Below are positions 1 through 64,000 of a stretch of 64,000 nucleotides of DNA, piece by piece. Position 1 is the stretch's first letter. The number at the start of each line of letters is the position of its first letter. A model generated the notes under the pieces. That model saw only the letters and a program-made list of their open reading frames with translations, was not told where the DNA came from and did not search any database. The translations under genes and the position numbers were made by a program. The stretch comes from Mediterraneibacter catenae (GTDB lineage: Bacteria; Bacillota; Clostridia; Lachnospirales; Lachnospiraceae), in the NCBI RefSeq assembly GCF_008691045.1, contig NZ_VMSO01000002.1:248001-312000 (forward strand). Reading direction: 5' to 3'.

Positions 1-1
1 C

Positions 2-388
2 GAACCGCATCTGCCGGATTATATGGGAAAAGTTTTTGAAGAAATCTGCAAGCAGTACCTCTGGAGGCTTTTGTTAAACGGAGAGTCTCCGGTAGAGTTC
101 AAGGATCTGGGACGCTGGTGGGGAACTGATCCGGCTGCGCGTACCCAGACAGAGATTGATATTATGGGAGAGCAGGACTATGAAACTGCCCTGTTTGGAG
201 AGTGCAAGTGGACGAATGAAAAAGTGGATACCGGAGTGCTGGATAAGCTTGTGAAGAGAAGCCAGATGTTCCATTATAGGAAAGTGTGGCTGTATCTGTT
301 CGGGAAGAATGGATTTACGGAAGTGTGCAGGCGAAGGGCTGAGGAGATGGGGAACGTGTCGTTGATAACATATAAAAATATTGTGTAA
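2..388 (+). CDS. C-terminal part of a DUF234-type AAA ATPase (partial, enters from left edge)
   Basis: The reading frame is open to the window edge, so the ATG at 23 is probably internal. The visible part has the pattern of the DUF234 nuclease-like C-terminal domain of archaeal-type AAA ATPases: GKVFEEIC near the start, then TEIDIMG and FGECKW, resembling the D...ExK core of PD-(D/E)xK folds. Such ATPases are common in gut Lachnospiraceae and their function is unclear. The P-loop half lies outside the window, so I cannot say whether the gene is whole. It is followed after 3-6 bases by an unrelated helicase remnant, which suggests a rearranged locus. Confidence 0.7.
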   Translation, partial: EPHLPDYMGKVFEEICKQYLWRLLLNGESPVEFKDLGRWWGTDPAARTQTEIDIMGEQDYETALFGECKWTNEKVDTGVLDKLVKRSQMFHYRKVWLYLFGKNGFTEVCRRRAEEMGNVSLITYKNIV

Positions 389-390
389 GA

Positions 391-633
391 GAAATTAGAA
401 ACAAAGAGATCCGTTTTTTATGCGCCTGCAATATGATTTCAGAGGGCTGGGATTATCCGGAGCTGGGGATCCTTGTCATGGCAAGGCCTACGCTGTCAAA
501 AGTTCTTTATCTACAGCAGATTGGCAGAAGACTGCGGAAGACGGACGTCAAGAAAAATGTATTTGTGGTAGACGTTGTGGATGAATATGGTGCAATGGTG
601 CGTCCCTGCACGATGCACAATATGAAAATGTAG
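391..633 (+). pseudogene. C-terminal remnant of a superfamily II DEAD/DEAH helicase
   Basis: The frame reads through the 388 region without a start. It contains the helicase motif V-like stretch MISEGWDYPEL and the motif VI-like stretch LQQIGRRLRK, which is the RecA-like domain 2 signature of ResIII/DEAD helicases. The ATP-binding half and the natural C-terminus are missing: the frame stops about 30 residues after motif VI. It has no promoter or ribosome binding site of its own and abuts the preceding ATPase tail. I read it as a decayed fragment rather than a small functional gene. Confidence 0.75.
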
Positions 634-661
634 CGCGGAGCAAATTATTAAAAGGAATAAG

Positions 662-1207
662 GTGCTGGAGAACATGAGTTATGACAGATTAAGCAAGTAT
701 CTGAGTCTGATCCTGCGTCATCATCCCGAAGTAATCGGAATCAGCCTGGACGCGCACGGCTGGGCTGATGTCGATGAACTGATTGCAGGGATTGCGCAGA
801 AGAAAAAGTTTAACAGGGAAATACTTGAAGAAATAGTGAGAACAGATAAGAAGCAGAGATATTCATTCAGCGAAGAGGGAACGAAGATCCGGGCAAACCA
901 GGGGCATTCTATTCCGGTCGATCTGGAGCTTCAGCCGATAGAACCGCCGGACGTGCTTTGGCACGGCACGGCGGAAAAATATGCCGCTTCTATTGAGAAA
1001 ACAGGGTTAAGGCCGGGGAACCGCATATATGTACATCTTTCTCCGGACATAGAGACAGCGGTAGCTGTGGGGCAGCGTCATGGCAGGCCAATTGTATATA
1101 AAGTGAAAAGCGGTCAGATGTACCGGGATGGCTTTTACTTTTATCGTTCTGTCAACGGAGTCTGGCTTACGCTTGGCGTGCCGGAAGTTTATCTGGAAAG
1201 AATCTGA
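662..1207 (+). CDS. kptA: RNA 2'-phosphotransferase (Tpt1/KptA family)
   Basis: KptA transfers an internal RNA 2'-phosphate to NAD, giving ADP-ribose cyclic phosphate. In yeast this ends tRNA splicing; the bacterial role is not settled. The protein (181 aa) is full length for the family. It has the N-terminal winged-helix part with YDRLSKYLSLILRH and the C-terminal ADP-ribosyltransferase-like part with LWHGTAEKY and the later VHLSPDIETA segment. The GTG at 662 has AAAGG six bases upstream. The ATG at 674 matches the usual N-terminus and has GGAG three bases upstream, so either start is possible. No partner gene is evident; helicase debris lies just upstream. Confidence 0.9.
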   Translation: MLENMSYDRLSKYLSLILRHHPEVIGISLDAHGWADVDELIAGIAQKKKFNREILEEIVRTDKKQRYSFSEEGTKIRANQGHSIPVDLELQPIEPPDVLWHGTAEKYAASIEKTGLRPGNRIYVHLSPDIETAVAVGQRHGRPIVYKVKSGQMYRDGFYFYRSVNGVWLTLGVPEVYLERI

Positions 1208-1281
1208 CAGAGAGGCAGTATCGTATTGTAACCTTGCAAAAAGCTGCGTTACAGTTCCCTTAAAGGAAGGAGTATATATCT

Positions 1282-2022
1282 ATGGCACTTTACGCACTAG
1301 GCGACCTCCATCTCAGCTTCCAGTCCGACAAGTCCATGGACATTTTCGGAAGTGTGTGGAAGCGCCACGAACGCAAGATCGAGAAATATGTGAACCGGAT
1401 CGTAAAACCGGACGATACCCTGGTGCTCACCGGCGACCACTCCTGGGGAAGGAAGCTGCCTGAGTGCAGGGAGGATCTCGCTTTCATCGAGCGGCTGCCG
1501 GGGCGCAAGATCCTGCTCCGGGGAAACCATGACATGTTCTGGGATGCGAAGAAGACGGGGCGGCTGAATGAGGAATATAAGAACAGGCTGTTCTTCCTGC
1601 AGAATAACTTCGCAGTATACGAGGATTATGCACTGGTTGGGACGAAAGGATTTACCTTTGAAGGTCCATTCTATCTCGACCGGTGGGGAAATATTACCGG
1701 CTGGGATGAAAAGAAAGAAGAGCAGGCCGAGAAGCTGGTCGCAAGAGAAATGGACCGGCTTCGGGAATCCTTCCGCCAGGCGGCGGACGCGGGATACAGG
1801 AAGTTCATTATGTTTCTTCACTATCCGCCGACAAATATACTGGAAGAGACCTCGCCGTTTACGGAGATCGCAGAAGAGTACGGCGTTTCCGCTGTTGTCT
1901 ATTCACACTGTCATGGGGAGAGCCGCTTCGGGGACAGTATCCGCGGAGAATTTCACGGGATTAACTATATGCTGGTATCCGGGGACTTTCTTAATTTCCG
2001 GCCGGCTCTTGTTCTTCCGTAA
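1282..2022 (+). CDS. Calcineurin-like metallophosphoesterase, cytoplasmic
   Basis: This is a soluble two-metal phosphoesterase of 246 aa. The metal-binding motifs are visible in order: GDLHL near residue 7, GDHSWG near 51, GNHDMFW near 81, LHYPP near 178 and YSHCHG near 206. It fits the family of small metallophosphoesterases annotated only as phosphohydrolases; the substrate cannot be told from sequence. There is no signal peptide or membrane segment. The start is supported by a strong AAGGAAGGAG site. It appears to be a single-gene unit, with a new promoter for the next gene downstream. Confidence 0.88.
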   Translation: MALYALGDLHLSFQSDKSMDIFGSVWKRHERKIEKYVNRIVKPDDTLVLTGDHSWGRKLPECREDLAFIERLPGRKILLRGNHDMFWDAKKTGRLNEEYKNRLFFLQNNFAVYEDYALVGTKGFTFEGPFYLDRWGNITGWDEKKEEQAEKLVAREMDRLRESFRQAADAGYRKFIMFLHYPPTNILEETSPFTEIAEEYGVSAVVYSHCHGESRFGDSIRGEFHGINYMLVSGDFLNFRPALVLP

Positions 2023-2080
2023 ATCGGGAGATTTATTGCATCGAACATGTAAATTCTTGTCGATTCCTGTAAATTTTATA

Positions 2081-2109
2081 TTGTGTATTTTTATGCATTC
2101 GGTTACAAT
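2081..2109 (+). promoter_or_regulatory. Sigma-70 type promoter for the YfcC-type carrier
   Basis: TTGTGT at 2081-2086 and TACAAT at 2104-2109 are separated by 17 bases. They lie 36 bases ahead of the GGGAGGAG ribosome binding site and ATG at 2145. Confidence 0.6.
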
Positions 2110-2144
2110 AGTGGATGCATATTTAAAGGGAGGAGACAAGTGCA

Positions 2145-3893
2145 ATGTTTGGAAAAAACAAAAAGGGGCGTGTCCCTTCAGCAAAAAAGGACTTTACCAA
2201 GCTGAAGACGCCCCATACTTATGCGATTATCTTTTTCGTAGTAATCGCCTGCTGGCTTCTGACATTTCTGATTCCGGCAGGAAAATTTAGCACTCATGAG
2301 ATTGAGTACACGGATGCTAACGGAGAGACTGCCACAAGGACGGTCCTTATGGCGGATACTTTTCGGTACAGCTATAACTTAAACACAGATTTTGTAGCGG
2401 ATGCTCTGGCTGATATCAGCGAAGATCAGGAACTGATGGATGAACTGGAAGTGGATCCGGAAGCTCTTGCGGCACTGATGGAGACTGACTCCTCCGCGTG
2501 GACGCAGGAAGATCTGGATGCAGTGGGTATCAGTGATGACGAGATGTACAGTCTGTACGGAGAAGATTTTTACGATACCAGCGAGAGACTTCACAAGACA
2601 GCAGGTATCTGGGGTACAGAGGATTTCGGTGGATTCGGATTTCTGAACTATGTGTTCGAGGGACTTGTTACCGGTGACCGTTCTGGTTCTGCAGTTGGCT
2701 TGTGCGCTCTGATTCTTGTGATCGGCGGCTCATTCGGTATCATTATGAAAACAGGTGCCATTGACGCGGGAATCTATGCGTTTATCAGAAAGACAAAGGG
2801 ACTGGAGCGTCTGGCTCTGCCACTGCTCTTCATTCTGTTTTCTTTGGGCGGGGCAACCTTCGGTATGGCAGAAGAGTGTATTCCCTTTGCCATGATCATG
2901 GTTCCGTTTGTGATCGCGCTGGGGTATGATTCCATCGTAGCGGTGACCGTGACCTATGTGGCTTCACAGGTGGGAAATGCTGTGTCCTGGATGAGCCCCT
3001 TCTCCGTTGCGGTGGCACAGGGAATCGCAGGAGTTCCGGTCCTTTCCGGTGCGACGTTCCGTCTGATCATGTGGGTGGTCGTGACACTTGCGGCAGCCGG
3101 ATTCATGATGGTTTACGCAGAGGGCGTGCGCAAGACGCCGGAGAAATCCGTAGTATACACTGGAGACGCTTATTTCCGCAGCCGTATGGATACTGTAACA
3201 GAGGAAGAGCGGGAGTTTAATCTGGGCCATAAGCTGATTCTTCTGGAAATGCTGGCAGTCCTGATCTGGATAGTCTGGGGCGTTACCCAGCGAGGATTCT
3301 ATATCCCGGAGATTGCATCCCAGTTCTTTGTTATGGGATTCGTGGCAGGTGTTATCGCAATTATTTTCAAGCTTAACGGCATGACTATCAATGGAATGGC
3401 TTCTGCATTCCAGGGCGGGATTGCGGATCTGGCAGGCACAGCAGTGGTTGTTGGTATGGCAAAGGGTATCCTTCTTGTACTGGGCGGTTCTGACGCGGAT
3501 GTTCCGTCTGTGCTGAACACAATCCTGTACGGTATCGGAAATGCACTTGACGGTGTCCCGGCGTTCCTGGGAGCATGGTTTATGTATATCTTCCAGAGCC
3601 TGTTCAACCTGGTCGTGACATCCAACTCCGGACAGGCTGCACTTACGATGCCGATCATGGCGCCGCTTTCAGACCTGGTAGGCGTGTCCCGTCAGATTGC
3701 AGTTCTGGCTTATCAGTTGGGCGCGGGCTTTGTGGATGCATTTACCCCTGTATCGGCAAGCCTGATCGGAGTGCTCGGTGTTGCAAGGATTGAATGGGGC
3801 AAATGGGCGAAGTTCCAGATTAAGATGCAGGCATTCTTCTTTGTACTCGGCACGATATTTATTGCAATCGCAGTTGCGATCAATTTTCAGTAA
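2145..3893 (+). CDS. YfcC-family (ArcD-related) membrane carrier with a large acidic loop
   Basis: A polytopic membrane protein of 582 aa in the YfcC / C4-dicarboxylate anaerobic carrier-like family, whose members move basic amino acids or other small anions and peptide products. The first membrane helix is at residues 25-45. It is followed by an unusual loop of roughly 120 residues rich in Asp and Glu before helix 2 near residue 175. Later helices carry family-like stretches such as GGATFGMAEECIPF and TSNSGQAALTMPIMAPL. The gene sits upstream of an isoaspartyl dipeptidase, so import or export of dipeptides or amino acids is likely. The exact substrate is inference. Confidence 0.85.
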   Translation: MFGKNKKGRVPSAKKDFTKLKTPHTYAIIFFVVIACWLLTFLIPAGKFSTHEIEYTDANGETATRTVLMADTFRYSYNLNTDFVADALADISEDQELMDELEVDPEALAALMETDSSAWTQEDLDAVGISDDEMYSLYGEDFYDTSERLHKTAGIWGTEDFGGFGFLNYVFEGLVTGDRSGSAVGLCALILVIGGSFGIIMKTGAIDAGIYAFIRKTKGLERLALPLLFILFSLGGATFGMAEECIPFAMIMVPFVIALGYDSIVAVTVTYVASQVGNAVSWMSPFSVAVAQGIAGVPVLSGATFRLIMWVVVTLAAAGFMMVYAEGVRKTPEKSVVYTGDAYFRSRMDTVTEEEREFNLGHKLILLEMLAVLIWIVWGVTQRGFYIPEIASQFFVMGFVAGVIAIIFKLNGMTINGMASAFQGGIADLAGTAVVVGMAKGILLVLGGSDADVPSVLNTILYGIGNALDGVPAFLGAWFMYIFQSLFNLVVTSNSGQAALTMPIMAPLSDLVGVSRQIAVLAYQLGAGFVDAFTPVSASLIGVLGVARIEWGKWAKFQIKMQAFFFVLGTIFIAIAVAINFQ

Positions 3894-3910
3894 GCAAACA
3901 GAAGTATACT

Positions 3911-3940
3911 TCGGCCGGTGTTCTGGATGACGCCGGCCGG
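3911..3940 (+). other. Intercistronic GC-rich hairpin
   Basis: CGGCCGGTG at 3911-3919 pairs with CGCCGGCCG at 3932-3940. No U-run follows, so this is more likely an mRNA-processing or stability hairpin between the carrier and iadA than a full terminator. Confidence 0.5.
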
Positions 3941-3987
3941 ATTGCTGTAATACACAGAGAAACGTATTCAGATATAAGGAGAGAGAT

Positions 3988-5172
3988 ATGGTTACCATCA
4001 TCAGAAATGCAAAAGTCTATCAGCCGGAATATGCCGGTGTTAAGGACATTCTCATATTAGGAGACAGAATCGCCGCACTCGGTGAGAATCTGAAAGCGGA
4101 CTTCGGCGGATGTGTCGAAGTCCGTGAGATAGATGCAGAGGGCATGGTGGCTGTCCCGGGATTTATCGACAGCCATGAGCATATCCTCGGAGGAGGCGGA
4201 GAGGGCGGCTTCCACACGCGGACGCCGGAGGCTTCTCTGGGAGATCTGGTCCGAAACGGTATTACTACGGTAGTTGGCTGTATCGGCACGGACGGCGTCG
4301 GAAGGGATATGGCGGCTCTGCTGGCAAAGGCCCATGCCCTGGAAAATGAAGGAATCACCACGTATACCTATACGGGCTCCTATCAGGTTCCGGTACAGAC
4401 GCTGACGGACAGCCTGATGAAGGATATCATGATGTTGGATAAAGTAATCGGTGTAGGAGAGGTAGCAATCTCTGACCACCGCTCGTCACAGCCTTCCTTT
4501 GAAGAGTTCGCACGGATTGCAGCGGATGCCAGAGTGGCCGGGATGCTCTCAGGCAAGGCCGGGATTGTGAACGTCCATCTGGGAGACAGTGAACGCAGGC
4601 TCGACTTGATCCGTCGGGTGATTCGTGAAACTGAGATTCCTGCCTCTCAGTTCCTTCCCACCCATGTAAACCGGAATGCAGCTCTCTTTGAGGAATGTCT
4701 GGATCTTGCCGCAGAGGGCGGTACTATTGATTTTACAGGAAATGAAGATATCGACTACTGGGAGACAATCTGCGATGAAGTACGCGTGTGCAAAGGAATC
4801 CGCATGCTTTTGGAGAGAGGCATTTCAAGCGACCGGTTTACCATTTCTTCAGACGGTCAGGGAAGTATGCCTGTCTTTAATGAGAAAGGAGAGTTCCAGG
4901 GGATTGGGATCGGAAAGGCATCCTGCCTTCTGAAGGAAGTGCGGGAATGTGTCCAGAGAGAAGACATTCCTTTGGAAATTGCAGTAAAAGGAATCACAAG
5001 CAATCCGGCTTCCATCTTGAAACTGGACAGAAAAGGACTCATAAAAGAGGGATTTGACGCGGATATTTGTCTGTTGGATGAAAGAACACTTGGATTGAAT
5101 ACTGTGCTCGCAAAAGGACAGGTTATGCTAAGAGACGGAGTACAGAAGGTGTTTGGAACATTTGAAAGATGA
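3988..5172 (+). CDS. iadA: Isoaspartyl (beta-aspartyl) dipeptidase
   Basis: A zinc amidohydrolase that cleaves beta-aspartyl dipeptides formed when isoaspartate-containing proteins are degraded. At 394 aa it matches the length of the E. coli enzyme (about 390). Visible motifs are FIDSHEHILGGGGEGG, which supplies the HxH metal ligands, the GEVAISDHRSS segment around residue 158, the H of THVNRN, and the SSDGQGSMP segment with the catalytic Asp. The start has AAGGAGAG upstream. It lies 94 bp after the YfcC-type carrier on the same strand, and together they look like a dipeptide salvage unit. Confidence 0.93.
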   Translation: MVTIIRNAKVYQPEYAGVKDILILGDRIAALGENLKADFGGCVEVREIDAEGMVAVPGFIDSHEHILGGGGEGGFHTRTPEASLGDLVRNGITTVVGCIGTDGVGRDMAALLAKAHALENEGITTYTYTGSYQVPVQTLTDSLMKDIMMLDKVIGVGEVAISDHRSSQPSFEEFARIAADARVAGMLSGKAGIVNVHLGDSERRLDLIRRVIRETEIPASQFLPTHVNRNAALFEECLDLAAEGGTIDFTGNEDIDYWETICDEVRVCKGIRMLLERGISSDRFTISSDGQGSMPVFNEKGEFQGIGIGKASCLLKEVRECVQREDIPLEIAVKGITSNPASILKLDRKGLIKEGFDADICLLDERTLGLNTVLAKGQVMLRDGVQKVFGTFER

Positions 5173-5183
5173 TGATAATAATG

Positions 5184-5205
5184 CTGCCCGGACAATACCG
5201 GGCAG
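5184..5205 (+). terminator. Terminator-like hairpin between convergent iadA and aldehyde dehydrogenase genes
   Basis: CTGCCCGG and CCGGGCAG are separated by six bases and followed by TAAATTTTAT. It lies between two converging genes and could act in both directions. Confidence 0.6.
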
Positions 5206-5240
5206 TAAATTTTATGATCGAATTCTATTTCAACATACTT

Positions 5241-6620
5241 TTATTTCAGGAAGAATCTTACCATTTTCTCATGTATTTTCCGGTAGGGCTGATACCGCAT
5301 CGGCAGGTCGATCCATGTCTTCTTATCTACGATACTCTTATAGTGGGAGAAAGTATCAAAACCTATCTTGCCGTGATAAGCACCCATACCACTTTCGCCG
5401 AATCCTCCAAATCCCATTTCAGTAGTAGCCAGATGAATGATTGTATCGTTGATACAGCCTCCTCCGAATCCACAGCGTGAAGTAACTTTTTTTGCTGCTG
5501 ATTTATCTGAGGTAAAGAAATAAAGTGCCAGAGGATGAGGCATGTTATTGATTTTACGTATCACATCATCCAGATTGTCATATACAAGAATCGGCATGAT
5601 CGGTCCGAAGATTTCTTCCTGCATTACAGCATCGGAGAATGTCACATTATCCATGACAGCAGGCTCAATGCGGAGTGTTTTGCGGTCTGAGCTTCCGCCA
5701 TGCACAAGTTTCCTTTCATCGATCAGACCCAGGATCCGATCAAAATGCTTTTCGTTGATAATTTTTCCATAATTCGGGTTGCGGAGCGGCTGTTTGCCGT
5801 ACTGTTTCTGAATCTGTTTCTGTACTTCTTTTATCAGTTTATCTTTAATAGAACGGTGGCAGTAGATGTAATCAGGTGCCACGCAGGTCTGTCCGCAGTT
5901 CAGATATTTTCCGAAGACAATTCGTTTTGCCGCAAGCCTGATATTTGCAGTCTGATCCACGATACACGGACTCTTTCCGCCCAGCTCAAGCGTAACAGGC
6001 GTCAGGTGTTCTGCGGCATTTCTCATTACTTCTTTGCCGACAGCCTGGCTGCCGGTGAAAAAGATATAGTCAAAGTGTTCACGCAGAAGACATGTATTCT
6101 CAGCCCGCCCGCCGGTCACTACAGCAACATACTGAGGTTCAAAGCATTGTGACAGGATACGCAGGATCACCTCACTGGTGTAAGGAGAATAAGCGCTTGG
6201 TTTCACAACAGCGGTATTTCCAGCCGCCAGGGCATCTGCCAGAGGAGAGAGCGTCAGCATAAAAGGATAATTCCACGGACTCATGATCAGCGTCACGCCG
6301 TAGGGCGATGGTTTCTGGTAACTTCTGGAATGAAACTGTGCAAGCGGCGTCCGCACTCTTTTTTCTCCGGCAAACCGCTTTGTATGCTTTATCATATAAC
6401 TGAGTTCTTCCAGTACCATCCCTGTCTCGCACATATAACTCTCAAATCCGCTTTTACCCAGATCTTTCCGGAGCGCATCGTTGATTTCTTTTTCATGTTC
6501 GGTAATCGCGGCATACAGCCTGTGAAGTGCATCGATTCGGGTACTGACCGGAAGAGTTGCCCCGGTCAGAAAATAATTTCTCTGCTTTGTAACAATGCTC
6601 TTAATTTCCTGTTCCGTCAT
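5241..6620 (-). CDS. NAD(P)-dependent aldehyde dehydrogenase, YwdH/fatty-aldehyde type
   Basis: Oxidises aldehydes to acids. It is of the short (about 455 aa) class 3 type. Motifs are SPWNYPFML, FFTGSQAVGKEV, the general-base motif TLELGGKSPC, and the catalytic Cys in YLNCGQTCVAPDY. An ATG at 6620 is chosen over the upstream TTG at 6644 because AAGGAAGGAG lies nine bases before it. The start overlaps the end of the alcohol dehydrogenase gene by 20 bases, so the two are co-transcribed and may act in sequence from alcohol to aldehyde to acid, or in reverse. Confidence 0.92.
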   Translation of the reverse strand: MTEQEIKSIVTKQRNYFLTGATLPVSTRIDALHRLYAAITEHEKEINDALRKDLGKSGFESYMCETGMVLEELSYMIKHTKRFAGEKRVRTPLAQFHSRSYQKPSPYGVTLIMSPWNYPFMLTLSPLADALAAGNTAVVKPSAYSPYTSEVILRILSQCFEPQYVAVVTGGRAENTCLLREHFDYIFFTGSQAVGKEVMRNAAEHLTPVTLELGGKSPCIVDQTANIRLAAKRIVFGKYLNCGQTCVAPDYIYCHRSIKDKLIKEVQKQIQKQYGKQPLRNPNYGKIINEKHFDRILGLIDERKLVHGGSSDRKTLRIEPAVMDNVTFSDAVMQEEIFGPIMPILVYDNLDDVIRKINNMPHPLALYFFTSDKSAAKKVTSRCGFGGGCINDTIIHLATTEMGFGGFGESGMGAYHGKIGFDTFSHYKSIVDKKTWIDLPMRYQPYRKIHEKMVRFFLK

Positions 6621-7896
6621 GTTCCGTATCTCCTTCCTTACCAATATTGCGCGGCGTGTCCGAATAATCCTCCCGCTGATCTTCAGTATCTGAATCTTCT
6701 TCCATCAGCATATGATAGTATGGTTCCAGCTCTGATGCGTCCATCAGCACAGGTACCGGATACAGCGGATTTGCCTCTTTATCGGCATAGTGAGCCAGCT
6801 TAGGAATGTCTGTTTCCTGAATTTCAGGTATCTTGTCGCCAATGCCAAAGCGCTTCTTCATATCTTTAACAGCCTGTATGAACTGTCCGGCAGCCTCTTC
6901 ACAGGGAGTGGTCTCATCCGCAAGTCCTGCCGCGACAGCCAGACGGGACAGCTTCTTATGGATTTTTTCGCCATATGATTCCAGCATCATAGGAAGGATC
7001 ACTGAATTGGCAAGCCCATGCGGCACATTGTATTCGCCGCCGAGAGAATGCGCTATAGCATGTACGTATCCAACATAAGATTTAGTAAATGCACATCCGG
7101 CATAGAAAGATGCGTGAAGCATATTGCGGCGGGCTTCCACGTTGCTTCCGTCCGTATAGGCAGTATCGATATTCTCAAAGATCAGTTTCACAGCCAGCAG
7201 TGCATCTTTTCTTGTCCCGTAAGTAGTAGAATTTCCGATATAGGCTTCCACAGCGTGAGTCAGGGCATCCATCCCGGTAGTCGCAGTGATAAACGGCGGC
7301 AGACTTAAAGTCACCTTTGGATCCAGGACAGCATATTTGGGGATCAGCGGAAAATCATTTATTGCATATTTGTAACGTGTCTGCGCATCCGTGATGACTG
7401 CAGCCAGTGTCGTTTCGCTTCCGGTGCCCGCGGTAGTCGGAACCGCCATTAAAAGAGGCAGCCTCTTATGGACTTTTAAAATCCCTTTCATTTTCGCCAG
7501 TGACTGCTTTGGCTTTACAATACAGGCTCCAACCGCCTTGGCACAGTCCATGCTTGATCCGCCTCCGAAACCGATGATACAGTCGCAGCCTTCATTCCGG
7601 TAAATCTCAACGGCCTCAGATACATTGTCGGTAGTAGGGTTGGCTACTGTTTTATCATAGATACAGTAAGGAATCCCGGCATCGGTAAGCGCTTTTTCCA
7701 GACGACGGGTAAGCCTCAGTTTTCGTATGCCTGCATCAGTAATGATCAGGACTTTACTGCATTTTTTCTTCTGAATGACTTCCGGCAAAGCTTTCACACT
7801 GCCGACAATCTTAGGCTTTCTATAGGGCAGGAACGGCAGGGCGATCTTTAATCCTGTCTGAAAGGTCCTGCAATAGATTTTTTTAAGAGGGTTCAT
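6601..7896 (-). CDS. Iron-containing (type III) alcohol dehydrogenase
   Basis: NAD(P)-dependent alcohol/aldehyde oxidoreductase of the Fe-ADH family. Motifs are the cofactor-binding GFGGGSSMDCAKAVG, TAGTGSE and the metal-binding HAIAHSLGG followed by PHGLANSVILP. The ATG at 7896 has AAAGGAT upstream and is preferred to the longer frame that starts at 7974. A C-terminal acidic tail (EEDSDTEDQREDYSD) extends past the usual domain. It is the first gene of a two-gene operon with an aldehyde dehydrogenase, read divergently from the NifX-SlyD fusion gene. Confidence 0.92.
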   Translation of the reverse strand: MNPLKKIYCRTFQTGLKIALPFLPYRKPKIVGSVKALPEVIQKKKCSKVLIITDAGIRKLRLTRRLEKALTDAGIPYCIYDKTVANPTTDNVSEAVEIYRNEGCDCIIGFGGGSSMDCAKAVGACIVKPKQSLAKMKGILKVHKRLPLLMAVPTTAGTGSETTLAAVITDAQTRYKYAINDFPLIPKYAVLDPKVTLSLPPFITATTGMDALTHAVEAYIGNSTTYGTRKDALLAVKLIFENIDTAYTDGSNVEARRNMLHASFYAGCAFTKSYVGYVHAIAHSLGGEYNVPHGLANSVILPMMLESYGEKIHKKLSRLAVAAGLADETTPCEEAAGQFIQAVKDMKKRFGIGDKIPEIQETDIPKLAHYADKEANPLYPVPVLMDASELEPYYHMLMEEDSDTEDQREDYSDTPRNIGKEGDTEHDGTGN

Positions 7897-7965
7897 AATA
7901 ACAGATCCTTTCCGGCGCGAAATATTGCTCTTCTTATGTAATATTTTGTCCAGAAGAAATATTAT

Positions 7966-8027
7966 CAGCTGCATTTTAGTTTGTCAATAAAACAACTATT
8001 GACATTATCGGCAGGATAAGGATAATG
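7966..8027. promoter_or_regulatory. Divergent promoters sharing an inverted repeat
   Basis: On the minus strand, TTGACA (7982-7987) is followed after 17 bases by TAATAT. On the plus strand, TTGACA (7999-8004) is followed by GATAAT after 16 bases. The two -35 boxes form the arms of one dyad: TGTCAATA and TATTGACA around seven to eight bases. A single regulator bound at the dyad could control both units; that is inference. Confidence 0.6.
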
Positions 8028-8065
8028 ATAGATGAAGAAATATACAGGAGACAGGAGAGTTAAAA

Positions 8066-8929
8066 ATGAAAATAGCGGTAACCTACGATAACGGAAACAT
8101 TTTTCAGCATTTTGGGAGAACAGAGTTCTTTAAGGTGTATGAGATTGAGGATAATAAGGTGATTTCCAGTGATGTCATCGGCTCCAATGGAATCGGTCAC
8201 GGTGCCCTTGCAGGACTTCTTTCCGGCCAGTCAGTTAATGTGCTGATCTGCGGCGGGATCGGAGGAGGAGCTCAGGCAGCACTTGCTGAAGCGGGAGTTG
8301 AGCTGTGTGCCGGTGCAGAAGGAGACGCGGATCAGGCAGTTGAGGCCTACCTGAAAGGCGAGCTGATCTCTACCGGAGCAAATTGTGATCATCACCATCA
8401 TGAGGACGGTCACAGCTGCGGCGATCATGAGGACGGTCATTCCTGTGGCGGCGGATGCGGAGAAAGCTGCGGAGGCGGATGCGGATCTCAGCCGACGCTG
8501 ACCGGACGCAACGTCGGCAAGACCTGCCGTACGCATTACAGAGGCACATTTAATGATGGAACCCAGTTTGATTCTTCTTATGACCGCGGAGAACCGCTGG
8601 AATTTGTCTGCGGTGCCGGCCAGATGATCAGGGGATTTGACGCCGCAGTAGCTGATATGGAAGTCGGACAGATTGTCGATGTCCATCTGATGCCGGACGA
8701 AGCCTATGGCATGCCGGATCCGAATGCTGTCTTCACTATTGAGATTGTACAGCTTCCGGGATCTGAAGAACTGGAAGCCGGACAGCAGGTATATCTGACT
8801 AACCAGTATGGACAGCCGTTCCCGGTTAAAGTGACAGCAAAAGATGAGACTACGATCACTTTTGACGCGAACCATGAAATGGCAGGAAAAGAGCTGAACT
8901 TCCGTATCGAGCTTGTCGAGGTGAAATAA
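8066..8929 (+). CDS. NifX/NifB-type cofactor-binding domain fused to a SlyD-like FKBP prolyl isomerase
   Basis: Three parts are visible in 287 aa. Residues 1-105 match the dinitrogenase iron-molybdenum cofactor domain (NifX/NifB/YedF-like, with a CGGIGGGA motif). Residues 107-143 are a metal-binding linker with DHHHHEDGHSCGDHEDGHSC and CGGGC repeats. Residues 144-287 are a SlyD-type FKBP: THYRGTFNDGTQFDSS, GAGQMIRGFDAAV, an inserted flap, and NHEMAGKELNF. In E. coli SlyD the His-rich segment is at the C-terminus and delivers nickel; here it sits between the domains. A metal or cluster carrier with chaperone activity is likely. There are no nif structural genes nearby. Confidence 0.88.
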   Translation: MKIAVTYDNGNIFQHFGRTEFFKVYEIEDNKVISSDVIGSNGIGHGALAGLLSGQSVNVLICGGIGGGAQAALAEAGVELCAGAEGDADQAVEAYLKGELISTGANCDHHHHEDGHSCGDHEDGHSCGGGCGESCGGGCGSQPTLTGRNVGKTCRTHYRGTFNDGTQFDSSYDRGEPLEFVCGAGQMIRGFDAAVADMEVGQIVDVHLMPDEAYGMPDPNAVFTIEIVQLPGSEELEAGQQVYLTNQYGQPFPVKVTAKDETTITFDANHEMAGKELNFRIELVEVK

Positions 8930-8934
8930 GGCAT

Positions 8935-9504
8935 ATGGGATGCGTATATTTTGTCCGCCACGGGCAGACAGTATGGAACGTCGAAAATAAAATCTGTGGA
9001 GCTACAGATATAGAACTGACTGAAATGGGTCATCAGCAGGCCATTGAGACCGGAGAGAAGATACTGGCGGAGGGGATCAAAGCAGATGAAATCCTGTATT
9101 CCCCTCTTGTCCGCGCGGCAGAAACTGCCCGTCATATCTCCGAGATAACCGGTATTCCGGCGCGTGTGGAACCCCGCCTGAAAGAACAGAACTTCGGAAA
9201 GTGGGAAGCCACCCCAAGGAACGGGAAAGAATTCCAAAAGGCAAAAGAAGAGTTCTGCTGCCGGCATGAAGGCGGGGAATCCATGCTGCAGCTGGCACAG
9301 AGGGTGTATAATCTTCTGGATGAAATCAGGGAAGAGTCGGATAACAAGACGTATATCCTGGTCGCACACAACGGGATTGCCAGAGTTGTGCAGTCCTATT
9401 TCTATGAGATGACCAATGCTGAATACGCGGCTTTCGGCGTAAAGAACTGCGCTGTGGTCAGATATGACTTTAATAACAATACAGAAGAAATTGATATAAA
9501 CTAA
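8935..9504 (+). CDS. Histidine phosphatase family protein (phosphoglycerate mutase-like)
   Basis: A 189-aa histidine phosphatase. The phosphoacceptor motif is YFVRHGQTVWN at the N-terminus, the second catalytic His is in VAHNGIARV near residue 145, and a conserved Glu lies in LKEQNFGKWE. The start is six bases after the stop of the NifX-SlyD gene, so the two are co-transcribed. The family includes cobalamin, phosphoglycerate and nucleotide phosphatases, and no cobalamin genes are nearby, so the substrate is open. Confidence 0.88.
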   Translation: MGCVYFVRHGQTVWNVENKICGATDIELTEMGHQQAIETGEKILAEGIKADEILYSPLVRAAETARHISEITGIPARVEPRLKEQNFGKWEATPRNGKEFQKAKEEFCCRHEGGESMLQLAQRVYNLLDEIREESDNKTYILVAHNGIARVVQSYFYEMTNAEYAAFGVKNCAVVRYDFNNNTEEIDIN

Positions 9505-9520
9505 ATTGTTTCTGATAATG

Positions 9521-9529
9521 TGTTATACT
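9521..9529 (+). promoter_or_regulatory. Extended -10 promoter for the HD hydrolase gene
   Basis: TG-n-TATACT forms an extended -10 box 37 bases before the ATG at 9567. No good -35 box lies at the right distance, as is usual for extended -10 promoters. Confidence 0.5.
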
Positions 9530-9566
9530 ATAAATACAATTAGTGCAATTAAAGGAGTAAAGATCA

Positions 9567-10145
9567 ATGATGCCAGGTGACTTTTTGAACATACTTTCAA
9601 GAGCCGCCATGCTGAAAACAACGACCCGCCACTGCTTCACAGAGGAAAACCGGAAAGAAAGCGTTGCGGATCATAGCTGGCGGATTGCTTTAATGGCCAT
9701 GCTATTGTCGAAAGAACCGGAGTTTCAGGATACGGATATGAATAAAGTAATACGGATGTGTCTGATCCACGATCTCGGAGAAACCTTTACCGGAGATGTG
9801 CCAGCCTTTGAAAAGACAGATGCAGATACCGTGAACGAAGACGCTCTTTTTTTTGACTGGGTTCGTTCTTTTCCAGCCGCACAAAGGCTTGAATGGCTGG
9901 AGCTTCTGAACGAAATGAAAGAGCTTCAAACCAAAGAAGCAAAAACATATAAGGCATTGGATAAACTGGAAGCAGTTATCTCTCATAATGAATCAGATCT
10001 ATCGACCTGGCTGCCTTTGGAATATGACTTACAGTTGACATACGGCAAAGAAAATATACAGTTTTCTGAATATCTGAAAGCGTTAAGTGAGCGCATTGAT
10101 GAATGGACAAAAAATAAAATCAAAGGTTTGACAAATTTTCGATAA
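9567..10145 (+). CDS. HD-domain hydrolase (YfbR/HDDC2-like nucleotidase)
   Basis: A 192-aa HD phosphohydrolase. The metal ligands are in ESVADHSWRIALMA (first His), CLIHDLGE (HD pair) and the downstream Asp in ALDKLEAVISHNESD. This layout is that of the HD_3 family containing 5'-deoxynucleotidase YfbR and HDDC2. It has its own promoter and ribosome binding site (AAAGGAG) and is followed by a hairpin at 10161-10194. This is the last chromosomal gene before the left attachment site of the integrated elements. Confidence 0.85.
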   Translation: MMPGDFLNILSRAAMLKTTTRHCFTEENRKESVADHSWRIALMAMLLSKEPEFQDTDMNKVIRMCLIHDLGETFTGDVPAFEKTDADTVNEDALFFDWVRSFPAAQRLEWLELLNEMKELQTKEAKTYKALDKLEAVISHNESDLSTWLPLEYDLQLTYGKENIQFSEYLKALSERIDEWTKNKIKGLTNFR

Positions 10146-10160
10146 TATTACTCTGCTGAT

Positions 10161-10194
10161 ACAGCCAGTCCGTAAATTCTTTCGGGCTGGCTGT
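10161..10194 (+). terminator. Hairpin downstream of the HD hydrolase gene
   Basis: ACAGCCAGTCCG pairs with CGGGCTGGCTGT across a ten-base loop, followed by TTCCTTCT. It is a plausible terminator, though the U-run is imperfect. Confidence 0.55.
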
Positions 10195-10321
10195 TCCTTC
10201 TGCAAAGCTAAGTTCTAAGATATGTTGAATTGTCAGTCTTGTCTTGGTATAATCGTGACCATGAGAAAGCTGATGATTCAGCGATAAATTGGAAGTTGTC
10301 AAGTATAAATCCATATTGATA

Positions 10322-10363
10322 GACTTTAAAATATGATACGAGTGCTTTTCGTGTGCCACGGCA
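10322..10363 (+). other. Left attachment site (attL) with the start of a phosphatase gene
   Basis: These 42 bases recur at 22076-22117 with one mismatch. The last 16 bases (TTCGTGTGCCACGGCA) also occur in the 5' end of the intact phosphatase gene at 27991-28006. The copy reads as MIRVLFVCHG, the start of a low-molecular-weight protein tyrosine phosphatase, after which the sequence diverges. It marks the left junction of integrated DNA. Confidence 0.8.
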
Positions 10364-10443
10364 GGATTTACTGTTCAGAATAAAAAGTCTCAAATCGTCT
10401 TAAATACTTCTATAAATAGTAGTTCTTATGTTTCATTCTCAAT

Positions 10444-10463
10444 TTTACCAATGATTTACCAAT
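10444..10463 (+). repeat. Tandem TTTACCAAT pair near the left end of element A
   Basis: TTTACCAAT occurs at 10444-10452 and 10455-10463 with an 11-base period, about 80 bases inside attL. The position and 11-bp repeat fit integrase arm-type binding sites at an element end. This is inference by analogy to Tn916-type elements. Confidence 0.4.
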
Positions 10464-10517
10464 ATTTCTGGAGAGTCAGACTTGCAAAAAATAAGCCAGA
10501 ATGAGGAGATTAAAAAT

Positions 10518-10895
10518 ATGAGCGAATTGAAACCAAGAATAACAGAAAACGGAATTGATTATATCCTTGTCGGAGATTACTATATCCCAGATTTGAAGCT
10601 GCCGGAGGAACACCGTCCTATTGGAAAGTACGGACGGATGCACCGGGAATATTTAAGAGAAGTCCACCCAGCCAGATTGAACACACTGATACTAACCGGA
10701 GAATTGTGGACATATCTTGCAGACCTGAACGAACAGGCACAGGAACGGTTAGACACTATCATGGAGCAGATGAAAGCTACCGAGGGCGTGACAGAGGAAT
10801 TAAAGCGTACTTCTCAAATGGAATGGGTGCAGCGTTGCAATAACATCCGTAACCGGGCAGAAGAAATTGTTCTGCATGAGATGATCTATTCATAA
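10518..10895 (+). CDS. TnpV-like transposon-encoded protein
   Basis: A 125-aa protein resembling the TnpV proteins carried by clostridial Tn4451/Tn4453-like and other integrative elements. It has the usual ITENGIDYILVGDYYIPDL opening and the IGKYGRMHREYLRE block. Function is unknown. The ATG at 10518 is preferred because GAGGAG lies just upstream. It is the first gene inside element A and is followed by a strong terminator, so it forms its own unit. Confidence 0.8.
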   Translation: MSELKPRITENGIDYILVGDYYIPDLKLPEEHRPIGKYGRMHREYLREVHPARLNTLILTGELWTYLADLNEQAQERLDTIMEQMKATEGVTEELKRTSQMEWVQRCNNIRNRAEEIVLHEMIYS

Positions 10896-10907
10896 GGGTA
10901 TGATATA

Positions 10908-10947
10908 GGGAAACGATATCTGAAACATGGTATCGTTTCCTGTTTTT
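10908..10947 (+). terminator. Intrinsic terminator after tnpV
   Basis: GGAAACGATA and TATCGTTTCC pair across a 13-base loop, followed by TGTTTTTATA. Confidence 0.8.
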
Positions 10948-10975
10948 ATAAATATTTGTGTAACAGAAAATGGGT

Positions 10976-11029
10976 GTAAGGTTGACATTACAAGAAAAAT
11001 ATATATAATTATTGTAATGTTAACCTTAC
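10976..11029 (+). promoter_or_regulatory. Consensus promoter flanked by inverted operator half-sites
   Basis: TTGACA (10982-10987) and TATAAT (11004-11009), both perfect, are 16 bases apart. An 18-base sequence at 10976-10993 is repeated inverted at 11012-11029 (TTGTAATGTTAACCTTAC) with one mismatch. One half covers the -35 box and the other the likely start point. It is placed just ahead of the XRE regulator, so autorepression is the simple reading. Confidence 0.8.
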
Positions 11030-11042
11030 TTTTGGAGGAACT

Positions 11043-11306
11043 ATGAAAAACAGAATAAAAGAATTGCGAGAACAGCGAGGGCTGACGCAAGAGCAATTAG
11101 GAGAACTGGTTGGAGCTTCAAGGCAGGCGATAAATGCCATAGAAACAGAAAAATTTGAACCATCTATCTGGCTTGCATATGATATTTCTAAAGTATTTGA
11201 GTGTGCCATTGAGGAGGTATTTTTATTTGATGTAAGTTTGAGAAAATCAAGAGCTGACAGCAGCAGACAGGAGGTAAAAAGTGGCAACAAGATTTCTTCG
11301 TTATGA
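11043..11306 (+). CDS. XRE-family transcriptional regulator
   Basis: An 87-aa HTH_3 protein (IKELREQRGLTQEQLGELVG, then SRQAINAIETEKFEPS), typical of small phage or plasmid-type repressors. The promoter ahead of it has an inverted repeat suited to a dimeric repressor. Its end overlaps the next gene, a peptide deformylase, by 26 bases, so the two are co-transcribed and the regulator probably controls the deformylase and following genes. Confidence 0.88.
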   Translation: MKNRIKELREQRGLTQEQLGELVGASRQAINAIETEKFEPSIWLAYDISKVFECAIEEVFLFDVSLRKSRADSSRQEVKSGNKISSL

Positions 11307-11739
11307 CAGCGACCCTATATTAAGAAAAAAATGTAAAGCTGTCCTAAAAGTTGATGATAAAATCAGGCAGCTCTTAGATGATATGCTTGATACATTACAT
11401 GAAACAGAAAATGGAGCTGCACTGGCAGCAAATCAGGTTGGCGTTTTGAAACGGTTGGTTGTCATTGATTTTAACGATACACGATTAAAACTTGTAAATC
11501 CGAAAATGATAAGCCAAAGCGGTGTGCAGGAATGTGTTGAGGGATGCCTTAGTTTCCCGAACCGTTTTGTAAAAACAATTCGTCCACAAAAGGTCACGAT
11601 TCAGGCACTCAATGAATATGGAGAGGAAATTATAGTTGACGGAGAAGATGAAATGGCAAAATGCTTCTGCCATGAGCTGGAACATCTGGACGGCATGATT
11701 TTTTTAGATAAAGCGATTGAAGAACTTTCTGTTGTGTAG
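11281..11739 (+). CDS. def: Peptide deformylase carried on a mobile element
   Basis: Removes the N-formyl group from nascent proteins. All three family motifs are present: GAALAANQVG (motif 1), EGCLSFP (motif 2) and HELEHLDG (motif 3, HExxH metal site). 152 aa is normal length. The start is a GTG at 11281 preceded by AGGAGGT. It overlaps an XRE regulator and sits inside element A, so it is an accessory copy rather than the housekeeping one. An accessory deformylase could compensate for inhibition of the native one; that role is inference. Confidence 0.92.
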   Translation: MATRFLRYDSDPILRKKCKAVLKVDDKIRQLLDDMLDTLHETENGAALAANQVGVLKRLVVIDFNDTRLKLVNPKMISQSGVQECVEGCLSFPNRFVKTIRPQKVTIQALNEYGEEIIVDGEDEMAKCFCHELEHLDGMIFLDKAIEELSVV

Positions 11740-11782
11740 TGCAAATTGATAGATGCCGTTTCGGAAAAAGAAAAGGAGTTTT

Positions 11783-12967
11783 ATGAGCAAGGTTATTATG
11801 ATGTGCGGCGTATGTGGTTCTGGAAAGACTACTTACGCCAAGAAAAAAGAACAGGAAGGATATATCCGACTTTCCATTGACGAAGAAATGTGGAAACTTT
11901 ATGGAAGAAAGGGAATTGATTATCCGGAAGAACAATATGAAAAATTGTCAGAGCAGGTGGAAGCTGCGCTTCAAAAAAAGCTGCTGTCCCTGATTCAGCA
12001 GGGAAAAGACGTTGTGATTGATTTTAGTTTCTGGAGTAAGGAAAATCGGAATTTTTATAAAGAGCTGATCCAAAAAGCAGGCGCTGAAACGGAACTTGTC
12101 TATATGAAAGCCAGTAAGGAGCTTTTGCAAAAAAGACTATATAAAAGAAATCAGGTCTTAAATGCCAATTCGCCGTTTGTGATAACAGATGAAATATTGG
12201 AACATCATTATCACGCATTTCAGGAGCCATGCGGCGAAGGAGAAAAAGTAATTTTGCAGAAAGAGGATATTATACAGTATTCAAAAGAAGAAAGTAAAGC
12301 AATCTGGAATCAGAACGCTGAATTTTGGGATTGTTCAATGGGGGATGAATCAAATGATTTTCACAGAGAAGTTGTCCGTCCAAAAGTAACAGAGCTTCTA
12401 AATCCTGATCCAACAGATTATATTTTAGATATTGCCTGTGGGAATGGAAATTATTCTGCATATCTTGCAGAAAAAGCTGTCTCTGTTTTGGCTTTTGATT
12501 ATAGTGAAAAAATGGTGGAACTGGCAAAAAAGCGCCAAAAACGGTATGCTGATCACATTGAGTTTTGTGTAGCAGACGCTACGAATGAAACAAGTCTGAT
12601 GGCATTAAAAAGAAATAAGCCATTTACAAAAGCAGTCTCAAACATGGCGGTCATGGATATTACAGACATTAAGCCGCTTTTTACCTCTGTTTATAAATTG
12701 CTTGAGGATAACGGAGTATTTGTATTTGCGACACAGCACCCCTGTTTTGTAACGCTTACAGAAAAATATATGACGCCGCACAGCTATTACGATATTGCGA
12801 TTGAAGGACAGCCACAAAAACAATGTTATTATCATCGTTCTTTACAGGATATTTTTAATCTGTGTTTTGATACTGGTTTTGTCATAGACGGATTTTACGA
12901 AGAATGCTATTTTAATAAAGAAATCCCGGATATTATCATTGTCAGAGCCATAAAAATTGAGAGGTAG
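11783..12967 (+). CDS. P-loop kinase fused to a SAM-dependent methyltransferase
   Basis: A 394-aa two-domain protein. Residues 1-165 form a small zeta-toxin/AAA_33-like kinase with Walker A in CGVCGSGKTTYAKK and a VVIDFSFW segment near residue 75. Residues 175-394 form a class I methyltransferase with ILDIACGNGNYSAYLAEK (motif I) and FDYSEKMVELAKK (motif II). The frame is continuous across the junction. The ATG at 11783 has AAAGGAG upstream. It lies among resistance-like small genes (deformylase, GNAT, kinase). Substrate unknown. Confidence 0.8.
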   Translation: MSKVIMMCGVCGSGKTTYAKKKEQEGYIRLSIDEEMWKLYGRKGIDYPEEQYEKLSEQVEAALQKKLLSLIQQGKDVVIDFSFWSKENRNFYKELIQKAGAETELVYMKASKELLQKRLYKRNQVLNANSPFVITDEILEHHYHAFQEPCGEGEKVILQKEDIIQYSKEESKAIWNQNAEFWDCSMGDESNDFHREVVRPKVTELLNPDPTDYILDIACGNGNYSAYLAEKAVSVLAFDYSEKMVELAKKRQKRYADHIEFCVADATNETSLMALKRNKPFTKAVSNMAVMDITDIKPLFTSVYKLLEDNGVFVFATQHPCFVTLTEKYMTPHSYYDIAIEGQPQKQCYYHRSLQDIFNLCFDTGFVIDGFYEECYFNKEIPDIIIVRAIKIER

Positions 12968-13027
12968 ATAGTAGATTTGCTATTTCCTGTAATTGTAAAA
13001 AAACTTAAAACTATGGAGGTATCTATT

Positions 13028-13537
13028 TTGATTATAAGACAAGAAAGACCAGAAGATTATGATACGGTATATCATGTTGTAAAAGAAGCATTTGAAAATG
13101 CTGAATATACAGATGGAAATGAACAGAACTTAGTTGCTGCGTTAAGAAAAAGCAAATCGTTTATTCCGGAACTTTCTCTTGTTGCTGTCGAGGACGAAAA
13201 AATTGTAGGACATATTCTTTTTACAAAAGCAGTTGTTCAAGGGGTTGAGGTTCTTGCGCTTGCCCCTCTTTCTGTATTACCCGATTATCAGAACAGGGGA
13301 ATCGGATTATCTTTGATGAAAGAAGGACACAGTATAGCACATAAATTGGGATATGAATATTCAGTTGTTTTGGGACATTCCAAATACTATCCAAAGGCAG
13401 GATATATTCCGGCAAGTGAGTGTGGAATAAAAGCGCCATTTGAAGTTGACGATGAAAGTTTTATGGCACTTAATCTTAACGGAAGTCAAAACAAATTAAA
13501 TGGAGTTATTGAGTACGACAAGGCTTTTGGGATATGA
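13028..13537 (+). CDS. GNAT-family N-acetyltransferase
   Basis: A 169-aa acetyltransferase. The acetyl-CoA loop is visible as LPDYQNRGIGLSLMKEG, followed by the VVLGHSKYYPKAGY segment typical of the YhbS/Eis-like subgroup. A TTG at 13028 is chosen because GGAGGT lies seven bases upstream and the N-terminus IIRQERPEDYDTV matches family starts; the longer frame from 12977 lacks a site. It follows the kinase-methyltransferase gene closely in element A. The substrate may be an amine or an antibiotic. Confidence 0.85.
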   Translation: MIIRQERPEDYDTVYHVVKEAFENAEYTDGNEQNLVAALRKSKSFIPELSLVAVEDEKIVGHILFTKAVVQGVEVLALAPLSVLPDYQNRGIGLSLMKEGHSIAHKLGYEYSVVLGHSKYYPKAGYIPASECGIKAPFEVDDESFMALNLNGSQNKLNGVIEYDKAFGI

Positions 13538-13572
13538 TGTAAAAAATTAGAAGTTGGGAAGGTAAAACATAG

Positions 13573-14107
13573 ATGAATCAAGGTAGAATTATTGTAATCA
13601 CAGGTTCGCCGGGAACAGGGAAAACTACAACGGCATCTGCTGTTGCAAAAGAATCAGATTTAGAAAAGTCTGTGCATATGCACACAGATGACTTTTACCA
13701 TTATTTGAGTAAAGGGGCAATACCACCACATTTGCCAGAATCAAATGAGCAAAATTTGGTTGTCATTGAAGCATTTTTAGAAGCTGCGAAGCGATATGTT
13801 CGTGGTGGATATGATGTAATTGTAGATGGCATTGTAGGACCGTGGTTTTTAGAGCCGTAGCTCAACATTGTTCAAGAGCATTATGAAGTACACTATATCG
13901 TTTTAAGGGCAAGTAAAGAAGAAACTATGAAGCGAGCTATCGAACGCTCAAAGTTAGATAGAGAAACAAATGTTGAATTAGTTGAAACAATGTGGAAACA
14001 ATTTTCTAATTTAGGAATCTATGAATTAAATGTTATAGATACAACTGCGCACTCAATCAAAGATACTGTTTCAGCAGTAAAAGAAAAAATCGTAAGCGGC
14101 ACGGCTT
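13573..14107 (+). pseudogene. P-loop nucleotide kinase with an in-frame amber stop and IS-truncated end
   Basis: The N-terminal half has Walker A in ITGSPGTGKTTTAS and a DGIVGPWFL segment, like small AAA_18/CPT-type kinases. A TAG at 13858-13860 interrupts the frame; the same frame then continues as LNIVQEHYEVHYIVLRASKE, and LRASKEETMKRAIERS follows. The stop probably replaces a Trp codon. At 14108 the frame runs into the left end of the IS91-like repeat, so the natural C-terminus is lost. The gene is broken twice. Confidence 0.85.
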
Positions 14108-14188
14108 TAATTAGCCATTTTCTGATTAATGGGCACAACAACAAAACCTCAAACGTTGAGGCTGAAAAAATATGAAAGAATGATATAC

Positions 14189-14998
14189 TTAACACCTTTG
14201 AGGAATTTTAAGCTGTGGTTTCCCCATGCGTCCACCGCAGACTTTACATACGCAGATATTTATGCCATAAAGCAGCTCCAATACCTCTGGCATCTCTTTA
14301 TTCTTTAGTCTGGAAAGATATTTCTTGCATCCGAGGAGATTTCGGCACAAAGTAAGCTTTTTACCTTTGCTGCGGGAGCAGAGCAGTCCATAATGCCGGA
14401 TCCGGACAAATCCCTTTGGAGGAACATGCATCAAAAAACGCCGGATAAACTCAACTCCTGACAGAGTCAGATCTTTCCACTTCCCTTCATTCCGGTAATC
14501 CTTCACGGAAAAAGTTACAGTTTCTTCATCCACGCGGATGATCCGATGGTTGCTGACCGCAATGCGGTGGGTATATTTCCCGAGATATTTGATTACGGAT
14601 TGGGCGCCATGAAATGTCTTTTTACAATAAGGAACCCATTCTGTACCATAACAGGCATCCAGCAGTTCCCTGAAGGCATAATGGTTACGGAATTTTTCGG
14701 CAGTACCATGAAAAACCAGCTTGCTCGCTTCCCATAGCTTTTTTAGTTCTTCCAGATATTTTCCACGAAATACTTTGGAAATGATCTGGACAGGAAGGAA
14801 GAAGCTTTCTCCGTTGTCTTTCCACTGATTGTCAGAAGTCAGGCCGCCACCAAGCAGAATGGCATGGATATGAGGATGAAAGTTCATCTCAGATCCCCAT
14901 GTATGGAGAATGAAAATGTATCCAGCCTTTGCACCAAGATGTTTCGGATCTGCCGTCAGATCGCGGAGCGTTGCAGACGCTGCATACAGCCCGGCGCA
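14189..14998 (-). pseudogene. IS91-family transposase, N-terminus deleted (copy 1)
   Basis: The HUH motif FHPHIHAILLGGG and the later CKVCGGRMGKPQ tail identify an IS91/IS801-type rolling-circle transposase. The frame is open from a TGA at 14999-15001; upstream codons read GLYAASATLRDLTADPKHLG, which belongs to the family, but there is no start codon and the N-terminal zinc-binding domain is missing. The ATG at 14887 is internal, just before the HUH motif. Confidence 0.85.
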
Positions 14999-15620
14999 TC
15001 ACCTTTTCCAGGGTACCCACAGACAGATAGCTGCCGGTAAACTGATTCGGGAACAGGATGCCGCGTGGCCTGCCCTTTGCAAACCAGTATTCTGTGAGGA
15101 GATCCAGACACCGTTGGGAAAGGATCGTATAACGGTCCATCCGGTTCTTCGTATCCCTCACATGGATCTGCATATTTGTACGGGAAATGTCATTATAATG
15201 CAGATGGATCACTTCGGAAACCCGCATTCCGGAAGCGTACATGGTTGCAAACATTGCTCTGTATTTAATGTCATCAACAGCTTCCAGCAGACGGTCAATC
15301 TCATCAGATGTAAGTACAGCAGGGAGTTTCTGCTCTATAATCATACGCGGGACAATAGTATCATCCCATAGGATGTGCAGGACATTCCGGTAAAAAAAGT
15401 GGAGTGCAGAATTGTAAAGATTCAGAGTTGTCGATTTGAGTCCGCTGTCTTTTTTGGCAAGCAGGAAATCCCTGACGTCCTGGCAGGTAAGTTCTTTCGG
15501 GCATTTGCTGGTATAATTCAGGAAATAGGAAACGTAGTTTTTATAACAGTGAATGGAACGATCTTTGAGGTTGCGGATTTTTCCGGCTTCTTCAAGCTGT
15601 TCTATATATTTTTTATACAT
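14889..15620 (-). pseudogene. Tyrosine recombinase of the IS91-like unit, C-terminus deleted (copy 1)
   Basis: The N-terminal SAM-like DNA-binding domain and the first catalytic Arg (ASGMRVSEVIHLHYND) are present. The frame then runs past LEKVMRRAVC into transposase sequence in the wrong frame and ends, so the HxxR motif and catalytic Tyr are absent. It cannot be an active recombinase. The start at 15620 has a GGAGG site. Confidence 0.85.
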
Positions 15621-15871
15621 AATGAATCCTCCATATAAAATCAGTAGTAAATCAGGTACGCTGCTTTATATGGAGGTGCATTTGTGTCATAAAACCGCTT
15701 GCCAACCAGGCGGAGGAATGGTATTCTTTTCATAGGCAGTGGGGAGGCTCCTGTTTGATTGTTTGGTGTGGTAACTTAACAATACTACTATCAGGACTTA
15801 CTTTCCACTGTTTTTGGTATAGAAAACAAAAAACGCTATGCGACAGCTTGCACAGGCCATCGCGTAGCGAT

Positions 15872-15988
15872 TTTGTTCAATTCGTTAGGTTAGAATCGAT
15901 GATGGTGTAAACGAAAAAGCAGTTTATAAACTTTACAGTAAACTGCCCCTTCGTTTGCACCATTTTCGATTTGACCTAATTGAACAAA
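15872..15988. repeat. Long imperfect palindrome between the two IS91-like copies
   Basis: TTTGTTCAATT (15872-15882) is repeated inverted at 15978-15988. The arms continue inward with AATCGATGATGGTGTAAACG facing the complement of CGTTTGCACCATTTTCGATT, meeting near 15930. The left arm overlaps the end of IS copy 1. The remaining spacer to 16088 shows no gene. Confidence 0.7.
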
Positions 15989-16169
15989 GTAAGCGGCCGG
16001 GCAACCAGTCTCTATGGATTTTTAATCTTTTGCTTCTGACGCTGATTATACCAGGGCGCTAGAAAAGATTCCTTTTCTGAATCTACAGTAATTAGCCATT
16101 TTCTGATTAATGGGCACAACAACAAAACCTCAAACGTTGAGGCTGAAAAAATATGAAAGAATGATATAC

Positions 16170-16979
16170 TTAACACCTTTGAGGAATTTTAAGCTGTGGT
16201 TTCCCCATGCGTCCACCGCAGACTTTACATACGCAGATATTTATGCCATAAAGCAGCTCCAATACCTCTGGCATCTCTTTATTCTTTAGTCTGGAAAGAT
16301 ATTTCTTGCATCCGAGGAGATTTCGGCACAAAGTAAGCTTTTTATTTTTGCTGCGGGAGCAGAGCAGTCCATAATGCCGGATCCGGACAAATCCCTTTGG
16401 AGGAACATGCATCAAAAAACGCCGGATAAACTCAACTCCTGACAGAGTCAGATCTTTCCACTTCCCTTCATTCCGGTAATCCTTCACGGAAAAAGTTACG
16501 GTTTCTTCATCCACGCGGATGATCCGATGGTTGCTGACCGCAATGCGGTGGGTATATTTCCCGAGATATTTGATTACGGATTGGGCGCCATGAAATGTCT
16601 TTTTACAATAAGGAACCCATTCTGTACCATAACAGGCATCCAGCAGTTCCCTGAAGGCATAATGGTTACGGAATTTTTCGGCAGTACCATGAAAAACCAG
16701 CTTGCTCGCTTCCCATAGCTTTTTTAGTTCTTCCAGATATTTTCCACGAAATACTTTGGAAATGATCTGGACAGGAAGGAAGAAGCTTTCTCCGTTGTCT
16801 TTCCACTGATTGTCAGAAGTCAGGCCGCCACCAAGCAGAATGGCATGGATATGAGGATGAAAGTTCATCTCAGATCCCCATGTATGGAGAATGAAAATGT
16901 ATCCAGCCTTTGCACCAAGATGTTTCGGATCTGCCGTCAGATCGCGGAGCGTTGCAGACGCTGCATACAGCCCGGCGCA
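16170..16979 (-). pseudogene. IS91-family transposase, N-terminus deleted (copy 2)
   Basis: Same as the copy 1 transposase, with the HUH motif and no start codon or zinc-binding N-terminus. It differs from copy 1 by a Gly-to-Asn change in the CSRSK segment caused by the two adjacent base changes. Confidence 0.85.
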
Positions 16980-17601
16980 TCACCTTTTCCAGGGTACCCA
17001 CAGACAGATAGCTGCCGGTAAACTGATTCGGGAACAGGATGCCGCGTGGCCTGCCCTTTGCAAACCAGTATTCTGTGAGGAGATCCAGACACCGTTGGGA
17101 AAGGATCGTATAACGGTCCATCCGGTTCTTCGTATCCCTCACATGGATCTGCATATTTGTACGGGAAATGTCATTATAATGCAGATGGATCACTTCGGAA
17201 ACCCGCATTCCGGAAGCGTACATGGTTGCAAACATTGCTCTGTATTTAATGTCATCAACAGCTTCCAGCAGACGGTCAATCTCATCAGATGTAAGTACAG
17301 CAGGGAGTTTCTGCTCTATAATCATACGCGGGACAATAGTATCATCCCATAGGATGTGCAGGACATTCCGGTAAAAAAAGTGGAGTGCAGAATTGTAAAG
17401 ATTCAGAGTTGTCGATTTGAGTCCGCTGTCTTTTTTGGCAAGCAGGAAATCCCTGACGTCCTGGCAGGTAAGTTCTTTCGGGCATTTGCTGGTATAATTC
17501 AGGAAATAGGAAACGTAGTTTTTATAACAGTGAATGGAACGATCTTTGAGGTTGCGGATTTTTCCGGCTTCTTCAAGCTGTTCTATATATTTTTTATACA
17601 T
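16870..17601 (-). pseudogene. Tyrosine recombinase of the IS91-like unit, C-terminus deleted (copy 2)
   Basis: Identical in sequence to the copy 1 recombinase as far as I can read. It lacks the HxxR motif and catalytic Tyr because of the same deletion. Confidence 0.85.
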
Positions 17602-17894
17602 AATGAATCCTCCATATAAAATCAGTAGTAAATCAGGTACGCTGCTTTATATGGAGGTGCATTTGTGTCATAAAACCGCTTGCCAACCAGGCGGAGGAAT
17701 GGTATTCTTTTCATAGGCAGTGGGGAGGCTCCTGTTTGATTGTTTGGTGTGGTAACTTAACAATACTACTATCAGGACTTACTTTCCACTGTTTTTGGTA
17801 TAGAAAACAAAAAACGCTATGCGACAGCTTGCACAGGCCATCGCGTAGCGATTTTGTTCAATTAGAATTTACGTTAGCTATTTTAATATAGATG

Positions 17895-17934
17895 GAGCGA
17901 TAGATATGTTGCGTACGCAACATATCCATCGCTC
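17895..17934. promoter_or_regulatory. Crp-type palindrome inside a longer inverted repeat
   Basis: ATGTTGC-N4-GCAACAT at 17906-17923 is a perfect 18-base palindrome, with outer arms GAGCGAT and ATCGCTC. The same half-sites and spacing occur at 18707-18724 on the other side of the Crp/Fnr gene. It may be an operator or, with its outer arms, a terminator for the crp-like gene, which ends at 17998. Confidence 0.65.
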
Positions 17935-17997
17935 TGTCATTAAAAATTTAGTTGTTTTGTGTTTCGCTTTCGAGTTACAGTTAGTTTCTAAAAAGTA

Positions 17998-18660
17998 TCA
18001 CAATAAAAGCTTAAAGGTATTCTTTTCATAGCAAATCAAACCGTCTTTTTGCATATAAGACAGCTCCCTTGTTAGAGCACTCCGATCGGCACAAAGATAT
18101 TCTGCTAATTCTAATCGTCCTAATGGGATTGTAAAGTGTTTGCTGTTTTGTTCCATTGACTGCTGGTGCAGATATGCCATAATCTTTTCGCGAAGTGTTT
18201 TTTTGGAAATTACTTCGATTTTATCCATTAATTGGACATTCTTATCACCAATCAGCCGAACCATATTTTCAATCAACCTATGGTGAAAGGTACAAGTCAA
18301 TTTGCAGGAATGAATCACTTTATAAAAGGGCAAAAAAAGAATGATACAAGATGTTGCAGCCAAAAAGCTGACGCGAGCGTCTAAATGACTTCCACAAGAA
18401 AAAGACTCCCCAAAAAGCTCTCCTTCTTTCATAGTGACAAGGAGCGTCTGATAGCCTTCGGAATCATTTTTGATCATATGGACTGTACCTGACAGAATGA
18501 TACCAACGCTTCGAACTTCATTGCTTTCTAAAAGAATAATTTCTTCTTTTTTATACCTTTTTTGAAAACTTCCTAAACATGTCAACATGGCAGGGAGGTC
18601 TTCTTCATAAATGCCAGTAAACAACGGGAATAAGGTCAATTGATGAAAATCAAGTTGCAT
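17998..18660 (-). CDS. Crp/Fnr-family transcriptional regulator
   Basis: A 220-aa protein with an N-terminal cyclic-nucleotide-binding-type beta roll (FPLFTGIYEEDLPAML, EGELFGESFSCG) and a C-terminal HTH_Crp domain (PLGRLELAEYLCADRSALTRE). Cys residues in FSCGS, TSCII and HSCKLTC could hold a cluster or sense redox state, but no classic Fnr N-terminal set is present. It is divergent from the HD/pyridoxal kinase operon. Its -35 box lies in an ATGTTGC-N4-GCAACAT palindrome, pointing to autoregulation. Confidence 0.88.
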   Translation of the reverse strand: MQLDFHQLTLFPLFTGIYEEDLPAMLTCLGSFQKRYKKEEIILLESNEVRSVGIILSGTVHMIKNDSEGYQTLLVTMKEGELFGESFSCGSHLDARVSFLAATSCIILFLPFYKVIHSCKLTCTFHHRLIENMVRLIGDKNVQLMDKIEVISKKTLREKIMAYLHQQSMEQNSKHFTIPLGRLELAEYLCADRSALTRELSYMQKDGLICYEKNTFKLLL

Positions 18661-18686
18661 GCAAATTCTCCTTTCTCTTAAGCGGT

Positions 18687-18724
18687 AGTATACTATTTTT
18701 TGTTTTATGTTGCAACTGCAACAT
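18687..18724 (-). promoter_or_regulatory. Promoter and operator of the Crp/Fnr gene
   Basis: On the minus strand, TTGCAA (18715-18710) and TATACT (18692-18687) are 17 bases apart. The -35 box is embedded in ATGTTGCA-AC-TGCAACAT (18707-18724). The same palindrome lies 74 bases ahead of the divergent HD gene, so both directions could be controlled from it. Confidence 0.7.
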
Positions 18725-18797
18725 AAAATACATGCGATTTCTTTTATTTTTATACGGTGAACAATGAAAAACTTTTCAGGAAAGGACGCTTACAAAA

Positions 18798-19316
18798 GTG
18801 ATTAACAATGAAGCATATCTTTTATACAGTGCGCTATGCTATGAAAGGGGCCATTGCAGGCGTACACAACATATTCTGAAAGTCTATGCATTGGCAAAAT
18901 TGCTTGGTGAACAGGAAAGAATCTCAACAGAAGAACAGCAAATTTTGAAAGCGGCAGCCATTTTGCATGACATTGCTATTAAGTATTGTAAAGACAATTA
19001 TGATGGAGATGCCGGCCAGGAAAAGCAGAAGAAGGAAGCACCTCATCTTGTGAATAGTTTTCTGCAGGAAGCCAATTACTTACCATCTTATATTCCAAGA
19101 ATTCTTGAATTAGTAGTGAAGCACCATGATTACGATGCGCCTAAAGATAGAACGTTACAGATTTTGATGGAAGCAGACTTAATTATTAACTGTTATGAAA
19201 ACTGTCAGAGCAGTGGGAAAATCAGATGTATTAAAGATTTCTTTCAGACATCTTCCGGGAAGAAATTGTTTGATCTTTGCGTTGAGGGTATAAAAGAACG
19301 GGAGGGATTTTCATGA
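18798..19316 (+). CDS. HD-domain phosphohydrolase, first of a pair
   Basis: A 172-aa HD protein. The first His is in RRTQHILKVYALAKLLG, the HD pair in AAAILHDIAIKY, and further ligands in VKHHDYD and EADLI. The start is a GTG; AGGAAAGGA lies somewhat far upstream, so the true start could differ. It overlaps the next HD gene by four bases and shares its layout, so the pair is likely a tandem duplication. The substrate, perhaps a nucleotide, is unknown. Confidence 0.8.
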   Translation: MINNEAYLLYSALCYERGHCRRTQHILKVYALAKLLGEQERISTEEQQILKAAAILHDIAIKYCKDNYDGDAGQEKQKKEAPHLVNSFLQEANYLPSYIPRILELVVKHHDYDAPKDRTLQILMEADLIINCYENCQSSGKIRCIKDFFQTSSGKKLFDLCVEGIKEREGFS

Positions 19317-19828
19317 AATATACAGAACAAATTGACTTGCTTGAATTAGAAATTATGAAGTTTAATCAGAGTGATTCGAGGCGTATACAGCACCTTGTGA
19401 AAGTGCATCGCTTTGCACAGTTGATAGGGCATATGGAAAAGTTGGATGCACACACACAATTTTTGACTGAATGTGCTGCATTGGTTCATGATATTGGAAT
19501 CCGACCAGCAGAAGAAAAATATGGTGCTTGTAATGGAAAACTTCAGGAGCAGGAGGGGCCGTCTTATGCCCGCAAGATGCTCAAAGAATTGAAATTTGAT
19601 GAAGCGGATATAGAGAGAATTTGTTATTTAGTCGGCCATCATCATACCTATACCAATATTGATGGTATAGATTATCAGATACTTGTAGAAGCTGATTTTC
19701 TAGTGAATTTTTACGAAGATGAATTAAGGAAAGACTCTATTCAGACTGCTTTTGACAAGATTTTCCGAACAGAATCTGGGAAAACAATTTGCAGAATTTC
19801 TTATTTTACTGAATGGAAGGATCAATGA
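19313..19828 (+). CDS. HD-domain phosphohydrolase, second of a pair
   Basis: A 171-aa paralogue of the preceding gene. Motifs are RRIQHLVKVHRFAQLIG, AALVHDIGIR, VGHHHTY and LVEADFLVNFYEDE. Its ATG overlaps the upstream stop as ATGA, and its stop overlaps the start of the pyridoxal kinase gene, so translation is coupled. The two HD proteins may form a heterodimer; that is inference from pairing and similar length. Confidence 0.82.
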   Translation: MKYTEQIDLLELEIMKFNQSDSRRIQHLVKVHRFAQLIGHMEKLDAHTQFLTECAALVHDIGIRPAEEKYGACNGKLQEQEGPSYARKMLKELKFDEADIERICYLVGHHHTYTNIDGIDYQILVEADFLVNFYEDELRKDSIQTAFDKIFRTESGKTICRISYFTEWKDQ

Positions 19829-20664
19829 TGGAAGATAGATTAAAAAATCAGCCACGTATTTTACTGATTAATGATATGGCTGGTTATGGCAAAGTGACCT
19901 TGTCGGTAATGATTCCAGTTTTTTCTCATATGAAATATGAAACTTTTAATCTACCTACAGTGTTGATTTCAAACACATTAGATTACGGAAATTTTGATAT
20001 TTTAGATACTACGGAATATATGCAGAATACGCTCCGTGTATGGAATGAACTTCAATTTTCTTTTGATGCCATCTGTACAGGTTTTATTGTATCTGAAAGA
20101 CAAGCCTCACTTGTATATGAATATTGTAAAGAACAAAGAAAAAAAGGTACGCTTGTGTTCATTGACCCAATCATGGGGGATGATGGGAAACGCTATAACG
20201 GAGTAACGAATGAATCAGTTACTTACATGAAAAAGTTGTGTTCTGTTGCAGATGTGATTATTCCCAATATTACTGAGGCATGCTTTTTATCCGGTCATGT
20301 TATAAAAACATCCTGTACAAAATTTGAAATGAAGGATATTGCAGATCGGTTGCATGAATTAGGTGCAAAAGCGGTTGTCATTACAAGTGCAAATATTGAT
20401 GGGAAGATGTTCACCGTGGTGAAAAACTCCCTTCACAGTGAGATGACGCTGATCCCTTATGAAGAAATCCCAGTTCGATTTCCGGGAACCGGCGATGTCT
20501 TCATGGCAATTGTAGTTGGTCACTATCTGAGATCAGGTAAACTATCAGAAAGCGTTCAAACTGCAATGCATCAACTTGAAAAAATTATTCGTTCAAATAT
20601 AAATAATACAGACAAATATAAGGGAATTCCAATAGAACAATTTTTGGAGGATATACAATTATGA
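19825..20664 (+). CDS. Pyridoxal/pyridoxamine kinase-like protein (PdxY family)
   Basis: A ribokinase-fold kinase of about 279 aa that would phosphorylate vitamin B6 vitamers to feed PLP. Motifs are LLINDMAGYGK at the N-terminus, FIDPIMGDDGKRY, PNITEACFLSG and the anion-hole/catalytic PGTGDVFMAIVVGHY. Compared with the chromosomal paralogue at 55125-56012 it has VTLSVMIPVF in place of CSLTAAISTI. Either ATG (19825 or 19828) fits the GGAAGG site. It stands two frames ahead of a PLP-dependent aminotransferase fragment, so supply of cofactor to that enzyme is likely. Confidence 0.85.
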   Translation: MMEDRLKNQPRILLINDMAGYGKVTLSVMIPVFSHMKYETFNLPTVLISNTLDYGNFDILDTTEYMQNTLRVWNELQFSFDAICTGFIVSERQASLVYEYCKEQRKKGTLVFIDPIMGDDGKRYNGVTNESVTYMKKLCSVADVIIPNITEACFLSGHVIKTSCTKFEMKDIADRLHELGAKAVVITSANIDGKMFTVVKNSLHSEMTLIPYEEIPVRFPGTGDVFMAIVVGHYLRSGKLSESVQTAMHQLEKIIRSNINNTDKYKGIPIEQFLEDIQL

Positions 20665-20930
20665 AGAAGCCTAAAATAAAAATTACCTTAATAGATCAGA
20701 AAGGACACATGGGATGCCATCGGGGGCATCGAATTGGTGATACATTTGATTTTGATACAGAGAGAGGGAAACTTTGCCCAATGGCCATGCATGTAGCTTT
20801 TCCCTATATTGACATTCTTCGATATGGAGGAAAGCTACCAAGTCAACAGGAAGGTTCTATTGCCTTTTGCTGTCCGGATGTGGAAGTAATCAATGTATTT
20901 AAGATCGAAATCGAGGAGGAAAATATTTGA
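20661..20930 (+). CDS. TIGR04076-family small protein
   Basis: An 89-aa protein matching the TIGR04076 pattern: GHMGCHRGHRIGDTFDF, then KLCPMAMHVAFPYIDILRYGG and a CCPD motif near the end. The family is found in anaerobes near redox and transport genes; its function is unknown, and the conserved Cys and His suggest metal or cluster binding. Its start overlaps the kinase stop by four bases. It links the kinase to the aminotransferase gene. Confidence 0.8.
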   Translation: MKKPKIKITLIDQKGHMGCHRGHRIGDTFDFDTERGKLCPMAMHVAFPYIDILRYGGKLPSQQEGSIAFCCPDVEVINVFKIEIEEENI

Positions 20931-20931
20931 A

Positions 20932-21341
20932 ATGAATCGTTATATTCAGGAAGCAAATCAACAGTTTATTTCTGCCTATAATCGTTATCCAATCATATTG
21001 GATCATGGAGAAGGGATGTATCTTTATGATATAGACGGAAAACGGTATTTAGATTTTGGTTCAGGAATTGGTGTATGTGGATTGGGCTATCATGATCCGA
21101 ATTATACACGTATGTTGCAGGGGCAGATTGAAAAACTACTACATACCTCTAACCTCTTTTATAATGTTCCAGCAATTGAAGCTGCTAAGCAGTTCAATCA
21201 AGCTGCTAATATGGAACAAGTTTTTTTACAAATTCCGGAGCAGAAGCGATTGAAGGAGCAATTAAAATCGCCAAGAAGTATCATTTTTTGAAATATAAGA
21301 ATAAGAATGGTGAGATTATTGCTATGAAAAAATCTTTTCAT
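20932..21341 (+). pseudogene. Class III aminotransferase (ArgD-like), frameshifted N-terminal fragment
   Basis: The start (after GAGGAGGAAAA) gives MNRYIQEANQQFISAYNRYP and LYDIDGKRYLDFGSGIGVCGLGYHDP, typical of acetylornithine/ornithine-type PLP aminotransferases. At the T-run 21221-21227 one base is missing: restoring it gives VFFTNSGAEAIEGAIKIAKK, the expected family sequence, and then IAMKKSFH. Homology stops at 21341, before the PLP Lys. So the gene has both a homopolymer frameshift and loss of its C-terminal two-thirds. Confidence 0.85.
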
Positions 21342-21851
21342 AGGATTAATAGAACAAGGATTGCTGATTATAATGGTATAAGATTAGTGGAACCCAATCT
21401 TGAAAGTGGTGTTTTTACTATTTTTATGCAATTAAGTACATATAATCCGGATATTTTCCCATTTGTTCCACTTGACTATGATACTCATTCTGGAATTGAT
21501 GTTATTGTAAAAGGAAACGACAAATCACCGATAAAAACATCGAAGCTTTATTATGTTGAATTTAAAAATTATTTAACAAAAGATTTTAATCATACTTTTG
21601 ATAACCTCTACAGTATTGTGTGCTGGGATATTAATCTTTCTGAAATAAAAAATAACGAAGAAGTTACTGACATTGCTAAGCAACGAAGAATATTAAAAAT
21701 TATTCCTCCAGAAAATGAAGGTGATTATACTAGATATTATTTAGACTATCCTAGAGGTGGAAGAAAAATAGAAATTTTTGTTTTAAAGTCATATTTAAAA
21801 GAAAAATTAAAAATAGAATTTTTTTCAAGAACAGAAAAATCATCTGTTTAA
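21342..21851 (+). pseudogene. C-terminal fragment resembling GHKL/Hsp90-like ATPase proteins, joined to the aminotransferase remnant
   Basis: From 21342 the frame (shared with the restored aminotransferase frame) changes character and is AT-rich: DYDTHSGIDVIVKG, LYYVEFKNYL, FNHTFDNLYSIVCWDINLS. This resembles the C-terminal part of large histidine-kinase/Hsp90-like ATPase proteins seen in defence and mobile loci, but I recognise it only by pattern. There is no start codon of its own other than the ATG at 21324, inside the aminotransferase part. It is probably debris brought in by recombination. Confidence 0.5.
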
Positions 21852-21929
21852 CTAAAGCTAAAAAAGAGATTGAGGTTACATGCTATAGATCTGTTTGCTA
21901 ATAACAGCAGTAGTAACACACCCCCATTC

Positions 21930-21951
21930 TTACTACGTTTTTACTACTTTT
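21930..21951 (+). repeat. TTACTAC pair with 11-base period at right end of element A
   Basis: TTACTAC occurs at 21930-21936 and 21941-21947. The related TTACTACACCA pairs stand at both ends of element B, supporting a role as integrase arm-type sites. Confidence 0.45.
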
Positions 21952-21963
21952 GACGGCCTCAAC

Positions 21964-22068
21964 TTGCCTCGATTTGCTGCGTTTTGCTTATTCTGTGATT
22001 GTTTTAACAATCTCAGAGGCAATTACATACTCGGCAAATTGTGGCAAAACAGGGCAAACTAACGCAAA
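21964..22068. repeat. Two opposed arrays of GCAA motifs with exact 10-bp phasing
   Basis: TTGC begins at 21964, 21974 and 21984. In the opposite orientation GCAAA begins at 22034, 22044, 22054 and 22064. Between them lies a hairpin, GATTGTT-TT-AACAATC (21997-22012). The array sits directly before the internal attachment site. Otherwise 21852-22075 holds no gene. Confidence 0.75.
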
Positions 22069-22075
22069 TCAGGAG

Positions 22076-22121
22076 GACTTTAAAATATGATACGAGTGCT
22101 TTTCGTCTGCCACGGCAATAT
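22076..22121 (+). other. Internal attachment site between elements A and B
   Basis: Matches attL over 42 bases (one mismatch) on its left side and the phosphatase gene core through CGGCAATAT on its right side. An AGGAGG site precedes an ATG here, giving MIRVLFVCHGNIS, so element A carries a replacement 5' end and ribosome binding site for the phosphatase gene. Element B was inserted into it, or the reverse. Confidence 0.8.
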
Positions 22122-22178
22122 CTCGAAAAGTCCTGAAAAAGCCTGTAAAATCAGTGGTTCTTTGGAGCAGAAGGGCGC

Positions 22179-22200
22179 TTACTACACCACTACTACACCA
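22179..22200 (+). repeat. TTACTACACCA repeats at left end of element B
   Basis: TTACTACACCA (22179-22189) is followed by TACTACACCA (22191-22200). The same repeat pair stands at 27826-27848, near the other end. Likely arm-type sites for the element's integrase. Confidence 0.55.
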
Positions 22201-22244
22201 TTTTTGAAAGAACCTTGATGTGACAAGTTTCGATATATAAGAAC

Positions 22245-22284
22245 GCAAGCGGCGATATTCCAGAATAGGAGTATCGCCGCTTGC
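22245..22284. repeat. Strong hairpin in the left end of element B
   Basis: GCAAGCGGCGATA (22245-22257) and TATCGCCGCTTGC (22272-22284) pair perfectly over 13 bases with a 14-base loop, followed by the palindrome CTACATGTAG. No U-run follows. It may be a protein-binding or nicking structure; otherwise 22121-22380 shows no gene. Confidence 0.6.
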
Positions 22285-22382
22285 TACATGTAGGTAAATA
22301 TGTTCCTTGAGCAAATGCTCATGTGCCATAAAGTAACACAAAAAGCAACAGACAGCCGCCACAATTCCGTAAAGATTGATAC

Positions 22383-22411
22383 TTGACAGTCTCCCGAAAG
22401 CTCGCTATAAT
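22383..22411 (+). promoter_or_regulatory. Perfect sigma-70 consensus promoter for the nitroreductase-MATE operon
   Basis: TTGACA (22383-22388) and TATAAT (22406-22411) are separated by exactly 17 bases. Transcription would start about 125 bases before the nitroreductase gene and cross a terminator-like hairpin. Confidence 0.85.
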
Positions 22412-22459
22412 AATGGACGTAAAATTTGAGTGGACTTTTCCGGATTCGGTCATCTTTTT

Positions 22460-22497
22460 GCCACACAACTGTCTTATGATAGTTGTGTGGCTTTTTT
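22460..22497 (+). terminator. Intrinsic terminator in the leader of the nitroreductase-MATE operon (possible attenuator)
   Basis: GCCACACAACT (22460-22470) pairs with AGTTGTGTGGC (22481-22491), followed by six Ts. It lies between the consensus promoter and the first gene of the same unit, where read-through must occur for expression. This layout is that of transcription attenuation. Confidence 0.75.
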
Positions 22498-22543
22498 GTT
22501 GCCTGCATCTCGGAAATGTTGACAGAATGGAGGATGATTTTTT

Positions 22544-23065
22544 ATGGAAAACAACTTCTTATCTCTGATCAAGACGCGCCGTAGTGTACGGGCTTACAAA
22601 CCGCAACCTGTCCCTTCCGAGGCGTTGGACGCTGTACTGGAAGCCGGGACTTATGCACCTACCGGCGGAGGACGTCAATCCCCTACCATCATTGCAATCA
22701 CAGACCCCAAATACCGGCAGGAAATCGCCAGGTTAAACGCAGAAGTGATGGGGAACAATACAGACCCTTATTATGGCGCGCCTGTCGTGATTTTGGTTCT
22801 GGCAGATGGCTCCGCAAACACCTTTGTAGAGGATGGAAGCTGCGTCCTTGAAAATATGATGCTCGCCGCCCATGCTCTTGGGCTGGGAACTGTATGGGTA
22901 CATCGGGAACGTGAGATTTTTGACAGTGAAAAAGGCAAGGCTCTCCTGCGGGAGTGGAAGCTGCCGGAAACCTTGCGCGGCGTCGGAGCGATTGCATTGG
23001 GTTATCCGGCCCAGGAAGCCGGTCAGCCCGCAGCACGCAAACAAAACTATATTGTTCGGATTTAA
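22544..23065 (+). CDS. Nitroreductase-family FMN flavoprotein
   Basis: A 173-aa protein with the nitroreductase fold: the FMN phosphate-binding start KTRRSVRAYKPQPV, GTYAPTGGGRQSP, and the C-terminal GVGAIALGYPAQ. Such enzymes reduce nitroaromatics, quinones or flavins with NAD(P)H. It is the first gene of element B behind a consensus promoter and leader terminator, followed by two exporter genes. A drug-reduction plus efflux unit is a reasonable guess. Confidence 0.88.
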   Translation: MENNFLSLIKTRRSVRAYKPQPVPSEALDAVLEAGTYAPTGGGRQSPTIIAITDPKYRQEIARLNAEVMGNNTDPYYGAPVVILVLADGSANTFVEDGSCVLENMMLAAHALGLGTVWVHREREIFDSEKGKALLREWKLPETLRGVGAIALGYPAQEAGQPAARKQNYIVRI

Positions 23066-23075
23066 TGTCCTGCTG

Positions 23076-23100
23076 TCCGGCACAATTTTTTTGTGCCGGA
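23076..23100 (+). other. Intercistronic hairpin before the first MATE gene
   Basis: TCCGGCACAA and TTGTGCCGGA pair across a T-rich five-base loop. No U-run follows the stem on this strand, so it more likely tunes expression between genes than ends transcription. Confidence 0.55.
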
Positions 23101-23124
23101 TACTTTGTGGAGAGGAGGGAAAGT

Positions 23125-24462
23125 ATGCAGACTAATAATAAAATGGCGGTCGCCCCTGTTGGAAAGCTCATTTGGCAAATGTCGATACCGCCGCTGATTT
23201 CCATGTTCCTACAATATTCCTATAATCTGATAGACAGCGCGTTTGTGGCGCAGTTGAGTGAGAATGCACTAACGGCTGTTTCTCTGTCGTTTCCCATTAC
23301 AACACTTATGAATGCGGCGTCTATCTGGATCGGCGTCGGTGTGAATGTACTGATTGCAGGGTATCTTGGACAGAAAAAGCAGGATGAGGCAAATACAACC
23401 GTCACACATGGATTGTTACTGGCCTTTGGAATTGGTGCTTTGCTCAATCTTCTGGCATTACTGATTATGAAACCCTATTTTCGGGCGTTTACCAGTAATA
23501 AAGAAATTTATCAGTTGAGCATTGCCTATATGAGCGTGTGTTCGTTCATGCAAATTCCCAATATGGTGTATATCGCCATCCAGAAGATGATACAGGCCAC
23601 CGGGAATATGGTTGCTCCCATGTGTTTTCAGATTGCGGGAGTGATCGTTAATTTTGTATTCGATCCCATCTTGATTTTTGGTATTGGTGTTTTTCCGGCT
23701 ATGGGCATCCGCGGCGCTGCAGTGGCTACTGTTGCGGGCTATTCATTATCCATGATTTTGGCATTTGCTTTGCTGCTGGACAAAAAGCAAAAAGTGCAGA
23801 TAAAAATCAAAGGCTTTCACTTGCAGAAACAGATGATCCGCCGTATTTTTGCCTTTGGCCTGCCATCTTTTATTATGAACGCCCTCAGTTCGTTTATGGT
23901 GACGTTCGTCAATCTGTTTCTGGTGGCGTATTCTGATACGGCGATTGCATTCTTCGGTGCATATTTTAAGGTGCAGCAGTTGATTGTTATGACGGTAAAT
24001 GGCTTAATCCAGGGTTGTTTGCCAGTCATGCGGTTTAACTACGGCGCAGGGAGCAGCGAACGGCTGCATTCCGCTTTCCGATACGGAACTGCTTTGGTCA
24101 CCGGCATGATGATACTGGGGACGTTGGCTGTCATCCTTTTTCCGGCGCAGATTTTGGGATTGTTTACGGCATCGGAAGCCATGCGCTCCTTTGGAATATC
24201 CGCTATGCGGATTATGGCGACAAGCTATCTGTTTTGCGGTCTTTCTACTATGATTTCCACCTATTTTCAGGCCACAGAAAAAGTAGGTTCCAGCATGGCA
24301 ATTCAATTATGCAGGCAACTGCTTTTCCTTGTTCCATCCTTATGGTGTCTGGACAAATTGTTCCATCTGAACGGAATCTGGCTTGCATTCCCTGTCGCGG
24401 AAACTGGCACCTTGCTTGTTGCTCTCATAATGATGGCCTGGTATCACCGTAAAAAATCATAA
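23125..24462 (+). CDS. MATE-family multidrug efflux transporter, first of a pair
   Basis: A 445-aa, twelve-helix Na+ or H+ driven drug/toxin antiporter. It has the MATE pattern in both halves: SFPITTLMNAASIWIGVGVNVLIAGYLGQ in part, and the MRFNYGAG motif in the second half. The ATG at 23125 follows GAGGAGGG; the longer open frame overlaps the nitroreductase gene and is a shadow. It is 22 bases ahead of a second MATE gene in the same direction. Confidence 0.9.
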   Translation: MQTNNKMAVAPVGKLIWQMSIPPLISMFLQYSYNLIDSAFVAQLSENALTAVSLSFPITTLMNAASIWIGVGVNVLIAGYLGQKKQDEANTTVTHGLLLAFGIGALLNLLALLIMKPYFRAFTSNKEIYQLSIAYMSVCSFMQIPNMVYIAIQKMIQATGNMVAPMCFQIAGVIVNFVFDPILIFGIGVFPAMGIRGAAVATVAGYSLSMILAFALLLDKKQKVQIKIKGFHLQKQMIRRIFAFGLPSFIMNALSSFMVTFVNLFLVAYSDTAIAFFGAYFKVQQLIVMTVNGLIQGCLPVMRFNYGAGSSERLHSAFRYGTALVTGMMILGTLAVILFPAQILGLFTASEAMRSFGISAMRIMATSYLFCGLSTMISTYFQATEKVGSSMAIQLCRQLLFLVPSLWCLDKLFHLNGIWLAFPVAETGTLLVALIMMAWYHRKKS

Positions 24463-24484
24463 CGTATTCTGCGAAGGAGGAATT

Positions 24485-25888
24485 ATGAACGATACTTTCA
24501 TGAAAGAAAAGCCGGTATTACCGCTGATTTTATCCATGTCCCTGCCTATGGTGTTATCCATGCTGGTCAATTCCCTCTACAACATTGTGGACAGTTTTTT
24601 CGTCGCGCAGATCAGCGAGGAGGCTATGACGGCATTATCGTTGGTTTACCCGGTTCAAAATTTTATCAATGCTGCCGGAATTGGATTTGGCGTTGGGATC
24701 AATGCAGTGATCGCCTTCTATCTGGGCGCGGGGGATCATGAAAAAACGGATCAGGCCGCCACGCAGGGACTTGTGCTTGCCGTGATTCATGGCGTTGTTA
24801 TGACAGTCTGCTGTATCGCCATCATACCGGTTTTCCTGCGGATGTTCACTTCATCCGAAGCGGTCATTGAACTTGGCGTCCGCTATTCTATCGTTGCGTT
24901 CGCCTTTACGCTCATTGTTACCGTCAGCATGGCGTTTGAGAAACTGTTCCAGGCAGTAGGAAACATGAAGACAACCATGATCAGCCTGATGTGCGGGTGC
25001 ATCACAAACATCGTCTTAGACCCCGTTCTGATTTTTGGCTATGGCCCATTCCCGGAAATGGGAATTGAAGGCGCTGCGCTGGCAACCGGCATCGGACAGG
25101 CTCTGACACTGGCGATTTACCTTGTAGTCTATCTTTTGCGGCCAATTCGCGTGCATATCCGCAGGCAGTACATTTTGCCCAGCAAAAAGATGGTCATCAA
25201 GCTGTATTCTATCGGCATTCCCGCAACCCTGAATCTTGCACTTCCGTCTCTTTTGATTTCGGCGCTCAATGCGATTTTAGCTGCCTATTCCGAAGTGTAT
25301 ATTCTGGTTTTGGGGATCTATTACAAATTGCAGACCTTCATCTATCTTCCGGCGAATGGCATTGTGCAGGGGATGCGCCCCCTGATCGGCTATAACTACG
25401 GTGCAGGGGAGCACAAACGAGTCAGCCAGATTTATCAGATTGTTTTGTGCATGAGCGGTATCATTATGGTGCTTGGAACCGCGATATGTCTGCTGATCCC
25501 CGGCCAGCTGATAGGGCTGTTTACCCACACGGAAGCGACGATCCAGGCCGGGGAAACTGCCTTGCGCATCATCGGGGCCGGATTTATCGTCTCGGCGGTT
25601 TCTGTTACTTCTTCCGGCGCATTGGAGGGGCTGGGGAAAGGCACGCCCTCCTTACTGATTTCTCTTTGCCGGTATGTAGTGGTAATCATCCCGGCTGCGT
25701 TTTTACTCAGCAGGTTTCTCGGAGCGGTTGGCGTCTGGAATACGTTTTGGATCACGGAAGTGATTACTGCGATCATATCCATTTACGTTTACCGCAAGGT
25801 AATAGCAAAGCCAGCCGAGCCAGTCAACGGTCAAGATGAACGGCGCATACGCGCCGCCGTTGACAGCCCCGCCCGCCTTTGCAGATAG
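24485..25888 (+). CDS. MATE-family multidrug efflux transporter, second of a pair
   Basis: A 467-aa MATE protein, clearly related to its upstream neighbour but diverged (NSLYNIVDSFFVAQISEEAM, GFGVGINAVIAFYLG, IGYNYGAGEHKRV). Ribosome binding site GAAGGAGGAATT. A hydrophilic C-terminal tail after the last helix (KPAEPVNGQDERR) extends beyond the family core, close to a GC-rich inverted repeat at 25832-25868. Two adjacent MATE genes in one small element is unusual, since each protein normally acts alone. Confidence 0.9.
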   Translation: MNDTFMKEKPVLPLILSMSLPMVLSMLVNSLYNIVDSFFVAQISEEAMTALSLVYPVQNFINAAGIGFGVGINAVIAFYLGAGDHEKTDQAATQGLVLAVIHGVVMTVCCIAIIPVFLRMFTSSEAVIELGVRYSIVAFAFTLIVTVSMAFEKLFQAVGNMKTTMISLMCGCITNIVLDPVLIFGYGPFPEMGIEGAALATGIGQALTLAIYLVVYLLRPIRVHIRRQYILPSKKMVIKLYSIGIPATLNLALPSLLISALNAILAAYSEVYILVLGIYYKLQTFIYLPANGIVQGMRPLIGYNYGAGEHKRVSQIYQIVLCMSGIIMVLGTAICLLIPGQLIGLFTHTEATIQAGETALRIIGAGFIVSAVSVTSSGALEGLGKGTPSLLISLCRYVVVIIPAAFLLSRFLGAVGVWNTFWITEVITAIISIYVYRKVIAKPAEPVNGQDERRIRAAVDSPARLCR

Positions 25889-25954
25889 GCAATCAAGGGG
25901 CGACAGCAAGGAGTGCTGCCGCCCCGTACTATTATTCAGAGAGGGGGAATTTCC

Positions 25955-26365
25955 ATGACCGACTTTGAAGCCTATCAGGAGTACATCCAGCGCAAGCACA
26001 ACGCCTTTTGTAAGGCAGTAATCCGCTATGCTGCCCGCGATAAGATTTTGCAGCTTCGCCGGAAATGGGAGCGGCAAATTTCCCTTGACTATCTGATGGA
26101 CGAGAAGTTTGTCCAGTTTGCCGGGCCGGAGCCGGACGAGGAATACCCCTTTACCGTCTGCGGCCAGACCGTCCTGCTCTGTAACGCCGCTCTTGCCGCC
26201 GCGCTCTCCGCCCAGCCAAAGCAGACACAGGAAGTGATTTTGCGCTACTACTTCCTGCGCCAGCCGCAGCGAGTGATCGGCGCACATATCGGCCGGACGC
26301 GCAGCACAGCGGGGCGGCATATCCAGCTTGCCTATGAAGGAAGTCCCGATTTGGGAAAAGAGTAA
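25955..26365 (+). CDS. Sigma-70 region 4-like regulator of a Tn916-type module
   Basis: A 136-aa protein of the short sigma-like family found upstream of xis/int in Firmicutes conjugative transposons. It has an N-terminal YIQRKHNAFCKAVIRYAARD block and a C-terminal helix-turn-helix resembling sigma region 4 (FLRQPQRVIGAHIGRTRSTAGRHI). The ATG at 25955 follows AGAGAGGGGG. It overlaps the xis gene. It probably controls excision genes; that is family-based inference. Confidence 0.8.
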   Translation: MTDFEAYQEYIQRKHNAFCKAVIRYAARDKILQLRRKWERQISLDYLMDEKFVQFAGPEPDEEYPFTVCGQTVLLCNAALAAALSAQPKQTQEVILRYYFLRQPQRVIGAHIGRTRSTAGRHIQLAYEGSPDLGKE

Positions 26366-26528
26366 TTTGACCTTAGAAGAAGCGGCTGCGTATTCAGGAA
26401 TTGGTATCAACAAGCTGCGCGACCTTACCAGTGAACAGAATTGCCAATTTGTTTTGTGGGTGGGGAGCAAGCGCCTGATAAAACGCCGTCTATTTGATAA
26501 ATTCATTGAGCAGGAGTATTCCATTTGA
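26334..26528 (+). CDS. xis: Excisionase (Tn916 Xis-like)
   Basis: A 64-aa winged-helix DNA-bending protein resembling Tn916 Xis: VPIWEKSNLTLEEAAAYSGI, then INKLRDLT and KRLIKRRLFDKFIEQ. It would direct the integrase towards excision. It overlaps the end of the sigma-like gene and lies 85 bases ahead of int. Confidence 0.88.
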   Translation: MKEVPIWEKSNLTLEEAAAYSGIGINKLRDLTSEQNCQFVLWVGSKRLIKRRLFDKFIEQEYSI

Positions 26529-26550
26529 AATTTGTGATGTGAAAGCAGAA

Positions 26551-26583
26551 CTTGATATGATACAATAGTTATGTCATATCAAG
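26551..26583. promoter_or_regulatory. Inverted repeat between xis and int
   Basis: CTTGATATGA (26551-26560) and TCATATCAAG (26574-26583) are perfect 10-base arms around a 13-base spacer. TACAAT in the spacer could be a -10 box for int. Likely an operator or weak terminator at the start of int. Confidence 0.55.
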
Positions 26584-26613
26584 GCTCTTTCCATCACGGA
26601 AAGGAGTTTGACA

Positions 26614-27813
26614 ATGTCCGAGAAACGCAAAGACCATAAAGGAAGAATCCTGCGGACAGGAGAGAGCCAGAGAAAAGACCTGATTTATCAGTACCGCTAT
26701 ACAGACGTTCAAGGCAAACGGCAGACCATCTATTCCTCTGATTTGAAGGAATTGCGGGAAAAGGAAAAAGAAATCCAGAAGCAGCTTGACGAAGGGATTG
26801 ACTATGCCGCTGGAAAAGCAACCGTGATTGCCCTTGTGGAACGCTATATCAGCTTGAAACAGGGTGTGCGCTACAATACCAAAATCGGGTACAATTTTGT
26901 TCTGAACCTGATTAAAAAAGAAGATTTTGGCTACCGGAAGATAAGGGATATTAAGGTATCAGACGCGCAACAGTGGATTATGAAGCTCCATAGCGACGGG
27001 AAAGGGTACAGCACCATCACCAGTGTCAGGGGCGTTGTGAAACCCGCTTTTCAGATGGCATACAACGAGGATATTATCCGCCGCAATCCTTTTGACTTCA
27101 AATTAGTGGACGTGGTTCCCAATGACTCACAGAAGCGGATTGCCATGACGGAGGAACAGCAGGAGATTTGGATGGGCTTTATCCGGGAGGACAAAACCTA
27201 CACCAAGTATTATGATGAATTTGTCGTGCTGCTGGGAACGGGTATGCGTGTCAGTGAATTTTGCGGCCTTACAAAAAGTGATTTGGATTTTGAAAACCGG
27301 CGAATCCGGGTAGACCACCAACTTGTCCGGGAACGGGGCGGAAAGTATTATGTCGAGAAAACCAAGACGGAGTGCGGCTGCCGCTTTATTCCCATGACAG
27401 AGGAAGTCTATCAAAGTCTGAAGAATATTCTTGAACGCCGCAGGAAGATAAAGACGGAAATCATTGTAGACGGATACAGCGGATTTCTGCTGTTGGATAA
27501 GGACGACAAACCCAAGGTGGCGTTGCATATCGAAAATGAAATGCGCTGGGCGATGAAAAAGTATAAGAAGCTGTACCCGGACAAGCCGCTGCCGCATATC
27601 ACACCCCATGTGTTCCGCCATACTTTCTGTACCAATATGGCAAACGCTGGTATGGATATAAAGACCTTGCAGTATGTGATGGGACACTCTGACGTTGGAG
27701 TAACGCTGAATGTCTACACCCACGCCAGCTATGACCGGGCAGCAGAGCAGATGGCAAAAATTATAGATTTCAAGGGAACTGTCATGCCGGAAAAGCAGAG
27801 AAAATCAGGTTGA
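26614..27813 (+). CDS. int: Tyrosine recombinase integrase, Tn916 family
   Basis: A 399-aa integrase close in length to Tn916 Int. It has an N-terminal arm-binding domain (HKGRILRTGESQRKDLIYQY), a core-binding domain, and a catalytic domain with Arg in LGTGMRVSEFCGL, HxxR in PHVFRHTFCTNM, His in VMGHSDVG and Tyr in LNVYTHASY. All catalytic residues are present. It lies 160 bases from the right attachment site, the usual position, and is the only intact integrase in the 17.7-kb mobile region. Confidence 0.93.
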   Translation: MSEKRKDHKGRILRTGESQRKDLIYQYRYTDVQGKRQTIYSSDLKELREKEKEIQKQLDEGIDYAAGKATVIALVERYISLKQGVRYNTKIGYNFVLNLIKKEDFGYRKIRDIKVSDAQQWIMKLHSDGKGYSTITSVRGVVKPAFQMAYNEDIIRRNPFDFKLVDVVPNDSQKRIAMTEEQQEIWMGFIREDKTYTKYYDEFVVLLGTGMRVSEFCGLTKSDLDFENRRIRVDHQLVRERGGKYYVEKTKTECGCRFIPMTEEVYQSLKNILERRRKIKTEIIVDGYSGFLLLDKDDKPKVALHIENEMRWAMKKYKKLYPDKPLPHITPHVFRHTFCTNMANAGMDIKTLQYVMGHSDVGVTLNVYTHASYDRAAEQMAKIIDFKGTVMPEKQRKSG

Positions 27814-27825
27814 AAATGCACCAAG

Positions 27826-27848
27826 TTACTACACCAATTACTACACCA
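27826..27848 (+). repeat. TTACTACACCA pair at right end of element B
   Basis: TTACTACACCA occurs at 27826-27836 and 27838-27848, between int and the right attachment site. It matches the repeats at 22179-22200 at the other end. Confidence 0.6.
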
Positions 27849-27975
27849 TTTGCCCGTGAATTTGCGTAGATTTACAAAGAAGAGCGTGAATTTAAGGCAA
27901 AACACAAAAATTGAAAAGAGCGCCGGAAAGCCCGTAATATCAAGGTTTGAAGGCTTTTGAAGGGATATAAGAGAT

Positions 27976-28440
27976 ATGATAAAAATACTATTCGTGTGCC
28001 ACGGCAATATATGCCGTTCAACGATGTCCCAGTCTGTCTTCCAGCACATGGTTGACCAGGCCGGACTCTCTGACGAATTTTATATCGATTCCGCTGCCAC
28101 CAGCCGCGAGGAGATCGGCAATCCGCCGCATCACGGCACGCAGCGCAAACTCCGTCAGGCAGGAATTCCGTGTGTCCCCCACAGGGCCCGCCAGATGCGG
28201 AAGGATGAATACGATCAGTTTGATTACATTATCGGGATGGATACATGGAATATCCGCAATATCAACCGGATCATCGGGAACGGTGATCCTGACGGCAGAG
28301 TCTGCAAACTTCTGGATTTTACGGACAGGAGAGGAGCGGATATCGCGGACCCCTGGTACACAGGGAATTTTGACGAGACATACAGAGATGTAAAAGAGGG
28401 CTGTGAAGCCCTCCTTCAGGACTGCCTTCTACGCCTCTAA
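27976..28440 (+). CDS. Low-molecular-weight protein tyrosine phosphatase
   Basis: A 154-aa cysteine phosphatase. The P-loop CHGNICRST (CX5R) is at residues 8-16 and the acid-base Asp is in IADPWYTGNFD near residue 128. This is the target gene of the integrated elements: its first codons lie within the attachment core and were replaced by element B's end, which brings its own AAGGGAT site 15-20 bases ahead. The reading frame is preserved. Its 3' end overlaps the convergent J-domain gene by 12 bases. Confidence 0.93.
   Translation: MIKILFVCHGNICRSTMSQSVFQHMVDQAGLSDEFYIDSAATSREEIGNPPHHGTQRKLRQAGIPCVPHRARQMRKDEYDQFDYIIGMDTWNIRNINRIIGNGDPDGRVCKLLDFTDRRGADIADPWYTGNFDETYRDVKEGCEALLQDCLLRL
27991..28010 (+). 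other. Right attachment site (attR) inside the phosphatase gene start
   Basis: TTCGTGTGCCACGGCAATAT is shared with 22102-22121 (one mismatch), and its first 16 bases with 10348-10363. It codes for FVCHGNI, the active-site loop of the phosphatase, so the target is a highly conserved coding stretch. Confidence 0.8.
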
Positions 28441-29145
28441 AGCGTAGGAGAGCAGTTTTTTTAAGTTGTTATGGAACTGACGATTCTGAGATTTTAACCT
28501 GATTTTTTCGGTTCCTGTTTTTGTTTCTTCTATATAAGAATCATATCTTGAAAACAATATATGGAAATCCATAGTCTGTTTCTGTCCCCATCGGATCAGT
28601 ACCCAGTTCATCGCATCCGGCGACCAGTATTCCATCGGTATGTCCGCCATTTTGAGAATGGTGATGTACTGCATCGCCTGTCTGCAAAGCTTTGAGATCT
28701 GGCGGCTGCGCATACTTTCTTCATGTTTCTGATTTTTGCCGATCTTTCGGAAAATGCGCTGCGGCAGGCTCTTCTTTTTATCTTCGTGCTTCATAAGACG
28801 GACGCTTTTCCCGATCACCTCATGCAGCCGGTTTGCGGTATTCCAGTAAGTGACAAAAGATACTGCCTCTTCTTCCCCGTCATTTTCAGGTCCTACAGTA
28901 AAAGTACGGAAGACGCGTTCAGTCTCTCCGAACATTTCCCTGTTATAGGCTTTGCGTTTCTCCGGATCGGAAAGCACTCTGTATGCCTCGAGGATATTCT
29001 GCATCTGTTCCGTTGTATCAATATCTTTATGTACATTTGCATCCGGGTGATATACTTTCGCCAGTGCATTTTTAGCTGTCGTGATTTCTTCTAAAGTCGC
29101 ATCTCTTGAAACACCTAACACATCATAATAAGTGTGAGATTTCAT
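28429..29145 (-). CDS. J-domain (DnaJ-like) protein
   Basis: A 238-aa protein with an N-terminal J-domain (YYDVLGVSRDATLEEI, the HPD motif in VYHPDANVH, and YRVLSDPEKRKAYNREMFG). There is no zinc-finger or client-binding DnaJ region; the C-terminal 170 residues are basic and not recognised. It probably recruits DnaK to a specific target. The ATG at 29145 has AAGGAGGT upstream and is preferred to the start at 29172. Confidence 0.85.
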   Translation of the reverse strand: MKSHTYYDVLGVSRDATLEEITTAKNALAKVYHPDANVHKDIDTTEQMQNILEAYRVLSDPEKRKAYNREMFGETERVFRTFTVGPENDGEEEAVSFVTYWNTANRLHEVIGKSVRLMKHEDKKKSLPQRIFRKIGKNQKHEESMRSRQISKLCRQAMQYITILKMADIPMEYWSPDAMNWVLIRWGQKQTMDFHILFSRYDSYIEETKTGTEKIRLKSQNRQFHNNLKKLLSYALEA

Positions 29146-29323
29146 TGTGACCTCCTTATTAACATTGTTCATTTACACTCCCATGGTAAATATACGCCAG
29201 GAAATGGCAAAAGTCAATTGGTCTTAAGGACGGAAATGTCGCATTATTTTACCTTTTTATCGGCATATTTCCAATCCGGTACGCTTATATTAGTAACAGA
29301 CATAAAATGCGGCGAGGTTTACG

Positions 29324-30580
29324 ATGAAAAGGATTCAGGCATTTTTGATCGGACTTATGATGAGCGTGACTTGTATCTGTGCATCTTTCCCGGTGTATGC
29401 GGATAATGAAGAAGAACCTCAGAATACAGAGAATGAAACCGAAGAAACTGTCGGAGAAGGGCAGGACCGGGCTGACGAGGATACTGCTGAAACACAGGCA
29501 GGTGTAGAAGTCACCGCACCTTCGGTCATTCTTATGGAAGCTTCTACCGGAACAGTGATTTTCGAGAAGGATGCGGATACGGCTCGTCCCCCTGCAAGTG
29601 TGACAAAAATAATGACCATGCTGCTGATCTTTGACGCACTTGCAGATGAGAGCATCGGACTGGAAGACGAAGTGACAGTCTCGGATTATGCTGCATCTAT
29701 GGGAGGTTCGCAGGTATTTTTAGAACCTGGAGAGACACAGACGGTTGATACGATGCTCAAATGCATCGCAGTAGCCAGCGCAAATGACGCTTGCGTCGCT
29801 ATGGCGGAATACATATGCGGAAACGAAGAAGAATTTGTAAACCGGATGAATGAAAGAGCGGCGGGACTCGGGATGGAAAATACTCACTTTGTAAACTGCA
29901 ACGGACTTGACGCGGAGGGACACGAGACGAGCGCCCGGGATATTGCACTTATGTCAAGGGAACTGATCAGCAAATACCCGCAGGTACACGATTATTCTAT
30001 GATATGGATGGAAAATATAACACATACAACCAATAAAGGAACTTCTGAATTCGGGCTCACCAACACAAATAAACTTGTGCGTCAGTATGAATATGCCACA
30101 GGACTTAAAACCGGGTCCACAGGCGACGCGAAATTCTGTGTCTCCGCAACTGCAGAGAAAAACGGGATCGAACTGATCGCTGTGGTAATGGCTGCTGAAA
30201 ATTCCAAAGAACGTTTTGCAGACGCGGTAAAACTCCTCAATTACGGGTACGGCAGATGTCAGCTTTATACAGATGAGAGCGAAGAGGGGATCACATCTGC
30301 CCCAGTGGAAAACGGAGTGGAAGATACTGTAGAAGTCCATCGTACAGGACCATTTTCCTATCTCGATACAAACGGAGCCAATATCAATGGAATCGAAAGG
30401 ACAGTCGAAATAAATCCCGGGATTACTGGCCCTGTCAAAAAAGGAGATATCGTGGGCGCCGTTGTGTATACGCTGGATGGAAATGAAATCGGACGCACGG
30501 ATATAGTGGCTGCAGAGGACGTGGATGAAGCCTCTTTTCTTGACTATCTGAAGGACGCCGCAGAGCAGCTCTTTGTATAG
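29324..30580 (+). CDS. Serine-type D-Ala-D-Ala carboxypeptidase (DacF-like)
   Basis: A low-molecular-mass penicillin-binding protein of 418 aa that trims pentapeptide stems of peptidoglycan. It has a signal peptide (residues 1-26, ending near FPVYA), an acidic Glu-rich stretch at 27-65, then the SxxK motif in PPASVTKIMTM, SAN in SANDACVAMAE, and KTG in GLKTGSTGD. A C-terminal beta domain follows. A paralogue lies at 33101-34354 on the other side of scpAB. Confidence 0.92.
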   Translation: MKRIQAFLIGLMMSVTCICASFPVYADNEEEPQNTENETEETVGEGQDRADEDTAETQAGVEVTAPSVILMEASTGTVIFEKDADTARPPASVTKIMTMLLIFDALADESIGLEDEVTVSDYAASMGGSQVFLEPGETQTVDTMLKCIAVASANDACVAMAEYICGNEEEFVNRMNERAAGLGMENTHFVNCNGLDAEGHETSARDIALMSRELISKYPQVHDYSMIWMENITHTTNKGTSEFGLTNTNKLVRQYEYATGLKTGSTGDAKFCVSATAEKNGIELIAVVMAAENSKERFADAVKLLNYGYGRCQLYTDESEEGITSAPVENGVEDTVEVHRTGPFSYLDTNGANINGIERTVEINPGITGPVKKGDIVGAVVYTLDGNEIGRTDIVAAEDVDEASFLDYLKDAAEQLFV

Positions 30581-30623
30581 GCTGAACTGTATCGATCAGT
30601 TCTTCCCGGGCAAAAGTCGCTCT

Positions 30624-30652
30624 TGTTCTTCTAAGAGTGATAGATTATAATG
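30624..30652 (+). promoter_or_regulatory. Promoter of the membrane-anchored phosphoesterase
   Basis: TTGTTC (30624-30629) and TATAAT (30647-30652), spacing 17, lie just ahead of the GGGAGGAG site and ATG at 30675. Confidence 0.7.
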
Positions 30653-30674
30653 AGATGAATTGGGAGGAGACAGC

Positions 30675-31592
30675 ATGAAAATACTGATGATCCTGGCAAT
30701 TGCGGCTGTCATTGCCGCAGCCGTAATTGTCATTGAAATATACCGCGAAGTCCATCATTTCTGCATTACACATTATACGGTACAGTCTTCCGGACTGAGA
30801 GGACTTGAAAAAGAGATAAAAATTTTATTTTTAAGTGATTTGCACAACCGTGCCTATGGTGCCAATAATGAGAAGCTGCTGCAGGCAGTCAGGGACGAAT
30901 CCCCCGATCTGATTCTCATCGGAGGTGACATGCTGGTGGGAAAAGCAGGCGTACCTTATGATTCTGCGCTTGAATTTGTACGGCAGCTTCCGGCCGTTTG
31001 TCCGGTCTATTACGCGAACGGGAATCATGAAGGCCGCATGAAAGAATATCCGGATGCATACGGGTATGCGTACGAAAGCTACCGGCAGGCATTGACAGAG
31101 AGCGGAGTCCGGTTTCTGGAAAATGATATATGCCATGTAACGATAAACGGCCAGGAAATCGCACTCTGCGGTCTGGAGCTGCCGATCTCCACATACAGAA
31201 AGTTCCAGAAAGATCAGATCACGGCAGATGACATAACAGATTTCTTTGTGCTTTCTCCATGCAAAGGCAATGGAAAGAGTTCAGAAAATCTCCCGGAACT
31301 CCAGGATGAGTTCAAGATACTGCTGGCTCACAATCCTGCCTATATGGACGCTTACCTTGACTGGGGCGCCGACCTGATCCTGTCGGGCCATCTTCACGGC
31401 GGTCTCGTCCGCGTACCGGGACTCGGCGGGATCGTCACACCGCAGGGATTTCTCTTTCCGAAATATTCCGGTGAGATGACGAAGGAAGGCGAACAGACAG
31501 TGATCGTAAGCAGAGGACTCGGTTCCCACACCCTTAACATCCGCCTTTTCAATACGCCTGAACTGATTTCAATCCGTCTGAAACCTCGATAA
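30675..31592 (+). CDS. Membrane-anchored metallophosphoesterase (YkuE-like)
   Basis: A 305-aa phosphoesterase with one N-terminal membrane anchor (residues 3-21), placing the catalytic domain outside the cell. Motifs are LFLSDLHNRAYG, LILIGGDMLVG, YYANGNHEGR, LLAHNPAYM and ILSGHLHGGLVRVPG. The YkuE-like family includes lipid A- or UDP-diacylglucosamine-type pyrophosphatases in other phyla, but no specific substrate is evident here. Single-gene unit with its own promoter. Confidence 0.88.
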   Translation: MKILMILAIAAVIAAAVIVIEIYREVHHFCITHYTVQSSGLRGLEKEIKILFLSDLHNRAYGANNEKLLQAVRDESPDLILIGGDMLVGKAGVPYDSALEFVRQLPAVCPVYYANGNHEGRMKEYPDAYGYAYESYRQALTESGVRFLENDICHVTINGQEIALCGLELPISTYRKFQKDQITADDITDFFVLSPCKGNGKSSENLPELQDEFKILLAHNPAYMDAYLDWGADLILSGHLHGGLVRVPGLGGIVTPQGFLFPKYSGEMTKEGEQTVIVSRGLGSHTLNIRLFNTPELISIRLKPR

Positions 31593-31597
31593 AACTA

Positions 31598-31626
31598 TTG
31601 TAATGGCCGATGATTTTCGTTATAAT
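31598..31626 (+). promoter_or_regulatory. Promoter of scpAB
   Basis: TTGTAA (31598-31603) and TATAAT (31621-31626) with 17-base spacing, 67 bases before the scpA start. Confidence 0.75.
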
Positions 31627-31693
31627 ATATCATTGGCACTTTAGTAATATACAGCACAGTCTGCTTTGAGGCTGCGCTGTCAGAGGAGTAAAC

Positions 31694-32473
31694 ATGGGGA
31701 TTCCTGTAAAGCTGGAAGTATTTGAAGGTCCTCTCGACCTTCTGCTTCATCTGATCGACAAAAATAAAATTGACATCTACGATATACCGATCGTGGAAAT
31801 CACGAATCAATACATGGAATATATCCGGAACATGCAGCGGGAAGATCTGAACATCATGAGTGAATTCCTTGTGATGGCAGCTACGCTTCTCGACATCAAA
31901 TGCCGGATGCTCCTTCCAAAGGAAGTAAATGATGAGGGAGAGGAGGAGGACCCGCGTCAGGAACTTGTGGAGCAGCTTCTGCAGTATAAAATGTACAAGT
32001 ATATTGCCTGCGAGCTCAAAGACAGAGAGATGGATTCGGACATGGTACTCTATAAATCACCTTCTATACCTGAGGAGATTGAAAAGTATGTAGAGCCGGT
32101 CGATCTGGACAAGCTGCTCGGAGACCTCACGCTTCAGAAACTGAATTCCATCTTCAAAGATGTAATGAAGCGTCAGACCGATAAGATCGATCCTGTCAGG
32201 AGTAAATTCGGTAAGATCGAGAAAGAAGAAGTCACTCTTTCTGACAAATTTACATATATACACAGCTACATGCGAGATCATAAGACATTCAGCTTCCGCC
32301 AGCTTCTGGAAAAGCAGCACAGTAAGATGCACATCGTCGTGACCTTTCTTGCAATTCTTGAGATGATGAAACTGGGGGAGATCCGCGTGGAGCAGGAAGA
32401 GACATGCGGGGATATCATGATCGAGACTACCGGCGTAGTGATTGAAAGGACTGAAGTATCAGATGGAAATTGA
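31694..32473 (+). CDS. scpA: Segregation and condensation protein A
   Basis: Kleisin subunit of the bacterial SMC condensin. 259 aa, normal for the family. The N-terminal kleisin motif VFEGPLDLLLHLIDKNKIDIYDIPI and the middle FLVMAATLLDIKCRMLLP are clear, and the C-terminal winged helix ends in GDIMIET. The first motif is given here only in part of its length: key positions are residues 8-32. It overlaps scpB by 11 bases, and the SMC gene is not in the window. Confidence 0.95.
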   Translation: MGIPVKLEVFEGPLDLLLHLIDKNKIDIYDIPIVEITNQYMEYIRNMQREDLNIMSEFLVMAATLLDIKCRMLLPKEVNDEGEEEDPRQELVEQLLQYKMYKYIACELKDREMDSDMVLYKSPSIPEEIEKYVEPVDLDKLLGDLTLQKLNSIFKDVMKRQTDKIDPVRSKFGKIEKEEVTLSDKFTYIHSYMRDHKTFSFRQLLEKQHSKMHIVVTFLAILEMMKLGEIRVEQEETCGDIMIETTGVVIERTEVSDGN

Positions 32474-33032
32474 AAAATATCAGGCGGCGATCGAGGCAAT
32501 CCTCTTCACGATGGGCAATTCCGTGGAGATTGAAAAAATCGCGGAAGCGATCGGCCATGACGAGGAGACAACACGCAGGCTCATCCACAATATGATGGAC
32601 CGCTATGAGGAAGAAGACCGGGGAATCCGCATTATAGAACTAGAGAATTCTTACCAGTTCTGTACGAAGAAAGAGATGTATGAATATCTGATCCGTGTGG
32701 CAAAACAACCCCGCAGATATACACTGACGGATGTTCTTCTTGAAACACTCTCTATTGTGGCATACAGACAGCCAGTGACAAAGCTCGAGATCGAGAAGAT
32801 CCGCGGTGTGAAGTCTGATCATGCAGTCAATAAACTGGTCGAATACGGTCTCATCGAGGAGGCCGGGCGTCTGGATGCTCCGGGCCGGCCGATCCTGTTC
32901 GGGACTACAGAAGAGTTTTTGCGCCGCTTCAGTCTGCAGTCTCTGGACGAACTTCCTACACTCGATCAGGAACAGATCGAGCATTTTAAGGAAGAAGCTG
33001 AAGATGAAGCTCAATTAAAACTTGATATCTGA
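32463..33032 (+). CDS. scpB: Segregation and condensation protein B
   Basis: Winged-helix partner of ScpA in the SMC complex. 189 aa. Family motifs are YQAAIEAILFTMGNSVE at the start, LLETLSIVAYRQPVTK and IRGVKSDHAVNKLVEYGLI in the second winged helix, and GRPILFGTTEEFL. The ATG at 32463 overlaps the scpA stop, as is common for this pair. A strong terminator follows directly. Confidence 0.95.
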   Translation: MEIEKYQAAIEAILFTMGNSVEIEKIAEAIGHDEETTRRLIHNMMDRYEEEDRGIRIIELENSYQFCTKKEMYEYLIRVAKQPRRYTLTDVLLETLSIVAYRQPVTKLEIEKIRGVKSDHAVNKLVEYGLIEEAGRLDAPGRPILFGTTEEFLRRFSLQSLDELPTLDQEQIEHFKEEAEDEAQLKLDI

Positions 33033-33048
33033 CATAATTCTATTTCAG

Positions 33049-33099
33049 AGGATGCCTTCATATACTCGATAATAAGAGAGTATATGAAGGCATCCTTTT
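33049..33099 (+). terminator. Terminator after scpB whose T-run abuts the next start codon
   Basis: AGGATGCCTTCATATACTC (33049-33067) pairs with the mirror sequence at 33078-33096, a 19-base stem, followed by TTTTT and the ATG at 33101. The only purine-rich stretch that could bind the ribosome for the next gene (GAAGG near 33086-33090) is inside the descending arm. Confidence 0.9.
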
Positions 33100-33100
33100 T

Positions 33101-34354
33101 ATGATGAAACGACTTGCCGGGAGATCCGGGATGTTTCTCCTTCTCCTGATTCTGGAAATAACACTTTTATTTACTGCGCCTGTCATCGTGACAGCCGAAA
33201 ATGCCGCTGAAGACACATCAGACTCAGAGATGCGTCCGTCGGAATTATACGCCCGTTATGCAGTCCTTATGGATGCCGAGACTGGGCGTATTTTATTTTC
33301 CAAAAGCGGAGACACGGAGGCTCCCATGGCGAGCACAACGAAAATCATGACCTGTATCCTTGCCCTGGAAAACGGCACTCTCACGGATAAGGTCAGCGTA
33401 AGCAGCGAGGCGGCTTCTCAGCCGGAAGTCAGTCTGGGGATGAAAGAGGGGCAGAGCTTCTATCTGAAAGATCTCCTGTATTCATTAATGCTTGAATCCC
33501 ATAACGACACCGCGGTTGCGATTGCAGAGCACATAGGCGGGAGTGTATCAGAATTCGCAAATATGATGAATACAAAAGCAGAAGAGCTGGGATGCATGTC
33601 TACATATTTCATCACCCCAAACGGGCTGGACGCGGAAGATGAGAACGGCATCCATCACACGACAGCTCAGGACCTTGCCCGTATGATGAAATACTGCATC
33701 ACAGAGTCGCCCGCAAAAGAGCAGTTTCTGGAAATAACACGGACAGGATCATATACATTTTCAGACTGTGACGGAAACGGAAGTTATGCCTGTACCAATC
33801 ACAATGCATTTCTCAAGATGATGGACGGAGCGCTCACAGGGAAGACCGGATTTACTGCAGATGCGGGATACTGTTATGTGGGTGCGCTGCAAAATGATGA
33901 CCGGACATTTATCGTGGCGCTGCTGGCATGCGGATGGCCAAACAATAAGGGATATAAATGGTCAGATACTAGAAAGCTCATGACCTACGGCCTTGAAAAT
34001 TATTTTTACCGCGATATAGGCTCCTCATACGATCCCTATAATGCAGAATTAACAGTTGACGTGGAAAATGGATATACCGGCAGTTTCCCGGACAGTAAGA
34101 ATGCAGATATAAATGTAAGTGCTCAAGGTTCTCCTGTCCGTGTCCTCCTGAAACAGAATGAAGAAATCGAAAGTGAGGTTCAACTTATAGAAAATATCTC
34201 AGCTCCGATAAAGGCGGGCGCACAGATCGGTGAAATCACTTACAGCGTAAATGGGAACCGGATCGCAGTCTATCCTCTCTGCGCCGAGGAAACAGCCCTG
34301 GAACGAACCTTCAAAATCTGTCTGGATTATGTTGTTTCCCTGGTTTTACTTTGA
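33101..34354 (+). CDS. Serine-type D-Ala-D-Ala carboxypeptidase, second copy
   Basis: A 417-aa DacF-like penicillin-binding protein: signal peptide (MFLLLLILEITLLFTAPV), SxxK in ASTTKIMTC, SHN in LESHNDTAVAIAEHIGG, KTG in GKTGFTADAGY. The SxN motif is SHN rather than the SAN of the paralogue at 29324. The extreme C-terminus (CLDYVVSLVLL) is hydrophobic and may anchor it. ATG at 33101 or 33104 falls right after a terminator hairpin, with no free ribosome binding site. Confidence 0.9.
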   Translation: MMKRLAGRSGMFLLLLILEITLLFTAPVIVTAENAAEDTSDSEMRPSELYARYAVLMDAETGRILFSKSGDTEAPMASTTKIMTCILALENGTLTDKVSVSSEAASQPEVSLGMKEGQSFYLKDLLYSLMLESHNDTAVAIAEHIGGSVSEFANMMNTKAEELGCMSTYFITPNGLDAEDENGIHHTTAQDLARMMKYCITESPAKEQFLEITRTGSYTFSDCDGNGSYACTNHNAFLKMMDGALTGKTGFTADAGYCYVGALQNDDRTFIVALLACGWPNNKGYKWSDTRKLMTYGLENYFYRDIGSSYDPYNAELTVDVENGYTGSFPDSKNADINVSAQGSPVRVLLKQNEEIESEVQLIENISAPIKAGAQIGEITYSVNGNRIAVYPLCAEETALERTFKICLDYVVSLVLL

Positions 34355-34390
34355 GATATTAAAATATATCAAGTGAAATGATTAATTTTG

Positions 34391-34456
34391 TCACTAGTAT
34401 AACCTAAATTCATATGATAGTATTAGTGAGGATAAAATAAAGCAATCAAATTGATT
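34391..34456 (+). promoter_or_regulatory. Two dyads upstream of the leuA-araC fusion gene
   Basis: TCACTAGTA (34391-34399) faces TATTAGTGA (34421-34429), and AATCAA-A-TTGATT (34444-34456) forms a second small palindrome just before the AAGGAG site at 34463-34468. Either could be an operator for the AraC-type domain encoded downstream; this is inference. Confidence 0.45.
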
Positions 34457-34479
34457 AATTATAAGGAGATGTACTAAAA

Positions 34480-36468
34480 ATGGAAAACTGGAAGAAATAC
34501 GAGAAGACTTATTTTATGCCGCCGGAGCCGTGCTACGACTGGGTGAAGAAAGATGCCATCGAAAAAGCTCCGATCTGGTGCAGTGTTGACTTAAGAGACG
34601 GTAATCAGGCTCTGATCGAACCCATGAGTCTTGATGAAAAGCTGGAATTCTTCCAGATGCTGGTAGATATCGGCTTCAAAGTGATCGAAGTCGGTTTTCC
34701 GGCTGCTTCCGAGACAGAGTATCAGTTTCTGCGCACATTGATCGAGCAGAACATGATCCCGGATGATGTGACGATCCAGGTACTGACACAGGCCAGAGAG
34801 CATATCATCAAAAGGACATTTGAAGCTGTAAAAGGCGCGCCCCATGCGATCATCCATGTATATAATTCAACGTCTGTAGCACAGAGAGAGCAGGTATTTA
34901 AAAAAGATAAAGAAGAGATTAAGAAAATCGCCACTGACGGTGCAGAGCTCCTGAAAAAACTGGCTGATGAGACAAAAGGAAATTTCACCTTCGAATACAG
35001 TCCGGAAAGCTTCCAGGGGACAGAAGTTGATTATGCTCTTGAAGTATGTAATGCCGTTCTCGATATCTGGCAGCCGACGAAGGATAATAAGGCGATCATC
35101 AATCTGCCCACGACAGTAGAAAACGCCATGCCCCATGTCTTTGCAAGCCAGGTGGAATACTTTAACAAACATCTCCGCTACAGGGAAAACGTGATCCTCT
35201 CCCTGCATCCGCACAATGACCGCGGATCCGGCGTCAGCGATGCAGAGCTCGGCATCCTTGCAGGAGCAGACCGTATAGAGGGAACACTGTTCGGCAACGG
35301 CGAGCGTACAGGAAATGTAGATATCATCACACTTGCCATGAACATGTTCTCCCAGGGGGTTGATCCGGGACTCGACTTTTCCAATATGAGCGACATCTGT
35401 GAAGTATATGAGCGTGTGACAAGAATGAATGTATCCCCCCGCCAGCCTTACGCAGGAGAGCTTGTATTCACAGCATTTTCGGGATCTCACCAGGACGCCA
35501 TCGCAAAAGGAATGGCATGGAGAGAAGAACACGACCTGTACACATGGACCGTGCCGTATCTTCCGATCGATCCGCAGGATGTGGGCAGGAGATACGATTC
35601 AGACGTTATCCGTATCAACAGCCAGTCAGGAAAAGGCGGCGTAAATTATATCCTGAAGCAGAGCTTCGGAATCAGCCTGCCGGAGAAGATGCGCGAAGAA
35701 GTGGGATATCTCGTCAAAGACGTATCCGACAAGGCTCACAAAGAGCTTACTCCGGATCTGATATACCGCATTTTCGAGGACAATTATATCAATACAAAAC
35801 CTGTATTTACAGTGGACGAATGCCATTTCAAACAGGAGGACGGTATCATTGCTGAAGCAACGATCCATCACAATAATAACAATTTCAAGATCACCGGAGT
35901 CGGAAACGGACGTCTCGATGCCGTCAGCAATGCGATCAAACATTATTTTGACGTCAGCTATGAACTGTCATTCTACGAGGAACACTCCCTGACAAAAGGT
36001 TCATCCTCAAGAGCAGTTGCGTACGTTGGAGTAGTCTGCAACAAGAAGCGTTACTGGGGTGTTGGAATCGACGCCGATATTATCAAGGCTTCCATTGAAG
36101 CACTTGTAGTTGCGGTAAATAAGATCAAAGAAATCGCAGAATCCCAGGCAGGAAAAGACGAGAGACTTCTCGAGATCACCAACTACATCTACGCAAATTA
36201 TAAAGATGTCACACTGGATGATCTTGCAGAAAAATTCTTCCTGTCCAAGCCGTACCTCTCAAAATATATCAAAGAGAAATCCGGCATGACATTCGGGGAT
36301 ATCCTGAAAAAGATCCGCATGAAAAAAGCCCGCGCAATGCTCAAAGGCAGCAGCGCCACAGTAGAAAGCATCGCAGAGTCTGTGGGATATCAGAATGTAG
36401 AACACTTCAACAGAGTGTTTAAGAAAATGTATAATATCACACCGGTACAGTACCGTAACCGGAAGTAA
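34480..36468 (+). CDS. leuA: 2-isopropylmalate synthase fused to a C-terminal AraC-type DNA-binding domain
   Basis: Residues 1-550 are a type 2 alpha-isopropylmalate synthase, the first committed enzyme of leucine synthesis (acetyl-CoA plus 2-ketoisovalerate). Motifs are [25 protein letters not shown] (metal HxH) and [10 protein letters not shown], with the C-terminal LeuA-type regulatory region around 430-550. Residues 560-662 are a complete AraC helix-turn-helix pair: [20 protein letters not shown] and [20 protein letters not shown], ending in [10 protein letters not shown]. The frame is continuous, and a normal LeuA would end near residue 550. No other leucine genes are in view. Confidence 0.93.
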
Positions 36469-36940
36469 ATTCCGGATTTTTCGTACTGGCTGATAGTACG
36501 GAAAACGTCCGAAATACAGCAATATACATCAATCTGCCTCACGTGTACGCAGGAGGAGAAAAAGGTTGATCCCGGCTCCGGTTACAGGAAATAACTCAAA
36601 GTAACAAAGCAGGAAAATGGTTAAAAGCAAGTGAAAAAATGACGAACTCGCAAGCTCAGACAGCATCATTTTTTCACTTAACACCATCCTCCTGCTTTTA
36701 ACTTTTCCTAATTTCCTTCCAAAGTCACCGTTCTCAACCTTTTTCTCCCTCTGCGTAAGGTGCATCAGTGCGGATGTAATCGTTCGTTTTGACATTTACC
36801 GATTAACAAACCAATCCTAAAAATCCTCATACAAACAGACAGAAGTGGGAGCTTTATTCCTTCCGTCTGAAATTCGATTTTCGGGATGGGAAAGAAAGCA
36901 GCCGGGAGGTATGTTTTCTCAGTCTGATAAATCCGAAATT
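36468..36940 (+). repeat. TIR-bounded structured repeat, copy 1 (MITE-like)
   Basis: 473 bases flanked by TA on both sides, with terminal inverted repeats AATTCCGGATTTTTC and GATAAATCCGAAATT. It shares several blocks with the inverted copy at 51710-52394: AAAGCAGGA...TCCTGCTTT, CCTAAT-TTCCTTCCAAAGTC, AAATCCTCATACAAAC and GATTTTCGGGATGGG. Its central hairpin is AAGTGAAAAAATGA (36629-36642) with TCATTTTTTCACTT (36666-36679). The element begins inside the leuA stop codon. I see no convincing gene in it. Confidence 0.8.
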
Positions 36941-36945
36941 TATAT

Positions 36946-36974
36946 TTGTACTATTTAATTTTTGGTGGTATCAT
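36946..36974 (+). promoter_or_regulatory. Promoter of the aminopeptidase gene
   Basis: TTGTAC (36946-36951) and TATCAT (36969-36974), spacing 17, immediately outside the right end of the structured repeat. Confidence 0.55.
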
Positions 36975-37041
36975 ATTAAGGCAAAAATATAGTGCCGAAT
37001 ATCCTCTTTTATGGTTCTGCACTGTTACGGGAGGAATTTCT

Positions 37042-38832
37042 GTGAATATACCTGAAAGGCTTGCGGCTCTGCGCCGTGAGATGCAGCTGGAAAATATAGA
37101 CATCTATATCATACCTTCGGATGATTTCCATCAGAGCGAATATGTCGGGGAGTATTTTAAGTCCCGGCAGTTTATCACCGGTTTTACAGGATCAGCCGGG
37201 ACAGCGGTAGTCACGAAGGATCAGGCCGGTTTGTGGACGGACGGAAGATATTTTATCCAGGCGGAAAAGGAACTGTCCGGAAGCGGTATCACGCTTTTTC
37301 GGTCTGGGGAACCCGGTGTGGATACGATTGAGCAGTTTCTGGAGCGCGAACTGCCTTCCGGCGGCGTGATCGGCTTTGACGGCCGGACAGTCGGAGTGAC
37401 TGCGGGCAAAAACTATGCCCGGATTGCTGAACAGAAACAAGGGCGTATCGCTTATGCTTCTGATCTGATCGGCAGGATCTGGACAGAACGGCCCGATCTT
37501 CCGGACGATAAAGTATTTTATCTTGATGAAAAGTACTCTGGTGAGAGCACTGCGTCCAAGTTAAGACGTGTGCGCGACAAAATGAGAGAGTTTTCCGCGG
37601 ATATCCACCTGCTTTCCAGTCTGGATGATATCGCCTGGCTCTTAAATATCAGGGGTAATGATATTGCATACTGTCCGCTTGTCCTGTCATATCTTCTGAT
37701 CTATGAAGACCACGCAGACCTTTATGCTGACCGGAGTAAATTTCCTGATGAGATCGTGAAAAAGCTGGCGGACGACCGGATCGATATAAAGCCATATAAT
37801 GAGATATACTCTGCAGTCGGCGGACTTCATCCTGAGTCCGGCATTCTTCTGGATCCGGAGCGGGTAAACTATACACTTTATCAGAACATTCCGCAGGGTA
37901 CTTTTATAGTGGAGAAAGAGAATCCGGAAGTCCTCATGAAGTGTATCAAGAATGACACAGAGATCGAAAATATCAAAAAGGCACATATTAAGGACGCAGT
38001 CGCTCACACCAGATTCATGTACTGGCTGAAAAATATAATTAACACGGACGCCACTGTTACGGAAATTTCAGCCTCAGACAAACTGGAATCTTTCCGCTCG
38101 GAGCAGGAGGGGTATCTGGAGGCAAGCTTCGCGCCGATCAGTGCTTTCGCAGAGCATGGAGCGATCGTACACTACAGCGCAGATGAAAAGAGTAATGCCG
38201 TTCTGAGACAGGGGAAAATGCTCCTGACCGATACCGGCGGCCACTATTGGGAAGGATCGACTGACATCACCCGAACCGTTGCCCTTGGGGAGATTTCACA
38301 GCAGGAAAAAGAAGACTTCACACTTGCTGCAAGAGCTATGCTCCGTCTGATGAATACTGTATTCTTACACGGATGCAGCGGTGCAAACCTTGACTGCATT
38401 GCCCGGGAAGTGTTCTGGAAGGAACGGGTGAACTTCAACCACGGAACCGGTCACGGAGTAGGATATCTGCTCAATGTACATGAGCCGCCTATTAATTTTC
38501 GATGGAAAGAAGGCGCAATCGCTGCACCGGTACTGGAGAAGAATATGGTCATAACAGACGAGCCGGGCATCTATATCGAAGGTTCGCACGGCATCCGTCT
38601 GGAGAATATGCTCCTCGTATGTGCAGACGAGCACAATGAGTACGGAGAGTTTATGCACTTCGAACCTCTCACTTATGTGCCCCTCGACCTTGATGCACTG
38701 CTGCCAGAGCGGATGACAGTGGAGGAGCGCACAATGCTCAACAGCTATCACAGATCAGTATATGAAAAGGTATCACCATATCTGAATGAAGACGAACGCA
38801 GCTGGCTGAAGCAGTACACAAGACCGGTATAA
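37042..38832 (+). CDS. M24 family Xaa-Pro aminopeptidase
   Basis: Removes N-terminal residues preceding proline. About 596 aa, of the long three-domain type with two creatinase-like N-terminal domains and a C-terminal pita-bread domain. Metal ligands are visible: Asp in TDTGGHYWEGSTDITRT, His in NHGTGHGVGYLLNVHEPP, Glu in TDEPGIYIEG and Glu in GIRLENMLL. The GTG at 37042 after GGGAGGAAT is the start; the frame upstream to 36946 lacks a site. It leads a run of genes with an RpiR regulator and baiN. Confidence 0.93.
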   Translation: MNIPERLAALRREMQLENIDIYIIPSDDFHQSEYVGEYFKSRQFITGFTGSAGTAVVTKDQAGLWTDGRYFIQAEKELSGSGITLFRSGEPGVDTIEQFLERELPSGGVIGFDGRTVGVTAGKNYARIAEQKQGRIAYASDLIGRIWTERPDLPDDKVFYLDEKYSGESTASKLRRVRDKMREFSADIHLLSSLDDIAWLLNIRGNDIAYCPLVLSYLLIYEDHADLYADRSKFPDEIVKKLADDRIDIKPYNEIYSAVGGLHPESGILLDPERVNYTLYQNIPQGTFIVEKENPEVLMKCIKNDTEIENIKKAHIKDAVAHTRFMYWLKNIINTDATVTEISASDKLESFRSEQEGYLEASFAPISAFAEHGAIVHYSADEKSNAVLRQGKMLLTDTGGHYWEGSTDITRTVALGEISQQEKEDFTLAARAMLRLMNTVFLHGCSGANLDCIAREVFWKERVNFNHGTGHGVGYLLNVHEPPINFRWKEGAIAAPVLEKNMVITDEPGIYIEGSHGIRLENMLLVCADEHNEYGEFMHFEPLTYVPLDLDALLPERMTVEERTMLNSYHRSVYEKVSPYLNEDERSWLKQYTRPV

Positions 38833-38869
38833 AAGAAAGCAATAACAGTAAGGAATTAGTAAATAAGAA

Positions 38870-39883
38870 ATGGAAACAGCAGAAACAACGACAAATGAAC
38901 TGATCCTCCGCATGGAGGAAAGATACAGCAAAATGAGCAAAGGACAGCGCAGGCTCGCCGACTATGTACGGGAAAATTATGACAAAGCAGTATTTCTGAC
39001 TGCAGCAAAGCTCGGAGAGACCGTGGGAGTAAGTGAATCCACTGTCGTGCGTTTTGCCATACAGCTCGGATATAAAGGTTATCCCGGATTCCAGAAAGCT
39101 CTGGAAGAGCTTGTAAGGAACCGGCTGAACTCGATCCAGAGGATGGAAGTCACTTACGGCAGGATCAGCCAGAGTGAAATCCTCGAGACTGTACTTCAGT
39201 CAGATATCGATAAGATCAAGCAAACACTTGCAGTAATCGATCACAAAGCGTTCAATCTTGCGATCGATACGATTTTAAACGCCCGTAAGATCTATGTGAT
39301 CGGTATCAGAAGCTGCGCGCCGCTTGCATCATTTTTCAGCTTCTATCTGAATCTCGTCTGTGACAATGTAACACCGGTAACAACGAACAGCTCCAGTGAG
39401 ATTTTCGAGCAGCTTATCCGTATCGGAGAAGAAGATGTGATCATCGGAATCAGTTTTCCGCGATATTCCATGCGTACTTTAAAAGCACTGGAATTTGCCA
39501 GCAACAGAAAAGCGAAGGTGATCACACTGACTGACAGTGTGCATTCTCCGATGAACCTGTATTCTTCCTGTAATCTGATCGCGCGCAGCGACATGGCATC
39601 CATCGTAGATTCACTTGTGGCGCCTTTAAGTGTGATAAATTCACTAATCGTTGCCCTGTGCATGAAGAAGCAGAAAGAAGTGGTATCTACACTGGAGATG
39701 CTGGAAGATATCTGGGGAGAATATCAGGTGTACAGTGGTGATGAGCTCAATCCGGTCAGTACATCATTTCCGCAGGAAACCGGAACAGACGATGCCGCCG
39801 GCTCATCCGGCAGCCTGGATAAAAATTCCGACAAAGGCAGAACCATTTCTGATGATCAACCGGAAAGCGAGGACACAAAATGA
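38870..39883 (+). CDS. MurR/RpiR-family transcriptional regulator with SIS domain
   Basis: A 337-aa regulator: N-terminal HTH_6 domain (KGQRRLADYVRENYDKAVF, AKLGETVGVSESTVVRFA) and a SIS sugar-isomerase-like domain (KIYVIGIRSCAPLASFFSFY, DVIIGISFPRYS, KAKVITLTDS) that senses a phosphosugar. A hydrophilic tail of about 50 residues rich in Ser, Asp and Gly follows, longer than usual. Its stop overlaps the next gene (ATGA), so it is translated with baiN. The regulated genes and ligand are not evident. Confidence 0.9.
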   Translation: METAETTTNELILRMEERYSKMSKGQRRLADYVRENYDKAVFLTAAKLGETVGVSESTVVRFAIQLGYKGYPGFQKALEELVRNRLNSIQRMEVTYGRISQSEILETVLQSDIDKIKQTLAVIDHKAFNLAIDTILNARKIYVIGIRSCAPLASFFSFYLNLVCDNVTPVTTNSSSEIFEQLIRIGEEDVIIGISFPRYSMRTLKALEFASNRKAKVITLTDSVHSPMNLYSSCNLIARSDMASIVDSLVAPLSVINSLIVALCMKKQKEVVSTLEMLEDIWGEYQVYSGDELNPVSTSFPQETGTDDAAGSSGSLDKNSDKGRTISDDQPESEDTK

Positions 39884-41145
39884 GCAAGGTCCTGATCATA
39901 GGCGGCGGTGCAGCCGGAATGATGGCTGCCGTATCGGCAGCTCAAAACGGGAATAATGTAGAACTCTTCGAGAAAAACGAAAAGCTCGGCAAAAAACTTT
40001 TTATCACGGGAAAAGGCCGCTGTAATATCACGAACGCCGCAGAACTTGAAGATTTCTTTCCCGCTGTGACCAGCAATCCGAAATTTCTCTACAGCGCCTT
40101 TTACACGTTTACCAATGAACAGGTAATCTCATTTTTTGAGGAACTGGGAGTAAAAACAAAAGTCGAGCGCGGCGGGAGAGTATTTCCCGTATCGGATCAT
40201 TCTTCCGATGTGATCCAGGCACTGAAAAAAGAGATGGCACGGCTTAATGTAAAGATAAACTTAAACACGGAAGTAAAAGAACTCGTCCTCAACGAGGATG
40301 ATACCGGGAGAACAGTGAAAGGCCTCGTCCTCTCTTCCGGTAGGAAAGTATGTGGAGACGCCGTGATCGTCGCAACCGGCGGCGTTTCCTATCCGTCCAC
40401 AGGATCCACCGGCGACGGCTATCGTTTTGCAGGCAAATGCGGACACAAGGTAACAGAGCTTTCGCCTTCCCTTGTCCCGATGGAAGTAAAGGAATGGTAT
40501 GCCGGTGAACTGATGGGGCTTTCCCTTCGCAATATCGAGATCCGGATCACGGATGGAAAGAAAAAGCTGTACCAGGAATTCGGCGAAATGCTCTTTACTC
40601 ATTACGGGGTGACAGGGCCCGTTATATTAAGCGCCAGCAGTATTGTCGGAAAGAAGTTAAAAGACAGAGAGCTTACACTCCACATCGATCTGAAGCCTGC
40701 ACTCACTGAGGAGCAGCTTGATAAGCGGGTGCTCCGCGATTTTGAGGAGAATCACAACCGCCAGTTTAAAAACGCAGTGGACAGCCTGTTCCCGTCCAAA
40801 CTGCGGCCGGTCATGATCGAACTGTCCGGCATTCCTGATGAGAAGAAAGTCCATGAGATCACAAAAGAAGAACGTCTCAGATTTGTGCGTCTCATCAAAG
40901 ACTTTACCATGACATTGACCGGTCTCCGGGGATATAACGAAGCGATCATCACAAAAGGCGGTGTATCTGTCAAAGAGATCGATCCCGGCACAATGGAATC
41001 AAAGCTGGTGCACGATCTGTACTTTGCAGGAGAGGTATTGGATCTGGATGCGGTGACAGGAGGATATAACCTGCAGATTGCATGGAGTACTGGCTACCTG
41101 GCAGGAATAAACGCTGCTGTAAGAGAGCAAAGCAAAATATCCTGA
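39880..41145 (+). CDS. FAD-dependent oxidoreductase, HI0933/BaiN family
   Basis: A 421-aa flavoprotein of the family often labelled aminoacetone oxidase or BaiN. N-terminal FAD motif VLIIGGGAAGMMAAVSAA, family motif GKGRCNITN, then VIVATGGVSYPSTGSTGDGY and the C-terminal FAGEVLDLDAVTGGYNLQIAWSTG in part. In Lachnospiraceae this gene commonly precedes cmk, ispH and rpsA; here that order is interrupted by about 2.6 kb. Some relatives act in bile-acid dehydroxylation steps, but most have no proven substrate. Confidence 0.9.
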   Translation: MSKVLIIGGGAAGMMAAVSAAQNGNNVELFEKNEKLGKKLFITGKGRCNITNAAELEDFFPAVTSNPKFLYSAFYTFTNEQVISFFEELGVKTKVERGGRVFPVSDHSSDVIQALKKEMARLNVKINLNTEVKELVLNEDDTGRTVKGLVLSSGRKVCGDAVIVATGGVSYPSTGSTGDGYRFAGKCGHKVTELSPSLVPMEVKEWYAGELMGLSLRNIEIRITDGKKKLYQEFGEMLFTHYGVTGPVILSASSIVGKKLKDRELTLHIDLKPALTEEQLDKRVLRDFEENHNRQFKNAVDSLFPSKLRPVMIELSGIPDEKKVHEITKEERLRFVRLIKDFTMTLTGLRGYNEAIITKGGVSVKEIDPGTMESKLVHDLYFAGEVLDLDAVTGGYNLQIAWSTGYLAGINAAVREQSKIS

Positions 41146-41185
41146 AAAGGGGCAAGATTAAACAGCGTAACAATGAGAAGAACCA

Positions 41186-41232
41186 AACCCGGGAAAGCAA
41201 GGTGATTACGCCTTGACTCTCGGGGCTTTTAT
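41186..41232 (+). terminator. Terminator after the BaiN-type gene
   Basis: CCCGGGAAAGCAAGG pairs imperfectly with CCTTGACTCTCGGGG across a seven-base loop, followed by CTTTTATT. Confidence 0.65.
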
Positions 41233-41333
41233 TATGTTTTTTACATTGTATGAGGTAGATGAATTCATATATTTCTGTTATACTTCTCTAAAAGAAACAA
41301 AGCGAGAAATTGGAATTTAGGGAGAAATCGAAA

Positions 41334-41585
41334 ATGAGGATAAATTTCCGAACGCAAATAATCGTTACTATGACTTTGGTTATTGTGGGATTTATAAGTT
41401 CTTTATGGTTCGCTAAGGATATATACTATAATCTTGCATGGGCTTTTACAGGTCTTGTTTTTTTCATTAACCCTGTATATCCTATAAATATAACAGATTT
41501 AGAACAAGAAAAAGTGAAAAAAGGAATACGAATAGCAGGAATGATTTTAGTTTTTATCGGAATAACAAATGGATTTGGTGTATAA
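41334..41585 (+). CDS. Small membrane protein, unknown function
   Basis: 83 aa with two or three predicted membrane segments (IIVTMTLVIVGFISSLWF, LAWAFTGLVFFINPVY, IRIAGMILVFIGITNG). The ATG at 41334 follows GGGAGAAA. It is AT-rich and unlike the neighbouring chromosomal genes. I do not recognise a family. It is the first of three tiny membrane genes in the insertion between baiN and cmk. Confidence 0.65.
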   Translation: MRINFRTQIIVTMTLVIVGFISSLWFAKDIYYNLAWAFTGLVFFINPVYPINITDLEQEKVKKGIRIAGMILVFIGITNGFGV

Positions 41586-41757
41586 ATCCTAATAAACACA
41601 TTATTAGTAGGTCTTATAGACAGTCCAAATGTAGCAATAGTTAAGATAGATGATATACAGAAAATGGAATTATCCCCTTTGAACTAAAAAACAAAACTTT
41701 GCGATAAAAAATAATTGGTTAAATCCCCAAAAACTAGAATTTGGAAGGAGTGGTCTT

Positions 41758-41946
41758 ATGACAAAAAAAACTTCAAGAATTGTTGCTGTTATTATGTTGA
41801 TAATTGCTATTATCTTTTTTGTTGTTGCTTTAAATAACCCGCAGGCAAGTTTCCCTTGGAACAATATTATTACGTATATTCTCTATGGAACATATATTAT
41901 TATAATGATAATATTGTTTATTGCTCCATTTAAGAGGAAAAAGTAA
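41758..41946 (+). CDS. Small two-helix membrane protein, unknown function
   Basis: 62 aa with two membrane helices (IVAVIMLIIAIIFFVVAL and IITYILYGTYIIIMIILF) and basic ends. A good TTGGAAGGAG site precedes it. AT-rich. No family recognised. It stands 26 bases ahead of another small membrane gene. Confidence 0.65.
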   Translation: MTKKTSRIVAVIMLIIAIIFFVVALNNPQASFPWNNIITYILYGTYIIIMIILFIAPFKRKK

Positions 41947-41972
41947 TTCCAAGTTTGTAGGAGGATAAATGA

Positions 41973-42110
41973 ATGGAATGGTTACCACTTGCTGTAATAG
42001 GCATACTGATTATTATATTGGGTTTATATTTTATTGTTAAATGGGCTGTAAAAGATGCGTTGAAAGAATACTTTAACGATAGAGAAAATAATAATAACTC
42101 CCTATACTGA
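41973..42110 (+). CDS. Single-helix small membrane protein (45 aa)
   Basis: The gene is short, but it has an AGGAGG site eight bases before the ATG at 41973. The product starts MEWLPLAVIGILIIILGLYF, one membrane helix, followed by a charged cytoplasmic tail (KWAVKDALKEYFNDRE). It resembles small proteins grouped under DUF6019 in clostridia, though I am unsure of that. An overlapping ATG at 41969 in another frame gives no sensible product. Confidence 0.55.
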   Translation: MEWLPLAVIGILIIILGLYFIVKWAVKDALKEYFNDRENNNNSLY

Positions 42111-42234
42111 GATGACTGATTCTGTTACTGATTACTATACAGAAGATTATAACCAGATGACTTAAGGGCGATATGCAGGTGTGCCCCGGAACAGCCTCGA
42201 ACAATTAAATATAACAGAGATTTATTTTGAAAGT

Positions 42235-42270
42235 AAAAACGTATATTATCTGATATGCGTTTTTATTTTT
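42235..42270 (+). terminator. Intrinsic terminator ahead of the ECF sigma gene
   Basis: AAAAACGTATA and TATGCGTTTTT pair (one G-U) around an eight-base loop, followed by ATTTTTTG. It separates the small membrane genes from the sigma unit. Confidence 0.7.
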
Positions 42271-42290
42271 TGAATAAATTTATCCATACA

Positions 42291-42320
42291 ATGCAACCTT
42301 TTGGCGATTCACTCTGTATA
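42291..42320 (+). promoter_or_regulatory. Candidate ECF-type promoter for the sigma gene
   Basis: ATGCAACCTTTT (-35-like, with the AAC core) is followed 18 bases later by GTATA, resembling ECF sigma promoters. It would make the sigma factor autoregulated. The match is by eye only. Confidence 0.4.
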
Positions 42321-42345
42321 TATAGTTAAAAGGAGGTGGAGCACC

Positions 42346-42897
42346 ATGACCGACAAAGAGATCGATCTGATCCGGCGGCTGAAGACAGGCGATGAGAGTG
42401 CTCTGGAAGAAATCATCAAGGTATTTAATCAGTATGTCGCTTCTATTGTCAGTAAGATCCTGTATGGATACACAGACGGCATTGATATCCAGGGAATCAT
42501 CAATTATGTGTTCTTTCAGCTGTGGCAGAACTCGGATAGGCTGGATGCTTCCATAGGAAGCGGTTTGAAGTCCTATCTCGGGACTATCGCCAGAAATGCG
42601 GCGATCAATGAAAAACGGAAGATCCGCCAACTCTATCCGCTGGAAGAACATATTATCGGAGAGATGCCCGACGCCTACGATCAGGTTGAGCTTAGGAAAA
42701 TACTGTCAGATGCCCTGAAAAAACTGACGCCGGAAGAGCAGCTGATTCTGATCGCATTTTATTTTCAGGGTAAAAGTATCAAGACCATTGCAGCGGAGCA
42801 GCAGAAAAAGGAATCCACAGTAAAAAGCACCCTGAAACGCAGCCGCGATAAATTCAGAAATATATTGGTAAAAGGAGGGTTTGTCTATGAGACTTAG
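42346..42897 (+). CDS. ECF-type RNA polymerase sigma factor
   Basis: A 183-aa sigma-70 family protein with region 2 (LKTGDESALEEIIKVFNQYVA, then YVFFQLWQNSDRLD) and region 4 (LKKLTPEEQLILIAFYFQGKSIKTIA, ESTVKSTLKRSRDKFR). The ATG at 42346 has AAAAGGAGGTGG upstream. It overlaps the next gene by 11 bases, so the two are translated together, as expected for a sigma/anti-sigma pair. Confidence 0.88.
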   Translation: MTDKEIDLIRRLKTGDESALEEIIKVFNQYVASIVSKILYGYTDGIDIQGIINYVFFQLWQNSDRLDASIGSGLKSYLGTIARNAAINEKRKIRQLYPLEEHIIGEMPDAYDQVELRKILSDALKKLTPEEQLILIAFYFQGKSIKTIAAEQQKKESTVKSTLKRSRDKFRNILVKGGFVYET

Positions 42898-43741
42898 CTA
42901 TTATGACGCGCTCGACATCATTTCAGACGACGTAGTCGAAATACTGGAATCAAAAGAAAAGCAGAATACAGATATCAGCACTTTCAGACCGGAAACAACA
43001 GCCGAAGCTGTTTTACAAAGCATTCGCAAAAAGAAAAAACACCGTATGAGTAAGACATACAGAAATAAGAAAAATATAAAGCTCCGTCTCCTCATTGCGG
43101 CAGTTATTGTGCTCTCCATATCAACTGTCGTCATTGCAGTAAGTCAGTATGATTTCGAAAGAGATGGGGCGTCGCTGGTAAATGACTCGAACAGAGGCAT
43201 GATCGGGAAAGAACAGCATGGAACATTTACCATTATTGATAAAAACGGAAATGTGATCGAAGGTGAACCGATGCTGTCTTATGAGGAAATGATTGAAGAA
43301 TATATGAAAAATATTGAGCAAAGCACCATTATAGATGAGATTGATGTCAAAGAATCTGTACCTTCTTCCATTTCTTATTTTGCTGTTACACCTGATAATG
43401 TTAAAGAAAACACCTGGAACACACCTGAAATCATCTTTACAAACGGAGCATTGATCGTCTTTACAAAGGAGGACGGAAGCGGCTGGCATCTGGAGAAGGG
43501 CGAGACCATAAAATTCAGCGGCGAGACTTATCCGTCAGAGATTTTTAACGGAAAGGGACAGACGATCGGGTATTCGTATATCGTTAACGGGAAACTGGTC
43601 ATGAAAAATCTGGCGGCCGAAGCTACCCTGAATCCTGAACATGAATTTACGGCAAAAGAATCGGGAGAATACTATTTTTGCTTAATCTGCTGCAGCTCCG
43701 ACTCGATCACATTAAAAGAGGGGAATATCACAGTAAAGTAA
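42887..43741 (+). CDS. Membrane-anchored anti-sigma-like protein
   Basis: 284 aa: a cytoplasmic N-terminal part of about 65 residues, one membrane helix (LRLLIAAVIVLSISTVVIAV), and an outer domain of about 190 residues with beta-rich character ending in EYYFCLICCSSDSITLKEG. Its position directly after and overlapping the sigma gene, together with this topology, points to an anti-sigma factor. The outer domain is not recognised; it may sense an envelope signal. Confidence 0.75.
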   Translation: MRLSYYDALDIISDDVVEILESKEKQNTDISTFRPETTAEAVLQSIRKKKKHRMSKTYRNKKNIKLRLLIAAVIVLSISTVVIAVSQYDFERDGASLVNDSNRGMIGKEQHGTFTIIDKNGNVIEGEPMLSYEEMIEEYMKNIEQSTIIDEIDVKESVPSSISYFAVTPDNVKENTWNTPEIIFTNGALIVFTKEDGSGWHLEKGETIKFSGETYPSEIFNGKGQTIGYSYIVNGKLVMKNLAAEATLNPEHEFTAKESGEYYFCLICCSSDSITLKEGNITVK

Positions 43742-43816
43742 ATAAACCCTTGTTCATTCCGGTACTTCGGGATATACTATATAAGTTGAAACATTGAAAT
43801 ACACGGAGGAATGAAC

Positions 43817-44473
43817 ATGGGATACAATGTAGCGATCGACGGACCGGCAGGAGCCGGGAAAAGCACTATAGCAAAGCTGGTTGCGAAAGAAAAAGGCTAT
43901 ATTTACGTTGATACAGGAGCAATGTACCGGGCACTCGCTATCCATTTCCTGAAGAAAGGGATCGCCCCGGAAGATACTGCCGGTGTAGTCGGCGCCTGCC
44001 GTGATGCAGACGTCTCTATCCGTTATGAAAACGGGGTACAGCAGGTATATTTAAACGGGGAAAATGTGACGGGCATGCTCCGCACAGAGGAAGTTGGAAA
44101 CATGGCATCCAGAACTTCCGCCATACCGGAAGTAAGAGAGAAACTTCTCGAGCTCCAGAGAACGCTTGCAAGAGAAAATGACGTGATCATGGACGGCAGA
44201 GATATCGGAACAAATATCCTTCCAAATGCGGATGTAAAGATTTATCTTACTGCCAGTGTAGAGACAAGGGCAAAGCGCCGTTATGATGAACTGAAAGAAA
44301 AAGGCGAAGAATGTGACCTCGATACGATCGCACAGGATATCAAGGACCGCGACGAGCGCGACATGAATCGTGAGACAGCGCCGCTTAAGAAAGCAGAGGA
44401 CGCAGTTCTGGTAGACAGCTCTTATATGACCATTCCGGAAGTTGTATCCGAAATATGCAGTCATTGTAAATAA
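43817..44473 (+). CDS. cmk: Cytidylate kinase
   Basis: Phosphorylates CMP and dCMP. 218 aa; Walker A in VAIDGPAGAGKSTIAK, then YVDTGAMYRALA and MDGRDIGTNILPNAD, with ERDMNRETAPLKKAEDAV at the end. ATG 43817 is chosen since GGAGGA ends six bases before it; the ATG at 43811 directly abuts the site. First of the conserved cmk-ispH-rpsA run. Confidence 0.95.
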   Translation: MGYNVAIDGPAGAGKSTIAKLVAKEKGYIYVDTGAMYRALAIHFLKKGIAPEDTAGVVGACRDADVSIRYENGVQQVYLNGENVTGMLRTEEVGNMASRTSAIPEVREKLLELQRTLARENDVIMDGRDIGTNILPNADVKIYLTASVETRAKRRYDELKEKGEECDLDTIAQDIKDRDERDMNRETAPLKKAEDAVLVDSSYMTIPEVVSEICSHCK

Positions 44474-44485
44474 GGAGCCGAATAT

Positions 44486-45337
44486 ATGGAAGTTATCAAA
44501 GCAAAAACAGCTGGGTTTTGTTTCGGCGTAAAACGGGCAGTCGACACAGTCTATGAGCAAGTCAGCACGTGTGATGGCCCGATCTATACTTACGGTCCGA
44601 TCATTCACAATGAAGAGGTCGTAAAAGATCTGGAAAGCAAAGGGGTTATCGTACTGCGTACAGAAGAAGCGCTGGACGAGATCACAAAAGGAACCGTGGT
44701 CATCCGTTCCCACGGAGTAGAAAAGCGGATCTACGACAAGCTGGAGAAAAAAGGGATCCGGATCGTAGATGCGACATGTCCATTTGTAAAAAAGATCCAC
44801 AACATTGTGCGAAAAGAGAGTGCCGACGGAAAGTATATCCTGATCATCGGTAATCCGGAGCATCCGGAAGTCACAGGCATCCGCGGATGGGCCGGCAGTG
44901 AAGCAGCTGTTGTCCAGAACGCTGAGGACATTAATAAAATCGATTTCAGTAAAAAAGAGAAGATCTGTGTCGTTTCGCAGACGACATTTAATTACAACAA
45001 ATTTAAAGATTTAGTTGAAATTATCAAGAAAAAGAGTTATGATGTAAGTGTTTTAAATACAATCTGTAATGCTACTAAAGAGCGTCAGATGGAAGCTCAA
45101 AGTATTGCAGAATCGGTGGATGCTATGATAGTTATTGGCGACAAACATAGTTCCAATACCCAGAAGTTATTTGAAATCTGCCGTAAGGCATGTAACAATA
45201 CGTACTATATACAGACACTTGACGATTTGGATTTGAATCAATTAGGGTCAGTGGAAACAGTAGGTATTACAGCAGGGGCATCCACGCCCAACAATATAAT
45301 TGAGGAGGTTCAAAATAATGTCAGAATTATCTTTTGA
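44486..45337 (+). CDS. ispH: 4-hydroxy-3-methylbut-2-enyl diphosphate reductase
   Basis: Last enzyme of the MEP isoprenoid pathway, an iron-sulfur protein giving IPP and DMAPP. 283 aa. The three cluster Cys are in KTAGFCFGVKRAVD, DATCPFVKKIH and NTICNATKERQ. In many clostridia ispH is fused to rpsA; here the genes are separate but overlap by 20 bases, so the fusion is not present while the coupling is kept. Confidence 0.95.
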   Translation: MEVIKAKTAGFCFGVKRAVDTVYEQVSTCDGPIYTYGPIIHNEEVVKDLESKGVIVLRTEEALDEITKGTVVIRSHGVEKRIYDKLEKKGIRIVDATCPFVKKIHNIVRKESADGKYILIIGNPEHPEVTGIRGWAGSEAAVVQNAEDINKIDFSKKEKICVVSQTTFNYNKFKDLVEIIKKKSYDVSVLNTICNATKERQMEAQSIAESVDAMIVIGDKHSSNTQKLFEICRKACNNTYYIQTLDDLDLNQLGSVETVGITAGASTPNNIIEEVQNNVRIIF

Positions 45338-46424
45338 ACAGATGTTAGACGAGTCATTCAAAACAATTCGCAACGGAGAGGTAGTTGAAGGTACTGTAAT
45401 CGATGTAAAACCGGATGAAATAATCCTGAATATTGGTTACAAGGCTGACGGAATCATCACAAAAAGCGAGTATTCCAACGATCAGTCTCTTGACCTTACG
45501 ACAGTTGTTTCTGTTGGCGACACAATGACAGTCAAAGTTCTGAAAGTAAATGACGGCGAAGGTCAGGTTCTTCTTACATACAAGAGACTTGCTGCTGAGA
45601 AAGGAAATGAGAGACTCCGTGAGGCGTATGAGAACAAAGAGGTCCTCAAAGCTACTGTTACTCAGATCCTTGGCGGCGGTATCTGCGCAACAGTTGACGA
45701 AGTAAGAGTGTTTATTCCTGCAAGCCTTGTATCTGACTCATATGAGAAAGACCTCAGCAAATATGAAGGACAGGAGATAGAGTTCGTGATCAGCGAGTTC
45801 AATCCGAGAAGAAATCGCGTGATCGGTGACAGAAGACAGCTCCTTGTTGCTGAGAGAGCAGAAAAGCAGAAAGAACTTTTTGCAAAACTTCAGGTCGGCG
45901 ACAGAATTGACGGTACTGTTAAAAACGTAACAGATTTTGGTGCGTTTGTTGATCTTGGCGGAGTTGACGGACTTCTCCATATTTCTGAGATGTCATGGGG
46001 CAGAGTTGACAATCCGAAGAAGCTCTTCCATGTAGGTGATCCGCTGACAGTTCTTGTAAAAGATATTCATGATACAAAGATTGCACTCAGCCTGAAATTC
46101 CCGGAAACCAATCCATGGGCAAACGCTGCTGAGGACTTTGCAGTCGGAAAGATTATTACAGGAAAAGTTGCAAGGATGACGGATTTCGGTGCATTTGTTG
46201 AACTTGCACCAGGCGTTGATGCACTTCTTCATGTTTCTCAGATTTCACGTACACATGTTGACAAGCCGTCTGATGTACTTTCCATCGGACAGGAAATAAC
46301 AGCAAAGATTGTAGATCTCAATGAGGAAGAGAAGAAGATCAGCCTCAGCATGAAAGTGCTTGAACCTGAGCATACAGAAGAGGCAGATTCAGCTGCTTCC
46401 GGGGATGATGCTTCTGAAGAGTAA
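45318..46424 (+). CDS. rpsA: Ribosomal protein S1-like RNA-binding protein
   Basis: 368 aa with four S1 domains, at roughly residues 18-85, 105-170, 190-260 and 275-345. Typical stretches are GTVKNVTDFGAFVDLGGVDG in domain 3 and VARMTDFGAFVELAPGVDA in domain 4. Firmicutes S1 proteins carry four domains rather than the six of E. coli. The ATG at 45318 has GAGGAGGTT upstream. The acidic C-terminal tail ends in ASGDDASEE. Confidence 0.93.
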   Translation: MSELSFEQMLDESFKTIRNGEVVEGTVIDVKPDEIILNIGYKADGIITKSEYSNDQSLDLTTVVSVGDTMTVKVLKVNDGEGQVLLTYKRLAAEKGNERLREAYENKEVLKATVTQILGGGICATVDEVRVFIPASLVSDSYEKDLSKYEGQEIEFVISEFNPRRNRVIGDRRQLLVAERAEKQKELFAKLQVGDRIDGTVKNVTDFGAFVDLGGVDGLLHISEMSWGRVDNPKKLFHVGDPLTVLVKDIHDTKIALSLKFPETNPWANAAEDFAVGKIITGKVARMTDFGAFVELAPGVDALLHVSQISRTHVDKPSDVLSIGQEITAKIVDLNEEEKKISLSMKVLEPEHTEEADSAASGDDASEE

Positions 46425-46440
46425 TAAATCGAGAACATTA

Positions 46441-46470
46441 TGGAGTGATAAAAATTATCACTCCATTTTC
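46441..46470 (+). terminator. Intrinsic terminator after rpsA
   Basis: TGGAGTGATA and TATCACTCCA pair with an AAAAAT loop and are followed by TTTTCT. Confidence 0.85.
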
Positions 46471-46680
46471 TATTATCAGGAAGAAAATTGTGCTAGTAAT
46501 TTATTATATTGTCCATGAATTTGTTAAAATATAATCAAGATGTTCGCATGAATATGCAATTTTTTCATCAAATCACTAGATTTTCGATATCATTTTTAGT
46601 ACAATATTCAAATAAGAATAAAGCATCGAACAGCGGTTGGTCAGACTGCTGTTTGTTTGCTGTTAGAAAGGAAGAGTAGA
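46471..46680 (+). other. Gap ahead of rnfC with candidate promoter only
   Basis: AT-rich, no gene. TATAAT at 46530-46535 has TTGTCC 15 bases before it, a weak match, and TACAAT near 46600 could be a second -10 box. I see no known riboswitch pattern. Confidence 0.4.
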
Positions 46681-48000
46681 ATGGGACTTCTGACATTTAA
46701 AGGCGGTGTCCATCCAGACGATGGGAAACGTTTTTCAAAAGATCAGGCAATCCGTCCGATCATGCCAAAAGGCGACATGGTATATCCTCTTTCGCAGCAT
46801 ATCGGCGCACCTGCCAATCCTGTTGTAAAGAAAGGAGATCATGTCCTGAAAGGTCAAATGATCGCTGATGCAGGCGGTTTTGTTTCTGCACCGGTATATT
46901 CATCTGTGTCAGGTACTGTAAAAGGTCTTGAACAGCGGTTTAATCCGACGGGGACCAGGACGGAATGCATTGTGATTGAGAACGACGGCGAGTACAAAGA
47001 AACCGAGTACGAGCCGGTAAAACCACTTGAGGAAATGACAAGTGAAGAAATACTCGACAAAATCGGCCGTGCCGGAATTGTCGGCATGGGTGGTGCGGGA
47101 TTCCCCACCAGAGTAAAACTTTCGCCGAAAGACCCCGACAAAATCGAGTATATCATTGCAAATTGTGCTGAGTGTGAACCGTATATCACGGCAGACTACA
47201 GAAGAATGCTGGAAAATACGGAAGAACTCGTAAGCGGGATGCGTGTAGTTCTCTCACTGTTTCCAAATGCAAAAGGGTATTTTGCTGTAGAAGATAACAA
47301 AAGGGACTGTGCAGAAAAGATTAAAGCAGCAATTGCAGACGAGCCTCGTATGGATGTGAAACTTCTGATGACTAAATATCCACAGGGTGCGGAGCGTCAG
47401 CTCATTTATGCTGTCACCAAACGCGCGATCAACTCCACTATGCTTCCGGCAGATGCCGGATGTATCGTAGATAACGTAGAGACTTTGATCGGCATACATA
47501 CTGCAGTAGTCGAAGGCAGACCGCTGACCGAACGTGTTGTTACAGTAAGCGGTGATGCGATTACATCTCCCGGTAATTTCAAAGTTCTTCTGGGTACAAA
47601 TCACCAGGAACTTATCGAGGCAGCCGGCGGATTCTCTGCTGAACCGGAAAAGCTCATCTCCGGCGGACCTATGATGGGATTTGCAATGGTGACTGCAGAC
47701 GCGCCTGTCACTAAGACATCTTCATCGCTCCTCGCTTTTAAAGAAGATGCTGTTGCCAAAAATCCAGAGACCGCATGTATTAACTGCGGCCGGTGCGTAG
47801 AAGTCTGTCCGAGCAGGATCATCCCCTCCAGACTGGCTGACTGTGCACAGAGACATGACGAGGAAGCTTTTGTTGCAATGAACGGACTTGAATGTGTAGA
47901 GTGCGGATCATGTAGTTATGTATGTCCTGCAAAGAGGCAGCTCAAACAGGCGATCGGTTCTATGCGCAAGACGGCTCTTGCAAATAAGAGGAAAAAGTAA
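46681..48000 (+). CDS. rnfC: Rnf complex subunit C
   Basis: Electron-input subunit of the ion-translocating ferredoxin:NAD+ oxidoreductase. 439 aa. N-terminal barrel-sandwich part (FKGGVHPDDGKRF, VPKGDMVYPLSQHIGAP in part), then the NADH/FMN-binding fold (GRAGIVGMGGAGFPTRVKL) and two [4Fe-4S] motifs, CINCGRCVEVCP and CVECGSCSYVCP, near the C-terminus. First gene of rnfCDGEAB, with GAAAGGAAGAG ahead of the ATG. Confidence 0.95.
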   Translation: MGLLTFKGGVHPDDGKRFSKDQAIRPIMPKGDMVYPLSQHIGAPANPVVKKGDHVLKGQMIADAGGFVSAPVYSSVSGTVKGLEQRFNPTGTRTECIVIENDGEYKETEYEPVKPLEEMTSEEILDKIGRAGIVGMGGAGFPTRVKLSPKDPDKIEYIIANCAECEPYITADYRRMLENTEELVSGMRVVLSLFPNAKGYFAVEDNKRDCAEKIKAAIADEPRMDVKLLMTKYPQGAERQLIYAVTKRAINSTMLPADAGCIVDNVETLIGIHTAVVEGRPLTERVVTVSGDAITSPGNFKVLLGTNHQELIEAAGGFSAEPEKLISGGPMMGFAMVTADAPVTKTSSSLLAFKEDAVAKNPETACINCGRCVEVCPSRIIPSRLADCAQRHDEEAFVAMNGLECVECGSCSYVCPAKRQLKQAIGSMRKTALANKRKK

Positions 48001-48016
48001 GAGAGGTGAGTGGGAA

Positions 48017-48949
48017 TTGAACGAGAAATATAATGTATCAGCATCGCCGCACATCCGTGACAAGGCCAAGAGCAGCAATATCATGCTCATGGTCCTCATA
48101 GGGCTTCTTCCGGCAACACTGTTTGGAATTTGGAATTTCCGCCATGAGAATGCATGGATCCTTGTGGTTGTCACAACGGCAGCGGCTGTTTTATCGGAAT
48201 ATATCTGGGAAAAATTAATGCATAAACCGATCACGATCAAGGACTGCAGTGCAGCAGTGACCGGTCTTCTTCTTGCACTGAACCTTCCGCCCACACTTCC
48301 ATGGTGGATGGGTGTTGTCGGTGCAGTATTTGCGATCATAGTAGTCAAACAGCTTTTCGGAGGACTGGGGCAGAACTTTATGAACCCGGCACTGGCGGCA
48401 CGCTGTTTCCTGCTGATCTGCTTCACCGGACGAATGACCTATTTCGTCTATGACGGCGTGACAGGCGCTACACCACTTGCAAACCTGAAAGCCGGCGAGG
48501 CAGTCAACACAATGGATATGCTCCTTGGATTCACACGTGGTACAATCGGCGAAACATCTGTTATCGCGATCATGATCGGAGCTATGTTCCTGATTCTGAT
48601 GGGTGTGATCGATCTCCGTATTCCGGGATCTTACATCATATCATTTGTCGTGTTCATCGTACTGTTCGGCGGACACGGACTTGACCCGCAGTACATTACC
48701 GCCCATCTGTGCGGCGGCGGATTGATGCTCGGCGCGTGGTTCATGGCTACAGATTATGTTACCTCACCGATCACAAGCAGCGGTAAGATCATATACGGAA
48801 TCTGTATAGGACTCCTGACCGGGTTGTTTCGTCTGTTCGGCGGTTCGGCAGAGGGGGTATCCTATGCGATCATTATCAGTAACCTTTTAGTTCCGCTGAT
48901 TGAGAAGGTTACTCTTCCAAAACCATTTGGTAAAGGAGGAGAGAAGTAA
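48017..48949 (+). CDS. rnfD: Rnf complex subunit D
   Basis: Membrane subunit with covalently bound FMN. 310 aa, polytopic. The flavinylation motif is present in the GVTGATPLANL stretch near residue 156, whose Thr carries FMN in the family. The start is a TTG at 48017 (LNEKYNVSASPHIRDK) with GAGAGGTGAG upstream; the longer frame from 47918 is not supported. Its stop overlaps the rnfG start. Confidence 0.93.
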   Translation: MNEKYNVSASPHIRDKAKSSNIMLMVLIGLLPATLFGIWNFRHENAWILVVVTTAAAVLSEYIWEKLMHKPITIKDCSAAVTGLLLALNLPPTLPWWMGVVGAVFAIIVVKQLFGGLGQNFMNPALAARCFLLICFTGRMTYFVYDGVTGATPLANLKAGEAVNTMDMLLGFTRGTIGETSVIAIMIGAMFLILMGVIDLRIPGSYIISFVVFIVLFGGHGLDPQYITAHLCGGGLMLGAWFMATDYVTSPITSSGKIIYGICIGLLTGLFRLFGGSAEGVSYAIIISNLLVPLIEKVTLPKPFGKGGEK

Positions 48950-49560
48950 TGAACAAGATTATTAAAAATACACTGATACTTACAGCTATCACGGTTGTAT
49001 CCGGACTTCTCCTCGGCGTTGTTTACAACGTCACTAAAGAGCCGATTGCTCAGGCCCAGGAGAATACAAAGCAGGAAGCGTACAGGGCAGTTCTTGCCGA
49101 CGCCTCTTCTTTTGAGACTTTGGATTTCGATGCTGAAAGCACGCTTTCTCTGCTTACGGAAAACGGATATACTTCAGATACGATCACCGAAGTTGCCGAA
49201 GGCAAAGATAACAGCGGCGAGACAATCGGATATGTCATCAGCGTACAGTCCAGTGAAGCGTATGACGGAACTCTTGACCTTTCCGTCGGAATCGCAACAG
49301 ACGGAACTGTAAAGGGCGTAGAGATGCTTTCTATCAGCGAGACAGCCGGACTGGGAATGAAAGCTGATGAAGCGGAGTTCAAAGATCAGTACAAAGATAA
49401 AAATGTAGAAAACTTTACTGTGACAAAGACGGGCGAAGACGGCGATAACATGATTGACGCTATAAGCGGTGCTACGATCACTTCCAATGCCGTTACAAAT
49501 GCCGTGAATTCTGCACTTGTATATTACCAGAATGAATTAGGAGGCGAAGTCAATGAATAA
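48949..49560 (+). CDS. rnfG: Rnf complex subunit G
   Basis: 203 aa: one N-terminal membrane anchor (LILTAITVVSGLLLGVVY) and an outer domain carrying covalent FMN at the Thr of SGATITSNAV near residue 178. Start overlaps the rnfD stop (TAATG) and its end overlaps rnfE by eight bases. Confidence 0.93.
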   Translation: MNKIIKNTLILTAITVVSGLLLGVVYNVTKEPIAQAQENTKQEAYRAVLADASSFETLDFDAESTLSLLTENGYTSDTITEVAEGKDNSGETIGYVISVQSSEAYDGTLDLSVGIATDGTVKGVEMLSISETAGLGMKADEAEFKDQYKDKNVENFTVTKTGEDGDNMIDAISGATITSNAVTNAVNSALVYYQNELGGEVNE

Positions 49561-50311
49561 ATGTACAGAACGTATTTATAACGGACTTGTAAAAGAAAAT
49601 CCGACATTCGTCCTCATGCTCGGTATGTGCCCGACACTGGCAGTCACTACTTCCGCTACCAACGGTATCGGTATGGGACTTTCAACGACAGCCGTTCTGA
49701 TCATGTCTAATATGCTTATTTCCATGCTCAGAAAGATTATACCGGACTCCGTGAGAATGCCTGCATTCATCGTAGTAGTGGCCTCTTTCGTAACAATCGT
49801 TGACTTCCTTCTGGAAGGATTTGTGCCAAGCCTGTATGATTCTCTCGGTCTTTACATACCATTGATCGTAGTAAACTGTATCATCCTCGGACGTGCAGAG
49901 AGCTATGCATCAAAGAATCCGGTGCTTCCGTCTATCTTTGACGGTATCGGCATGGGACTCGGATTTACAGTAGGTCTGACATGTATCGGTATTGTCAGAG
50001 AACTGATCGGTGCAGGCCAGATCTTTGGCGTACAGATTATGCCGGATTCCTATGAACCATTTACGATTTTCATCCTTGCTCCGGGTGCCTTCTTTGTACT
50101 TGCATGTCTGGTCGCTCTTCAAAACAAAGTGAAGAAGAATATGGCTAAAAAAGGCAAAGAAGTACCGAAATCCGCTGGTTGCGGCGAAGGCTGCGCTTCA
50201 TGTGGAAGCCGCGGAATCTGCGGCGGTCATCTGCCAGGGACCGATACGGTTTCTACAGTATCCGCTGCCGGAAAAGATGCAGATAAAAAGAAAGAACAGG
50301 AGGGGGCATAA
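49553..50311 (+). CDS. rnfE: Rnf complex subunit E with a Cys-rich C-terminal tail
   Basis: Polytopic NqrD/RnfE-family subunit. The core of about 200 aa is normal (NPTFVLMLGMCPTLAVTTSA, GRAESYASKNPVLPSIFDG). After the last helix a 50-residue hydrophilic tail holds six Cys (AGCGEGCASCGSRGICGGHL), which is not part of the standard family. The tail could bind a metal or cluster; that is inference. Confidence 0.92.
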   Translation: MNKCTERIYNGLVKENPTFVLMLGMCPTLAVTTSATNGIGMGLSTTAVLIMSNMLISMLRKIIPDSVRMPAFIVVVASFVTIVDFLLEGFVPSLYDSLGLYIPLIVVNCIILGRAESYASKNPVLPSIFDGIGMGLGFTVGLTCIGIVRELIGAGQIFGVQIMPDSYEPFTIFILAPGAFFVLACLVALQNKVKKNMAKKGKEVPKSAGCGEGCASCGSRGICGGHLPGTDTVSTVSAAGKDADKKKEQEGA

Positions 50312-50902
50312 ATGCAGGAATTACTTTTGATCGCAGTTGGCTCTGCGTTCGTTAATAACGTTGTACTTAGTCAGTTCCTTGGAATCTGTCCGTTCCTCGG
50401 CGTTTCCAAAAACGTCAAGACAGCAGCCGGAATGGGCGGCGCTGTGGTGTTCGTCATCACGATCGCATCTTTTGTAACCGGACTAATCTACAAATTTATC
50501 CTCGGCAATCCGAACATCATGGGCGGCGAGCTCGAGTATCTGAATACGATTGTATTCATCCTTGTCATCGCAGCGCTGGTACAGTTTGTCGAGATGTTCT
50601 TAAAGAAGTCCATGCCGTCGCTCTATAATGCACTCGGCGTATATCTGCCCCTCATCACAACAAACTGTGCGGTTCTCGGCGTAGCGCTGACGAACGTAGA
50701 GAGCGGATACGGACTGCTTACAGGAGTTGTAAATGGATTTGCAACAGCAGTCGGATTCCTTGTATCTATCGTACTTATGGCAGGTATCCGTGAAAAAACA
50801 GAGCACAATGATATACCAGAATCCTTTAAGGGAACACCGATCGTACTCGTGACAGCTGGCCTGATGGCGATTTCGTTCTTCGGATTCTCAGGATTGATAT
50901 AG
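50312..50902 (+). CDS. rnfA: Rnf complex subunit A
   Basis: 196 aa polytopic NqrE/RnfA-family subunit (NNVVLSQFLGICPFLGVSK, LPLITTNCAVLGVALTNVE). The ATG directly follows the rnfE stop codon. With RnfE it holds a membrane-embedded [2Fe-2S] cluster in known Rnf complexes; the Cys in GICPFLG and TNCAVLG fit that role. Confidence 0.95.
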   Translation: MQELLLIAVGSAFVNNVVLSQFLGICPFLGVSKNVKTAAGMGGAVVFVITIASFVTGLIYKFILGNPNIMGGELEYLNTIVFILVIAALVQFVEMFLKKSMPSLYNALGVYLPLITTNCAVLGVALTNVESGYGLLTGVVNGFATAVGFLVSIVLMAGIREKTEHNDIPESFKGTPIVLVTAGLMAISFFGFSGLI

Positions 50903-50915
50903 GAGGAAAGATGAT

Positions 50916-51710
50916 ATGAGTATTATGGGAATTATTCTGGCCGTCGTTGTAGTAGGCGGTACCGGACTGTTCATCGGCATCTTCCTCGGAGTCTCTGATA
51001 AGGCTTTTGCAGTAGAAACTGATGAGCGAGAAGAAGCTATTCTGGATATTCTGCCCGGCAACAACTGCGGCGGATGCGGATATGCGGGATGTTCCGGACT
51101 TGCAGCAGCAATCGTAGCCGGCGAGGCTGAAGTGGGCGGATGTCCGGTTGGCGGAGCTCCTGTTGCAGAAAAAATCGGCGCTATCATGGGCGTGGATGCG
51201 TCCGCACAGGAAAGACAGGTTGCATTTGTAAAGTGTGCCGGTACCTGCGAAAAGGCAAAGACAGAATATGAATATCACGGCATAAAAGACTGTGTCATGG
51301 CAAGCCAGATGCAGGACGGCGGCGCAAAAGGCTGCGCATACGGATGTCTTGGATACGGTTCCTGTGTAACCGCATGCCCGTTTGATGCGATACATGTTGT
51401 AGACGGTATCGCGGTCGTAGATAAAGAAGCATGTAAAGCCTGCGGAAAATGCGTGGCTGCATGTCCAAAACATTTGATCGAACTGATTCCGTATAAACAG
51501 CAGACATTTGTTCAGTGTAACTCCAACGAAAAAGGTAAAGCACTCATGAGCGTCTGTGAAGTAGGATGTATCGGCTGCCGCCTCTGCGAGAAGAACTGCG
51601 AGGCAGGCGCAATCACAGTCAACAACTTCCTTGCGCATATTGACGCAGATAAATGTACAAACTGCGGCGTGTGCGCAGAAAAATGCCCGAGGAAGATCAT
51701 CAAAATGTAA
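50916..51710 (+). CDS. rnfB: Rnf complex subunit B, ferredoxin-like
   Basis: 264 aa. N-terminal membrane helix, then the RnfB cluster motif in NNCGGCGYAGCSGLA and later Cys (GGCPVGG), and a series of ferredoxin motifs: CVTACPFDAI, CKACGKCVAACPKH, CIGCRLCEKNCEAGAI and CTNCGVCAEKCPRK. It receives electrons from reduced ferredoxin. The stop codon TAA is directly adjacent to the left end of the second structured repeat. Confidence 0.95.
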   Translation: MSIMGIILAVVVVGGTGLFIGIFLGVSDKAFAVETDEREEAILDILPGNNCGGCGYAGCSGLAAAIVAGEAEVGGCPVGGAPVAEKIGAIMGVDASAQERQVAFVKCAGTCEKAKTEYEYHGIKDCVMASQMQDGGAKGCAYGCLGYGSCVTACPFDAIHVVDGIAVVDKEACKACGKCVAACPKHLIELIPYKQQTFVQCNSNEKGKALMSVCEVGCIGCRLCEKNCEAGAITVNNFLAHIDADKCTNCGVCAEKCPRKIIKM

Positions 51711-52394
51711 ATTCCGGATTTATCTGACTGAGAAAGAGTCCGCCGGGAGGTATGTATTGTTATCGCACACGTTTTCACTCGGTCGCGGCGTAGCGGTACA
51801 TAAGAGCGCAGAAGACGCGCTCTAAGTGCCGACGCCGCTCCAACGGTGCGTACACAATACATACCTCCCGGCTGCTTTCTTTCCCATCCCGAAAATCGAA
51901 TTCCAAACAGAAGGAACAAAGCCGGATCTTTTTCGACTAAGATTCCTTTTCTATCGATAAGCAGAAAAGATTCTGCAAATAAATGTTGAACTATCAATCG
52001 TTACGATGAGGCTCCCATCTCTTCTGGTTTGTATGAGGATTTATCGAACTGGCTTATGGACGAGAAAGAGCAGAAAAGCAGGCAGATACAGCCGATCTGA
52101 TGCACATTCCGCGGACAGAGGAAGATTGATTCCGGCGACTTTGGAAGAATATTAGAGGAACTTAAAAGCAGGACGATTGCGTTAATCGATCAAACGGAGG
52201 TGTCTGACCTTTGGGAGTTCTCCGTTTGATCGATTTGTATTTAGCACTCGTCCTGCTTTGCTAGTTCCTGTTATATTCTGTAACCGGAGCCGGAATCACT
52301 CTTCCTCCGTCCGTGGATACGTGAATTGTCTGTGCTGTATCAATCTGTTTTTTGCTGTTTTTTAATTATGAGCCTGTACGATAAATCCGGAATT
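51710..52394 (-). repeat. TIR-bounded structured repeat, copy 2 (MITE-like)
   Basis: 685 bases with terminal inverted repeats AATTCCGGATTTATC and GATAAATCCGGAATT, inverted relative to copy 1 at 36468-36940. The central hairpin stem is AATCGATCAAACGGAG (52184-52199) with its complement at 52220-52235; the stem differs completely from copy 1 but the loop is shared (reading the minus strand: AACTCCCAAAGGTCAGACA). It also has an extra 127-base hairpin module (51745-51871) with CCGGGAGGTATGTATTGT arms, absent in copy 1. No gene seen. It fills the gap between rnfB and the convergent propeller gene. Confidence 0.8.
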
Positions 52395-52396
52395 CA

Positions 52397-54415
52397 TCAG
52401 AGAACGATATCATCTACTTTCTGGAAACCATCCATCGCAAAGGACTCCACCATATTCCCGTTCACCAGATAGAACCGGTCGCCTGCATACTGTCCGCGGA
52501 CATTTCCGTATAATGGCAGTTCTCTTGAAAATACTTCCCTGAATCCGTCGTCATCATAGGTGAAGATAAAGTATTCGCATACATCACCGTAGGCCATAAA
52601 TCCGAAAAGGTTCTTTTCCACATCCACAAAGACTGATTTATAATTATATCCCACATCTGTTCCGTACATATCCTCCAGTACATAATTCTCTGTTTCTTTT
52701 ACATCGGACGGATCAGATACATCGAACATGGATACTTTTACCCCTTCCGTTGTCACGCCCTCTTCATCTACATCCATTCCGATCCCGAGCAGCAGACCGT
52801 CGCCATAGGGATGAAGGTATTCGGAAAATCCGGGGATCTTCAGTTCTCCTATGATTTCAGGATCTGCAGGATCAGAGAGATCTACGGAGAAGAGCGGGTC
52901 GACCTGTTTAAATGTCACAAAGTATCCTGTCTCCCCCATAAAGCGGGCTGAATATATACTTTCATCCTTCGCAAGGTCATGGATTTCTCCGGTGATCTCC
53001 AGATTTTCATCCAGCACATAGAGTGAATTGCTGTCTTCCTGCTCAGCCCCGCTGAAGAAATCCGCAAGCCCTGTGAGCCCGCTGCCGCTGACCTGGCTGA
53101 CCGTTGTCACGAGCCTGAGATATCCGTTATATTCATCAATGCTGAATGAATCCTTCAGTGTTCCGTCCACTTTTGTCTGAGCCACGCCCCGCAGGATGCC
53201 GTCTTTATAGGCTACCTTGCGGATGGAAGTCTGCGTGACATCTGCATCATCCTGCCCGTACCAGCTCTCTGTTATATAGATATTTTCTGTGCTTACATAA
53301 CATATTCCGCTGCTGCCGAACACTGCGATGCTGTCCGCCTTTTCTGCTGGATCGTCCAGTGAGATTGATGAGATCACTGTATACTGACTGCCCATCTGTC
53401 TCTGCGGCATATAGATGTCTGATGCCTCGATCATGTTTCCCTGCACTTCAGGAATATATGCATGTGTATCCTCGCGTGCCGCGGCCATATCTGCGTAGAA
53501 ATTGCTGATCACATATACATACCCGTCTCTCACACGCATCGTATTATAATATCCGCTCTGGGAAATGTTCCCGGCTTTCACCGGATTTGTCCGGTCACTT
53601 ATATCATAAATCACTGCACATGTATAATCTCTGTAAGCGCCGGCATAACCATTTTCTCCGCAGCCGTATTCAGTCCGCGTATACAATATGGCAAGCCTGT
53701 CATCCTGCACGTAAAGTTCTGCCACATAACAGTCGTCCGCCAGACGGATTTCCGACAGTTCTTCCATCTCTGCCGACTCGATCCCGACAATCTCGACAGT
53801 CTGTCCATTCACGATATAAAGGCAGCCGCCGTCGGTCTTTACAATATCTGCTTCACCGACTCCTTCCTCTCTCACATTGGTATCAGAATACGAATTGCCG
53901 GCATTGCCCTGCGACGATACCCCGGCGCCGTCTGTACTGCTTGCGGATGCACCCGTATCGGCTGCTGATTCCGTCTCCGCCGTGAAACCGAACCCATCGG
54001 CAGTTCCATCCTGCTCTCGTTCTGCCTGTATATATTCATATATCTCGTCGTAATCTTCGGCCGAAGCAATCAGGTTCTCGCCCGAGCCCTCCTCTCCGGC
54101 TGACGCACTGTTCGCTGTCCCCGCATCTTCTGATCCCCCGGCTCCTGCCGCACTGCCCGCCGAGCCGGATGACATATCCGCCGCCCCCGGATTTCCACTG
54201 AAGAAATGCGTATATCCGCCAGCAATCCCCACAGCAACGCACAGACACGCCGCTGCCGCAGCGGCAATATATGCTCTCCTGAGTTTTCGTTTCTTCGCTG
54301 TCTTCACTGCCTCAAGCTTTTTCTCCATAGCATCCGGGTGGATTGACGCCGGGATGCCCGTGTCTTCCGCCATAGAACGAATAAGCTCTTCTAATTTCTT
54401 TTCCCGATCTTCCAT
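52397..54415 (-). CDS. Membrane-anchored beta-propeller protein, probable anti-sigma partner
   Basis: About 672 aa: cytoplasmic N-terminus (EDREKKLEELIRSMAEDTG), one membrane helix (AYIAAAAAACLCVAVGIAGG), a low-complexity Ser/Gly/Ala linker at about 88-185, then a secreted beta-propeller domain of the type distantly related to WD-40 (COG4880-like). The ATG at 54415 is six bases after GAGGAGG; ATG 54421 abuts it. It lies directly downstream of an ECF sigma gene, so it is a likely anti-sigma factor or regulated product. Its outer propeller could sense a ligand. Confidence 0.8.
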   Translation of the reverse strand: MEDREKKLEELIRSMAEDTGIPASIHPDAMEKKLEAVKTAKKRKLRRAYIAAAAAACLCVAVGIAGGYTHFFSGNPGAADMSSGSAGSAAGAGGSEDAGTANSASAGEEGSGENLIASAEDYDEIYEYIQAEREQDGTADGFGFTAETESAADTGASASSTDGAGVSSQGNAGNSYSDTNVREEGVGEADIVKTDGGCLYIVNGQTVEIVGIESAEMEELSEIRLADDCYVAELYVQDDRLAILYTRTEYGCGENGYAGAYRDYTCAVIYDISDRTNPVKAGNISQSGYYNTMRVRDGYVYVISNFYADMAAAREDTHAYIPEVQGNMIEASDIYMPQRQMGSQYTVISSISLDDPAEKADSIAVFGSSGICYVSTENIYITESWYGQDDADVTQTSIRKVAYKDGILRGVAQTKVDGTLKDSFSIDEYNGYLRLVTTVSQVSGSGLTGLADFFSGAEQEDSNSLYVLDENLEITGEIHDLAKDESIYSARFMGETGYFVTFKQVDPLFSVDLSDPADPEIIGELKIPGFSEYLHPYGDGLLLGIGMDVDEEGVTTEGVKVSMFDVSDPSDVKETENYVLEDMYGTDVGYNYKSVFVDVEKNLFGFMAYGDVCEYFIFTYDDDGFREVFSRELPLYGNVRGQYAGDRFYLVNGNMVESFAMDGFQKVDDIVL

Positions 54416-54438
54416 ATCCATCCTCCTCTCAGCCCGCA

Positions 54439-54993
54439 CTACACTTCCGGTTCAATGATCTTTCTCATCTTCTCCAGTGCCCGCTTTTTCTTCGACCGGA
54501 CGGTAGCTGGATTATACCCTGTCATCCTGCCGATCTCATCACTCTGGTAACCGCCGAATATAGAGAATGCAACGATAATGCGTTCGTCTTCATCAAGCAT
54601 TCCGAACGCCTCCCTGACATCATGCTGTCCTGCATAATCAGGTTCGCTGCAAAGTTTCTTCTCCATCTCCGGACTTTCACCATTCTGGGAATCCGCCCCT
54701 GTCCTTCTCCGCTGTTCCCGCAGGATTCTTCTGCACTGGTTGTTCAGTATCGTGAACATCCAGCTTTTGAAAGACTCGTCCTTTCTCAGCTGCTTCATCT
54801 TTTCCCATGCGATCATCACCGTCTCGCTCACAGCATCTTCGGCGTCCTGACGGTGACGTATCGTATACAGGGCAAACTTATACAATTCCGTATAGATTCC
54901 GGCATATAATCTGGAGAACGCTTTGACATCTCCCCTTTTTGCCCGCCTTATCAGCTGCAGCTCTTCCTGCGGCTCATTCCCGTTTCCGTTCAT
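54439..54993 (-). CDS. ECF-type RNA polymerase sigma factor
   Basis: About 184 aa: region 2 (KAFSRLYAGIYTELYKFALY, DAEDAVSETVMIAWEKMKQL), a linker rich in Arg, and region 4 (LDEDERIIVAFSIFGGYQSDEIGRM, NPATVRSKKKRALEKMR). ATG 54993 follows GAGAGGAGGG. It is followed after 23 bases by the membrane-anchored propeller gene, as in sigma/anti-sigma units. It is not closely similar to the ECF sigma at 42346. Confidence 0.9.
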   Translation of the reverse strand: MNGNGNEPQEELQLIRRAKRGDVKAFSRLYAGIYTELYKFALYTIRHRQDAEDAVSETVMIAWEKMKQLRKDESFKSWMFTILNNQCRRILREQRRRTGADSQNGESPEMEKKLCSEPDYAGQHDVREAFGMLDEDERIIVAFSIFGGYQSDEIGRMTGYNPATVRSKKKRALEKMRKIIEPEV

Positions 54994-55116
54994 CCGCAGC
55001 CCTCCTCTCACCCAATTGTCAGATAACAATTCAACTATAACATTTCCTGCCTGTCATGTAGTATTTTCCTGTTTTATATTAGAGTCAGATCAGGCTCTTT
55101 TTGTTGCACGAAAAAA

Positions 55117-55138
55117 GGCAGACCTCAAAAAGTCTGCC
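55117..55138 (-). terminator. Intrinsic terminator of the pyridoxamine kinase gene
   Basis: On the minus strand, GGCAGAC and GTCTGCC pair around an eight-base loop and are followed by six Ts. The stop codon (55125-55127) lies in the loop. Confidence 0.85.
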
Positions 55139-56012
55139 GTCCGTATTTGTCTCTGTTTTTCTCCCCGAGCATCCACAGATACTGTTCATAGTCCACACCG
55201 TCGTTTCGCGGTACTTCATTCCTGACCGAATCTGTAATCGCCCGTCCGATCATCTTCCCCGCAAGCTCCATCGACTCCGCAAGACTGTCTCCCCGGACCT
55301 TCCCCGCTGCAACCACCGAAGCGACGAGATCCCCTGTGCCGGAAAAGCTTTCCCCTATAAACGGCGCTGCCGAAAACGATGTTCCCTCTTTTGTCACTGC
55401 CAGATTTCCCATCATCTCCTGTCCGTTCTCTTGGTCAGTAAAGCGAATCCCTGTGACAAGCACTTCCTTCGTGCCTCCCGCCATCATATTTTTTGCCATC
55501 TGTTCCGCTACGGTCACAAGATGCTCTTCTGCCGTCAGCTCTTTGATCATCCTGTAATCCGTATCCGTCAGCAGACACAGCTCCGTCAGATTCGGTGTGA
55601 TAACATCAGCCCGCAGGGCCAGCTTCCTCATCTCAGTCTCCATCTCCGAAGTAAAGATTGAAAAGCGTCTCCCGTTATCTCCCATCACTGGATCCACCAG
55701 TAGAAAAGTATCCTTTTCATAAAATATATCAAGAAATTCGAACGTCTTCCTGATCTGATGTTCCCCGGACATAAATCCGGTATAGATACCATCGAAATGT
55801 ACCTGCATCTTCTCCCACTCTTTATAGATGTATTCCATCCGGTCTGTATAATCATCGCAGTAATAGCTCGGATACCCTGTCTGTGCACTTAAAACCGCTG
55901 TCGGAAGAGGACACGGCTGTACTCCCATAGCTGCGATTGTCGAGATTGCAGCCGTGAGAGAACATTTTCCAAATCCTGAAAGGTCATTGATCACTGCTAT
56001 CTTCTTTGTCAT
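55125..56012 (-). CDS. Pyridoxamine/pyridoxal kinase
   Basis: A 295-aa ribokinase-fold kinase of the PdxY/PdxK type: VINDLSGFGKCSLTAAIS, LVDPVMGDNGRRF, PNLTELCLLTD, GESFSGTGDLVASVV. Converts pyridoxal or pyridoxamine to the 5'-phosphate. ATG 56012 is preferred (AGGAAG upstream). It is the likely chromosomal housekeeping copy; a diverged paralogue is on element A at 19825-20664. Confidence 0.9.
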   Translation of the reverse strand: MTKKIAVINDLSGFGKCSLTAAISTIAAMGVQPCPLPTAVLSAQTGYPSYYCDDYTDRMEYIYKEWEKMQVHFDGIYTGFMSGEHQIRKTFEFLDIFYEKDTFLLVDPVMGDNGRRFSIFTSEMETEMRKLALRADVITPNLTELCLLTDTDYRMIKELTAEEHLVTVAEQMAKNMMAGGTKEVLVTGIRFTDQENGQEMMGNLAVTKEGTSFSAAPFIGESFSGTGDLVASVVAAGKVRGDSLAESMELAGKMIGRAITDSVRNEVPRNDGVDYEQYLWMLGEKNRDKYGRQTF

Positions 56013-56125
56013 ATCTTTCTTCCTGCTTTCTCTGTTTTCGTCTTCGGTCAATGATACCATGTGTCAGACCGTGTCAAAACAGCCAGTTTTTCTGTTTTTG
56101 AACAGTCCACAATTATAAGAAAAGA

Positions 56126-56150
56126 ATCCGGAGTCACCCGGATTTCTTTT
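56126..56150. terminator. Terminator-like hairpin after the GH13 gene
   Basis: ATCCGG and CCGGAT pair around a six-base loop, with TTCTTTT on both strands. It is downstream of the minus-strand amylase gene. Confidence 0.55.
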
Positions 56151-56183
56151 TCTTCTGAATCTCTTTCTATTATTTGATCTCGA

Positions 56184-58247
56184 TCATACAGAGCCGCTAT
56201 TCCATTCCGATCTGACAGGTTTTAACACTGCAGCCGAATGCCTTCCCATATTGATCACGATTTCTCCGTTCTCTACGATATACTCATCATACGCCGTCGT
56301 ATAGCCTTCTTCGTACGTGTAGATCAGACGCTTCATCCGGCCTTCTTTGTGTACACCCGAGAGCCATACAGGTACTGTGATCTGCTTTAATTCCTTACTG
56401 TTGTTGAGCACTACCACAATCTGCTCGTCTCCCTGGAACCTCGCATATGCCAGAACATTATAATCTGAATATAACAGTTTTACGGATCCTTTTCTGAGAG
56501 GCTTTTCTTCTTTATGTATCCGTATCATTTCTTTATGGAACTCAAGAAGTTCTTTATTCTCTCTGCCCCACGGGTATGTCCGTCTGTTATCCGGATCTGT
56601 AAAGCCGCACAGTCCGACCTCATCGCCGTAATAGATCGTCGGCGCTCCTACCCAGGTCATCTGAACTGTCACAGCTTCACGCATGACCGCATGATTGATT
56701 CCCTCCTCTGCTGCTTTCGCACCGACATGTTCTGCACGCCCTACAATATGATTGGTACGTGTCAGGAATCTTGAATGATCGTGATTTGACAGTTCATTCA
56801 TCGCCACCTGAAGCGACGGAGTGAGCATACTTGCCATAAAGTGGCGCATCGCCCCCACAAAGTTATCCGGATTCCCCCACAGATCAGTTCGCCGCTCGTC
56901 GCTGTGCTTCTCCATCCCCGTGAGGAACCAGGTCAGCGGCTCCATGAAAGCATCATAATTCATAACACTGTCCCACTCGTCCCCCTGAAGCCACTCGATA
57001 GGGTCTCCATAGTGTTCCGCCAGGATCAGTGCGTCCGGATTCGCTTCTTTTACTTCTTTTCTGAATCGTTTCCAGAACATGTGATTATATTCGTTACTGC
57101 AGCCGAGATCGGCAGCCACATCCAGACGCCATCCGTCCACATTGTACGGAGGGGAAACCCATTTCTTTCCTATATCCATTATATATTGCTCAAGTTCCGG
57201 CGAATCCTCATATGCAAGCTTTGGCAGGGTATCGTGTCCCCACCATCCGTCATAGCTCCCGTTGTACGGCCATGCCTCATTACGGTCATCATGAAAATGG
57301 AAAAAATCCCTGTAAGGACTGTCCGCACTTACATATGCACCCTTCGGATATTCCGGCTGAGGCTCATAGATGCGTTCACGGTCCAGCCATTTGTTAAACG
57401 ATCCACAGTGATTGAACACACCGTCAAGGATCACTCGCATCCCGCGTCTGTGCATCTCTTCCACAAGCTTTGCAAACAACTCATTGCTTGCCTCGAGGTT
57501 GCGGATATCTCCCACCCGCTTCTGATATTTCGTGGCATGGATATTATCCTGCGCCCCCGCCGGCAGAGCCTCGCCTCCGTCAGCAACGATCTTTCCGTAA
57601 TGAGGATCAATATAATCATAATCCTGAATATCGTATTTATGGTTGGATGGTGAGACAAACAGCGGATTAAAATATATCACTTCTATCCCCAGATCCTGAA
57701 GATAGTCCAGCTTATCCATAACCCCCTGAAGATCCCCGCCATAGAAATTGCGGATATCAAGTGCCTCCGGCACCTGATTCCACTCCTTCACTCTCTTAGT
57801 TGGCGCTCCAATATAGATATATTCTGCATCTTCTACATCATTTGACGGATCCCCGTTGCAGAATCGATCCACGAAGATCTGATACATAACCGCACCTTTT
57901 GCCCATTCCGGCGTCTTGAATCCCGGAACAACCGTATAGGCATAATAATCTTCTCTATGGTCAGAGACACCGTACCGGTTATAATACCAAAGCTGTTCTC
58001 CACTTTTTATCTCAAAGGAATAATGGAAAGGTTCCGTTCCGAGCTGCCATTCGATCTCATAAAAATCGAACTCGTCACCGGCTGATATCTTCCACATCGA
58101 ATAGCTGCGGTCGCCCGTAAGCAGTTTTACTTCCTCTACGTCATTGTGTGCCGTCCTGAATTTCAGTACGATCTTCTCATTTACGTCCGGTTCGGCAGGG
58201 ATCACATAATCCTGCGTACCATCGCAGAACAGCGCTTCTCTGTTCAT
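56184..58247 (-). CDS. GH13 alpha-glucan hydrolase (neopullulanase/cyclomaltodextrinase type)
   Basis: About 687 aa, cytoplasmic (no signal peptide). An N-terminal CBM34-like domain (1-120) is followed by the GH13 barrel: DIRNFYGGDLQGVMDKLDYL, VILDGVFNHCG, VDGWRLDVAADLG (nucleophile Asp), ALILAEHYGDP (acid Glu) and ELSNHDHSRFLTR (third Asp). It would cleave maltodextrins, cyclodextrins or pullulan fragments after uptake. ATG 58247 follows GGAGG; it begins four bases after ftsH ends, so it is in that operon. Confidence 0.93.
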   Translation of the reverse strand: MNREALFCDGTQDYVIPAEPDVNEKIVLKFRTAHNDVEEVKLLTGDRSYSMWKISAGDEFDFYEIEWQLGTEPFHYSFEIKSGEQLWYYNRYGVSDHREDYYAYTVVPGFKTPEWAKGAVMYQIFVDRFCNGDPSNDVEDAEYIYIGAPTKRVKEWNQVPEALDIRNFYGGDLQGVMDKLDYLQDLGIEVIYFNPLFVSPSNHKYDIQDYDYIDPHYGKIVADGGEALPAGAQDNIHATKYQKRVGDIRNLEASNELFAKLVEEMHRRGMRVILDGVFNHCGSFNKWLDRERIYEPQPEYPKGAYVSADSPYRDFFHFHDDRNEAWPYNGSYDGWWGHDTLPKLAYEDSPELEQYIMDIGKKWVSPPYNVDGWRLDVAADLGCSNEYNHMFWKRFRKEVKEANPDALILAEHYGDPIEWLQGDEWDSVMNYDAFMEPLTWFLTGMEKHSDERRTDLWGNPDNFVGAMRHFMASMLTPSLQVAMNELSNHDHSRFLTRTNHIVGRAEHVGAKAAEEGINHAVMREAVTVQMTWVGAPTIYYGDEVGLCGFTDPDNRRTYPWGRENKELLEFHKEMIRIHKEEKPLRKGSVKLLYSDYNVLAYARFQGDEQIVVVLNNSKELKQITVPVWLSGVHKEGRMKRLIYTYEEGYTTAYDEYIVENGEIVINMGRHSAAVLKPVRSEWNSGSV

Positions 58248-58251
58248 AACA

Positions 58252-60093
58252 TCATGCCTCCTCTTTTTGGCTGTCCTCAAACAAAGCTTCAAACTCGGCT
58301 CTTGTTATCTTCTCTTTCTCGAGCAGAAGTTTTGCACATGCATCCAGCACATCATGATGTTTCTGAATAATCGCACGCGCTTTCAGATAGCACTCGTCAA
58401 TGATTCTCTTCACTTCTTCATCTATCGTTCCCGCTACTTTCTCACCATAACCTCTAGAGGTATGTCCGAAGTCGCGTCCGATAAATACTTCATCACTGTC
58501 ATTGTCATAGTTGATCAGACCAAGCCTCTCGGACATACCGAACTTGGTGATCATTGATTTTGCGATTGCCGTCGCCTGTTTTATATCCTGGGAAGCCCCC
58601 GTAGTGATATCGTCAAATATCTCCTCTTCAGCTACGCGGCCTCCGAGCGATACTGTAATCTCCTGAAGCATATGGCCTTTCGTATTAAACATATCGTCCC
58701 TCTCCGGCAGGGGCATCGTGTATCCGCCTGCCCCTCCTGTCGGAATAATAGATACGCTGTATACAGGTCCCACGTCCGGCAGCACATGGAACAGAATCGC
58801 ATGACCTGCCTCATGATATGCCGTGATGCGCCGCTCTTTCTCGGATACGATACGGCTCTTCTTCTCAGGGCCGATACCTACTTTGACAAACGCATGACGG
58901 ATATCCTGCTGCAATATATATACTCTGTTGTCTTTTGCTGCAAGGATTGCCGCCTCATTCAGAAGGTTCTCCAGATCCGCACCTGTAAACCCTGCCGTTG
59001 TCTGGGCAATCTGTTTCAGATCCACGTCTTCTCCGAGTGGTTTGTTCCTTGCATGAACTTTAAGAATTTCCTCTCTTCCGCCTACATCCGGGCGTCCGAC
59101 GATAACATTGCGGTCGAATCGCCCCGGTCTTAAGATCGCCGGATCAAGAATATCCTTACGGTTCGTCGCCGCCATAACGATGATTCCTTCGTTCACGCCA
59201 AATCCATCCATCTCTACAAGAAGCTGGTTCAGCGTCTGCTCCCTCTCGTCATGTCCGCCGCCAAGTCCGCTCCCGCGCCGTCTTGCTACGGCATCGATCT
59301 CATCGATAAACACAATACACGGTGCATTTTTCTTTGCATCCTGGAACAGATCACGCACACGGGATGCGCCGACGCCCACAAACATCTCCACGAAGTCCGA
59401 TCCTGAAATACTGAAAAACGGAACTCCCGCCTCACCTGCAACTGCCTTTGCGAGCAGCGTTTTTCCGGTTCCCGGAGGTCCCTCAAGAAGAACTCCTTTC
59501 GGGATCCTTGCTCCTACCTGTACATATTTCTTCGGTGCCTTCAGAAAATCAACAATCTCCTCCAGCTCTTCTTTCTCCTCTTTGAGACCTGCCACATCCG
59601 CAAATGTCACTTTGATCTCATTCTGACTCGTCATCCGCGCACGGCTCTTACCGAAATTCATCGCTTTGGCATTGGCCCCGCCGCCCTGACGGTTCATCAG
59701 ATAAAAGATGAGCATCACGCCGGCCAGTGTGACCAGCACCGGGATCAGGATCGTCATAAATATAGAATCCTCCGGTATCGCCGACACGCCGTATACCACA
59801 TCATGTTCATCGAGCAGATCTTCCACGTCCTCTACGTTGGATACATTTACTGTCCTGGCCTCATTCTCATCTTTTAGCACGAATGACACCGTACCCGTGG
59901 GAACAGCTTTATTCTGATCGATGTATACATCCGTCACATTTTCCTGTTCAACCTGGGAAACAAAGTCTGTATACGTCATTTCCTGCCGGTGTACCTGCAT
60001 CCGGCTTGCCATCCAGAGCGCCGCTATCACGACCACAATAAACATAAGTATTGTAGAACCGCTGACGCCCCTGTATTTCCTGTTATTGTCCAA
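58252..60093 (-). CDS. ftsH: ATP-dependent zinc metalloprotease FtsH
   Basis: 613 aa. Two membrane helices (residues 12-29 and about 108-130) bound an outer loop, followed by the AAA domain ([51 protein letters not shown]) and the M41 protease domain with HEAGH in [15 protein letters not shown]. It degrades membrane and soluble regulatory proteins. The start is a TTG at 60093 with GGAAGGAG upstream. Conserved order tilS-hpt-ftsH. Confidence 0.96.
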
Positions 60094-60108
60094 ACCTTAT
60101 GCTCCTTC

Positions 60109-60636
60109 CTATTCCAGTCCTTCCACCACGCCGATGTAAGGAAGATTTCTGTATTTCTGGGCGTAATCAAGCCCATAACCTACCACGAACTCATCCGGGA
60201 TCTCGAATCCGCAGTAGTCAACTTTCACATCTTTCACTCTTCTGTCCGGTTTGTCCAGAAGCGTGCACAGCCTCATGCTGGCCGGATTTCTCTTTTTAAG
60301 TACGTCGATCAGGTAATACAGGGTATTGCCTGAGTCGATAATATCCTCCACAATGAGAACTTCTTTATTCTCAATGGACTCGTCAAGATCCTTTGCGATA
60401 CGCACGACACCGCTTGACGCTGTCCCGTCTCCGTAGCTTCCTACGCACATAAAATCCATGGAGACCGGCACGGTAATGCGCTTCGCAAGCTCACACATAA
60501 AGAACACACCGCCCTTTAACACACAGATCAAATGGACCTGTTTTCCCGCATAATCTTCACTGATCTGTCTTCCAAGCTCTCTGATCCTCTCGTCAACCTT
60601 CTCTTCCGGAACCAGCACTCTGATCTTCTCTGACAT
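60109..60636 (-). CDS. hpt: Hypoxanthine phosphoribosyltransferase
   Basis: Salvages hypoxanthine and guanine with PRPP. 175 aa. PRPP-binding motif VLIVEDIIDSGNTL at about residue 95, with LICVLKGGVFFMCELAKRI and FVVGYGLDYAQKYRNLPYIG. It begins inside the end of tilS (44-base overlap) with AACGGAGGAT ahead of it. Confidence 0.95.
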   Translation of the reverse strand: MSEKIRVLVPEEKVDERIRELGRQISEDYAGKQVHLICVLKGGVFFMCELAKRITVPVSMDFMCVGSYGDGTASSGVVRIAKDLDESIENKEVLIVEDIIDSGNTLYYLIDVLKKRNPASMRLCTLLDKPDRRVKDVKVDYCGFEIPDEFVVGYGLDYAQKYRNLPYIGVVEGLE

Positions 60637-62137
60637 TTTTCTTATCCTCCGTTATCTTTATCTCAAGAATCTTCTCTGTCCTGTTACTGATCTGACAGGC
60701 ACGGCTCATTCTGTGTCCCGGTATCCATACGATATGCTGTCCGTCTGCAATAAGAAGCATCTTATCCCTGTTCTCTCTAGGGATCTTCTCATTGATAAAC
60801 CAGGACTTCAGTTTCTGGCGGCTCCCTTTTTCATCCACCACCAGATAGTCCCCGCTCTGCCGCGTCCTCGCGGAAAGACTACATTTTATTATATCATAGT
60901 CAAACCATTTCGTGTAGCTTTTTTGTGGGATCTCCTTCGCCTTGTCGGCATCAGCAGCGTCCACAAACCGGCATATCACTTTATGGATTCCATCCGGGAG
61001 AAATGTCACCCCTGGGATATTCAGACGGACTTCTTCCGGCTTTACTTCTGCCGCGCCGTTTGTTTTCCCGCTGTTTCCCTTTTCATCTCCGTCTTGTTTT
61101 CCCAGCAGGATACCTTCATATATCCGCCCGGCAGTCACGCCGCCCGGCAGGTCCAGCACCTTCCCGCACTGCCGGTCAAAGAGCTCCGCAAGCGCGTTCA
61201 GATGAACCGTCCCGATATCTTTCTCTCCTCCGCGGACAGACGCCAGACATACTTTGAGAAGCTGCTTCTGTACGGCAGGCATCTCATGTCTGAAGGCCTC
61301 TCTGCCGATCAGCAGGCCGCCGTATGCTTCCCCGTACACAGGGGTACTGCTGCCCTGTCCTTCATTTTTATGCTCTCCGGTCCGCGGCAGGCTTACACAG
61401 CGTTCCCATGCCTGTTTTGTTCCCTGTTCCAGATATTCCCACACTTCCTGTGCCTGTACGGACAGTTCCTCCAAGTGCCGGACCGTCCCTTCATTGACCT
61501 GTTCTCTCAGGGCCGGAAGTATGTTATGGCGGATGCGGTTCCTTGTGTAGATATCTTCTGCATTTGTTGCATCCGTACACCAGGTAATCTTCTGCTCTCG
61601 CAGCCAGTCCTCAATCTGCTCTCTGCCAAGCGCCAGGAGCGGCCGGATCCACTTTCCCCGGACCGGGCGAATGCCGCACAGGCCCTTCAGTCCGGTCCCG
61701 CGCGCAATATTAAGGAGTACGGTCTCTGCATTATCATCTCTGTGGTGGGCCGTGGCGATCTTCGTTCCGCCGTCTTCCCTGCACATCGTCTCAAACGCCT
61801 CCCGCCGGACAGCGCGTCCCGCCTCCTCTGAAGATTGTTTCCGCTTTCTGGCAATTAATTCCACATTTTTATGAAAAAAACGGCTCGGCACATCCAACTG
61901 TCTGCACAGTTCCTTCACAAAAGCTTCATCGGCATCGGCTTCCGCGCCCCGTATCCCGTGGTTGACATGACATGCCATCACCTGGAAACCAATCTTATTT
62001 CTCAATGCACAGAGTATAAAAAGCAGGCATACCGAATCCGCTCCGCCCGATACGCCTGCGATCACCACATCATCCTTTTCGATCATGCCGTATTTTCTGA
62101 TAAATGATTCTGTCTGTTCTATTATATTCTTCATCAT
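60593..62137 (-). CDS. tilS: tRNA(Ile)-lysidine synthetase
   Basis: Modifies C34 of the AUA-reading tRNA-Ile to lysidine. 514 aa with the PP-loop motif VIAGVSGGADSVCLLF, HVNHGIRGAEADADE, AHHRDDNAETVLLNIARGTG and the C-terminal TilS domain (CSLSARTRQSGDYL). A Lys/Glu/Gly-rich insert of about 40 residues near position 350 is variable. It is in the conserved spoIIE-tilS-hpt-ftsH run. Confidence 0.95.
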   Translation of the reverse strand: MMKNIIEQTESFIRKYGMIEKDDVVIAGVSGGADSVCLLFILCALRNKIGFQVMACHVNHGIRGAEADADEAFVKELCRQLDVPSRFFHKNVELIARKRKQSSEEAGRAVRREAFETMCREDGGTKIATAHHRDDNAETVLLNIARGTGLKGLCGIRPVRGKWIRPLLALGREQIEDWLREQKITWCTDATNAEDIYTRNRIRHNILPALREQVNEGTVRHLEELSVQAQEVWEYLEQGTKQAWERCVSLPRTGEHKNEGQGSSTPVYGEAYGGLLIGREAFRHEMPAVQKQLLKVCLASVRGGEKDIGTVHLNALAELFDRQCGKVLDLPGGVTAGRIYEGILLGKQDGDEKGNSGKTNGAAEVKPEEVRLNIPGVTFLPDGIHKVICRFVDAADADKAKEIPQKSYTKWFDYDIIKCSLSARTRQSGDYLVVDEKGSRQKLKSWFINEKIPRENRDKMLLIADGQHIVWIPGHRMSRACQISNRTEKILEIKITEDKKNVREDQSAGSGREG

Positions 62138-62150
62138 ATGTAAACTATAA

Positions 62151-63572
62151 CTAATTCATTTCCAATTGTAAAGAGCCGTCCCGCCATATTCCCACCGCCA
62201 TCACGGTCATGTCATCTGCCGGCTCTTTTCCCGTCCACGCCAGCACCTGTTCAAGGACGTGATGCGCCATTTCTTTCGGGTTGGCAATCTCGCTGCCCTG
62301 TATGATCGTCTCCAGCAGGATGTCCTGCTCTCCTACCGGCAGTGCGTCCAGCACGCCGTCTGTCACCATGATTACAAAATCCCCGTCCTCAAGCTGCCGT
62401 TTTACCGAGTCGATCTCTATATGGTTCATCACACCGATTGGAAGGCTTGTAGAACTCAGATGTTCAACACTGTCCTTCTTCTTGATAAAAGTAGAAGACG
62501 CCCCCGCTTTGATAACCTCGCACTCACCGGAATACAGATCGAACACTGTCATATCCACTGTGGAATAATGAATCTCCTCCCGCCCGATGACAAGAGTAGT
62601 GTTGATCATCTGGATTGCTGTTTTCTCAGGAAACCCCGCACTTAAAAGCTCCTCGAGAAGCTCTATGACCAGTGTGCTCTCCCTGCATGCTGTCTCCCCT
62701 GATCCCATTCCGTCCGAGAGAGCCACTGCATATTTTCCACCCGGCATCTCCATAAGAGCAAAGTTATCCCCGGATATCCGGTCACAGTCTTTCCCGATCC
62801 TCGCCGTACCGTGCATAATATAGAAAGACGGTCCTTCCACACACACAACCGTCATGTATTCACTCCCTATCATCCGGGCACTGTCCCCCGGGAGAATGAA
62901 TTTTCTTCCTACACATTCCGAAACAGCACTCACTACTTCCTTAACTGTTACTTTCTGTTTCCTGATACTTCTGACCGTAACGTGGATCTCATATTTCCCC
63001 TCTCCGTTCATAAAGAAATATGTATACAGCACGCGGAGTCCTTTTTTCTTCAGCACAGCCGTTATCCTTTTCTCAAGCCTCTCGTCCGTAAAAATGCTGT
63101 TTTCAAGCTCTCTGGTCGTATTTTCGATCATATCGGCAAATGTATCCATCTGTATTGCACAGCTTTCCCTGCTGCGGGCGATCCGGTTCACCCATATGAT
63201 ATTTTGTCTCGCATCATGAAATCCCGCCAGCATCTCCCGTAAAAAACGCGGCGCCATAATGCAGCGCTGCATGAGTTTCCGCTTCACTTCTGTATTAAGT
63301 TCATTCCCGTACTGGTCTACAGCGGAAAGGAGCTCATACCCCATCTGATATGTATGTACGAAATTTTCTCCCCAGCACCAGCCGCATTTTTCGCATTTGC
63401 CGCACACTTTCTCTCTCACCCGGGTGAACATCTCTTCTATCTCCTCATTTGAAAATGCCTTTTTCTTCTCCTCAAGCCCCAGGAAAGTCCTCGAGAGCTG
63501 TTTCAGAGAATGGGCATATTTTTCTATCTGTTCCACATAGGGGCTTCCGTGGAGCACCGGTCCCTCATTCAT
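62151..63572 (-). CDS. spoIIE: Short SpoIIE-type PP2C phosphatase without membrane domain
   Basis: 473 aa. The C-terminal part is a PPM/SpoIIE phosphatase domain: YAVALSDGMGSGETACRES (metal-binding), MVTDGVLDALP and PADDMTVMAVGIW. Upstream is a region like the central SpoIIE domain with a Cys cluster CGKCEKCGWCWG near residue 57. B. subtilis SpoIIE is about 827 aa with ten N-terminal membrane helices; none are here. The AAAGGAG site before 63572 shows that this is the natural start. It would dephosphorylate SpoIIAA to activate sigma-F. Confidence 0.85.
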   Translation of the reverse strand: MNEGPVLHGSPYVEQIEKYAHSLKQLSRTFLGLEEKKKAFSNEEIEEMFTRVREKVCGKCEKCGWCWGENFVHTYQMGYELLSAVDQYGNELNTEVKRKLMQRCIMAPRFLREMLAGFHDARQNIIWVNRIARSRESCAIQMDTFADMIENTTRELENSIFTDERLEKRITAVLKKKGLRVLYTYFFMNGEGKYEIHVTVRSIRKQKVTVKEVVSAVSECVGRKFILPGDSARMIGSEYMTVVCVEGPSFYIMHGTARIGKDCDRISGDNFALMEMPGGKYAVALSDGMGSGETACRESTLVIELLEELLSAGFPEKTAIQMINTTLVIGREEIHYSTVDMTVFDLYSGECEVIKAGASSTFIKKKDSVEHLSSTSLPIGVMNHIEIDSVKRQLEDGDFVIMVTDGVLDALPVGEQDILLETIIQGSEIANPKEMAHHVLEQVLAWTGKEPADDMTVMAVGIWRDGSLQLEMN

Positions 63573-63660
63573 GGCCTATCTCCTTTCTGATTCTCCCGCC
63601 TGCTGCCCGGATACCTCTGATATATGTCCCCGTCTGAGCAGGCAGTCTCTGTCAAACAAA

Positions 63661-63690
63661 AACTCCGGGAGGATTCTCCCGGAGTTTTCA
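63661..63690 (-). terminator. Intrinsic terminator between divIC-like gene and spoIIE
   Basis: ACTCCGGGAG and CTCCCGGAGT pair around a four-base loop; T-runs flank both sides, so it works on the minus strand after the divIC-like gene. Confidence 0.85.
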
Positions 63691-63735
63691 TTTGTATATT
63701 TTCTTTTTACTATTCGATTTTACCTGACCGTCTCA

Positions 63736-64000
63736 TTAATTTGACGGCTTAAATATAATCTCGTCCGGATCGACCAGCCCCAGCTTGTCCTCTGCGGTAT
63801 CTTTAATATAGTCGTCCGTCTTGACGTATTCTTCAAATTCATCGATCTCTTCCGACCGCTGCTGTTCTTCCTTAATCTGCGCCTGCAGTTCTTCTTCCTG
63901 AGCCTTATAGCTGTCATTCTTAGCCTGCAGTCTCATGGAACCAACTGCAAGAGCCCCGCCAAGGAACGCAAGCACCATACAGATCATCAGTATGCTCCGC
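63736..64000 (-). CDS. DivIC/FtsL-like septum formation initiator (partial, leaves right edge)
   Basis: The frame is open to the window edge (RSILMICMVLAFLGGALAVGS), so the N-terminus lies outside. A membrane helix is followed by a coiled coil (QAKNDSYKAQEEELQAQIKE) and a short outer part ending in TAEDKLGLVDPDEIIFKPSN, the YxxxxAEDKLGLVxPxE pattern of FtsB/DivIC proteins. It acts in divisome assembly. The gene order DivIC-spoIIE-tilS-hpt-ftsH is typical of Firmicutes. Confidence 0.88.
   Translation of the reverse strand, partial: RSILMICMVLAFLGGALAVGSMRLQAKNDSYKAQEEELQAQIKEEQQRSEEIDEFEEYVKTDDYIKDTAEDKLGLVDPDEIIFKPSN

Follow-up and report, generated by a model that had tools for sequence, protein, structure and literature searches.

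The leuA gene of Mediterraneibacter catenae, encoding 2-isopropylmalate synthase, is an intact type-2 leuA joined within one open reading frame to a complete AraC-type DNA-binding domain (positions 34480-36468 of the window, i.e., of the whole 64,000-nucleotide stretch of DNA analysed here). A conserved operator accompanies the fusion from genus to genus and stands at a fixed distance from the promoter, and the occurrence of the fusion is inverse to that of leucine T-boxes. Taken together, these comparisons lead us to consider it probable, with good confidence, that LeuA-AraC autoregulates leuA, presumably through AraC-like activation tuned by leucine, and has thereby taken the place of a leucine T-box present in the ancestor.

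The fusion gene and its integrity across relatives

The gene and its parts are as follows:

34480..36468, + strand: leuA-araC fusion gene, 662 aa (open frame with Pfam and NCBIfam domains)
34570..35400, + strand: HMGL-like catalytic domain, aa 31-307 (Pfam E 3.1e-72)
35458..35658, + strand: IPMS_D2 post-catalytic domain, aa 327-393 (Pfam E 2.5e-33; low-confidence region of the model)
35743..36126, + strand: LeuA_dimer regulatory domain of the leucine-sensing type, aa 422-549 (Pfam E 2.9e-25)
36127..36159, + strand: variable linker from the regulatory to the AraC domain, aa 550-560 (low conservation, model)
36163..36462, + strand: AraC-type DNA-binding domain with two helix-turn-helices (HTHs), aa 562-661 (HTH_18, HTH_AraC; model helices)
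36247..36282, + strand: HTH1 recognition helix, aa 590-601 (model helix; conserved across 68 fused proteins)
36397..36432, + strand: HTH2 recognition helix, aa 640-651 (model helix; conserved across 68 fused proteins)

The initial annotation had described a full-length LeuA that reads without a stop into a complete two-HTH AraC domain, and this description is borne out by the open reading frame, Pfam and the structural model alike. The frame runs from an ATG at 34480 to a stop ending at 36468 and contains no internal stops. Against NF002991, the NCBIfam model of the type-2 synthase, the protein scores 811.6 bits (cut-off 455), while in its C-terminal part Pfam recognises HTH_18 at aa 582-661 (E 1.5e-21; 76.9 bits, cut-off 33.6) and HTH_AraC at aa 624-660 (47.7 bits, cut-off 26.6). 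The catalytic motifs LRDGNQ, HxHND and GNGERTGN are invariant in 33 aligned members, and conservation analysis likewise found G475-N476-G477 of the LeuA_dimer domain to be invariant. The predicted structure is a monomer, in which a coupling of the regulatory and AraC domains is not visible, and it is moderate as a whole (mean pLDDT 77, pTM 0.52, residues 321-384 mostly below 50). Nevertheless, it places seven helices within residues 561-660 at pLDDT 79-89 per 10-residue block, so that the AraC part is complete; helix 590-601 is what we take, from its position in the fold, to be the HTH1 recognition helix. A Foldseek search with the whole model ranked M. tuberculosis LeuA first and returned no AraC protein among the best 50 matches, and is thus uninformative on the AraC part.

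LeuA-AraC shares its catalytic, D2 and leucine-regulatory domains with type-2 LeuA (NF002991 / PRK03739), including M. tuberculosis LeuA (PDB 1SR9, 3FIG), which is its best sequence and fold match in PDB. However, nothing follows the regulatory domain in either the NF002991 model or the M. tuberculosis enzyme, whereas LeuA-AraC continues beyond that point (about its residue 549) into the AraC domain and has a conserved operator. The genome encodes two HMGL-family proteins. Since the second one, on contig 21, falls far under every curated isopropylmalate synthase cut-off and has no LeuA_dimer domain, and since a whole-protein search at E <= 1e-60 gave a single match there, no LeuA other than the fusion was identified in this genome. 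This second HMGL gene (locus L224, 2004-3392), which we take to resemble those of Re-citrate synthases, clusters with genes named by reading as isocitrate dehydrogenase-like, serA, serC, ilvB, ilvD and leuB. The neighbours of leuA-araC are D-Ala-D-Ala carboxypeptidase and M24 peptidase genes, with no leucine genes among them; scpA and scpB are adjacent to each other (31694-33032), near two D-Ala-D-Ala carboxypeptidase genes (29324-30580 and 33101-34354).

A search for the taxonomic spread of this architecture, as the initial annotation had recommended, returned LeuA matches at threshold in 231 of 250 Lachnospiraceae genomes, taken one per genus, and a full-length fused LeuA in at least 60 of the 250 among the matches listed. 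Outside the family, three fusions (G314, G430 and G432) were found among the matches listed for 393 genomes across the class, and G314 and G430 each also hold a second, unfused LeuA. A record titled Muribaculaceae (L059) carries a Lachnospiraceae-type fusion and is perhaps a mislabelled metagenome bin. Of 80 loci retrieved from contigs of named genomes, 78 have an uninterrupted fusion, the exceptions being L056, with a frame change at the linker, and L080, which has no AraC domain. Such uniformity indicates that the fusion is not an assembly accident. Split forms occur in two genera (G050 and G063; loci L176 and L179), in which the AraC domain follows in another frame directly after the LeuA stop and the operator is kept; the junction in G063 has a run of A, and either an assembly error or a real frame change may lie behind it. 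Frame changes at the linker thus affect three fetched loci (L056, L176 and L179), two of them beside homopolymer runs. They are what might suggest that the two domains are really separate genes or divided by a stop, the artefact of which the initial annotation had warned, but, given the counts of intact loci and genera above, we find such an artefact scarcely credible.

The AraC domain is also constrained where it would meet DNA. Its recognition helices deviate less from the consensus than the rest of the domain in all 68 fused proteins (mean 0.135 vs 0.301). In the same 68 proteins, the HTH2 residues E641, H642, F643, R645 and F647 reach a conservation of 0.99-1.0. The two HTH regions average 0.79 and 0.78, compared with 0.53 for the linker.

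A fusion-linked candidate operator and its promoter

Upstream of leuA-araC, we found the following elements:

34356..34395, + strand: operator site 1 (core 34360-34385), abutting the -35 region (PWM 46.1; 0 mismatches to the pattern)
34415..34423, + strand: extended -10 promoter element TGATAGTAT (TGnTAnnnT; logo)
34429..34468, + strand: operator site 2 (core 34433-34458), located in the leader beside the ribosome-binding site and 73 bp downstream of site 1 (PWM 23.0; 1 mismatch)
34463..34469, + strand: ribosome-binding site AAGGAGA (sequence reading)

The leaders of the named loci share a conserved element, approximately TTAAAAWAnATCAAnnnnAnTGATTAA, followed by a CACT-like end. From fused loci we derived a 26-bp pattern and, with 40 genera, a PWM. 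At up to 3 mismatches, the 3.18-Mb genome of M. catenae contains three pattern matches, two of which start 120 and 47 bp before leuA; among the three, sites 1 and 2 match best. In the window, the best non-operator site on the + strand has a PWM score of 1.6, and the highest score on the - strand (6.8) comes from site 2 in reverse orientation. Across the 250 genomes, 32 of the 33 pattern matches with 0-1 mismatch lie upstream of a fused leuA (matched by hand).

Counted per genus (up to 4 mismatches within 1 kb), the operator is present before 53 of 60 fused genes, both split genes and none of 28 near-relative unfused genes, the latter being relatives fetched from the top of the match list and hence a subset of the unfused genomes (Fisher p 4e-17 for operator vs fusion, uncorrected for descent). 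Nine further unfused leuA genes lack it as well, and seven of the 60 fused genera have no site by pattern. By PWM, 63 of 68 fused genes score above the best of 37 unfused ones and five score at or below it, 40 of the 68 having trained the PWM. Moreover, the three fusions in other families (L227-L229) carry the operator with 3, 3 and 1 mismatches, whereas the second, unfused leuA copies lack it in all five examined genomes that also hold a fusion; one such copy (L285) has a T-box core at -511. These two controls argue that the operator is tied to the fusion rather than to leuA or to the host.

A logo over the 40 per-genus loci with the 58-bp promoter spacing described below resolves four conserved blocks (TAAAA, ATCAA, TGATTAA and TCACT), about 8-12 bp apart, an arrangement that would fit an AraC-type dimer, with two HTHs per monomer, reading successive major grooves. 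The symmetry of the operator is ambiguous (inverted r 0.65 vs direct r 0.58). Overall, the AraC domain likely binds this candidate operator. The negative correlation between operator score and protein divergence was stronger for the AraC domain outside the recognition helices (rho -0.53) than for these helices themselves (rho -0.29), and specific covariation between helix and site was thus not found.

Two dyads ahead of the gene had been put forward in the initial annotation as a possible operator. That at 34444-34456 turned out to be the centre of conserved site 2, whereas that at 34391-34429 (CACT...AGTG) is not generally conserved and was rejected: by a simple test, its arms recur in 25 of 75 named loci and in merely 3 of 53 per-genus loci, this genome included. 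The main element, site 1, was absent from the coordinates proposed at that time. In two loci (L055 and L057), the operator pair is separated from leuA by a gene that reads as alpha/beta-hydrolase-like, roughly 1 kb ahead of leuA; this gene may thus have joined the operon.

The position of site 1 relative to the promoter is fixed. A site with no more than 4 mismatches is present in 128 of 138 fused loci, and the 10 without include L053, whose sequence extends only 47 bp upstream of the gene. In 109 of the 128, the distance from the beginning of the site-1 core to the hexamer of TGnTAnnnT is exactly 58 bp; it is 57 bp in nine, 56 bp in three and another value in two, and the hexamer was not found in five. 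The 58-bp spacing also holds in 40 of the 53 loci of the per-genus set. At the -35 hexamer (17-bp spacer), no position is well conserved except T at the first place. Still, 14 of 40 promoters match TTGACA at four or more of six positions (one of them at five), against 5.2 +/- 2.1 in shuffles, so that a weak -35 persists in some promoters and its complete absence finds no support.

Site 2 is less widespread. In the lineage of this genome it lies 73 bp, i.e., about seven helical turns, from site 1. Named loci with a second site (up to 4 mismatches) have a spacing of 73 bp in 46 cases, 74 bp in three and another value in seven. In the per-genus set, site 2 stands above shuffles (fraction <=0.02) in just 14 of 53 genera; the spacing is 73-75 bp in 10 of these, the other four having 63, 65 or 70 bp. 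A looping or repressing function of site 2, which we infer with no better than an even chance, would thus be a lineage feature.

Leucine T-boxes and candidate targets beyond leuA

In most of the sampled near unfused relatives, leuA is preceded by a leucine T-box leader (Rfam RF00230), an RNA device sensing tRNA charging. A T-box core (up to 2 mismatches within 1 kb, per genus) was found before 26 of 28 unfused vs 8 of 60 fused genes, and one of these eight, in L101 at -951, is probably due to chance. Rfam confirmed the T-box in all 14 tested loci with such a leader (seven fused loci with both devices and seven unfused ones) and detected it in none of 13 tested fused-only loci. Under the T-box specifier-reading rule, the specifier could be read by pattern in 29 of 35 scanned leaders and was a CTN leucine codon in all 29; L164 has a second, non-leucine specifier match close to the core. 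In the 64-kb window, Rfam found no T-box at the gathering score, and the 15 T-box matches of this genome at E <= 0.001 all lie outside the window. The protein switch thus appears to replace the RNA device, or coexists with it in seven sampled fused genera, where the operator lies upstream of the T-box. A Clostridiales-1 RNA (RF01699) was observed between T-box and leuA in L178 (2458-2616), L190 (2822-2985) and, below the gathering score, L105 (1042-1158).

On the LeuA tree, in which 47 of 105 inner branches are poorly supported, fused genes stand among T-box-bearing relatives and require seven changes of state. A single gain with some losses, and perhaps transfers, would be compatible with this topology. 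Among three well-supported independent pairs (six on all branches), operator and fusion go together in an average of 2.7, and no pair runs in the opposite direction; with three pairs (median sign-test p 0.25), the association of operator and fusion is not significant after phylogeny is taken into account. Loss of AraC vs presence of the T-box offers still fewer contrasts, with about 1.3 of three pairs pointing in the expected direction. It is tempting to suppose that LeuA-AraC, an enzyme of a committed biosynthetic step, itself activates its gene in AraC style and is turned off by leucine, that some lineages add a second site for looping, and that this one-protein device displaced the ancestral leucine T-box across a large part of Lachnospiraceae via an intermediate that kept both; to this scenario in its entirety we give slightly less than an even chance.

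The initial annotation had also raised a motif shared with other leu/ilv genes. In this genome, neither pattern nor PWM revealed an operator site at leuCD or leuB-ilvD-ilvB, and no T-box was found there either. Elsewhere, 49 of the 60 fused genomes have a leuC match, and the 30 leuC loci fetched from them contain no site (best PWM 2.6). Pattern matches away from leuA (up to 2 mismatches) number 10 in the 60 fused genomes vs 16 in 188 genomes without fusion or split by hand count, a rate about twice as high on small numbers; a reversed-pattern control gave 19 matches in 15 of the 250 genomes. In G160, a site with a PWM score of 29.6 (L248, 1528-1567) precedes an acetolactate synthase (ilvB-type) gene. 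A T-box (98.8 bits) forms the leader of this gene, and its specifier place reads as GTA (valine). In G169, a site (PWM 19.9) precedes a small-subunit gene of the LeuD/DmdB family, above the LeuD/DmdB subfamily cut-off and below the LeuD equivalog cut-off, followed by a large-subunit gene. In G132, a stretch of L244 (1463-1731) has a 1-mismatch site upstream of a T-box-like leader that scores 58.8 bits, under the gathering score, and of a pyruvate/2-ketoisovalerate oxidoreductase gamma gene. This site was not counted as a target, because its PWM score of 11.1 is within the background, chance sites of 10-12 occurring in the same stretches. For the remaining seven of the 10 matches, no branched-chain gene was recognised. 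With no sites at leuCD or leuB-ilvD-ilvB, and with candidates elsewhere in single genera (G160 and G169), the switch looks mainly local, and control looks limited to leuA in this genome.

Proposed mode of action and biological meaning

The tie between operator and fusion, the fixed geometry and the well-kept recognition helices strongly support a one-protein synthase-regulator acting on its own promoter, and thereby lend comparative weight to the proposal of the initial annotation that the synthase also controls its own transcription. In the mechanism that we propose, the catalytic part would make 2-isopropylmalate, while the two C-terminal AraC domains of a LeuA dimer, with four HTHs between them, would bind the ~40-bp site 1 upstream of the promoter. 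From there, they would contact RNA polymerase at an extended -10 promoter with a mostly poor -35, most likely activating transcription much as AraC does from araI1-I2. Leucine at the dimer interface of the regulatory domain, which immediately precedes the AraC domains, would shift these domains or inactivate them, leading to less leuA transcription as well as less enzyme activity. Where site 2 is present, as in the lineage of this genome, it would contribute further repression or looping.

In M. tuberculosis LeuA, leucine occupies a symmetrical pair of pockets where the regulatory domains of the dimer meet, together with an open-closed loop (PMC11057210). As the AraC domain adjoins the regulatory domain via a short linker, leucine binding could move it. 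The regulatory domain, moreover, is more conserved in fused than in unfused proteins at mid-range divergence, as judged from non-independent pairs binned by catalytic identity (0.56 vs 0.46 at 72-76%, 0.61 vs 0.48 at 76-80% and 0.65 vs 0.53 at 80-84%); outside this range, the values are 0.50 vs 0.46 at 68-72%, 0.69 each at 84-88% and 0.81 vs 0.78 at 88-92%. A leucine signal is plausible because this domain of the leucine type is kept, with its extra conservation, and because the device replaced is a leucine T-box. We therefore regard leucine as the most likely effector, and a fairly probable one. A substrate, the product 2-isopropylmalate or CoA could instead act via the catalytic part, which is intact like the regulatory domain, and in yeast it is 2-isopropylmalate that signals to Leu3. 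Yet the adjacency of the regulatory domain to the AraC domain, its extra conservation at mid-range divergence and the leucine specificity of the replaced T-box speak against such an effector, and we deem it unlikely.

As for the sign of regulation, LeuA-AraC on sites 1 and 2 around the promoter might block RNA polymerase with leucine as a co-repressor. PutA and BirA, both autoregulated enzyme-regulators, repress; site 2 of this lineage falls at the very beginning of the transcribed region, site 1 adjoins the -35, and some promoters keep four of six -35 positions. But the widely conserved site is the upstream one, at its constant distance from an extended -10 with a mostly poor -35, which is the layout of AraC-type activators, and site 2 stands above shuffles in only 14 of 53 genera. 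Such an autorepressor is thus a doubtful, though substantial, alternative, and activation by LeuA-AraC seems somewhat more likely. We hold it improbable that a different regulator binds the operator while the AraC domain does something else or nothing. Firmicutes do possess other regulators of branched-chain amino-acid genes, such as CodY, but the site follows the AraC-bearing gene across genera and into the fusions of other families, bypassing second unfused copies, and it is nearly unique per genome, unlike the motif of a global regulator.

LeuA-AraC, read as an autoregulatory activator, resembles AraC/XylS activators in its two-HTH domain and in the layout of araI1-I2, where a ~40-bp site abuts a poor -35. 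Those activators, however, have a small sugar-binding partner domain, in the place of which LeuA-AraC has a complete biosynthetic enzyme. It shares with the "trigger enzymes" PutA, BirA and NadR the union of a metabolic enzyme and a pathway-controlling DNA-binding domain in one protein; in PutA and NadR, the enzyme is joined to a DNA-binding domain that controls pathway genes. For BirA, the combination of enzyme and DNA-binding domain is described in two published accounts (PMC4016012, PMC6391492). LeuA-AraC differs from these three in its enzyme, its DNA-binding fold and its likely activator geometry. Judging from titles and the beginnings of abstracts, with most subscription journals outside the scope, we found no published description of a LeuA-AraC fusion. 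The principle of an autoregulatory DNA-binding enzyme is thus known; what is new is another enzyme with another fold, and a visible exchange for an RNA switch.

Overall, the fused enzyme, which catalyses the first step of leucine synthesis, very probably controls its own gene in many gut bacteria, while related bacteria use an RNA leucine switch. The predicted operator is open to direct testing. The genera with the RNA switch alone, with both devices and with the protein switch alone form a natural series for the exchange of one regulatory device for another. If our reading is true, end-product control of activity and of transcription would be united in a single allosteric protein across no fewer than 60 of the 250 sampled genera of Lachnospiraceae.
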